A stretch of 31,771 nucleotides of DNA from a virus, in IMG/VR virus record IMGVR_UViG_3300022743_000288, positions 1 through 31,771 of that record, one strand, 5' to 3'. Below are positions 1 through 31,771 of the stretch, piece after piece. A program made the position numbers and the translations under genes. How positions within the stretch are numbered: position 1 is the first letter of the stretch; each line of letters opens with the position of its first letter. Under the pieces are notes generated by a model. The model was not told the origin of the DNA. It saw only the letters and a program-made list of their open reading frames with translations, and made no database searches.

Positions 1-1152
1 ATGACCGATGCCGCCGGCCTGTACCTTGAGGTCTCGCCATCGGGGTCGAAGCGCTGGTTCTGGAAGTTCTACCCTGACGGCAAAGAGTCGCGCCTGGCGC
101 TCGGGTCATACCCTGAGGTGTCGCTGAAGGCTGCCCGCATCGCCCGCGACGATGCCAAGCGTGTTCGCCAGTCTGGTGCCAATCCTGTTCAGCAGCGACG
201 AGCCGAGAAGATCATGGCGTCGCAATCCGCTGCCACCACCTTCGAGGCGGTGGCGCGCGAGTTCCATGCGACCAAGGCCACCGGCTGGAGCCCGCGCTAC
301 GCGGCGCGGTGGATCGAGCGCATGGAGAAGGACATGTTCCCTCGCATCGGCTCGCTGCCGCTGGCCACCCTCACAGCGCCTATCCTGCTTGACGCACTGC
401 GGCGCATTGAAAAGCGCGGGGCGCAAGAGGTCGCACACACGCTGCGGCAAACCACTGGCGCCGTGTTTCGCTATGGGGTCCAGACTGGTCGGTGCGAGCG
501 CAATCCGGCGCTCGATCTCGGCGGTGCGCTCAAGCCCATGCATGTGCGGCACATGCCCGCCGTGCTGGAGCCCTCCAAGGTCGGCGAGCTGATGCGTGCC
601 ATCGATGGCTACATCGGGCAGCCAGGCACGCGCGCGGCGCTACTGCTGTCTGCGCTGCTGTTCCAGCGTCCTGGGAACATCCGGATGATGGAGTGGGCGG
701 AGATCGACATTGCCGCGGCGCTGTGGACCATCCCGGCGACCAAGATGAAGCGCACGCTGCATGGCAAGTCCAACGGTCGGCCGCATGCCGTGCCGCTGTC
801 GGTGCAGGCGCTGGCCGTCCTGGCGGAGATTCGGCCGGTGTCGGTGTCCAGCCGGTTTGTGTTCCCGTCCCTGCTCACCGACTCGAAGCCGATGAGCGAC
901 AACACCGTGCGCACCGCGCTGCGCCGCATGGGCTACACGAACGACGAGATGACGCCGCATGGATTCCGGGCGATGGCGCGCACCCTGATCGCGGAGCGAC
1001 TGCCAGGCATCGATGCTGACGTGATCGAGGCCCAGCTCGCGCACGGCAAGTCTGGGCCTCTGGGCATGGCCTACGACAGGGCCGAGTTTATGGAGCAGCG
1101 CGGGCAGATGATGCAGGCTTGGGCGGACTACCTGGACAAGCTGAAGGGCTGA
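1..1152 (+). CDS. int: Tyrosine-recombinase integrase (P4/DUF4102 type), 5'-truncated by window
   Basis: Site-specific recombinase that would integrate and excise the prophage. The visible 383 residues begin inside the usual N-terminal DUF4102 arm-binding domain (AGLYLEV followed by KRWFWKFYPDGKESRLALG). A core-binding domain follows at about 80-175 and the catalytic domain at about 185-383. Catalytic residues are present: R223 in QRPGNIR, H320 and R323 in TPHGFR, H348 in QLAHG and Y358 in MAYDRAEF. The ATG at base 1 is probably an internal Met, because relatives carry about 20 more residues before this motif, so the true start lies left of the window. The last 65 bases overlap the 3' end of the convergent AlpA-like gene, and no terminator separates them. 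Family assignment is secure; the start is not visible. Confidence 0.95.
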   Translation: MTDAAGLYLEVSPSGSKRWFWKFYPDGKESRLALGSYPEVSLKAARIARDDAKRVRQSGANPVQQRRAEKIMASQSAATTFEAVAREFHATKATGWSPRYAARWIERMEKDMFPRIGSLPLATLTAPILLDALRRIEKRGAQEVAHTLRQTTGAVFRYGVQTGRCERNPALDLGGALKPMHVRHMPAVLEPSKVGELMRAIDGYIGQPGTRAALLLSALLFQRPGNIRMMEWAEIDIAAALWTIPATKMKRTLHGKSNGRPHAVPLSVQALAVLAEIRPVSVSSRFVFPSLLTDSKPMSDNTVRTALRRMGYTNDEMTPHGFRAMARTLIAERLPGIDADVIEAQLAHGKSGPLGMAYDRAEFMEQRGQMMQAWADYLDKLKG

Positions 1153-1345
1153 CCGCTGCAGCCCATGCGGTGACGTCTTCCGCGCGCCAGCGCGTGCATC
1201 GTGGCGTGACACGCACCGGCTGCGGGAAGGTTTCGGCGGCCATCAGGCGGTAGATCGTGGCCCGGGAGAGGCCGACGACGCTGCAAACGGTGTCGATGCG
1301 CAGCAGGGCGCCGGGGATGCCGGCTGCGGCGATTGGCTGCGTCAT
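1088..1345 (-). CDS. AlpA-family DNA-binding regulator / excisionase-like
   Basis: An 85-residue MerR-like winged-helix protein of the AlpA family. The family signature is clear: LLRIDTVCSVVGLSRATIYRLM at residues 14-35 (quoted in part: VVGLSRATIYRLM), then FPQPVRV and WRAEDVTAW. AlpA proteins in prophages activate integrase expression or act as excision factors. It is the last gene of the leftward operon, so it would be made after induction. Its ATG overlaps the stop of the 49-residue gene as ATGA (1345-1342), which suggests translational coupling. Its 3' end runs 65 bases into the convergent integrase gene. Whether it acts as excisionase or as transcription activator cannot be told from sequence. 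Confidence 0.88.
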   Translation of the reverse strand: MTQPIAAAGIPGALLRIDTVCSVVGLSRATIYRLMAAETFPQPVRVTPRCTRWRAEDVTAWAAAVSPSACPGSPPKPASSARAAP

Positions 1346-1491
1346 GCATCTTCCCCTTCAAGCCCAATCGCCTCCAGAACCAGTTCAACCGGGATGCACA
1401 GATCCCGAGCGGCCTGTTCGATTGCCGCCTCTCGGCCGGATCCTGCGTGCCTGGCCACCGCCAGCAGCACACGCTCTTTGCTGTAGATCAC
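1342..1491 (-). CDS. Small 49-residue protein, coupled between ParB-like gene and alpA-like gene
   Basis: A GTG-started ORF of 49 codons. Evidence that it is real: a GAGGAG ribosome-binding site lies 5-7 bases before the GTG at 1491; the GTG overlaps the stop of the upstream gene as GTGA (1491-1488); and its own stop overlaps the next start as ATGA. The protein is mostly helical and acidic (starts MIYSKERVLLAVARHAG, ends LVLEAIGLEGEDA), unlike an out-of-frame shadow. No family recognised. Its position suggests a small regulator or accessory factor of the excision/regulation end of the operon, but that is only inference. Confidence 0.7.
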   Translation of the reverse strand: MIYSKERVLLAVARHAGSGREAAIEQAARDLCIPVELVLEAIGLEGEDA

Positions 1492-2327
1492 GCCGCCTCC
1501 TCGTCCGCCACCCAATCCCACTTGGCGCCGACCCAGGAGTCGGCTGGCTTGAGCTGTTTCACTGGTCTGCGCTCGTAATGGGCCATACAGGCGGATGCCG
1601 TCACCCGAAAGTATTCAAGCGCCGCCGATGCGCCGCTGTAGCTGGTGCTGGATAGTTTCGCTCGCAAGCGGAACGCCGGGGAATCGGTCGCAAGCTCTGC
1701 TCCAATCCTGATCTGCCGAGCGAGTTCAATTGCACGCTCCGGGGATCCTCGGTGGTACACGCACAGTGCAGCAACAACTGGCGAACGAAAGTCTTTCCCG
1801 CATGCTGCCGCTACGGCGGCAATGTCACCCCTCCAGGCAAGCAGCGTGATAGCCGTCTCGCTGTCGCTGAGTTCACCATAGCTTCTGGAGATGAACGCGC
1901 CTGTCTTCTGGGTCGCGCCCTTGATTGCCATCAGACATCTGGAGACAGCAACCTCCTGCTTCGAGGTGGCCGACCCCATGACGATGGTCAATGCATCGGC
2001 TAGGTCTCGCCTTGTGTGGCGGTCCACAACGCTTTGCGACATGGGATCCAGGCCGGTCACGAGTAGAAACCGGACGGGCGGATAGCCGGCAGCCTTGATG
2101 GCGTACAGGCGGTGCTGACCATCCAGCAGCACTCCATTCCGACCAACGCCAATCCCGGACGCTGTCAGCATGAACCGGTCGCCCCGAACATCTTCTGTCA
2201 GGCGGTTCGATACCGTTGTCTTGTGTTTGCGGTTGCCGATGTTCATCGCCAGGAGCGAATCAACCAGCCACTTCGAGGCCGTGACGATCTGGCACTTCGG
2301 CTCTTGCGAAATCAATTCGATGAGCAT
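1488..2327 (-). CDS. ParB/sulfiredoxin-fold-like phage protein
   Basis: A 279-residue protein with a ParB/Srx-type motif, GVLLDGQHRLYAI, at residues 65-77, the nucleotide-binding loop region of ParB N-terminal domains. The DGQHR box is at 69-73. The rest (SVVDRHTRRDLADAL, then an alpha-helical C-terminal half) matches phage proteins usually called 'ParB-like' or 'hypothetical'. No separate DNA-binding HTH is evident, so a partition role is not implied. The ATG at 2327 is chosen because GGAG sits 5 bases upstream and the preceding gene stops at 2330; the open frame further upstream runs antisense-like through that gene and is arginine-rich. Likely role: DNA or nucleotide metabolism, or regulation in the early phase. 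Function is uncertain. Confidence 0.75.
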   Translation of the reverse strand: MLIELISQEPKCQIVTASKWLVDSLLAMNIGNRKHKTTVSNRLTEDVRGDRFMLTASGIGVGRNGVLLDGQHRLYAIKAAGYPPVRFLLVTGLDPMSQSVVDRHTRRDLADALTIVMGSATSKQEVAVSRCLMAIKGATQKTGAFISRSYGELSDSETAITLLAWRGDIAAVAAACGKDFRSPVVAALCVYHRGSPERAIELARQIRIGAELATDSPAFRLRAKLSSTSYSGASAALEYFRVTASACMAHYERRPVKQLKPADSWVGAKWDWVADEEAA

Positions 2328-2329
2328 GC

Positions 2330-3085
2330 TCACTCCATCCCTCCCACGGAACCGCGGCGGCGGCTCTTCTTCTCTTCGGCCTGGGCTGGCGGCGCATCGG
2401 TGCCGCCGGTCGGCGTCGCATCGCTGGAGGCCTCGTCCGCCTGATCGGCGTCTTCGTCGACCCAGCCCTGCGTCCACTGCGCGACCAGCTCATGGCGCAC
2501 AAGGGGTGCCGTCTCCTTCGACTTCCCCTCCCGCCGTGCCAGGCGGCCGGCTTCGTAGTGCGCGAGCTTCTCGGCCTCCAGCGGGTCGTTCCCGATGGCG
2601 ATGACCACCGCGTCAACGACGACATCGCGGTCGGCCTCGCTCATGCCCTTGCCATCCCCCTGCGGGTCGTACTCGTGACCGAGGTCCATCGCCCGCTGGT
2701 CGCTCTCGCCCTTCACGCCGTCCATGTCGCTGGTGTAATCGGCGGCATCGGCCACCACGATCAGGCAGAGCTTGCCCTCGGCGTCGGCCAGTTGGTGACG
2801 AGTCGGGCAGGACTTCGACAGCTCGAACTCGGCGGTGATGCCGCCCTTGAAGACGACCTTCTTCAGCATGGCGTCGGCCACGGCGCGGCCGTCGCTGGCG
2901 ATCATGTGGACAGTGGTCTTGATGCCGTCCAGCACGCGGGCACGCATGCGGTCGATCACGTCGTTCTGCTGGTTCTGCGACAGCTTCGGCCAGGGCTTCG
3001 GGAGCATCTTCAGCTCCAGCACCATCATTTCGAGCAGGTCGCGGCCCAGTGTGTCGGTGGCCTTGGCTTGGGTTTCGGTGTTCAT
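2330..3085 (-). CDS. Phage protein with C-terminal ribosome-modulation-factor (Rmf)-like domain
   Basis: A 251-residue protein. The N-terminal part (about 1-160) is a conserved-looking phage domain with VHMIASDGRAVADAMLKKVV and an internal TAEFELSKSCPTRHQL stretch; I do not recognise it. Residues about 170-211 resemble ribosome modulation factor: AHYEAG, then REGKSKETAP, then AQWTQGW. E. coli RMF has the corresponding order AHQRGYQAG, GRSKEMCPY, SQWLGGW. The tail (212-251) is acidic then basic (EEKKSRRRG) and low complexity. ATG 3085 is preferred over the TTG at 3091 because GGAA lies 7 bases upstream of the ATG. A 125-base non-coding gap separates it from the ATPase gene, with no clear gene or terminator. 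Function is unknown; a ribosome- or nucleic-acid-binding role for the C-terminal domain is inferred. Confidence 0.78.
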   Translation of the reverse strand: MNTETQAKATDTLGRDLLEMMVLELKMLPKPWPKLSQNQQNDVIDRMRARVLDGIKTTVHMIASDGRAVADAMLKKVVFKGGITAEFELSKSCPTRHQLADAEGKLCLIVVADAADYTSDMDGVKGESDQRAMDLGHEYDPQGDGKGMSEADRDVVVDAVVIAIGNDPLEAEKLAHYEAGRLARREGKSKETAPLVRHELVAQWTQGWVDEDADQADEASSDATPTGGTDAPPAQAEEKKSRRRGSVGGME

Positions 3086-3210
3086 GGTCAATTCCAGTTT
3101 TCAGGGGGGTGTAGAAGCGGGCGCCGCGTCACCGCAGGCCGGCCAGGAATCCATTCAGGCGGGGGAGACAACCCTGGGTCTGGCCGGGCGCGCCCGGGAA
3201 ATCGGTTCGT

Positions 3211-5772
3211 TCAGGCGGTGATCAGGAAGTCGTCCAGCGCTTTGCCTTCCTCGACGACAGCCGTCGTCAGCCAGCGCGGTCGCAGACCCCGGCCGCTCCA
3301 CGTCTGGCCGGTGGCTGGGTCGCGGTACTTGGCAACGACCTTGCCGCCGGCCCGCACCACTGCGGCCTCGGCTTGGCGGCGCAGCTCGCTGTCAGCAGCA
3401 GTCGAGTGACGGGGTTCGCCCTCCGCAGACGCTGCAGTGGGGCTCGACGCGGCGCCCATCTTCCCGGGCACACCGGTCGCCACACCCGCCGCGGCAGTAG
3501 GCTGGCCAGGGGCACGTCTTGCCGGCGTCTCGACACTGGTGCTCACCGCCGGCGCGGCATTGGATGGCACCGGCGGCACCGGCTCCCCCTGGGGCACGGC
3601 GGCGGCCTCCTGCTTCCGCTTCCACGCATCGCTGCACCCACGCACCCATTCGGCTTGCACTGCGTCGGCGTCGGTGATGTACAGGACCTTCTTCATTTCA
3701 AAGGCCCGCTCGCCCACGACCTGGCCCGGAAGGCCCTCTTCGTTCAGGCCCAAACGGTAGGCGTCGGCCAGCAGCTTCTGCAGCGGGTCGGCGGCTCCAT
3801 CTTCAACCTGGCCGGCGGACTCCTGACCGTCGATGTAGGCAACGAACTCGGCTGGCAGTCCGGGCTGTTTGCCAGTGGCCTCGACTTGCACCGAATCGCA
3901 AACAGCGGGCGCGGCGGCAGGCTCCTGCAGGTCTGGCACAGAAGTGCAGGAGGCTGGCGAAACTGCAGGCGCGGCCGCAAGTTCCCGCGACGCTGACCCG
4001 TTCAGTCGCCCGTTCTCGATCCAGTGCGCCGCCACGGTGTCAGGCAGACCTGTCGGCAGCGCCTTCAGAGTTCCGCACAGCAGTGCCGTGTCGATCTCGC
4101 CGTCCTGCGCCAGGATGTCCAGCCAGGCGATCAGGTCGCCTCGGCCCGGCAGGTCGAGCACGTCGAAGCGATCCAGCACCAGCAGCTTCAGGCCGGACAG
4201 GTGGCTGATGGCCTCGGCCAGCATCGCGTCAGCGCGCCACTTCTCGGACTCGCTGCACAGCGCATAGGGCCGGTTGTCGTAGGTGATGGACATGTCGGGC
4301 TTGACGCTGACCAGTCGCCACTCGGAGATCTCCCTCGATGTGGCCAGTCGGTCATTGATCGGGTCCAGCGCTTCGCCCAGCAGCTCACCAGGGATGCCGT
4401 CCGGCGCCAGCGCGTCACCGATGGCGTCCCAGGCGATCACGTCGGCATGGTGCTGGGAGGCCTTGGCGGTTTTCTCCTTGGCTTCGGCCGCGGCGCGCTT
4501 CACCGCGGCGGCGGCGTCGATGGCCTTCGTGATCGTGGTGCGCTCGGCCTTCAGCCTCTCGACCTGCTGGCGGGCATCGGCCAGCCCGGTGCCGGCCGGC
4601 TGGGCCAGCACAACGCGGATTTCTTCCGCTTCGAGCTTCGCTCGCTCGGCTGTCGTCAGGTCGCGGTTGTCGTTGCCGATGGCGCGGGCAAGCATCTCGA
4701 CGGACTGGCGCAGGGCGGGCAGGGCGGCGGCTGCGGCCGGGTTGCCCGTGCCGGTGCCGATAGGGCGGCCGTGCTCGCGCTCGTATGCGGCCATGGCTGC
4801 CAGCGCGCGAGCGTCGCTCGGATCATCCGCGACCATTCCGTCTGCGACGATGATCATGTGGTTCAGCGCCCACCCAAGCTCATGCACCAGCCCAACGCGC
4901 ACCCCAGTGGCCGACGCCGCCAGCGTGTCCAGGCGCGCGGTCTGCGCCGTCAGCTCCTGCTTGTCGGTGGCCAGCTTCCGTTCGATGCGCGCAATCCGCC
5001 CGGCCTGCTCGTCCAGGCTGGCCAACCGGCTCGACAGTTCGCCGCGCCGCTGCTGCTCGGCCTGCAGCTTGCCGACCTGCTGCTGCCAGGATTCCAGCGC
5101 GGCGTCGCAGGCCTTCAGCTTGGCGGCATCGGTGGGCTCGCCCTCGGCGGCTGCTGCGCTGGGCATGGCCGCCTTCCACTCGCCGGCCTTCACTGTGCCG
5201 TAGGTCTCGCCGGTGACGGCGCGCCATGCGCCCTTGGCCTGGGTCGCGAGGTTCTTGGCCTCCTTCGAGGCGGCCTCGAACCCCGAGCGCAGCAGCGGCA
5301 TGATTCGGTCGATCTTGGCGCGGTCGCAGCCCTTGGCCAGCAGGCGCTCGACTACGGCCGGGCCGCCGGCAGACAGGCCTATGAGCGAGAACAGGAACGC
5401 GCGGCGCTCGTTCGGCGCGAGCTGGGCGAACAGCTCCGGGCTGGTCACAAACGGCATCGCGGGGTGCGGCAGATACTCGGCCGGCGGCGTGGTCTTGCCG
5501 GACGGCACGAGGGCGAACAGCTCGGGCAGGCCGGCGCAGGTCAGTTCTACCGCTCCCGACTTCGCGCCGTCGTGGACCAGCCCGCCGAGTTCCTTTTTCA
5601 GTGCGATGCCGCGGGCGCTGGTGTCGCTGGTCAGGGCCATGCGCACAGCCTGGGCAAGCGAGCTTTTGCCGTGGCCGTTGCGCCCTGCCACGATGGTGAT
5701 AGGCGACCGGGTGGCTACCTGGGCCGACGACACGCCGGCCACGCTCTGGATGCTGATGTGGGTGAGCTTCAT
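3211..5772 (-). CDS. RecF/SMC-like AAA ATPase with C-terminal H-NS-type DNA-binding domain
   Basis: An 853-residue protein. Residues 1-40 hold the N-terminal ATPase lobe with Walker A GRNGHGKS at 30-37. Long Ala/Glu/Arg-rich segments at about 215-290 and 375-445 look like coiled-coil arms. The C-terminal lobe has an ABC-type signature CSESEKWRA (about 506-514) and a Walker-B-like LLVLDRFDVLD (about 530-540). This is the layout of RecF/SbcC/SMC-like DNA-repair ATPases. From about 595 a Pro/Ala-rich linker surrounds a small conserved-looking segment (about 660-720). The last 43 residues read AKYRDPATGQTWSGRG..RPRW...DDFLI, matching the DNA-binding domain of betaproteobacterial H-NS proteins. 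ATG 5772 overlaps the upstream stop as ATGA. Probably acts with RecT and the exonuclease on phage DNA; the H-NS tail may direct it to AT-rich DNA (inference). Confidence 0.85.
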   Translation of the reverse strand: MKLTHISIQSVAGVSSAQVATRSPITIVAGRNGHGKSSLAQAVRMALTSDTSARGIALKKELGGLVHDGAKSGAVELTCAGLPELFALVPSGKTTPPAEYLPHPAMPFVTSPELFAQLAPNERRAFLFSLIGLSAGGPAVVERLLAKGCDRAKIDRIMPLLRSGFEAASKEAKNLATQAKGAWRAVTGETYGTVKAGEWKAAMPSAAAAEGEPTDAAKLKACDAALESWQQQVGKLQAEQQRRGELSSRLASLDEQAGRIARIERKLATDKQELTAQTARLDTLAASATGVRVGLVHELGWALNHMIIVADGMVADDPSDARALAAMAAYEREHGRPIGTGTGNPAAAAALPALRQSVEMLARAIGNDNRDLTTAERAKLEAEEIRVVLAQPAGTGLADARQQVERLKAERTTITKAIDAAAAVKRAAAEAKEKTAKASQHHADVIAWDAIGDALAPDGIPGELLGEALDPINDRLATSREISEWRLVSVKPDMSITYDNRPYALCSESEKWRADAMLAEAISHLSGLKLLVLDRFDVLDLPGRGDLIAWLDILAQDGEIDTALLCGTLKALPTGLPDTVAAHWIENGRLNGSASRELAAAPAVSPASCTSVPDLQEPAAAPAVCDSVQVEATGKQPGLPAEFVAYIDGQESAGQVEDGAADPLQKLLADAYRLGLNEEGLPGQVVGERAFEMKKVLYITDADAVQAEWVRGCSDAWKRKQEAAAVPQGEPVPPVPSNAAPAVSTSVETPARRAPGQPTAAAGVATGVPGKMGAASSPTAASAEGEPRHSTAADSELRRQAEAAVVRAGGKVVAKYRDPATGQTWSGRGLRPRWLTTAVVEEGKALDDFLITA

Positions 5773-6077
5773 GCCGCCGCTCCAGTGGCTTTGGCGATGG
5801 CGGCGCGGGCCTTGGCTTCCCACCGCTCGCGGTGCATGGCAATCTCGAAATCGCTGCGCTCATCATCGATGTACTTGCTGATGAACGACTTCGACAGTTC
5901 CTGCAGGGCCTCCAGCAGGTCGGGTGCGGCGGCGATCAGCGTTCCGTTCGCCTCAGCGGCTCCGACTGCTGGCGACTGGCTGAACTTCATTGACGCAAGA
6001 AACTGGCCGTCATCGGTTTCGACAAGTTGGAAGTCCTCGTCGTAGAACCACGGGCCTGGGGTGTGCTTCGCGTTCAT
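5769..6077 (-). CDS. Small HTPGPW-type phage protein
   Basis: A 102-residue protein starting MNAKHTPGPWFYDEDFQ and containing EANGTLIAAAPDLLEALQEL, the two hallmarks of a very common but uncharacterised family of small phage proteins found in recombination and early operons. The start at 6077 has GGAG 8 bases upstream; the in-frame ATG at 6083, overlapping the recT stop as TGATG, has only 2 bases of spacing and is less likely. The 3' end overlaps the ATPase start as ATGA, so the pair is probably translationally coupled. No enzymatic motif is visible. Confidence 0.85.
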   Translation of the reverse strand: MNAKHTPGPWFYDEDFQLVETDDGQFLASMKFSQSPAVGAAEANGTLIAAAPDLLEALQELSKSFISKYIDDERSDFEIAMHRERWEAKARAAIAKATGAAA

Positions 6078-6082
6078 GGCCA

Positions 6083-7051
6083 TCACTCCATCGAGGCGCT
6101 GGCGCGGGTGCGGCGGGCAACCGTGGGCTGCTGCTGTTGCGCAGGTTGCGGGGCGGCTTGGGGCGCGTCGTTCCACGCCATCTCGAACGCCTTGCGCAGC
6201 TCACTGAGATCGGCGCCGGTCAGCAGGTTCTCGCCTTCGCGCAGCACCAGTTCAGCCGCTTCACGGTCGGGGGCGTTGTCAATGTCGGCGAGCAGGTCAG
6301 CCATGCCGGGCAGCGGCTTGGGCTGCTGGATCTCGCCAGTGCTCTGGTCGACCTGCTCATGGGTGACGGGGTCAGCCTGGGTAGTGGCCGGCGTGCGGCG
6401 CTGAGGCGTCGGCACATGGATCGGCGCAGTCGAGGCGGCGACGGGCTGCTGCGGCGTCACGTCGATCACGTCATGCAGATCCTCGACCGTCTGCAGGCCC
6501 ATGGCCAGCTCGGGGGCGTAGGCGCGCTGCCAGAACGCCGCGGCGCGGTAGACGAACATCTGGTCCGGCATGGTCTTCCACTTGCTGCCGTTCTTGCCGT
6601 CCCATCCCTCGGCCTTGACCATCTTCCAGGTCACCCAGATGCCGTCGAGCCGCTCGCCGGTTGCCAGCTCCTTCGCCCACGCGCGGCAGCCGTACTCCGG
6701 CGATCCGGGCTCGCCGCGCCATTCGTAGCGCAAGGACGAGAACCGGCCGCAGGCGTTGACGGTGGCGATCAGGAACTTCGACGACCAGCCGGGCGTACCG
6801 TGGACAACGTAGAGGTTCTGCATCGTCATCAGCGGGTTGGCGCCGATCCGCTGCGCCATGTCGAGCGCGATCATGCAGTTGGCCAGATTGCCGCGGTACT
6901 GCTGGGGCACGAGGTCGCTGCTCGCGAAGGCCTTCGACACGCGCTGCATCAGCTCGAAGCTGTCGAGGTCGAAGAAGCCGGCGCGGGTGGGCGCCGATTG
7001 CATGGCCGGCAGGCGCTCGACCGGGCCGACTTGCTGAAGTTGGGTGCTCAT
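6083..7051 (-). CDS. recT: RecT-family single-strand annealing protein
   Basis: A 322-residue protein that would pair with the adjacent exonuclease to promote strand annealing. The core lies at about 30-200: FELMQRVSKAFASSDLVP, then NPLMTMQNLYVVHGTPGW (positions 73-90), SKFLIATVNACGRFSSL, and FVYRAAAFWQRAYAPEL followed by TVEDLHDVIDV. This order is typical of RecT-like proteins of proteobacterial phages. The C-terminal 120 residues are Pro/Gln-rich with a helical stretch (REAAELVLREGENLL), a common low-complexity tail in these proteins. ATG 7051 lies 30 bases after the exonuclease stop; longer open frame upstream is arginine-rich shadow sequence. The SD is weak (AGAGAG), so translation may depend on the upstream gene. 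Confidence 0.9.
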   Translation of the reverse strand: MSTQLQQVGPVERLPAMQSAPTRAGFFDLDSFELMQRVSKAFASSDLVPQQYRGNLANCMIALDMAQRIGANPLMTMQNLYVVHGTPGWSSKFLIATVNACGRFSSLRYEWRGEPGSPEYGCRAWAKELATGERLDGIWVTWKMVKAEGWDGKNGSKWKTMPDQMFVYRAAAFWQRAYAPELAMGLQTVEDLHDVIDVTPQQPVAASTAPIHVPTPQRRTPATTQADPVTHEQVDQSTGEIQQPKPLPGMADLLADIDNAPDREAAELVLREGENLLTGADLSELRKAFEMAWNDAPQAAPQPAQQQQPTVARRTRASASME

Positions 7052-7080
7052 GTTGTGCGTCTCTCTGGAATCGGTGGTGA

Positions 7081-7902
7081 TCAGGCGGCCAGCAGCATCG
7101 GCGCGAGGTGTGCGAACTTGCTGGGCGCGGATGCGATGGATGCCGGCCGGCGCAGGCGGTCCTCGAACAGGCAGACCAGGCGCTCGAATTCGAGGAGTTC
7201 GGCGACCATCGCGTCGATGTAGTCGTCGTCGCGCTCGATGCGCCAGCGGCACAGCTCGCGGCCGAGCGGGGCCAGGGCGGGGCAGTACACGCAGAGGTCC
7301 CACCAGGCGCGGCCGGTGATCCACATGCCGCCCTGCACCTGGTCGGCGAACTCGCTGATGTCGTCGTTCAGGATCGTGTCGCGCAGCCGCTCAGGGCTGA
7401 CGAGGCACTTGTACTCAGCGCCGCCGTCGTCGCCGATCAGGCCGTCAGCGCTCGCGCCGAACAGGAGGTCATCGGTGGTGATGAACCCGATCTGCTCGAC
7501 CTCGACGCCTGCGTGCAGCTCATGGGCGCGGCGTGCCTCCGGCTCCAGTTCGTGCCCGCGGCGCATCTGCCAGGTCTCGAAGCCCTCGTCCAGCGGCTGG
7601 CCGCTGATGCGCTCGATCGCCAGCTTGAAGGCGTAGTCGCGGGCCGATTCGCTCGGCTGCCCAACCTTCTGGCCCATCAGCGCGAGCCGCACGGCCTCGG
7701 CCTTCGGCTTGGCGCGGTAGTCGGCCAGCGCCATCGCCTGCGCCTCGGTACGGCCGGACTTGATCGCTTCGACGTACAGCGCCTGCTGATCGTTCAGGCC
7801 GCCGACCTTCTCGCGGCAGACCTTGAACATGCTGGCAGTGATCACGCCAGCACGTGCAGCGTGCCACTCGGGCGAGCCTTGGGGGGCGCGGTGGATCAAC
7901 AT
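7081..7902 (-). CDS. YqaJ/lambda-type recombination exonuclease
   Basis: A 273-residue 5'-3' double-strand exonuclease of the PD-(D/E)xK superfamily. Visible motifs: GSPEWHAARAGVITAS at 9-24 (the substrate-binding WxxxR motif), RGHELEPEAR at 115-124, GASADG with D153, and EYK with E163 and K165. The D-x9-E-x-K spacing equals that of lambda exonuclease (D119, E129, K131). DQVQGGMWITGRAWWDLCVY follows, a conserved helix near the active site. It would resect DNA ends to give 3' tails for the RecT protein encoded next. ATG 7902 overlaps the upstream stop as TGATG. Family identification is firm. Confidence 0.93.
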   Translation of the reverse strand: MLIHRAPQGSPEWHAARAGVITASMFKVCREKVGGLNDQQALYVEAIKSGRTEAQAMALADYRAKPKAEAVRLALMGQKVGQPSESARDYAFKLAIERISGQPLDEGFETWQMRRGHELEPEARRAHELHAGVEVEQIGFITTDDLLFGASADGLIGDDGGAEYKCLVSPERLRDTILNDDISEFADQVQGGMWITGRAWWDLCVYCPALAPLGRELCRWRIERDDDYIDAMVAELLEFERLVCLFEDRLRRPASIASAPSKFAHLAPMLLAA

Positions 7903-8213
7903 CAGATGGTCCTTTCGTCTCTGGTCGTTGGCATCGGGCTGGCGTCGGGCTGCTGCGGCAGTGGCGGTGCCGGCGACATCTGCACGGGGGGCACAGCTGG
8001 CTCGAAGTAGTCCTCGGGCTCTCCGCCACCGCAGCCAGCGCAGCAGGCCGCCAGCAGGGCCGCAGCAGCGGCCAGCAGCAGGGAGCGCAGCAGGCTTCGG
8101 CTGGTTAGGGGCGCGTCGGACTCGACGATTGCGGCCTCATAGCCGATGGCGTGCCCGTAGCTGTCGGGTGCGCGCTTGGCACTGCGCAGCGCCTGTAGGG
8201 CGCCGCGGATCAC
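7902..8213 (-). CDS. Small predicted lipoprotein or membrane protein in the recombination operon
   Basis: A 103-residue protein with a GTG start at 8213 that overlaps the upstream stop as GTGA; AGAGGTG lies 5 bases upstream. Residues 1-40 are polar. Residues 41-56 form one hydrophobic stretch (LLRSLLLAAAAALLAA), ending in a lipobox-like LAAC at 54-57 and a Cys/Gly cluster. The remainder is Pro-rich with acidic patches (EPEDYFEPAVPP). Either a lipoprotein with a long N-region or a single-span membrane protein. Its place between a small unknown and the exonuclease is odd for a membrane protein. No function assigned; it is not in a lysis context, so a spanin is unlikely. Confidence 0.65.
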   Translation of the reverse strand: MIRGALQALRSAKRAPDSYGHAIGYEAAIVESDAPLTSRSLLRSLLLAAAAALLAACCAGCGGGEPEDYFEPAVPPVQMSPAPPLPQQPDASPMPTTRDERTI

Positions 8214-8683
8214 GGGGTCACCTCTGCGATCTGGGCATCGAGGCCGAGCTGGGCGACATGCGCCGTCTGGGCATTCATCTGGTCGGCAACCAGCTTGCGG
8301 ATGAGCCCGTGCGATCCCTCGCACAGCCAGTGCTGGATGTTCTGGTTGCAGGACCATGCGGCGACCAGCTCGATGTCGTGTGCCTGCAGGTTCACCGGAT
8401 CCGTGTCTTCGTCGTCGAACACCCGGAAGTCGATCACCAGTTCGAGTTTGGTGTTGGTGATCTTCTCGACCAGCGTCACCGCGGTCTGGATGGTGTCAGG
8501 CTCCGACTCGATGCCGGCGAAGGCATGTCGTTCAAGCGCTGTGGCGCGGTACGCTGATGATCGCGCTGCATTGCGAAGCATCACCTCGCGCAGCTCTGCG
8601 CGCTTCTTCGGTTCGCGGCACTTGGCGCTGAACCGGTCGATGTACGCAAGCCGACTCTCGACCTGCTCCTGTGTGATCTGCAT
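8210..8683 (-). CDS. Unknown phage protein, first gene of the leftward operon
   Basis: A 157-residue soluble protein. The N-terminal third is helical and charged (EQVESRLAYIDRFSAKC, KKRAELREVMLRNAA); the middle has LELVIDFRVFDDEDTDPV; the C-terminal part has two Cys (SCNQNIQHWLCEG). No family recognised. The start at 8683 is chosen because GGTGAAGAG lies directly upstream, and about 32 bases separate it from the expected transcription start of the promoter at 8750-8722. As the first gene under that promoter it would be expressed first after loss of repression, the place where lambda-like phages carry N or small host-takeover proteins. It has no arginine-rich N-terminus like lambda N. Confidence 0.75.
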   Translation of the reverse strand: MQITQEQVESRLAYIDRFSAKCREPKKRAELREVMLRNAARSSAYRATALERHAFAGIESEPDTIQTAVTLVEKITNTKLELVIDFRVFDDEDTDPVNLQAHDIELVAAWSCNQNIQHWLCEGSHGLIRKLVADQMNAQTAHVAQLGLDAQIAEVTP

Positions 8684-8721
8684 CTCTTCACCCCTTGCGG
8701 CACCGTGCCGCGTTGGGATGA

Positions 8722-8750
8722 ATACTAGGCGCACCTAGCATGAACGTCAA
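8722..8750 (-). promoter_or_regulatory. Leftward early promoter (PL-like)
   Basis: On the minus strand TTGACG (8750-8745) and TAGTAT (8727-8722) are separated by exactly 17 bases, an excellent sigma70-type promoter reading into the recombination operon. The expected start is near 8715. The -10 begins with the last TA of operator 8726-8737, so a bound repressor would cover it. Confidence 0.8.
8725..8738. promoter_or_regulatory. Operator OL1 (CTAGGCGCACCTAG)
   Basis: Inverted repeat CTAGG-CGCA-CCTAG, 12-bp core 8726-8737, fitting TAGGYNNRCCTA. It lies in the spacer and the -10 of the leftward promoter. The same core occurs beside the repressor and Cro-like genes, so both proteins are the likely ligands. 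Confidence 0.8.
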
Positions 8751-8762
8751 TAGGTGTGCCTA
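8751..8762. promoter_or_regulatory. Operator OL2 (TAGGTGTGCCTA)
   Basis: Second copy of the TAGGYNNRCCTA core, 25 bp centre to centre from OL1 and directly upstream of the -35 of the leftward promoter. Confidence 0.78.
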
Positions 8763-8771
8763 GTGATTTTG

Positions 8772-8783
8772 TAGTCATGCCTA
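8772..8783. promoter_or_regulatory. Possible operator OL3 (TAGTCATGCCTA)
   Basis: Third copy with one mismatch in the left half-site (TAGT for TAGG), 21 bp from OL2. The three-site spacing resembles lambda OL. Less certain than the other two. Confidence 0.5.
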
Positions 8784-8880
8784 GCAATGGCCGCGCTGGA
8801 CTTCGACTCGCCTGGCCCCCTTTGGGGTGATGGCGCCCTGTAGCCGGCGCTGCTCAAATTCAGTGCAGGAGGTTGGCGCA

Positions 8881-9084
8881 ATGACCGTGATTCAGGATCT
8901 GCAGGCGGTGCTGATCGAGGCGCTGCTGCGCGAGGTGACGCCGGAGCAGGCGGGCAGGGTGCTCGACCGACTGGTGCGCGTGGTGGACGGGCCGGCGTTC
9001 GTGGTTGGCGACGATGAGGATGAGGCTGCTGCGGCCTGGCTGTCGGAGATGATGACGCGGTTGCGGATTGCAGTTCGGGCATGA
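8881..9084 (+). CDS. Small 67-residue protein between PL-like promoter and the lysogeny module
   Basis: ATG 8881 is preceded by a strong AGGAGG site (8869-8874). The product, 67 residues, starts MTVIQDLQAVLIEALLREV and is helical and acidic (DDEDEAAAAWLSEMM). No family recognised. It is the only plus-strand gene in a minus-strand stretch from 1088 to 11436. Its stop touches the A-run of the terminator at 9088-9106. It may be divergently transcribed from the OL region, though I see no good plus-strand promoter there. Possible roles (a small antirepressor or host-interaction protein) are guesses. Confidence 0.65.
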   Translation: MTVIQDLQAVLIEALLREVTPEQAGRVLDRLVRVVDGPAFVVGDDEDEAAAAWLSEMMTRLRIAVRA

Positions 9085-9087
9085 AAA

Positions 9088-9106
9088 AGCCCGCTCTTTG
9101 CGGGCT
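9088..9106 (-). terminator. Rho-independent terminator of the repressor/DUF6932 unit
   Basis: Perfect 7-bp stem AGCCCGC/GCGGGCT with a 5-base loop. Read on the minus strand it is followed by TTTTT, so it ends leftward transcripts, 24 bases after the stop of the 334-residue gene. On the plus strand the following tract is poor in T, so it is weaker for the 8881-9084 gene. Confidence 0.85.
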
Positions 9107-9129
9107 GTTCGTGACGGAGTTGGCGGTGG

Positions 9130-10134
9130 TCAATCCTGTAGGTTGGCCTGCACCTGGAACGGCTCAATGTGGTCAACCTGCATGATCCTGGGGCGCCCTG
9201 TAGCGTCAGCCTCGTAGCGACCCCGAACCACCACCCCGGCACCCAGCAGCTTCCGGGCCATCTCGACGTGCAGCGCGTCCACGGCGCACCGCAGCGTCCC
9301 GACCCCGGGAACGTTGCGCAACTGGAATCGGCGGGCATCCAAGTCGACCTCGCGCACCTCACCGACGAATACTCCATCCTGTGGCGCCATCATCATCGGT
9401 GTGCGCCGCGTGGCATCGCGCAGCACAACCCGTTCGCGCTGACCCAGCACGCCGCTGATGCGCCCCATGCCGCCATTTCCAGGGGACGAGATGTCCACGG
9501 TGTGGATGCCCTTGTGCCCGGTTGGCGCCATCTCGCAGGCGGCCACCATCGCTGCATCGCGCAGCGCGGGGTCCGGCAGCGCATCGAAGATCTCGCGCCG
9601 CACGTCGGTGTCCGAGACGAACTGCGGCACCATCGGCAGGCTGTGCATGGCGCCACGTACCAGCAGCATCGCTGCCCCTCCGTCATCCAGCCCCAGCGCA
9701 CCAGGCTCTGCATCCGCAATCGAGAACCCCAGGTACAGGCTGCCCGGCGCCATGCCAGTCAGGCGCAGATCCAGTTCACGACTGGCTGCTTTGGCATCGT
9801 CCTGCGCCATCGGGAGCACAGCCTGCACCAGAGTGCGCAGGCGCTTCTCCATGCGTGAGCACAGCCAGTTCACCGTGCTGAGGCTGGGGCTGTGCTCGCG
9901 GGCGCCTGGGCCTTCAGCGTGAACGACCAAGTCTGACCCATCCAGGATGACGGCGAGCGGGAAATCTTCCGAATAGAGGCGGTCGAGCAAATCGAAATAG
10001 GGGCTACCGTCCGCCAGCAGCAGGGCGGGGTCCATCTGCCCTGTCGTGCGCAGCAGCGTCTGAGCCGCCTGTATCTGACTGTGGACCAGGTGCGCACGGC
10101 GGTGGGTCTGCCATTGCCATGACTTGTTCACCAT
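9130..10134 (-). CDS. Unknown 334-residue protein, partner of the DUF6932 protein
   Basis: No family recognised. The protein is soluble and has no signal peptide. Residues 1-110 are mixed helical with SPYFDLLDRLYSEDFPLAVI. Residues 130-200 contain SLYLGFSIADAEPGA and a Met/Val-rich stretch. The last 80 residues (about 252-330) look like a compact beta-barrel: GVFVGEVREVDLDARRFQLR, a hydrophobic centre with LLGAGVVVRGRYEAD, then GRPRIMQVDHIEP. ATG 10134 overlaps the DUF6932 stop by 7 bases (ATGGTGA), so the two are translationally coupled. Downstream is a strong terminator. It sits in the lysogeny transcription unit behind the repressor, which suggests a lysogenic-conversion role such as superinfection exclusion or a toxin/antitoxin partnership (inference). 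Confidence 0.8.
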   Translation of the reverse strand: MVNKSWQWQTHRRAHLVHSQIQAAQTLLRTTGQMDPALLLADGSPYFDLLDRLYSEDFPLAVILDGSDLVVHAEGPGAREHSPSLSTVNWLCSRMEKRLRTLVQAVLPMAQDDAKAASRELDLRLTGMAPGSLYLGFSIADAEPGALGLDDGGAAMLLVRGAMHSLPMVPQFVSDTDVRREIFDALPDPALRDAAMVAACEMAPTGHKGIHTVDISSPGNGGMGRISGVLGQRERVVLRDATRRTPMMMAPQDGVFVGEVREVDLDARRFQLRNVPGVGTLRCAVDALHVEMARKLLGAGVVVRGRYEADATGRPRIMQVDHIEPFQVQANLQD

Positions 10135-10583
10135 GTGTCGATCCTCAGAATGCCCTTGGCGTCCTTCTCCTGCAGGTTCTTGGCCTGCGCCGTCTTGGGT
10201 CCGACGTACTGGAAGAAGAGCGTGAAGTCACTATTGTCGGACAAGGTCGGATACCAGTCGATGGCGAGCAGTGATTTCAGCGGGTGGTGTCGCCGGGTGT
10301 AGAACACGACGGCCAAGCCGGCCGTCGTGTCCGGCTGGCCTCGCACGTCGAGCGTCACCTCCACGTCGCCGGGATGCTCCTTGTCGGTGGTGAAGCTTCC
10401 GTCGATGTGCAGAGCGCCACGCAGACCAGCCACCCGCATCTCGTCCAGGCACGACAGCAGGCAGTTCCACCGTGCCCGGCGCGTTGCGTTGTGACTTCCG
10501 AAGGCGGCCTCGGCCTCACGGAGAGAGCAGGCATGGACGCCGGGCGGTAGCAATCCTGTGTCAAGGTTCAGTGGTGGAATCAT
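10128..10583 (-). CDS. DUF6932-like, nucleotidyltransferase-fold protein
   Basis: A 151-residue protein that opens MIPPLNLDTGLLPPGVHACS, the typical start of DUF6932 proteins. It carries a minimal nucleotidyltransferase signature: GS at 62-63, then D73-V-E75 (IDGSFTTDKEHPGDVEVTL), and a third acidic residue, D109, in LAIDWYP. Families with this fold include TA-system and defence nucleotidyltransferases, but no substrate can be inferred. ATG 10583 has a G-rich SD (AGGGGGTG) 8 bases upstream. It overlaps the upstream 38-codon ORF by 23 bases and the downstream gene by 7, forming a compact cassette. The family name is from memory of the N-terminal pattern and the motif. Confidence 0.75.
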   Translation of the reverse strand: MIPPLNLDTGLLPPGVHACSLREAEAAFGSHNATRRARWNCLLSCLDEMRVAGLRGALHIDGSFTTDKEHPGDVEVTLDVRGQPDTTAGLAVVFYTRRHHPLKSLLAIDWYPTLSDNSDFTLFFQYVGPKTAQAKNLQEKDAKGILRIDTW

Positions 10584-10677
10584 CTTCGCTGCACCCCCTG
10601 AGCAGCAGTTCTATTGCTTGTGCAATTCGCGCCCCGTCTGCGGGGTATTTTGCGTAGCGCAGCGGCAACTGCGCCAT
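10561..10677 (-). CDS. Possible 38-residue protein at the head of the DUF6932 cassette
   Basis: An ORF from ATG 10677 giving MAQLPLRYAKYPADGARIAQ and then AIELLLRGCSEDDSTTEP. The composition is protein-like, unlike the Arg/Ser/Pro-rich alternative frames. It overlaps the DUF6932 start by 23 bases. In-frame codons continue upstream to a possible TTG at 10713 (QLLDRTNPKTRDT). The SD is weak, so the start is uncertain. It could be a small antitoxin-like partner or a leader peptide. It fills most of the 193 bases between the repressor stop and the DUF6932 start. Confidence 0.4.
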   Translation of the reverse strand: MAQLPLRYAKYPADGARIAQAIELLLRGCSEDDSTTEP

Positions 10678-10776
10678 CGTGTCTCTGGTCTTCGGGTTCG
10701 TCCGGTCCAGCAACTGCGGCTTAATGGTGGACTGGGCTGTGCCATCGCTTCAGTCCACATCCGCATCACTTGGCGA

Positions 10777-11436
10777 TCACCGCCGACTCTTCCGCCCCAC
10801 AACGCCACCGGCGATGTAGACCGCGACCACGACCGCGCCTGACTGCGACGTGATTGCCTGGTGCTTGCCGGCCTTGTTGACCGGTGCCGCGACCCAGCCC
10901 TCGGCCCCGAGGGCGATGAACTCGCGCAGGTGGTGCTGGTCATCGGCTGCACGCACAAGCACCCAGTCTCCAGTCACGGCTGACGCCGCAAGGTCGCGCT
11001 GCAGCTCGACGTAGTCGCCCTGCCGCAGGTCTGGCGCCAAAGAGTCGTCACGCAAGGTCAGCCTGAACACGTTCGGTAGGTCATGCATGTGAAGTTCCTC
11101 CCATGCAACCATCTTCGGTACTGGCTGTACATCCAGTGTGTGAATATTCACAGGTACGCCGGCTTCAGGGGGCTTGCCGACCGGGATTGAGCGATCCGGA
11201 AAAGTGGCGCCGTTTCCGGATCTCCAGCGCGGACTCCCCACGCCGGTTGCCAGCCAATTCTGGTCACACCCGAGAAGCTGCGCGGCCCTCATGGCCGGCT
11301 CCGACTTGATGCTCTTCGTCTTCCCTGTCACCCATGCGGCAACTGATGGTGTTTTCACATGGCAGGCGCGCGCAAGGTCTGCCTGCGTGATTCCTGGGTT
11401 CCTAGCCATTGCCTCGGCTATTCGGTCTTTGAGCAT
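10777..11436 (-). CDS. CI-like prophage repressor (HTH + S24 peptidase-like)
   Basis: A 219-residue repressor. An HTH lies at about 15-38 (ITQADLARACHVKTPSVAAWVTG); the S24/LexA-like C-terminal domain covers about 95-210. An Ala-Gly pair at 92-93 (PEAGVPV) fits the autocleavage site and S132 in DDSLAPDLRQGDYVEL fits the nucleophile. Two departures from the family: the usual GDSM is DDSL, and the position of the catalytic lysine appears to be R171 (HHLREFI). It would bind the TAGGYNNRCCTA operators on both sides and hold lysogeny. ATG 11436 abuts operator 11437-11448 with no SD, so the transcript may be leaderless, as for lambda cI. The downstream DUF6932 cassette probably shares its transcript. 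Confidence 0.9.
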   Translation of the reverse strand: MLKDRIAEAMARNPGITQADLARACHVKTPSVAAWVTGKTKSIKSEPAMRAAQLLGCDQNWLATGVGSPRWRSGNGATFPDRSIPVGKPPEAGVPVNIHTLDVQPVPKMVAWEELHMHDLPNVFRLTLRDDSLAPDLRQGDYVELQRDLAASAVTGDWVLVRAADDQHHLREFIALGAEGWVAAPVNKAGKHQAITSQSGAVVVAVYIAGGVVGRKSRR

Positions 11437-11448
11437 TAGGTAAGCCTA
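11437..11448. promoter_or_regulatory. Operator OR3-like (TAGGTAAGCCTA)
   Basis: Copy of the operator core directly in front of the repressor start codon. On the minus strand its TAGGCT could be the -10 of the repressor's own promoter, so occupancy would switch the repressor off. Confidence 0.7.
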
Positions 11449-11461
11449 CACGTTTCTTTGC

Positions 11462-11473
11462 TAGTTTCCGCTT
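11462..11473. promoter_or_regulatory. Possible degenerate operator OR2-like
   Basis: TAGTTTCCGCTT keeps only part of the core (TAG in the left half, weak right half). It is listed because it lies 25 bp from one clear site and 23 bp from the other, where a middle operator would be expected. Confidence 0.25.
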
Positions 11474-11500
11474 GCGAAAATTGCTAGGTACACCTAGCAT
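11472..11500 (+). promoter_or_regulatory. Rightward early promoter (PR-like)
   Basis: TTGCGA (11472-11477) and TAGCAT (11495-11500) with a 17-base spacer. As at the leftward promoter, the -10 starts with the final TA of the operator lying in the spacer. The predicted start falls at about 11507, the A of the Cro-like ATG. Confidence 0.75.
11485..11496. promoter_or_regulatory. Operator OR1-like (TAGGTACACCTA)
   Basis: Core of the palindrome GCTAGGTACACCTAGC (11483-11498), inside the spacer and touching the -10 of the rightward promoter. Best match of the set to TAGGYNNRCCTA. Confidence 0.8.
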
Positions 11501-11506
11501 TGAGGC

Positions 11507-11836
11507 ATGAGCACAAACCTGATCGACCAACTCGGCGGACCGACCGCTGTATCGAGGATGACGGGGCGGCGCGTACCGACAGTCATTCAGTGGCGCGAAT
11601 GCGGAGTTCCCGCGATGTGCGCCCCATTCATCGAGAGAGCCACCGGCGGCAGGCATCTCGTCGAGGCCATGTGCCCGAAATCGCCATGGTTGCGCGTGCC
11701 AGATCCAAAGTGGCCTCATCCGCTTGGCCGGCCGGTAATTGACCCGACCGCCGCTTCGATCCCCTCGTCATCGGCCGGCACGCCCAGTACCTCAGTTCAG
11801 CCCATCGTGCAGACCGCACAGAGGGAAGCGGCATGA
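11507..11836 (+). CDS. Cro/YdaS-like DNA-binding protein
   Basis: A 109-residue protein with an N-terminal Cro-type HTH at about 6-40 (LIDQLGGPTAVSRMTGRRVPTV, IQWRECGVP) and a Pro/Ser-rich C-terminal tail. It is divergent from the repressor, with three operator-like sites between them, the classic Cro position. The start at 11507 coincides with the expected transcription start of the 11472-11500 promoter, so the message may be leaderless; only GAGG immediately precedes the ATG. It should repress the repressor gene and both early promoters during lytic growth. The stop overlaps the next ATG (ATGA). Confidence 0.85.
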   Translation: MSTNLIDQLGGPTAVSRMTGRRVPTVIQWRECGVPAMCAPFIERATGGRHLVEAMCPKSPWLRVPDPKWPHPLGRPVIDPTAASIPSSSAGTPSTSVQPIVQTAQREAA

Positions 11837-12012
11837 ACACCAGCGACAAGCAAACCCGCGAGGACGAAGCCCTGCGCGTGCTGATCGATGCAATTCGACA
11901 GGCGCAAGCCATTGCGCCCGCCTCGGCTGGCAGCTTGTGCGTCAGCGCCTACATCGCCGTCTACGGCTTGGCCGGCGTGTCGATGATCTCCAGAGCCCTG
12001 GAAAGCTCCTGA
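11833..12012 (+). CDS. Small 59-residue protein after Cro-like gene
   Basis: ATG 11833 overlaps the Cro-like stop as ATGA. The product begins MNTSDKQTREDEALRVLIDA and has a helical N-terminal half, then a Cys-containing hydrophobic segment (SLCVSAYIAVYGLAGVSMI). Family unknown; possibly a CII-like or membrane-associated small factor, but there is no diagnostic motif. Its last 52 bases overlap the convergent gene at 11961-12149. Confidence 0.6.
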   Translation: MNTSDKQTREDEALRVLIDAIRQAQAIAPASAGSLCVSAYIAVYGLAGVSMISRALESS

Positions 12013-12149
12013 GCGATGGCAAGCGTCACCGTCAGCGAGTCCGCGGCCGGGTCTACCGCCAGTCGGGCGGTCAGTGCCGGCCCGTTCCTTTCTTGCGCAG
12101 CAATCTGCACTGCGAGCTTGAGCAACTCGACTTTGGTCGATTCGTTCAT
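11961..12149 (-). CDS. Small 62-residue protein, antisense inside the rightward operon
   Basis: ATG 12149 has GGGG 6 bases upstream. The product is protein-like, MNESTKVELLKLAVQIAAQE, ending LEIIDTPAKP, with helical amphipathic character. It lies opposite the 3' end of the 59-residue gene and the gap up to 12169, which otherwise has no plus-strand gene. No family recognised. It is either a real small lysogeny-phase gene or a chance frame; the SD and sensible composition favour a real gene. Confidence 0.55.
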   Translation of the reverse strand: MNESTKVELLKLAVQIAAQERNGPALTARLAVDPAADSLTVTLAIAQELSRALEIIDTPAKP

Positions 12150-12168
12150 GGGTGCCCCTTTCGTGAGC

Positions 12169-12345
12169 ATGGGTGTTGAGGGACTTCCATTTTCCTCACA
12201 TCAGGGGCGCCCACCCACCGCCGAGGAGCGCGAGGTGACATTCGTCATGCGCGAGCTTGGCCTCGACCACGTGACCGCCGTCCGCCACGTCCGCCAGCGC
12301 GTCGCACTCGTGCTCCAGGCCAGTCAGTCTCGGAGGCCGACGTGA
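12169..12345 (+). CDS. Small 58-residue protein
   Basis: ATG 12169; the product is MGVEGLPFSSHQGRPPTAEE, then REVTFVMRELGLDHVTAVRHVRQRVALVLQ (two helices) and a short tail. The SD is unclear (GTGAGC region). Its stop overlaps the next GTG start as GTGA. Family unknown; the helical Arg/Val-rich half might bind nucleic acid. First gene of an unbroken chain of coupled genes reaching 18745. Confidence 0.6.
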   Translation: MGVEGLPFSSHQGRPPTAEEREVTFVMRELGLDHVTAVRHVRQRVALVLQASQSRRPT

Positions 12346-12581
12346 TCCGCGCCCTGAAATCCGCCATCGCGCACATCTGCTGCGCTGCGCTCCTGACCTG
12401 CGTCCGTGGCTACTGCCACGTTCGGCTCGCGTACTACCGAATCGTCATCGAGCACCTCGGGCGCCACCGGCCGACACACCCCGACCTGACCGCGCTGCAC
12501 GCCCACGCCATGGCGCTGGACGACTACCTGCGCGCCGACTACCCGCTCAACACCATCACCACCGGAGATCGCCGTGCGTGA
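12342..12581 (+). CDS. Small 79-residue protein
   Basis: GTG start at 12342 with GGAGG 5 bases upstream and GTGA overlap with the previous stop. The sequence MIRALKSAIAHICCAALLTC has a moderately hydrophobic N-terminus, then a His-rich section (LGRHRPTHPDLTALHAHAMAL). It resembles the small His-rich proteins common in betaproteobacterial prophage early regions, but no function is known. Confidence 0.65.
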   Translation: MIRALKSAIAHICCAALLTCVRGYCHVRLAYYRIVIEHLGRHRPTHPDLTALHAHAMALDDYLRADYPLNTITTGDRRA

Positions 12582-12696
12582 CCGCATCCTCAACACCCTG
12601 CTGCACCACCTGTGCCCCACGCTGGCCGGGCAGCTCAAGCGCGAAGCCCTGCGGCGCAAGTGCGCTCACCTCGTCATTCAGGACCGAGCCGCATGA
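12574..12696 (+). CDS. Small 40-residue basic protein
   Basis: GTG at 12574 with GGAG 6 bases upstream (accGGAGatcgccGTG). The product begins MRDRILNTLLHHLCPTLAGQ and ends in a basic helix (LKREALRRKCAHLVIQ). It overlaps the previous gene by 8 bases and the next as ATGA. The nearby GTG at 12578 opens an out-of-frame shadow and was rejected. Family unknown. Confidence 0.6.
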   Translation: MRDRILNTLLHHLCPTLAGQLKREALRRKCAHLVIQDRAA

Positions 12697-12929
12697 GTCG
12701 CCGCCTCAACAACCGCCAGCGCGAGATCCTGCTTGCCGTTGCCGCAGGCGCAGAAATTCAGGCCCTGCTGGTAGACCTGCAGCTTCTGGAGTCGCGCCAG
12801 CTCGTCGGACGCAGCTTCTGGGCACCGAGCGGCCAGCAGCATGCCTCCGGCGCCGCCATGGGCTGGGTAACCGCCAAGGCCGCCAGTGCAGGTCAGAAGC
12901 TCGCCAGCCGCGGGAGGACCGTGCAGTGA
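12693..12929 (+). CDS. Small 78-residue protein
   Basis: ATG 12693 in an ATGA overlap. MSRRLNNRQREILLAVAAGA, then EIQALLVDLQLLESRQLVGRS, gives two helices that could be a winged-helix-like start. The C-terminal half is small-residue rich. Its end overlaps the next GTG (GTGA). No family recognised. Confidence 0.6.
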   Translation: MSRRLNNRQREILLAVAAGAEIQALLVDLQLLESRQLVGRSFWAPSGQQHASGAAMGWVTAKAASAGQKLASRGRTVQ

Positions 12930-13138
12930 GCGGCCAGCACCACGACAACGAACACCGCCAGGCCCGCATGACCACTGGCCAGCAGTACACCAGCCGCCCA
13001 GCCGACACCGGCCTGTGCGGAACGATGTCCCGCATCCGCTGCGGCGCGATCCGCCCGCTGTCGGCGCTCGTCACCGACACGCGCATCCGCCATCAGCGGC
13101 GCTGTGCCGGCGGCTGCAGCTCAGGAGCCACGACATGA
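12926..13138 (+). CDS. Small 70-residue Cys/Arg-rich protein
   Basis: GTG at 12926, GTGA overlap, with GGGAGG about 8 bases upstream. The product starts MSGQHHDNEHRQARMTTGQQ and has five Cys, two of them in CAGGC near the end, plus many Arg. A zinc-binding role is possible but no standard spacing is seen. Its stop overlaps the replication gene start (ATGA). Support comes from the SD and coupling rather than from homology. Confidence 0.5.
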   Translation: MSGQHHDNEHRQARMTTGQQYTSRPADTGLCGTMSRIRCGAIRPLSALVTDTRIRHQRRCAGGCSSGATT

Positions 13139-14028
13139 ACTACTACGAGCGCCACCTGGGCGACTATGCCAAGGACACGGCCCACCTGACCATGCTGGAG
13201 CACGGCGCCTACAGCCTGCTGCTGGACCGCTACTACTCGACCGAGCAGGGCATCCCGGCCGACCAGGCGCACAGACTGGCCCGCGCCCGCAGCAAGGAGG
13301 AGAAGGCTGCTGTCGATGCTGTGCTGAGCGAGTTCTTCACGCTGTCTGGTGATGCCTGGATGAACCGCCGATGCGACGAAGAGATAACCAAGGCCCAAAG
13401 CAAGATCAAAGCGGCCAAGGAAAACGGCAAGCGCGGAGGCAGGCCGAAGAAGGAAGCTGAACGAACCGAAGAGAAACCCACTGGGTTATCTGTGGGTTCG
13501 GAAACAGGAACCCAGACGAAAGCTCTCCAGACACCAGACACCAGACACCAAGAAGAAATACAACCCCCAACACCTAGCGGTGTTGCCCCCCCTTGCCCCG
13601 CCGAGCCGAAAGGTCCACGACCCTCGAAAAAATGCCCGGACAGCTTCGCCGTCACCGCCGAGATGCGGCAGTGGGCACAGGCCGAGGTTCCCGGCATCGA
13701 CGTTGACCTCGAAACCTCGAAGCTGCGGGACCACACGTTCGGCTCGGCTCGCAGCGACTGGCTGGGGACGTGGAGGAACTGGCTGCGCAAGGCCGTCGAG
13801 CACCAGGCCCAGCGCCGCACGACCCCAGCAGCCGCAGAGTCGTTCCGGGAGCGGGACGAGCGCATCGCCGCCGAGTCCGTCCGACGCCTGACCGGCGGAC
13901 TGGCCCACAACCGCCACGCCACCGGCGAAGCACCGCGAGAGGTGCTGCCGTTCGAGGCTGGCTACGTCAAGCCCGCCACTACCGCCGACACCATCGAGGG
14001 AGACACCAATGTCCGCCGCATCCGCTGA
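13135..14028 (+). CDS. DUF1376 (YdaU-like) replication initiation protein
   Basis: A 297-residue protein. Residues 1-90 are a clear DUF1376 domain: MNYYERHLGDYAKDTAHLTM, then EHGAYSLLLDRYYSTEQGIP. A basic linker follows (KENGKRGGRPKK), then a low-complexity region of about 60 residues. The C-terminal domain ends SDWLGTWRNWLRKAVEH, as in lambda O-type phage replication proteins. The linker DNA holds 7-bp tandem repeats and a hairpin, so the origin may lie inside the gene, as in lambda O. The next gene is P-like, completing an O/P-like pair. ATG 13135 is coupled to the previous stop. Confidence 0.85.
   Translation: MNYYERHLGDYAKDTAHLTMLEHGAYSLLLDRYYSTEQGIPADQAHRLARARSKEEKAAVDAVLSEFFTLSGDAWMNRRCDEEITKAQSKIKAAKENGKRGGRPKKEAERTEEKPTGLSVGSETGTQTKALQTPDTRHQEEIQPPTPSGVAPPCPAEPKGPRPSKKCPDSFAVTAEMRQWAQAEVPGIDVDLETSKLRDHTFGSARSDWLGTWRNWLRKAVEHQAQRRTTPAAAESFRERDERIAAESVRRLTGGLAHNRHATGEAPREVLPFEAGYVKPATTADTIEGDTNVRRIR
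13527..13550. repeat. Three tandem CCAGACA repeats (iteron-like) in the replication gene
   Basis: CCAGACA occurs three times head to tail plus a partial CCA. It is followed by an A-rich stretch and a hairpin at 13568-13585. The position inside a replication gene matches the iteron arrangement of lambda ori. Only three short copies exist, so this could also be a coding low-complexity effect. Confidence 0.5.
13568..13585. other. Hairpin CAACACC-TAGC-GGTGTTG near putative origin
   Basis: Perfect 7-bp inverted repeat with a 4-base loop, 18 bases after the CCAGACA repeats, followed by a C-run. Another inverted repeat, AACCCAC/GTGGGTT, lies at 13475-13498. No T-tract follows, so it is not a terminator. 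Confidence 0.5.
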
Positions 14029-14389
14029 GATCGTCCCCATGCTGCCCGCCGCATGGGTCGAGAGGATCTTCACCAAGCTGACCGTCCGCTACGGCACGGC
14101 GTTCCGCGCCCGGTATGCCGGCGTCGATGAGCAGTTGCTGCGTGACGACTGGGCCGAGCAGCTCGCCGGGCTCCGCCAACACCCCGATGCCATCGCCTAC
14201 GCCCTCAACAACCTGCCGGCCGAGCGTGCACCGAACGTTGCCGAGTTCCGGGTGCTGTGCAACCAGGCGCCACCACCACCGGTCGCCGGCCTGCTGGCGA
14301 ACATGCCGACACGTCGCCCGCCACCGCCCGGCGTGGCCGAGAGGCTGAAGGCGTTTCAGGCCAGCGTGACGCAGCGATGCGCCGCATGA
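14009..14389 (+). CDS. Replication protein P-like (helicase-loader family)
   Basis: A 126-residue protein with the P-family pattern: WVERIFTKLTVRYGTAF, then DDWAEQLAGL, AIAYALNNLP and PNVAEFRVLC (to residue 85), followed by a Pro-rich tail. In lambda-like phages this protein loads the host helicase at the origin; here it lacks the long C-terminal domain of lambda P, so loading activity is less sure. ATG 14009 has GAGGGAG 6 bases upstream and overlaps the DUF1376 gene by 20 bases. Confidence 0.75.
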   Translation: MSAASAEIVPMLPAAWVERIFTKLTVRYGTAFRARYAGVDEQLLRDDWAEQLAGLRQHPDAIAYALNNLPAERAPNVAEFRVLCNQAPPPPVAGLLANMPTRRPPPPGVAERLKAFQASVTQRCAA

Positions 14390-14598
14390 CCTGGTGCCCA
14401 CACCTCACCCAGGCACTGATCTGCGCCGACCCAGACCGGCCAGGCGCACCGACAGTGGCCTGGTGCTCAAGCCGACCAGATTGCGAACGGCCGCGGCACA
14501 TGGCGGTAATTCGGCAGATCAAGCAGGACAAACAAGCCGACGCGGGCCGCCAGACGGCCGCCAGGCGCACGAACAGCCCCGAGCATAGGGACAGGTAG
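14386..14598 (+). CDS. Small 70-residue Cys-containing protein
   Basis: ATG 14386 overlaps the previous stop as ATGA; the in-frame ATG at 14377 is the alternative. The product is MTWCPHLTQALICADPDRPG, then VAWCSSRPDCERPRHM, then a basic tail. Four Cys and two His (C4, H6, C13, C28, C34, H39) could form a zinc site. Family unknown. Confidence 0.65.
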   Translation: MTWCPHLTQALICADPDRPGAPTVAWCSSRPDCERPRHMAVIRQIKQDKQADAGRQTAARRTNSPEHRDR

Positions 14599-14603
14599 CC
14601 AAA

Positions 14604-14918
14604 ATGAAAAAGACCATGAAGCAGAAGGTTTGTGACGTCCTGCCAATCGGGGTGCGGATGACCGTCGGCCAGCTGTGCGACGCAACACAGGCGAGCCGCA
14701 ACACGATGACCCAGGTCATTACGGAGCTTGTCCACGCGAAAGTGCTGAAGCCCGTGGACACGGTGGCGCTGCCGAACGGTGGGAGGGCTCGCGTTTACTC
14801 GCGCGTCATGGACCTGCCGGCAGCGCAGAAGCGCGGGCCGGCTAGACAGTCCTCCGCCTGGAGGCCGCCAGTCAAGTTCGCGTCGGTGTTCCATTACGCA
14901 CGCGGGGCATCCCTGTGA
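14604..14918 (+). CDS. Small winged-helix DNA-binding protein
   Basis: A 104-residue protein. Residues 1-65 read like a winged HTH: MKKTMKQKVCDVLPIGVRMT, VGQLCDATQASRNTMTQVIT, then ELVHAKVLKPV and a wing-like PNGGRARVYSRV. It lies between the replication genes and rusA, where a late regulator could sit, but no antiterminator family is recognised. The ATG is 5 bases after the preceding stop. A transcription-factor role is inferred. Confidence 0.7.
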   Translation: MKKTMKQKVCDVLPIGVRMTVGQLCDATQASRNTMTQVITELVHAKVLKPVDTVALPNGGRARVYSRVMDLPAAQKRGPARQSSAWRPPVKFASVFHYARGASL

Positions 14919-15346
14919 CCCGTCTTGAGTTCTTCATCCCGGGCGAGCCGGTCGCCAAGGGCCGCCCGCGTGTCCGCGTCGTCAAGGGCCGGCCGATGCT
15001 CTACACGCCGGAGGAAACACGTGTCTACGAGGCCACGGTGTTCGGGCTTGCGGGGCTTGTCATGCGGGGCATGGCGCCCACCGAGGCCGCCGTCTCCGTG
15101 GCTCTGGATGTCCTGCTGCCGGTGCCGGCCAGTTGGAGCAAGCGCAAGCGCGCCGACGCCCTGCAGGGCCTGCACTTCGCCAAGTCGAGGCCGGACTCGG
15201 ACAACTACCTCAAGGCCGTGCTGGACGGCATGAACGGGGTCGTCTACGTGGACGACAGCCAGGCTGTCCGCGTCTCCGCGCAGAAGCGGTATGCGGAGGC
15301 GCCTGGCGTGCATGTCGTCGTCTGCACTCTGGAGGACATGGGATGA
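14915..15346 (+). CDS. rusA: RusA-family Holliday-junction resolvase
   Basis: A 143-residue endonuclease that cuts Holliday junctions. Opens FFIPGEPVAKGRPRVR as RusA proteins do. Acidic catalytic residues D94 and D96 lie in RPDSDNYLKAVLDGMNG with K100, and D113/D114 in YVDDSQ, matching E. coli D70, D72, K76 and D91. The GTG at 14915 overlaps the previous stop (GTGA). It follows the replication genes, as in many lambdoid phages, and would resolve branched DNA before packaging. Confidence 0.93.
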   Translation: MTRLEFFIPGEPVAKGRPRVRVVKGRPMLYTPEETRVYEATVFGLAGLVMRGMAPTEAAVSVALDVLLPVPASWSKRKRADALQGLHFAKSRPDSDNYLKAVLDGMNGVVYVDDSQAVRVSAQKRYAEAPGVHVVVCTLEDMG

Positions 15347-15918
15347 GCAGGAAGAGGGGAGGGTTGACGCCGAAGCAGGCGCGCTTCGTCGAGGAGTACC
15401 TGAAAGACTTGAATGCCACCCAGGCGGCGATCCGGGCCGGGTACAGCGAGCGGACGGCGGAGTGGATCGGGCCGCAGCTACTCGGGAAAACTCACGTCGC
15501 CGCCGCCATCGCCGCGAAGATGGCCGAACGCAGCCAGCGCACCCAGATCGACGCCGACTACGTGCTGCGCCGGCTGGCCGAGCAGGACGCCGCCGACCTG
15601 GCCGACATCCTCAACGAGGACGGGAGCCTGAGGGCGGTGCGCGACTGGCCGCTGGTGTGGCGCCGCGGCTTGGTGGCGGGGCTCAAGGTCGTCACGGTGG
15701 GTAATGCCGACATGGGCCTCGGGCAGGTGACCGAGGTGAAGCTGGCCGACCGCGTGAAGCTGCAGGAGCTGATCGGGCGGCACATCGAGGTCGGGGCGTG
15801 GCGCGAGAAGGTCGAGGTCACGGGCGAGGGTGGCGGGCCGGTGAAGCTGGATGTCGGAGGTATGTCCACCGAGGCCCTGCGCGAACTGGTGGAGGCTCGG
15901 CGCCGTGCTGACAAGTGA
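15343..15918 (+). CDS. terS: Terminase small subunit
   Basis: A 191-residue DNA-recognition subunit of the packaging motor. The N-terminus has the standard motif GLTPKQARFVEEYLKDLNAT, then QAAIRAGYSERTAEWIGPQLL, a DNA-binding HTH. The centre has DYVLRRLAEQDAADLADIL and the C-terminus AWREKVEVTGEGGGP and EALRELVEARRR, typical of Terminase_2 proteins. ATG 15343 overlaps the rusA stop (ATGA), with GGAG 8 bases upstream. No promoter-sized gap separates it from rusA. Confidence 0.92.
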   Translation: MSRKRGGLTPKQARFVEEYLKDLNATQAAIRAGYSERTAEWIGPQLLGKTHVAAAIAAKMAERSQRTQIDADYVLRRLAEQDAADLADILNEDGSLRAVRDWPLVWRRGLVAGLKVVTVGNADMGLGQVTEVKLADRVKLQELIGRHIEVGAWREKVEVTGEGGGPVKLDVGGMSTEALRELVEARRRADK

Positions 15919-17350
15919 CGCCGAACTGGACGCGATGGAGCGGGAGTTGTGTCGGCGCTCGCTCGCAGATTTCGCACGGCTCGCATGGTGCGTTCTGGAG
16001 CCGGCCACGCCACTCAAGTGGGGGTGGGCACTGGATGCGATCTGCTTGCACCTGGAGGCCGTCACCGATGGGCGCATCAACCGGCTGCTGATGAACGTGC
16101 CTCCCGGCACCATGAAGAGCCTGCTGACCGGCGTCATCTGGCCGGCATGGGAGTGGGGTCCGCGCGACATGCAGGAGATGCGGTTCGTCGGAACAGCTCA
16201 CGAGGAGCAACTGGCGATCCGCGACAGCAGGCGGTGCCGTGACCTCATCAAGTCGGAGTGGTATCAGCGGCTGTGGCCGGTGGCGCTGGTGCGTGACCTG
16301 GACGGCAAGCGCGAGTTTGGCAACAGCCGCAAGGGGTTCCGGCAGGCGCGCGCCTTCACGTCGATGACCGGCGTCCGGGGTGACCGCGTGATCCTGGACG
16401 ACCCGATCAGTGCAGACGGAGCCAACAGCGAGGCCAAGCGTGAGGAGGTCAGGACCACGTTCACCGAGACACTGCCGACTCGCGTCAACAGCGAGCGGTC
16501 GGCCATCGTCGTCATCATGCAGCGCCTGCACGAGCGCGACCCGTCCGGCGTCATCCTGAGCATGGGCCTGCCGTACACGCATCTGTGCATCCCGATGCGG
16601 TTCGAGGCTGATCGGCGCTGCACCACCTCAATCGGGTGGACCGACCCACGGATGCAAGAGGGCGAGCTGATGTTTCCCGAGCGCTTCGGCGAGGCCCAGG
16701 TGCGCGAGCTGGAGGACGTGCTGGGCGACTACGGTGCGGCCGGACAGCTCCAGCAACGCCCGGCCCCGCGCGGCGGCGGCATCATCAAGGCCACACAGAT
16801 CGGCATCATCGACGCCATCCCAGCGGGTCGCATCGACTGGGTACGCGCTTGGGACTTGGCGGCCACAGAGGCCAAGGGCGGCAGCCGGCCCGACTACACC
16901 GCGGGGCCGAAGCTGGGACGGATGCCAGACGGGCGCTTCGTCATCGCCGACATGGTGCGACTGCGGGCTGGTCCTGATGAGCGTGACCGCGCCATCGTCA
17001 ACACCGCCAGGGCGGACGGGCGCGGCGTGCGCATCAGCCTGCCGCAAGACCCCGGCCAAGCCGGCAAGACCCAGGCCATGTACCTGGTGCGCGAGCTGGC
17101 CGGCTACCCGGTGGCCACCAGCCCCGAGAGCGGCGACAAGGTGACGCGCGCACTGCCGCTGATCGCCCAGATCAACGTCGGCAACGTGCTGATGCTGCGC
17201 GGGGCCTGGAACGACGCGCTGCTGGCCGAAATGGCGACGTTCCCGGTTGGCGCACACGACGACCAGATCGACGGCCTGAGCCGAGCCTTCGGCGCCCTGC
17301 TGACCAGCGGGCGCCCTGGAGTTTCCACATTCAACGCGCCAGGACTATGA
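15905..17350 (+). CDS. terL: Terminase large subunit
   Basis: A 481-residue packaging ATPase and nuclease. Walker A is VPPGTMKS at 65-72 and Walker B VILDD at 162-166. The nuclease domain has D317 (VRAWDLAATEAKGG) and D452/D453 with D456 (HDDQIDG), the usual metal ligands. GTG 15905 has GGAGG 8 bases upstream and overlaps terS by 14 bases; no ATG fits the expected N-terminus (TSDAELDAMERELCRRSL). Length is normal for the family. It should dock on the portal protein, which is encoded 3.3 kb away on the opposite strand. Confidence 0.95.
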   Translation: MLTSDAELDAMERELCRRSLADFARLAWCVLEPATPLKWGWALDAICLHLEAVTDGRINRLLMNVPPGTMKSLLTGVIWPAWEWGPRDMQEMRFVGTAHEEQLAIRDSRRCRDLIKSEWYQRLWPVALVRDLDGKREFGNSRKGFRQARAFTSMTGVRGDRVILDDPISADGANSEAKREEVRTTFTETLPTRVNSERSAIVVIMQRLHERDPSGVILSMGLPYTHLCIPMRFEADRRCTTSIGWTDPRMQEGELMFPERFGEAQVRELEDVLGDYGAAGQLQQRPAPRGGGIIKATQIGIIDAIPAGRIDWVRAWDLAATEAKGGSRPDYTAGPKLGRMPDGRFVIADMVRLRAGPDERDRAIVNTARADGRGVRISLPQDPGQAGKTQAMYLVRELAGYPVATSPESGDKVTRALPLIAQINVGNVLMLRGAWNDALLAEMATFPVGAHDDQIDGLSRAFGALLTSGRPGVSTFNAPGL

Positions 17351-17649
17351 CCACGAAAATCACTGCCTTCAACCTGCTGCTCGGCGAGCTTGGCGGCGTC
17401 CTGGACCCCGCAGCGATGGAGCGCGCCCGCGTGGTGTTCGCTGGCTGGGCCGGGCAAGAGGTCTACGTGCCAGCGCCGCGCGAGTGGCTGGCCGAAGCCG
17501 CAGAGGCTGCGGCACGCCGGATGCTGGCCAGTCGCACCGATGTCCCGCTCGTGCGTGACCGTCTGATGGGGATGGGCATCACAAGGTCGAGCGCCTACCG
17601 GATCATCCGCCGTGTGAGCAAGGAGGTCCACCATGCCGGCAATCCCTGA
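17347..17649 (+). CDS. HTH protein between terminase and head genes
   Basis: A 100-residue protein in an ATGA overlap with terL. Residues about 55-95 read ARRMLASRTDVPLVRDRLMG, then GITRSSAYRIIRRVSKE, an HTH with the SAYRIIRR recognition-helix style seen in Mor/C-like and resolvase-type HTHs. The N-terminal half is Ala-rich and helical. It may be a late-transcription activator or a morphogenesis-linked DNA-binding protein. The assignment rests on pattern only. Confidence 0.65.
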   Translation: MTTKITAFNLLLGELGGVLDPAAMERARVVFAGWAGQEVYVPAPREWLAEAAEAAARRMLASRTDVPLVRDRLMGMGITRSSAYRIIRRVSKEVHHAGNP

Positions 17650-18745
17650 TGATGACGCTGAGCGCCTGGCCCGGGCGGCGGCAGATGAGATTGACCGCCT
17701 GGCCGGAGATGCGTTCGACGCCGCGATGTCATCCATCTCCGCCGGCATGGCTCCGCGCGACGCGGTGGCTGACGCGCTGCGGGCGTTCGCCGGTGAGTTC
17801 GAGGCGCTGCTCGCCGCAAGTTTCGGCGGGCTGCTGCAGCGCTCCGTCGGAGTGGACGAGGTGCGCGCCCTGCCGGTGTCCGGCGTCCCGCTGTCGTCGG
17901 CGCTGTACTCGCATGTGCAGGCAGTCTCCCGGGAGGTGGAGGACATTGTCAGGACGCACGCGCAGGGGCTGCATGATGCCCGCGCGCTGGCCCTGCGACT
18001 GTACGACGGGTACGACGTAGCGGGCGCCGCCGACAGGCCGCTGGAGGGCCGCGCACGCGCCCAGCTGCCGGCCGCGCTGCAGGCTCTCACCAAGGACGCT
18101 GAGACGCGCAAGAGCTTGGAGGACTTCATTCGCCGCGGTCAGGCGCAGGCAAAGAGGCTCAAGTCCAGCGCGCTGCGGGCCGGGTACCTGGAGGCGTTCG
18201 ACGCATGGGCCAAGGGCAAGGGAGACGGCGTGCTGAGGCGCAAGATCGACGCGGCGCTGAGGGAGAAGACGCGGTACATGGCGACCCGTATCGCGCGCAC
18301 CGAGCTGGCCCGCGCGCACCAGGCGCAGGTCGGCGCCGACATGATGGCCGACGAGGCGGTCGAGGTCGTGCAGGTGATGCTCAACCCCATGCATCCGCTG
18401 CCTGACATCTGCGACCTGCACGCCAGGGCGGATCTTTTCGGGTTGGGCCGGGGGTGCTACCCCAAGGCGCGGGCGCCGCAGCCGGTTTTCCACCCCCACT
18501 GCTTTTGCAGGCTGAGGGCTCGGCGCGACCTGTCGGGCGCAGATGCCCGCGAGGTGCCCGGCGGCGTAGCGGCGTTCCTGCGGTCGATGCCGCCGGCGAA
18601 GTCGGCGTGCGTCATGGGGTCGGCGGCGCGGGCGGCTGAGGTGCTGGGCGGGGCGTCGGTGAGCGACGTGCTCAACCGTGGCAAGGATCCGGCGTACCAC
18701 CTGAAGCGCCTCGGGGATGGGGTGCGTCACCCGCTGGTGCGCTGA
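17633..18745 (+). CDS. SPP1 gp7 / Mu F-like head morphogenesis protein
   Basis: A 370-residue minor head protein. The family core is at 215-300: RYMATRIARTELARAHQAQV, a PLPDICDLH motif, and the conserved HPHCFCRLR. The C-terminal SACVMGS...VLNRGKDPAYHLKRL is also typical, so the protein looks complete. Such proteins associate with the portal during assembly. ATG 17633 has GGAGG 5 bases upstream and overlaps the HTH gene by 17 bases. Its stop abuts the stop of the minus-strand gene (TGATCA at 18743-18748). Confidence 0.9.
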   Translation: MPAIPDDDAERLARAAADEIDRLAGDAFDAAMSSISAGMAPRDAVADALRAFAGEFEALLAASFGGLLQRSVGVDEVRALPVSGVPLSSALYSHVQAVSREVEDIVRTHAQGLHDARALALRLYDGYDVAGAADRPLEGRARAQLPAALQALTKDAETRKSLEDFIRRGQAQAKRLKSSALRAGYLEAFDAWAKGKGDGVLRRKIDAALREKTRYMATRIARTELARAHQAQVGADMMADEAVEVVQVMLNPMHPLPDICDLHARADLFGLGRGCYPKARAPQPVFHPHCFCRLRARRDLSGADAREVPGGVAAFLRSMPPAKSACVMGSAARAAEVLGGASVSDVLNRGKDPAYHLKRLGDGVRHPLVR

Positions 18746-19135
18746 TCACCCGACGATCTCGACCACCAGGCCGAACAGCTTGTAGGCCTCGACGCGATCC
18801 TCATCGAACAGCGTCTCGCGGTAGAGCACCGACGCCCCCGGCGTCTGCTCGGCGGCCGTGATCAGCGCCGACTCCATCGCCATCACCTCGGAGTACAGCG
18901 CTTCGATCCCAGCCTCGAACTCGTGGATCGGCTTGCCGAAGTAGATGATGGCGTTCACCGAGCGCCGACCGATTGAGCGACCGGCGCCGATCTTGCTGGG
19001 AACGATCCGTACGAGCGGGTAATCGTCCGGCGTGACGTTGGCCTCCCAGCCGATGCGACAGGTCAGCACGCCTGGCACGGTGGCGAGCTGGTCGCGCACG
19101 GCCTCCAGCAGTGGGTAGGCGTTGGGCTGGCTCAT
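18746..19135 (-). CDS. Tail terminator / tail-completion-like protein
   Basis: A 129-residue protein starting MSQPNAYPLLEAVRDQLATV, then WEANVTPDDYPLVRIVPSKI and NAIIYFGKPIHEFEAGIEAL, ending with YKLFGLVVEIVG. This pattern and size fit siphovirus tail terminator proteins that cap the tail tube and join the head. It is the last gene of the minus-strand structural block; ATG 19135 overlaps the preceding stop (ATGA). Family name inferred from pattern and order. Confidence 0.75.
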   Translation of the reverse strand: MSQPNAYPLLEAVRDQLATVPGVLTCRIGWEANVTPDDYPLVRIVPSKIGAGRSIGRRSVNAIIYFGKPIHEFEAGIEALYSEVMAMESALITAAEQTPGASVLYRETLFDEDRVEAYKLFGLVVEIVG

Positions 19136-19464
19136 GCGCGGAACAGATCGACGCCGAAGAACGAGCCGCCGCCAGACTGCGCGCCGCCGGCCTGCGCTGC
19201 AGCGGATGCTTGAGCCGCGCGAGCCAGTGACAGGGTGGCGTCGAACTCCTTGCGGTAGGTGGCCAGCTTGGTGGCGAACAGGTCGTCCGCGCGCTGCTGG
19301 CACTCCAGGCAGGCGATGACGTAGGCGCGCAGGACGATCAGTTTCGGGGTCCAGGTTGCCGGGACGGCGCCCAAATCGGCCACGTCGGCGATGGCCCGAG
19401 CCTCACGCTCAGTGGTGACCTGGGCGCGCAGGTACTGGTCGGGGTAGGTGTAGGCGAGGGCCAT
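19132..19464 (-). CDS. Probable head-tail connector/completion protein
   Basis: A 110-residue protein: MALAYTYPDQYLRAQVTTER, a central hydrophobic helix LIVLRAYVIACLECQQ, and YRKEFDATLSLARAAQ, ending in a Gly-rich stretch. Size and position between a gp10-like and a terminator-like gene suggest a connector. The start at 19464 overlaps the gp10-like stop (TGATG), with GGAG 5 bases before. No family signature beyond that. Confidence 0.65.
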   Translation of the reverse strand: MALAYTYPDQYLRAQVTTEREARAIADVADLGAVPATWTPKLIVLRAYVIACLECQQRADDLFATKLATYRKEFDATLSLARAAQASAAAQAGGAQSGGGSFFGVDLFRA

Positions 19465-19991
19465 CAGGGCTCCATGTTGCGGGCGAGCAGGGCGTTCACA
19501 TGCCGCTCGAATATCTTCGGTGCGGCCGCAGCGGCGGCGACCAGCCACGGGTCGCCCTTGTAGCCAGGGTGGTGAACCTCGCGCGCGAAGGTGAACCCAT
19601 TCGGCCCGGCAAAGCGCAGCATGGATTTACCCACTCGGGTATGTGCGATGACAGGGCGCCCCTTCCGCGTGTGCGCCTTCACCTTCGACTCGAAGCCGTC
19701 CGGGCGCTTCGGGCGGATGACGTGGGGCTTGGTACCCCAGTGGACGAACAGGGCATGAGGGGCGCGCTGCAGGTCGTGCCCGATCTCCCATGCATCGCCG
19801 TCGTCGATCCGTTTGGAGTACAGCGACTGGAACAGCGCTCCGGTATTTGTGTGCTTGCCCGCCAGATTGCCCGCAATCTCCTCGACCTCGGCGGCCGTGG
19901 CCGCGAGTGCCTGCCGCTGCATCTGCTGGCCAAGGCGCTGAAGCGTGGCCATGAACTCGGCTGATCCGGTGCTGGTGAGCGAGGTGATCAT
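19464..19991 (-). CDS. HK97 gp10-like head-tail joining protein
   Basis: A 175-residue protein. Middle motif HALFVHWGTKPHVIRPK, then VIAHTRVGKSMLRFAGPNG and FAREVHHPGYKGDPWL are the signature of the HK97 gp10 family, with the C-terminal helix AAAAAAPKIFERHVNALL. It joins the neck to the tail. The stop overlaps the connector start. It lies two genes after the portal in the same direction. Confidence 0.9.
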   Translation of the reverse strand: MITSLTSTGSAEFMATLQRLGQQMQRQALAATAAEVEEIAGNLAGKHTNTGALFQSLYSKRIDDGDAWEIGHDLQRAPHALFVHWGTKPHVIRPKRPDGFESKVKAHTRKGRPVIAHTRVGKSMLRFAGPNGFTFAREVHHPGYKGDPWLVAAAAAAPKIFERHVNALLARNMEP

Positions 19992-19993
19992 GG

Positions 19994-20626
19994 TCAGTTG
20001 ATCACCAGGAAGTCAAATGGAACGACCCCGGTCGCCGCGCTGTTGCCGGTGACAGTGAACGACCCAGCGGCGGCCACCGCCGAGATCTCGATCATGGTGG
20101 CATCAGACGACCGCATCTGCGCAAATATCGCGCTGGCTGCGGTCACCAGCGTCGATGTGACGGTGATCGATGTTGCGCCCGCAGGGATGGCCGCTCGCCC
20201 GCGCGGACTGCTGTTGGTGACGCTGCCAGGTGTGCCGGACGAGTCGGTGTATGCGGCCGCCAAGTTGCTCGACTTGACCGGGATCGGCGTCGTCTGGCCG
20301 ATGCTGCCGCCGTTCATCGTCGCTGAGATCGACCCGCCGGTGATGGCCACAGCCGCAGGATCGTAGACCTCATCGATCAGCACCGGGTCGCCAATCGTCA
20401 CCGAGCCTGCGGTGCAGGACACATCGATGATCAGTGGCGTGACCTTGCCGGCGGTGTACTTTGTAGCAGCCGAGATGACGACGGTCACCGGCGCCGCGGA
20501 CGAGCCGGCTGTCGCCGGAAGCCTGGCCACACGAGCCGATGAGGCGGTTGCGGGGGTGATCGTCACGCTCGACTGAGGAGGGACTTGGATGGTCAGGCGA
20601 CTGCCCGCCGGGAGGATGGTCGGCAT
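19994..20626 (-). CDS. Beta-rich virion (decoration-like) protein
   Basis: A 210-residue protein rich in Thr, Ser, Ala, Val and Gly (e.g. SVTITPATASSARVARLPAT, AIPAGATSITVTSTLVTAAS), with no Cys-rich or enzymatic motif. The composition is typical of surface-exposed phage structural or decoration proteins with Ig-like or lectin-like folds. ATG 20626 overlaps the portal stop (TAATG). A capsid decoration or head-stabilising role is inferred from its place beside the portal. Confidence 0.7.
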   Translation of the reverse strand: MPTILPAGSRLTIQVPPQSSVTITPATASSARVARLPATAGSSAAPVTVVISAATKYTAGKVTPLIIDVSCTAGSVTIGDPVLIDEVYDPAAVAITGGSISATMNGGSIGQTTPIPVKSSNLAAAYTDSSGTPGSVTNSSPRGRAAIPAGATSITVTSTLVTAASAIFAQMRSSDATMIEISAVAAAGSFTVTGNSAATGVVPFDFLVIN

Positions 20627-22056
20627 TACGCTACTTTCCCCGGCTCCGTGACGGCCGGCGGTTGCTCTTGGGATTGCTCATTGATGGCGGCAACCATGGC
20701 CGCCTTCACGTCGTCATCGGCCGCGTCGAACTCGGCTGCCGCGATGACCTGGCGCTTCTGCGCGAGCACGGCAGGCGGGAACCCGGTGGACTGCATCAGC
20801 GCGAGGATGTCCAGCTCGGCCGCCGAATCGACGAGGTTGAAATCGGTCGGCCACTCGACGGTGACGCGGTTTTCGGTGCCGAGCGCCCGGTGGAACATGG
20901 CCCACATCCGGCGCTCCAGCGACTGCATCCCGAGTGCGAAGCTCGCAAGGTCGGTGTTCAGGCGCTCGAACCTCAGCCGGCGCGCTACGCCGCTCTCCTG
21001 GGGACCGTCTCCGCTCGTGGCGTCATCCTGCGCGATGCGCTTGATGCTGGATTCCAGCGCCTCGATCACCCGCAGGTACACGTCGGCCGGCCCGCTGTCG
21101 GGCGAGACGAATGCCGGCGTGGCGCCGCCGTGGACGAGCATGCTGTGCGTGCCGATCGTGGCAGCCGTCTCCGCGGCGTTGAAGCTGTGGCGCTCCCCCT
21201 CCGGCACTTGCAGCGTCAGCAGGCTAAACGTCTGGCCCCGAAGGATCTCATCCAGCTCGCTGCGGGCGTTGAAGATGCGCCGGCTCAGGTCTGCGATCTG
21301 GGCGTACTTGCCGACGTGCGGGAAATCCTGTCGCGACTCGGTGAGCACCAGCACCGGACACTGACCGAATCCGTGCGGGCTGGAGTCGATGACGCGGTCG
21401 CCGAAGCGCAGAACCCACCCCTCGGCGTCATAGGTCAGCTCGCACGCCCGCATGGCTCCATCAGCTTCTTCGGCCACGCCCAGCGTGACGCGATCCACCA
21501 GACCTGTCTCGTCGTCCACCTCGATGTCAATCAGGGCCTCGGGCTTGATGGCTCGCAGCATGGGCACGATGCGCCGCTCTTGCTGGTCCCGCAGCGACTC
21601 GGCCGGCTCATCGCTCGGCATGTCGATCAGCAGCAGCATCGAGCCGCGAGCCTTGGCCTGGAGCGCGAACCCGACCCAGAACAGGTCCAGCGGGGTGCCG
21701 CGCATGTCGGCATCGCCGAGCATGAGCTGGGTCAGCGGAGCGTCCACGCCATCGCGCATCGGGCGGCGCCGACCCAGGTAGCCGACGAACCGCTCACACG
21801 CCTCGCGCAGGTGGTTCTCGTAGACCGCCACAGCGGCACGGGCCGCGAACTTCTCAGCCGACTCGCGGGGGTAGGGGACCAGGTGGCACGGGCCAGAGGT
21901 CTTCGGCACGCGGCGAGTCGCCGAGATCAGGTTGCCCTGCTGGTCGGTGGTGGTGAGTAGCTGGTCCTCCCACGTCACGCGCGGCGCAAAGCCGCCGCAG
22001 CCGTCGAACGCCTCCGCCAGGAAAGAAAAGCGCTGCTGCGCGGTCTTGAAGTCCAT
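20626..22056 (-). CDS. Portal protein (DUF4055-like)
   Basis: A 476-residue protein with portal-family character: YPRESAEKFAARAAVAVYEN early, VPEGERHSFNAAETAATIGT and SIKRIAQDDATSGDGPQESG in the middle (clip/stem region), and a helical C-terminus ending in an acidic-polar tail. It fits the DUF4055 portal-like group. ATG 22056 starts MDFKTAQQRFSFLAEAF; more N-terminal frame exists but is Arg/Ser-rich. No SD precedes 22056. It is transcribed opposite to the terminase and coat genes, a marked departure from the usual order. Confidence 0.82.
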   Translation of the reverse strand: MDFKTAQQRFSFLAEAFDGCGGFAPRVTWEDQLLTTTDQQGNLISATRRVPKTSGPCHLVPYPRESAEKFAARAAVAVYENHLREACERFVGYLGRRRPMRDGVDAPLTQLMLGDADMRGTPLDLFWVGFALQAKARGSMLLLIDMPSDEPAESLRDQQERRIVPMLRAIKPEALIDIEVDDETGLVDRVTLGVAEEADGAMRACELTYDAEGWVLRFGDRVIDSSPHGFGQCPVLVLTESRQDFPHVGKYAQIADLSRRIFNARSELDEILRGQTFSLLTLQVPEGERHSFNAAETAATIGTHSMLVHGGATPAFVSPDSGPADVYLRVIEALESSIKRIAQDDATSGDGPQESGVARRLRFERLNTDLASFALGMQSLERRMWAMFHRALGTENRVTVEWPTDFNLVDSAAELDILALMQSTGFPPAVLAQKRQVIAAAEFDAADDDVKAAMVAAINEQSQEQPPAVTEPGKVA

Positions 22057-22205
22057 CGCGGGACGTTCGCCCGAGGCGGTGTCAGCCAATCCGACGCAGT
22101 GGCACGGGCCGGCTAGAGCATCCGAACGAGATGCCGAGCGGGATGCGCGGCACGGCACCGGATCGCGTGATGCGAAGCGGACACCACACCAAACACTCAC
22201 CGCAC

Positions 22206-22889
22206 ATGGACCTGGACAGCCTCAAGGGCAAGACCATCGACGACGCCACCCTCGACGCGCTGAAGAAGCACGTCGGCGAGTTTTCGACCCGTGCCGAGAC
22301 GGCCGAGGAGAAGGCCCGCAAGGCGGCGAAGGAGTCCATCGACGGCCGCAAGGGCAAGGACGCCGCGATCTCCCGCCTCATGGAGGCACTGGGAATCGAC
22401 GAAATCGACCAGCTCGACAGCCTGCCCAGCCCAAAGGGTCAGGCGGACGCGATCAAGCAGTTCGAGGCCAAGCTGAAGCGCGCCGAGCGCGACCTGGGCG
22501 AGAAGTCCGCAGCGCTCGACGAGCTGACTGGCAAGTACGCCACCGAGCGCCGAGAGCGCGCCCTGGCGGCCGAGCTGGCCCGTCACCCCGTCCGCGAGGA
22601 CCGGATCGACGACCTCAAGGCGCTGGTGTCGATGCACCTGCACACCGAGGGCGACGACATCCTGTTCAGGGGCCGCGACGGCAAGACCGCGGCCTTCGCG
22701 GACGGCGTCGCCGCCTTCGTCAAGGCTCGACCCGACTACCTGCGCCCGGCCGGTGACGGCGCCCGAGGCGCTCCCGCCGGACGCCAGCAAGCGCCCGGCA
22801 CCAAGTCCATTACCCGCAGCGAGTTCGATGCGCTCGACCCGGGCAGCCGCATGGCTGCCATTCGCGGCGGCGCCGCCATCACCGACTGA
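22206..22889 (+). CDS. Scaffold protein
   Basis: A 227-residue highly charged helical protein preceding the coat gene. Starts MDLDSLKGKTIDDATLDALK; the centre is coiled coil (ETAEEKARKAAKESIDGRKG, FEAKLKRAERDLGEKSAALD), and the C-terminal part ends TRSEFDALDPGSRMAAIRGG. Size, charge pattern and position match phage scaffolds of P22-type coats. The start is uncertain: no SD precedes 22206, and upstream in-frame ATGs exist (22131, 22143, 22170). 149 bases separate it from the divergent portal gene. Confidence 0.85.
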   Translation: MDLDSLKGKTIDDATLDALKKHVGEFSTRAETAEEKARKAAKESIDGRKGKDAAISRLMEALGIDEIDQLDSLPSPKGQADAIKQFEAKLKRAERDLGEKSAALDELTGKYATERRERALAAELARHPVREDRIDDLKALVSMHLHTEGDDILFRGRDGKTAAFADGVAAFVKARPDYLRPAGDGARGAPAGRQQAPGTKSITRSEFDALDPGSRMAAIRGGAAITD

Positions 22890-22902
22890 TTGGAGCCACT
22901 GA

Positions 22903-24036
22903 ATGGCCAACACCATCACCGGGCTCATCCCGGACCTTTACGAGTCGATGGACATCGTCTCGCGCGAGCTGGTCGGGTTCATCCCAGCCGTCTCGCGTGA
23001 TCACGCCGTTGCGCGCGCCGCCGTGGGCCAGCAGGTCCGCAGCTTCGTCGTTCCGGCTGCCGTCGCCTCCGACATCACCCCCGGCGTCACCCCGCCCAAC
23101 GACGGCGACCAAGTCATCGGCAACATGCCGATGACCATCACCAAGTCGCGCCGGGTGCCGATCCGCATCAACGGCGAGGAGTCGCTTGCGCTGTCGAGCG
23201 GCCCCGGCTACTCGTCTGTCCGCGTCAACCAGATCGCGCAGGCAATGCGCGCGCTGACGAACGAGGTGGAGGCTGATGTAGCCGCCATCTTCCAGTACTC
23301 GTCGCGGGGGTATGGCACGCCTGGAACGACGCCGTTCGCAACCAGCCTGTCTGATACGGCGCAGGCGCGAAAGATCCTCGCGGACAACGGCGCCCCGATG
23401 ACGGACCTGCAGCTCGTCATCAACACTGCGGCTGGCGCCAACCTGCGCGCATTGGCGCAGCTCAACCGCGCCAACGAGGCAGCCGACACGTCGCTGCTGC
23501 GTCAGGGCGTGTTGCTCGACATCCACGGCTTCCAGATCCGCGAGTCGGCCCAGGTCAAGACCAATGTCAAGGGCACCGGCGCCAGCTACGTCACGTCCGG
23601 CGTGTCTGCGGTTGGAGCCACGTCGATCACGCTGGCAACCGGCACCGGGACCATCCTTGCCACGGACATGATCACGTTCGCGGGCGACCCGAACAAGTAC
23701 AGCGTGGTGACCGGTGTCTCAGCTCCCGGGGTGGTCACCATTGCCGCCCCCGGCCTGCTGACCAGCGCGGCCTCGGGCGTGGCCGTCACCGTCGTCAACT
23801 CGGCCGCGCAAAACATGGCGTTCGCACGCACCGCCATCGCGCTGGCCACCCGCCTGCCCGCACTGCCGGAAGGCGGCGACATGGCGGCCGACCGCACGGT
23901 CATCACCGACCCGCGATCCGGTCTGTCCTTCGAGGTCGCGCTGTACCGTCAGTACCGCCAGATCCAGTACGAGATCAGCCTGGCTTGGGGCGTCGCCATC
24001 CAGAAGCGCGAGCACCTCGTGATCCTGCAGGGCTGA
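22903..24036 (+). CDS. Major capsid protein, P22 coat-like
   Basis: A 377-residue coat protein. The opening DLYESMDIVSRELVGFIPAV, then AVARAAVGQQVRSFVVP and SDITPGVTPPNDGDQVIGNM match the P22 gene-5 coat family. The core continues through LRQGVLLDIHGFQI and ends SFEVALYRQYRQIQYEISLA. Residues about 225-300 (SGVSAVGATSITLATGTG, then MITFAGDPNKYSVVTG) are a Ser/Thr/Val-rich insertion that looks like a surface domain. GGAG lies 8 bases before the ATG. It follows the scaffold gene by 13 bases. Confidence 0.93.
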   Translation: MANTITGLIPDLYESMDIVSRELVGFIPAVSRDHAVARAAVGQQVRSFVVPAAVASDITPGVTPPNDGDQVIGNMPMTITKSRRVPIRINGEESLALSSGPGYSSVRVNQIAQAMRALTNEVEADVAAIFQYSSRGYGTPGTTPFATSLSDTAQARKILADNGAPMTDLQLVINTAAGANLRALAQLNRANEAADTSLLRQGVLLDIHGFQIRESAQVKTNVKGTGASYVTSGVSAVGATSITLATGTGTILATDMITFAGDPNKYSVVTGVSAPGVVTIAAPGLLTSAASGVAVTVVNSAAQNMAFARTAIALATRLPALPEGGDMAADRTVITDPRSGLSFEVALYRQYRQIQYEISLAWGVAIQKREHLVILQG

Positions 24037-24041
24037 TCGAC

Positions 24042-24227
24042 ATGGCCACCAGTAAACCCAACAAGTCGGCCGAGGTCGTGGACGCCGATCCCGCCCCGGA
24101 TGGTTGCATCTGGATGTTCAAGGCCGGCGAGGAGGGCGAAGAGCCCCAGCGCGCGGCGGTCAATGTCGCCTCGGGCTCCGTGGACGTGATGGCTGGCCTT
24201 GGCTGGCTGACCAAGCCGGACGCCTGA
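24042..24227 (+). CDS. Small 61-residue virion-region protein
   Basis: Starts MATSKPNKSAEVVDADPAPD, then GCIWMFKAGEEGEEPQR and MAGLGWLTKPDA. Acidic; no family recognised. It lies 5 bases after the coat stop with a weak SD, so it may be translated by coupling. A 58-base gap follows, with a GC-rich inverted element but no T-tract. Confidence 0.6.
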   Translation: MATSKPNKSAEVVDADPAPDGCIWMFKAGEEGEEPQRAAVNVASGSVDVMAGLGWLTKPDA

Positions 24228-24285
24228 AGAAACGCCGGCCCGGCGGCTCTACCCGGGCACTCAACACCCCAATCAAGGAGTCCTC

Positions 24286-24801
24286 ATGGACCAGACCCTC
24301 CTGCAGTTCATGCAGCACTACGCCGCCGCCACCGGCGCCGAGATCAAGAACGTCCTGGACGAAAAGGGCTACGCGATCATGGCGGACGTGAACGCCCAGA
24401 TCGCCGCACTGACCGGTCAGGACACCGCCATCCTGACGTTCCTGGAGAAGATCAAGCGCCTGGTGGATGCCGTTCCGGGCACGCCGGAATTCGAGGAAGG
24501 CTCGAACCTCTTCACCACGATCACCGAGAAGTTCGATGCTGCCCTGCTGGCTGCTGCTGATGCCAAGAACATCGCCACGGCCGCCACGCTGGCCGTGCAG
24601 CAGGTAGTCAACGACCTGTCTGCGCTGGCCCTGCGCGTCGTATCGCTGGAGGCCGAGAGCTTTGCCGCCCGCCGCGACATCAACGGCCTGCGCGGCGATG
24701 TTGACGGCCTGAAGGGCCAGCTCACCACGGCTTTCTCCGGCTTTGCCAACGTCTTCGGCGCCTTCTCGTCGGCCCTGCGCGGCCCTAGCTCGGGCGTCTG
24801 A
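24286..24801 (+). CDS. Coiled-coil structural protein
   Basis: A 171-residue protein with GGAG 5 bases before the ATG. Long helical heptad-like stretches (ALRVVSLEAESFAARRDING, LRGDVDGLKGQLTTAFSGFA) follow a helical N-terminus (MDQTLLQFMQHYAAATGAEI). No known domain. Between the coat and tail tube genes it could be a head fibre or a small virion protein. A 63-base gap to the tail tube gene holds only the SD. Confidence 0.6.
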   Translation: MDQTLLQFMQHYAAATGAEIKNVLDEKGYAIMADVNAQIAALTGQDTAILTFLEKIKRLVDAVPGTPEFEEGSNLFTTITEKFDAALLAAADAKNIATAATLAVQQVVNDLSALALRVVSLEAESFAARRDINGLRGDVDGLKGQLTTAFSGFANVFGAFSSALRGPSSGV

Positions 24802-24864
24802 TCGACGCCGACCCGGGACCCCTCACTGACCCCGGGCCACTCACACTGATACGGAGGTGGCTTC

Positions 24865-25842
24865 ATGCCGCGCTACGACAAAAACCGACTCCTGCTGTTC
24901 AAGGTCGAAGCCACCGCTGGCGTGGACGCTGCCCCTGTCGCCGCCACCGACTGCGTGCTGTTCGTCAACGACTTCGATGCCACACCCATCGATCCGACGT
25001 TCGCTCAGCGCAAAATCCAGTTCCCGTACTTCGGCGGGTCTCAGGATCTGCTGGCGGTGAGCTGCTCGCGGATCAAATTCACTGTCGAGCTGTGTACCTC
25101 TGGCGTGGCTGGAACCTCTGCGCCCTGGGGTGCGCTGCTGCAGTGTGCTGGCTTCTCGCTGTCCACGGGCCTCACCACGCCTTCGCGCGTCGAGAACTGG
25201 CCGGTGAGCCAGTACCTGAAGACGGGGACGTTTTACTTCTATGACGATGGCCACCTGACTAAGCTCACCGGGGCCATGGGCTCCGTGAAGATCAAGGCGT
25301 TGCACAAGGAGAACCCGGCCCTCGAATTCGAATTCGTCGGCGCCTACTCCGCCCCCACTGCGGCGGCGAATCCGACCGCAGCACTCGGAAGCTGGAAGCC
25401 TCCGGTCCCGATTGCCAAGTCCAACGTGATCAAGGACATCACGCTCGGCTGCAGCTACGCCGCCGGCGCGCTGACGGGTGGCACGACGTTCGATTCGTTC
25501 GGCCTGGAGATCGAGCTGGGCAACTCGCTCAAGTACTTCACCAGCAACGGCAGCGAGCGGGCCGAAATCACCGACCGTGATGCCAAGTTGTCTTTCGAGC
25601 TGGAGCTGTCGGCCGCCCAAGAGGTTCAGGCTGGCATCGACATCGCGGCGAACACCACCACCAGCCTTGGCTTCACCTTCGGCCTCGCTGGCGCCGGCAC
25701 CAAGATCATGCTGTACCTGCCGATGATCCACCGCAAGAGCTACAAGAAGAACAACCGGGACGGAATCCGTACCTGCAAGTTCGACGGCTGCAATGCCCTG
25801 CCCAAGTCCGGGAACGATGAAGTCGTTCTGATCCAGCTCTGA
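24865..25842 (+). CDS. Tail tube (major tail) protein
   Basis: A 325-residue protein of the siphovirus tail tube type: MPRYDKNRLLLFKVEATAGV, then a long beta-rich body (YFYDDGHLTKLTGAMGSVKI, TFDSFGLEIELGNSLKYF) and an ending HRKSYKKNNRDGIRTCKFDG. Size and position, immediately before the chaperone pair and tape measure protein, support this. Strong GGAGGT lies 6 bases before ATG 24865. Confidence 0.85.
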   Translation: MPRYDKNRLLLFKVEATAGVDAAPVAATDCVLFVNDFDATPIDPTFAQRKIQFPYFGGSQDLLAVSCSRIKFTVELCTSGVAGTSAPWGALLQCAGFSLSTGLTTPSRVENWPVSQYLKTGTFYFYDDGHLTKLTGAMGSVKIKALHKENPALEFEFVGAYSAPTAAANPTAALGSWKPPVPIAKSNVIKDITLGCSYAAGALTGGTTFDSFGLEIELGNSLKYFTSNGSERAEITDRDAKLSFELELSAAQEVQAGIDIAANTTTSLGFTFGLAGAGTKIMLYLPMIHRKSYKKNNRDGIRTCKFDGCNALPKSGNDEVVLIQL

Positions 25843-25855
25843 AGAAGGCGACGAC

Positions 25856-26218
25856 ATGACCACGTACAAGCTCGCCATCAGCGACACCATCGAATTCCAG
25901 GTCTCCGGCTCGATCCCGAGCGGATCCACAAAGACCCGCATCGCGCTCAAGCTGCGCGCCAAGCGGCTGAACATCACCGAGTACCGGGAGGCGCTCAGCG
26001 AGGGCTCGGCCATCTCGACTCGCGAATTCCTGTGCGAGAACATCACCGGCTGGTCCGAGCAGACGCTGGTGCAGGACGAGGACGGCAAGCCGGCCGCCTT
26101 CTGTGCCGAGGCGTTCGAGGTGCTGCTGTCGCTGGTCGGCATCGAGGGCGAGATCCTGCGCGCCTATGCCGAGGCCCTGGCCTTCAGCAGCACAGCGCAG
26201 GGCCGCGCAAAAAACTGA
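25856..26218 (+). CDS. Tail assembly chaperone, short form (lambda gpG-like)
   Basis: A 120-residue protein upstream of the tape measure gene (MTTYKLAISDTIEFQVSGSI, then FCAEAFEVLLSLVGIEGEIL). It ends at a TGA right after the slippery heptamer A AAA AAC (26209-26215), the arrangement for programmed -1 frameshifting. The short form should be made most of the time; the fused form includes the next ORF. Such chaperones coat the tape measure protein during tail assembly. Confidence 0.88.
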   Translation: MTTYKLAISDTIEFQVSGSIPSGSTKTRIALKLRAKRLNITEYREALSEGSAISTREFLCENITGWSEQTLVQDEDGKPAAFCAEAFEVLLSLVGIEGEILRAYAEALAFSSTAQGRAKN

Positions 26219-26616
26219 GCGAGGCGGCGCGCATCGCGGCGCGCGGGGAGTTCATTGCCGCCGATGACGACCAGCCGCCAGACGAGGAGCGCGAGCGAAT
26301 GGCGCGAATGCTTGCGCTGGTCGGACTCAGCCCAGAAGACACGGGCGAGCTACCGGTGACGCCGCTGGCGCAGGAGTGGCACCTGTGGCCCTGCAACCTG
26401 CACGCCTGGTCGATCTGGTGCAGGTTGCAGACCCAGTGGCGCGTCGGCGGCATGGGCTCGATCACCGGGCTCGATTACACGGCGGTGTGGGCCACGCTGG
26501 AGGGGCTGGCGGTGCGCAAGCGCCGCGAGGTGTTCGGTGTGCTGCAGGAGATGGAGCGGGCTGCGCTTGAGGTGTGGCGCGAGCGAGAGCAACAGCAACA
26601 GACCTCAAGTCGGTGA
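25856..26616 (+). CDS. Tail assembly chaperone, -1 frameshift fusion (gpGT-like)
   Basis: After slippage at A AAA AAC the ribosome continues at CTG 26215 in the -1 frame for 133 residues: LSEAARIAARGEFIAADDDQ, then ERMARMLALVGLSPEDTGEL and EWHLWPCNLHAWSIWCRL, ending ERAALEVWREREQQQQ. The fused product would be 253 residues. The downstream frame has no usable start of its own near the slip, which supports expression only by frameshift. The tape measure ATG follows the stop by 2 bases. Confidence 0.85.
26209..26244 (+). promoter_or_regulatory. Programmed -1 frameshift signal
   Basis: A AAA AAC in the correct phase at 26209-26215, then the short-form TGA (26216-26218), then a hairpin GCGCGC-ATCGCG-GCGCGC at 26227-26244, 11 bases downstream. 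This is the classical slippery-site-plus-structure layout. Confidence 0.85.
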
Positions 26617-26618
26617 CC

Positions 26619-29600
26619 ATGGCCAACGAACTGAAATTTACCCTCGTCCTCGACGGCAAGCAGTACACCGGCACGCTCGCCGCAGCCGAACAGGCCACCA
26701 AGCAGTTCACCGAGACGACGGCCGCCGGCAGCCAGCGCGCCAGCGAGGCGCTGCGCGGTATGGGTGGTGCCGCCGATACCGCTGCCGCTGGAGGTCGTCG
26801 CGCGGGCGAGGCGCTGCAGGGCATGACCGGGCAGGCCGCGGCAGCCGCTGCAGCCGCCACCAAAGCCGGCGATGCGCTGCGCCGCATGACGCAGGTGCAG
26901 AAGCTCGACGCCGCCCGCGACATCCTCAACATCCGCAGCTTCCACGACATCCAGCGCGAGATCGATCAAGTATCGGCAGCCTACAACCGGCTGGCCAACA
27001 GCGGCAAGCTGTCGGCTCAGGAGCTGGCCGTAGCCAACCAGGCGCACACCGCGAGCGTGGAGCGCCTGAAGGCCGAGATGGCCGGCATCTCCACGACGAT
27101 GACGCAGGCCGGCCATGCCGGTCAGGTGTCGGCAGGCCAGACCGCCGCCGCGTGGCGTCAGCTCCCGATGCAGCTACAAGACGTGGGCGTGTCGCTCGCG
27201 GGCGGCATGTCGCCGCTGCTGGTGCTGGCGCAGCAGGGGCCACAGATCACCAGCGCGTTCGGCGGCGTGCGCGAGACGCTGGTTGCCATGCGCGGCGCGA
27301 TCACGCCGCTGATGATCGGCGCAGCCGGTGCGGCTGCAGCGATTGGCTCCCTCGGCCTCGCGTACCTGCAGGGGGCGGCCGAGTCGCGCGCCTTCGAGCA
27401 GGCGCTGATCATGACCGGCGGGCGGATCGGCCTGACCTCCAACCAGCTTGGCGACATGTCTGCGCGCCTCGGTCAGATGGCCGGCATCACGCAGGGGCAG
27501 GCCGCCCAGGCGCTGGCCATGCTGGCGACGCAGACCGGCATCACTTCGGCCGGCATCGAGCGGATTGCCGCCGCTGCGCTGCGCATGGAGGCTGTCGGCG
27601 GCCCGGCTGTGTCAGAGACGGCGAAGGCGTTCAGCGAGCTGGCCAAGTCGCCGCTGTCGGCGTCGATCAAGCTCAACGAGCAGACCGGATTCCTGACGGA
27701 GTCGGTCTACAAGCAGATCCGCGCCCTCGAATCGCAGGGGCGGATGACCGAGGCCGCGAAGGTGGCGCAGGAGGCCTATGCCTCGGCGCTTGAGGCTCGC
27801 ATCCCCAAGCTGGAGGCCAACCTCGGCACGCTGGAGAAGGCATGGAAGGGCATCACCACGTTTGCCCGCGAGGCGTGGGACGCGATGTTGAACATCGGTC
27901 GAGAGGACACGCTGGATCAGAAGATTGCCGCCGCCAGGCAGAAGGTGGAAGACCTGCAGCGAGCAAAAGACGGCGGAGGTACGCGCGGCGGAAAACGCGC
28001 GAGCACCTTCGATGCCGAGATAGCTGCCGCACAAGCCCAGCTCGACGCCCTGACGGAGCAGCAGCGTGCCGCATCGCAAGCCGCCTCCGCCAAGGCGGCC
28101 GCCGCCGCCAAGGTGGACGCCCAGATTACCAACGACGGCGCCGCTGGCGACCGCATCCGTGCAGCCGCTGCCGCCAAACTCGCCGCTGACCTTGCTGAAA
28201 CCAAGGCCGCAGCCGATGCCAAGATCAGGGTGCAGCAGAACGCGGCCGATGCACTGGCTGGGCTGCGCGAGGCGGGGCTGATCGGCGAGCGAGATTTCCT
28301 GGTGCGCTCGGCCGAGATCGACCGCGCCCAGCTCACCCAGAAACGCCTCATCGCCGAGGAATCCATCAAGGCCGAGCAGGCCCGCCCACTGAAGGCCGAT
28401 GATGCCGCCGGGGCCGCACAGAAGCGCGCCGCACTGGCCGCACTGAACTCCGACCTCGCCGACATCAATAACCAGATCAACCAGAACCCGGCCGCGCTGA
28501 AGATCAAGCTCGGCGCGCTCGACCTGACCGACGCCCGCGCGTTGGCGCAGGAGTGGGCGCAGTCCTGGCAGCAGACCCAGGCGCAGGTCCAGCAGTTCGC
28601 CGACCAATCAGCCCGCGCCGCCGCACAGCTCATCACCGACCCCATGGCCCGCGCCCGCGCCGAGGCCGAGGTCAGTGCGACTGCCATTGAGCGCAGCGCG
28701 CAGCAGACCGGCCTGGCGTTGGACGTACTGATCAGCAAGCTGCGCGCAGATGGTCAGGCCGGTATGGCTGCTGTGCTGCAGGCCCAGCGAGACGCATCGG
28801 CGGCCGGTGCTGCCGATGCGGCCGATGCCGCCCGCAAGGCGCCAGACATGAAGATGGTCGACGAGCTACTGAAGCGCGACGTCGGCGCCCAGATGGCGAA
28901 CGGGTTCAACCAGGCGAGCCAGTCCATGTCGGCACTCGTCAACGGCTTCCGGTCGATGCTCAAGGTGCAGGAGGATTACACCCAGGCGCTCGCCACGCAG
29001 GGCCTTACCGAGGATCAGGTCGCCAAGCTCAAGCGCGGCCAGACCGCCGCCCAGCTGAACAGCTATGTGACGCTGGCCGGCGCAGCCAAGGGCATGTTTG
29101 CCCAGCACACCGCTGGGTACAAGGTGCTCGCCGCCACCGAGAATGCGTTTCGCGCTGCCGAAATGGTCGGCACAGCCCAGGCCGCATCCAGCAAGATCGC
29201 GCTGTGGTGGGCAAGCGCCACCGCGAAGGTGGCCGCCGTCACGACCGAGGCGGCGGCAGTCGTGACCGGACAGGGCGTCGAGACCGGCGCCGTTGCCGCT
29301 GGTGAGGCTGCCCGCAACACGATCAAGACGCCCGGCGTGTTCATGGCGTTCATGTCGGCGCTCGGTCCGTTCGGCATGGCGGCGGCCGGCGTCGCCATTG
29401 CCGCAGTTCTGGGCAGCGTCGGCGGCAAGGGTGGCTCCGTGCCATCCGCCGCAGATCGACAAGCGGCAAACGGCACCGGCACCGTTCTGGGCGACTCCGG
29501 CGCGAAAAGCGAGAGCATCGCCAACAGCCTAGATGCGCTGGCCGATGTCGACAAGCTGACGATGCAGTACAGCGCGCAGATGGCCGCCAGCCTGCGCAGC

Positions 29601-31619
29601 ATCGAGGCGTCGATGGCCGGCGTGTCCACGCAGATCCTGCGTGCCGGCGGTATCAACACCGGCAAGAACCTCGGCATCAAGACCGAGGCTAGCGGCACCG
29701 GCGACGCCATCGGCTCGCTGCTCTCCAAAATTCCGCTGATCGGTGGCGTGGTCGGTGGCGTGGTTGGCGGCATCATCAGCGGCATCTTCGGCAAGTCGTC
29801 GACCTCGATCACTGACGCAGGCCTGTCGATCAGCGGCACGGCCGCACAGATGCGGCAGGGGCAGGGCGTCAACCAGTACGCTGACGCCACGACGACCAAA
29901 AAGAGCTGGTTCAGTTCGTCCACCAAGACCAGCACCGTCCTGCAGGATGCCGGCGACGATGTTGCGCGGCAGTTCGGACTGATCTTCGGCAACGTCAGCG
30001 ACTCGCTGCAGGCGGCGGCTGGCGCCATGGGGCAGGATGCCGGCGCAGTTGGTCAGCGGCTGGCCGGCTACGTGATCGACATCCCCCGACTGTCGCTGCA
30101 GGGCCTGACCGGCGAGGGGCTGCAGGAGGCGATCAGCGCCGCCGTCGGAGCCAAGGCCGACGAGATGGCCAAGCTGGTCACGCCCGGACTGGCCGGATTC
30201 CAGCAAGTAGGTGAGGGCTACTTCGAGACTACCGTCCGCGTTGCCAGTGCCACGGAGACTGCCACGGAGACGCTGCGCCAGATGGGCGTGCGCGCCGTCG
30301 ATCTGTCCTACCTGCTGAACACGCAGGGCGACATCGCGGCCGAGATCGTCCGCAAGAGCATCGTGGTTGCAGAGACAGGCGCCCGCGCCTCGGCGTCGTC
30401 CATCGGCAAGCTCATCGACGCCATGGGAGGCACCGCGCAGGAGCTGGCAGACACGTACCGGACCCTGGTCGATGTCCGCTCCGTGCTCGCCTCCGTCGGG
30501 ATCAGTGGCCAGGCCGTCACCGCCGACCTGATCCGCGGCGCCGGTAGCCTCTCCGCACTCAAGGACGGAGCCGCTGCCTACGAAGAGAAGTTCCTGACCG
30601 CAGCAGAGCAGACCGCCCTGAAGACCTCGCGCATGACCGCAGAGTTCGCGCGGCTGGGTGTCGCGCTGCCAGCCACCGCCGCCGACTTCCGCCACCTCGT
30701 CGAGGGCGTCAGCACCGCCACCGCCGCCGGCCAGGCGCAGCTCGGCGGCCTGCTTGCACTGTCGTCGGCGTTCAGCGACTTCATCGCAGTGGCCGATGGA
30801 GGCACCGCCGCCGCGAAGTCCGCCGCCGATGTTGCCAGCGAGCGCACCGCGCTGGAGGATCGCCTGCTGGCCGCACAGGGCAACACGGCCGCCCTGCGTG
30901 CCCGTGAACTCGCAAAGCTCGACGCCAGCAACCGGGCATTGCAGACCCGCGTGTGGGCGCTCGAAGACGAGAAGAAAGCCGCGGACGCGCTGGCCGCATC
31001 CGGCAAGGGGATCGCGGCATTCCTGGACGAGCTGCGGGGCGCCGCCGGCGGCGATGCCTCCGTGTCCGCACGCCGCGCGACCTATCAGACCGACCTGGCC
31101 AGCGCGCAAGCCGGGGACACGGAGGCGTCGGGCCGCATCGTCGCCGATGCCCGCGCCCTCATCGAGGCGGTGAAGGCCACCGCATCGGACCCGCTCACGC
31201 TCTCCCGGGAAACCTCGCGGATCGCGGCGCAGCTCGACGCGCTGCCGGCCGCCATGGCCTACGCCGCCCAGCAGGTCGCGGCGGCCTCTGCGGCTCCCGC
31301 TGCAGCCACCACCGCCGCCGCGGCAGATCCGCAGGGCCTGCCGCCCGCCGCCGCTGTCGCACCTGCCGTTCCGGTCGTCATCCAGCAGGCAGCCGCACCG
31401 GTGCCTGTCATCGTCCCGCCGGCGCCGTTTCAGCCGCAGGAGCAGGACGACGCAGCGCTGTTGGAAGAGCTTCGCGCCCTCCGCGCTGAGGTGGCTGCCC
31501 TGCGTCAGTCGTCGGAGGCTCAAGGCGCGGCGATCGCCACGAATACGGGTCGCACCACCAGGGTGCTGGAGGCCGTCACCCAGGACGGCGATGCCATCAC
31601 AACGAGGGCCACGCGATGA
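26619..31619 (+). CDS. Tail tape measure protein
   Basis: A 1666-residue protein whose length sets tail length. The N-terminal 180 residues are Ala-rich helix/coiled coil (MANELKFTLVLDGKQYTGTL). A TMP_2-type core follows, with SLAGGMSPLLVLAQQGPQIT and a hydrophobic segment at about 227-251 (ITPLMIGAAGAAAAIGSLGL). Further hydrophobic runs lie at about 903-938 (FMSALGPFGMAAAGVAIAAV) and 1037-1062 (IGGVVGGVVGGIISGIFG), as expected of proteins injected with the DNA. A long coiled coil spans about 400-720 and the C-terminus is Ala/Pro-rich. ATG 26619 is chosen as the first Met after the frameshift product's stop; the SD is weak. Confidence 0.92.
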   Translation: MANELKFTLVLDGKQYTGTLAAAEQATKQFTETTAAGSQRASEALRGMGGAADTAAAGGRRAGEALQGMTGQAAAAAAAATKAGDALRRMTQVQKLDAARDILNIRSFHDIQREIDQVSAAYNRLANSGKLSAQELAVANQAHTASVERLKAEMAGISTTMTQAGHAGQVSAGQTAAAWRQLPMQLQDVGVSLAGGMSPLLVLAQQGPQITSAFGGVRETLVAMRGAITPLMIGAAGAAAAIGSLGLAYLQGAAESRAFEQALIMTGGRIGLTSNQLGDMSARLGQMAGITQGQAAQALAMLATQTGITSAGIERIAAAALRMEAVGGPAVSETAKAFSELAKSPLSASIKLNEQTGFLTESVYKQIRALESQGRMTEAAKVAQEAYASALEARIPKLEANLGTLEKAWKGITTFAREAWDAMLNIGREDTLDQKIAAARQKVEDLQRAKDGGGTRGGKRASTFDAEIAAAQAQLDALTEQQRAASQAASAKAAAAAKVDAQITNDGAAGDRIRAAAAAKLAADLAETKAAADAKIRVQQNAADALAGLREAGLIGERDFLVRSAEIDRAQLTQKRLIAEESIKAEQARPLKADDAAGAAQKRAALAALNSDLADINNQINQNPAALKIKLGALDLTDARALAQEWAQSWQQTQAQVQQFADQSARAAAQLITDPMARARAEAEVSATAIERSAQQTGLALDVLISKLRADGQAGMAAVLQAQRDASAAGAADAADAARKAPDMKMVDELLKRDVGAQMANGFNQASQSMSALVNGFRSMLKVQEDYTQALATQGLTEDQVAKLKRGQTAAQLNSYVTLAGAAKGMFAQHTAGYKVLAATENAFRAAEMVGTAQAASSKIALWWASATAKVAAVTTEAAAVVTGQGVETGAVAAGEAARNTIKTPGVFMAFMSALGPFGMAAAGVAIAAVLGSVGGKGGSVPSAADRQAANGTGTVLGDSGAKSESIANSLDALADVDKLTMQYSAQMAASLRSIEASMAGVSTQILRAGGINTGKNLGIKTEASGTGDAIGSLLSKIPLIGGVVGGVVGGIISGIFGKSSTSITDAGLSISGTAAQMRQGQGVNQYADATTTKKSWFSSSTKTSTVLQDAGDDVARQFGLIFGNVSDSLQAAAGAMGQDAGAVGQRLAGYVIDIPRLSLQGLTGEGLQEAISAAVGAKADEMAKLVTPGLAGFQQVGEGYFETTVRVASATETATETLRQMGVRAVDLSYLLNTQGDIAAEIVRKSIVVAETGARASASSIGKLIDAMGGTAQELADTYRTLVDVRSVLASVGISGQAVTADLIRGAGSLSALKDGAAAYEEKFLTAAEQTALKTSRMTAEFARLGVALPATAADFRHLVEGVSTATAAGQAQLGGLLALSSAFSDFIAVADGGTAAAKSAADVASERTALEDRLLAAQGNTAALRARELAKLDASNRALQTRVWALEDEKKAADALAASGKGIAAFLDELRGAAGGDASVSARRATYQTDLASAQAGDTEASGRIVADARALIEAVKATASDPLTLSRETSRIAAQLDALPAAMAYAAQQVAAASAAPAAATTAAAADPQGLPPAAAVAPAVPVVIQQAAAPVPVIVPPAPFQPQEQDDAALLEELRALRAEVAALRQSSEAQGAAIATNTGRTTRVLEAVTQDGDAITTRATR

Positions 31620-31771
31620 AGGTGCTGATCCCCTACGCCATCACCGACGGCGTGCTCACCTACTCCAGCACGCCAGAGGCCGACTATCCGGTGTGGTACG
31701 CGCTGCAGTTCTTCGCTGCTGGCGCCCGCGTCATCCGGCCCGGCCTGCACCGCATCTACGAGCGCCAAGTC
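31616..31771 (+). CDS. Tail protein gene, start only (3' end outside window)
   Basis: ATG 31616 overlaps the tape measure stop (ATGA). The visible 52 residues, MKVLIPYAITDGVLTYSSTP, then AGARVIRPGLHRIYERQ, match the opening of common phage tail proteins found just after the tape measure protein. Too little is visible for a firm function. Confidence 0.7.
   Translation, partial: MKVLIPYAITDGVLTYSSTPEADYPVWYALQFFAAGARVIRPGLHRIYERQV

Follow-up and report, generated by a model that had tools for sequence, protein, structure and literature searches.

A predicted DUF6932 nucleotidyltransferase-like gene and its OB-fold partner form a conserved pair in the rex position behind phage repressors

A DUF6932 gene (gene A) and the gene for a 334-residue partner (gene B) form a pair that stands in the rex position, downstream of a repressor. 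The two genes overlap, evolve under purifying selection and are exchanged together between immunity modules; the product of gene A carries conserved nucleotidyltransferase (NTase) residues, and that of gene B ends in a modelled OB fold. We studied the pair in a 31,771-bp virus record from IMG/VR, here called the window. Our working interpretation, which we regard as an even call, is that the pair is mobile lysogenic cargo and works as a toxin–antitoxin-like exclusion module, in which the NTase A would control the OB-fold effector B. A preliminary description of the window had seen a lysogenic cassette comparable to rexAB of lambda. Of this interpretation, the conserved pair and its rex position behind many unrelated repressors stand, but a 38-residue ORF counted as a member of the cassette does not.

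The cassette is encoded on the minus strand in the order repressor, 38-codon ORF, DUF6932 gene, 334-aa gene and terminator, and all four ORFs were found as first described. The CI-type repressor (219 aa; 10777..11436) combines HTH and S24-like parts, and its gene presumably opens the lysogeny transcript. It matches phrog_4, transcriptional repressor, among the PHROGs (2.6e-15), and the Pfam families HTH_3 (2.5e-4) and Peptidase_S24 (1.3e-4), the latter two slightly under the curated cut-offs. A YdaS-like cro gene diverges from it on the plus strand (11507-11836); integrase, YqaJ recombinase, DUF1376 protein, terminase, P22-like coat and tape-measure genes are also encoded in the window. Gene A (151 aa; 10128..10583) and gene B (9130..10134) overlap by 7 nt. 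As previously noted, these overlapping large genes end at a terminator: an intrinsic hairpin on the minus strand (9106-9088; AGCCCGC-AAAGA-GCGGGCT-TTTTC), with a 7-bp stem, six G-C pairs and a T-tract, closes the cassette 24 nt beyond the end of gene B. A search of the minus strand between repressor and cassette found no terminator-like site. Likewise, no sigma-70-like promoter was found in this interval by a scan insensitive enough to have missed the repressor's own promoter. A small ORF on the plus strand (8827-9084), for which no family match was found, converges on the cassette and stops at the same, nearly symmetrical hairpin.

Profile scans yielded a set of 27 distinct loci, comprising the window, a Caballeronia humi locus (L001), two more genomes from a search of its family (L007 and L008, the latter with the same cassette region as the IMG/VR locus L019) and IMG/VR contigs. 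Single- and two-sequence scans of IMG/VR missed these relatives, which were found with a four-sequence profile; in the phages collection both window proteins were absent at E 0.01, and the partner was also not found in plasmids. Both genes occur in 26/27 loci, overlapping by 4, 7 or 16 nt where tabulated, while the partner in L062 is truncated. When IMG/VR was scanned with DUF6932 and the partner left unused, an intact gene B adjoined gene A in 20 of 21 loci and a truncated one in the other. The two large proteins are thus paired elsewhere, and the scattered distribution without co-occurrence that had been envisaged as a counter-indication was not seen. Between close relatives, dN/dS, where measurable, is about 0.01–0.12 for the partner and 0.05–0.26 for DUF6932. 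These low values indicate that genes A and B are real genes under strong purifying selection, and their distribution across genomes marks them as a conserved pair.

A repressor gene lies upstream on the same strand in 24/27 loci, a number that counts loci and not independent events, with phage relatedness left unmodelled. It is within 193 bp in 17 loci and has a 4-nt stop–start overlap in six; in the remaining repressor-linked loci, repressor and pair are separated by as much as 1.9 kb containing small ORFs. The rex position proposed at the outset is borne out by this count and by DUF6932-plus-partner pairs that occupy the actual rexAB place of lambdoid coliphages. Among 23 upstream regulators scanned, 15 contain HTH_3 and 10 Peptidase_S24. 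Three loci lie outside the rex position, namely L001 in a bacterial island and L037 and L038 in other phage regions.

Where the repressors share 24–30% identity, A and B can be 82–95% identical. In L013 and L015, for example, A and B are 89% identical and the repressors 24%; in L014, L016 and L018, B is 90–95% identical behind repressors of 24–30%. Such closely similar cassettes behind dissimilar repressors show that the cassette moves between immunity modules while keeping its place. The repressor of the L091 phage is 56% identical to that of the window over most of its length, yet this phage lacks the cassette. In L021 (4967-6701), two different repressor-like genes stand in tandem ahead of the cassette. 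The recurrence of the pair's relatives in the same spot in dozens of viruses suggests a role in guarding the infected cell against rival viruses.

The 38-codon ORF (10561-10677, minus strand) had been listed as a cassette gene, but is best read as part of the relict C-terminal tail of another, short non-S24 repressor (10561..10713). Several related loci carry the gene of a short repressor, with fewer than 200 residues, immediately ahead of DUF6932. This repressor ends in ...VREAAGRLLLSYAQDPTDGTRIAQALEALL (L043) or ...VRDKITGLMMNYLDNPAGGERIAKAIEVLL (L062), to which the window frame, LLDRTNPKTRDTMAQLPLRYAKYPADGARIAQAIELLL, aligns locally with scores of 86 and 79, respectively (2000 shuffles: mean 30.5, max. 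53). The similarity starts upstream of the ATG at 10677. The window frame overlaps the DUF6932 gene by 23 nt, as the L062 repressor does by 20 nt. We discarded the idea that this ORF encodes a small toxin or antitoxin, because the ORF matches a repressor tail with a score well beyond the shuffled maximum. In the simplest account, an S24-type repressor would have taken the place of the upstream part of an older repressor gene, whose tail would have stayed joined to the cassette. The resulting scar illustrates one way in which such cassettes may swap their repressor, by recombination inside repressor genes. Short phage repressors of seven loci (L036, L039–L041, L043, L062 and L024) share the C-terminal motif L..Y..DP..G..IA.AI..LL, which may serve as an oligomerisation tail.

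Gene A matches Pfam PF22014 (DUF6932; E 2.4e-21) and the PADLOC model PDC-M63A (PDLC04744; 3.9e-9). Residues typical of pol-beta NTases are conserved across 24 aligned sequences: G62, S63 and D73 in 24/24, E or D at position 75 in 24/24 and D109 in 23/24, which answers the question raised earlier about D73, E75 and D109. The AF2 model of gene A has a pLDDT of 96. Its best structural neighbours are the putative minimal NTases 1ylq (Z 5.9; rmsd 4.0, 90 aligned) and 2rff (Z 5.7), followed by AadA (Z 5.4) and HEPN-MNT proteins, but ribosomal and designed proteins reach Z 5.2–5.6. Nucleotidyltransferases also ranked top when the DUF6932 profile was compared with PDB sequences, at a non-significant E of 0.23. 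Gene A therefore probably encodes a minimal pol-beta nucleotidyltransferase-like protein, for which the motif is clear and the fold scores are modest. At ~150 aa, DUF6932 proteins are minimal like MNT antitoxins and are without the extra domain typical of NTase toxins. A literature search found no paper on DUF6932.

The partner had been described as belonging to no known family, which holds against Pfam, PADLOC and PHROGs, where gene B has no match; NCBIfam gave one chance-level model only, and a profile search of PDB sequences found nothing. Its AF2 model (pLDDT 87.6, pTM 0.67) consists of an alpha/beta part (residues ~1–247) and, at residues 248–331, an OB fold, which accounts for the beta-barrel-like end recognised initially. 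The OB fold resembles those of SSB (4dam, Z 9.2; rmsd 3.6, 79 aligned), PriB (4apv, Z 8.5) and RPA. No catalytic site and no HEPN domain were recognised in gene B. A good match of both proteins to ordinary metabolic enzymes, which the preliminary description had named as speaking against its reading, was not seen. At full length, the BFVD matches are a protein of Leptospira phage LE1 and a viral protein named DUF6575 (E 1.5e-7, rmsd 16.6). DUF6575 is among the domains first tied to defence in PMC9519451. Membership of gene B in DUF6575 was rejected, as Pfam PF20215 matches 0/24 members of the partner family at E<=1. Two DUF6575 matches were found in Pseudomonadota, both partial.

PDC-M63 is a candidate two-gene system of PADLOC whose gene A is a DUF6932 gene. 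In the lambdoid phages mEpX1 and PhiR30_1 and Erwinia phage vB_EhrS_59, PDC-M63AB (PADLOC E down to 1e-45; DUF6932 by Pfam) lies precisely in the interval that separates cI from the N/kil region. All 20 PDC-M63AB loci in IMG/VR lie directly behind a cI-type, repressor-like gene, and cassettes of equal identity to the query stand behind several different repressors. Among 5,426 complete E. coli genomes, the mEpX1-type pair is present in 18 and the PhiR30-type in 96. Gene B of the window has no match to the PDC-M63B models, which match 2/24 members of its family with a best E of 0.03. Alignment of the two partner families with hhalign gave collinear scores of 27.8–31.5 over 68–244 columns, compared with a mean of 14.3 and a maximum of 24.0 for 110 unrelated phage proteins. 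As one column-shuffled control scored 35.3, homology of the window's gene B to PDC-M63B is probable rather than proven. A PDC-M63B search of 321 genomes gave no match, but its controls were silent too, hence this is no sign of absence. When PDC-M63AB was deleted from an E. coli NILS69 prophage, sensitivity to ten virulent phages stayed the same (PMC12409345). Temperate phages, with which a prophage naturally competes, were absent from the challenge collection of that study; because the phages were all virulent, the test may have used the wrong challengers.

DUF6932 also occurs with other partners. A scan of 388 Pseudomonadota genomes gave 17 matches and 15 loci with an intact pair, in all of which DUF6932 directly precedes the partner gene; in the two broken loci, a stop lies within DUF6932 (L100) or the next gene is a short fragment (L102). 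The 15 partners are of the PDC-M63B-like type (three), a third type (seven), the window type (one, in the L001 genome) and an XRE-ImmA/IrrE type (four). The third partner family is unnamed, has ~305–334 aa and the motifs GSHGI and GSFGFELE (L094, L095, L096, L099, L101, L104, L108); single comparisons link it to PDC-M63B (E 1.2e-5) and to the window family (E 1.2e-3). On Agrobacterium and Sinorhizobium plasmids, DUF6932 is followed by PD-lambda-2_B (XRE-ImmA/IrrE; 1e-75 to 1e-77) and PD-lambda-2_C (1e-37 to 1e-41), and thus occupies the slot of the HigB-like A gene of PD-lambda-2. Examples are Sinorhizobium pCB3126_2 (L064, 4082-6826), with DUF6932 in the A slot and B and C present, and Agrobacterium pAt1D1460 (L012, 1-7361), where the operon lies beside AAA ATPase, helicase and reverse-transcriptase genes. 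In PD-lambda-2, which has been tested experimentally, B is toxic, A neutralises B and C is required for defence (PMC9519451). The position of DUF6932 in the A slot of such operons links the family to toxin–antitoxin systems. A defence setting is indicated by the Caballeronia humi copy (L001, 6138-11377), which clusters with an integrase, a CAP12-like protein (E 2.2e-4) and a CapW/BrxR-like regulator (E 1.8e-82 to a WYL protein). In the Streptococcus satellite phage Javan304 (L070, 3337-5372), the gene of a DNA-binding protein is followed downstream by a DUF6932 frame, which the annotation covers only in part, and by a 294-aa gene, so that the arrangement looks like a Gram-positive satellite version of the window's layout.

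For the exclusion module, we infer the identity of the toxic partner, nucleotidylylation, lysogenic expression, the trigger and the defence phenotype as follows. In a lysogen, the repressor transcript would yield both proteins, and A would keep B inactive by binding, or by nucleotide addition as MntA does to HepT. Infection by an unrelated phage would upset the balance of A and B, and the freed B would block phage or host nucleic-acid metabolism, resulting in superinfection exclusion by abortive infection. Gene A is favoured as the controller because of its minimal size, the MntA precedent and the slot it takes in PD-lambda-2-like operons. The negative PDC-M63AB deletion, the modest NTase fold scores (best Z 5.9), the 3/27 loci outside the rex position, the failure to recognise a catalytic site in gene B and the resemblance of the XRE-ImmA partners to an antitoxin speak against this model.

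The roles of the two proteins could be reversed, which we consider unlikely but worth weighing. DUF6932 would then be an effector NTase acting on tRNA, nucleotide or protein, and the OB-fold partner a sensor and antitoxin that releases it on phage nucleic acid, as in AbiE or MenAT. DUF6932 is the sole recognised enzyme and the constant part of these cassettes, and its partners (XRE-ImmA/IrrE, OB-fold) look regulatory; the XRE protein is second in order, as in HigBA, and the OB folds of SSB, PriB and RPA bind single strands. The XRE-ImmA partners of DUF6932 also match RmrA, the antitoxin of RosmerTA, from which it follows that A could be the toxin. Against this stand the MNT-antitoxin-like size of DUF6932, its lack of the extra domain of NTase toxins, and the neutralising role of the A gene in the PD-lambda-2 slot that it fills (PMC9519451).

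A function in prophage stability or lysogeny control is improbable. The pair would act as an addiction module, or modulate the repressor switch as RexA does for CI, and lie in the repressor operon for dosage. The constant repressor linkage, including 4-nt overlaps able to couple translation, and the one negative defence test of a relative fit such a function. However, the same pair lies away from repressors near defence genes in L001, DUF6932 is found in plasmid PD-lambda-2-like operons, and the unrelated repressors ahead of the pair make a specific effect on one CI unlikely. It is very unlikely that the pair rides passively in a recombination hotspot and plays no conserved part in competition between phages, as strong purifying selection, constant pairing and conserved active-site residues outweigh the recombination scar ahead of the window cassette and the known mosaicism of the cI-to-N interval (PMC8585504).

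Returning to the exclusion module, we tentatively propose, at somewhat less than an even chance, that it represents a widespread, hitherto unrecognised class residing in repressor operons. In this class, DUF6932 NTases would control fast-diverging OB-fold effectors or, in other elements, XRE-proteases. Its members would occur in proteobacterial prophages, in lambdoid coliphages and perhaps in Gram-positive satellites, and would pass as whole cassettes from one immunity type to another. That the rex position harbours defence genes (RexAB, BstA) is already known, and DUF6932 pairs are already listed in PADLOC. As far as our searches went, it is new that this pair is firmly linked to repressor operons and moves from one immunity type to another; the scar, a partner subfamily that had gone unrecognised and the link to PD-lambda-2 are also new. 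These findings give an orphan Pfam family and a PADLOC candidate an exact location and a probable time of expression, in the lysogeny operon that is home to RexAB and BstA.

Like RexAB of lambda and RexABpp of P. putida, the window pair consists of two genes downstream of a CI repressor with presumed lysogenic expression, but family searches gave no match to RexA or RexB and identified no membrane-protein partner. The overlapping exclusion genes of Fc02 were considered and set aside, being different genes located upstream of the repressor. BstA is likewise encoded downstream of the repressor in diverse prophages and serves in defence (PMC8585504), but is a single, different protein with a DNA self-immunity element. 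MntA–HepT (HEPN-MNT) also joins a minimal NTase, in this case a known adenylyltransferase antitoxin (PMC7641770), to a second protein, and DUF6932 has MNT proteins among its structural neighbours; the partner differs, with no HEPN domain recognised in gene B. In PD-lambda-2-like plasmid operons, DUF6932 replaces the small A gene of the original system (Vassallo et al., 2022; PMC9519451), whereas the window lacks the XRE-ImmA/IrrE and C genes, given that gene B has no PADLOC match and is followed by a terminator. Although gene B of the window lies outside the PDC-M63B models, with remote profile similarity only, the cassette shares with PDC-M63 the Pfam family of gene A, a second gene of similar size (~310 aa in PDC-M63) with a short overlap, and carriage by prophages. 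The question of whether PDC-M63 is a defence system thereby becomes directly testable with standard lambdoid phages.
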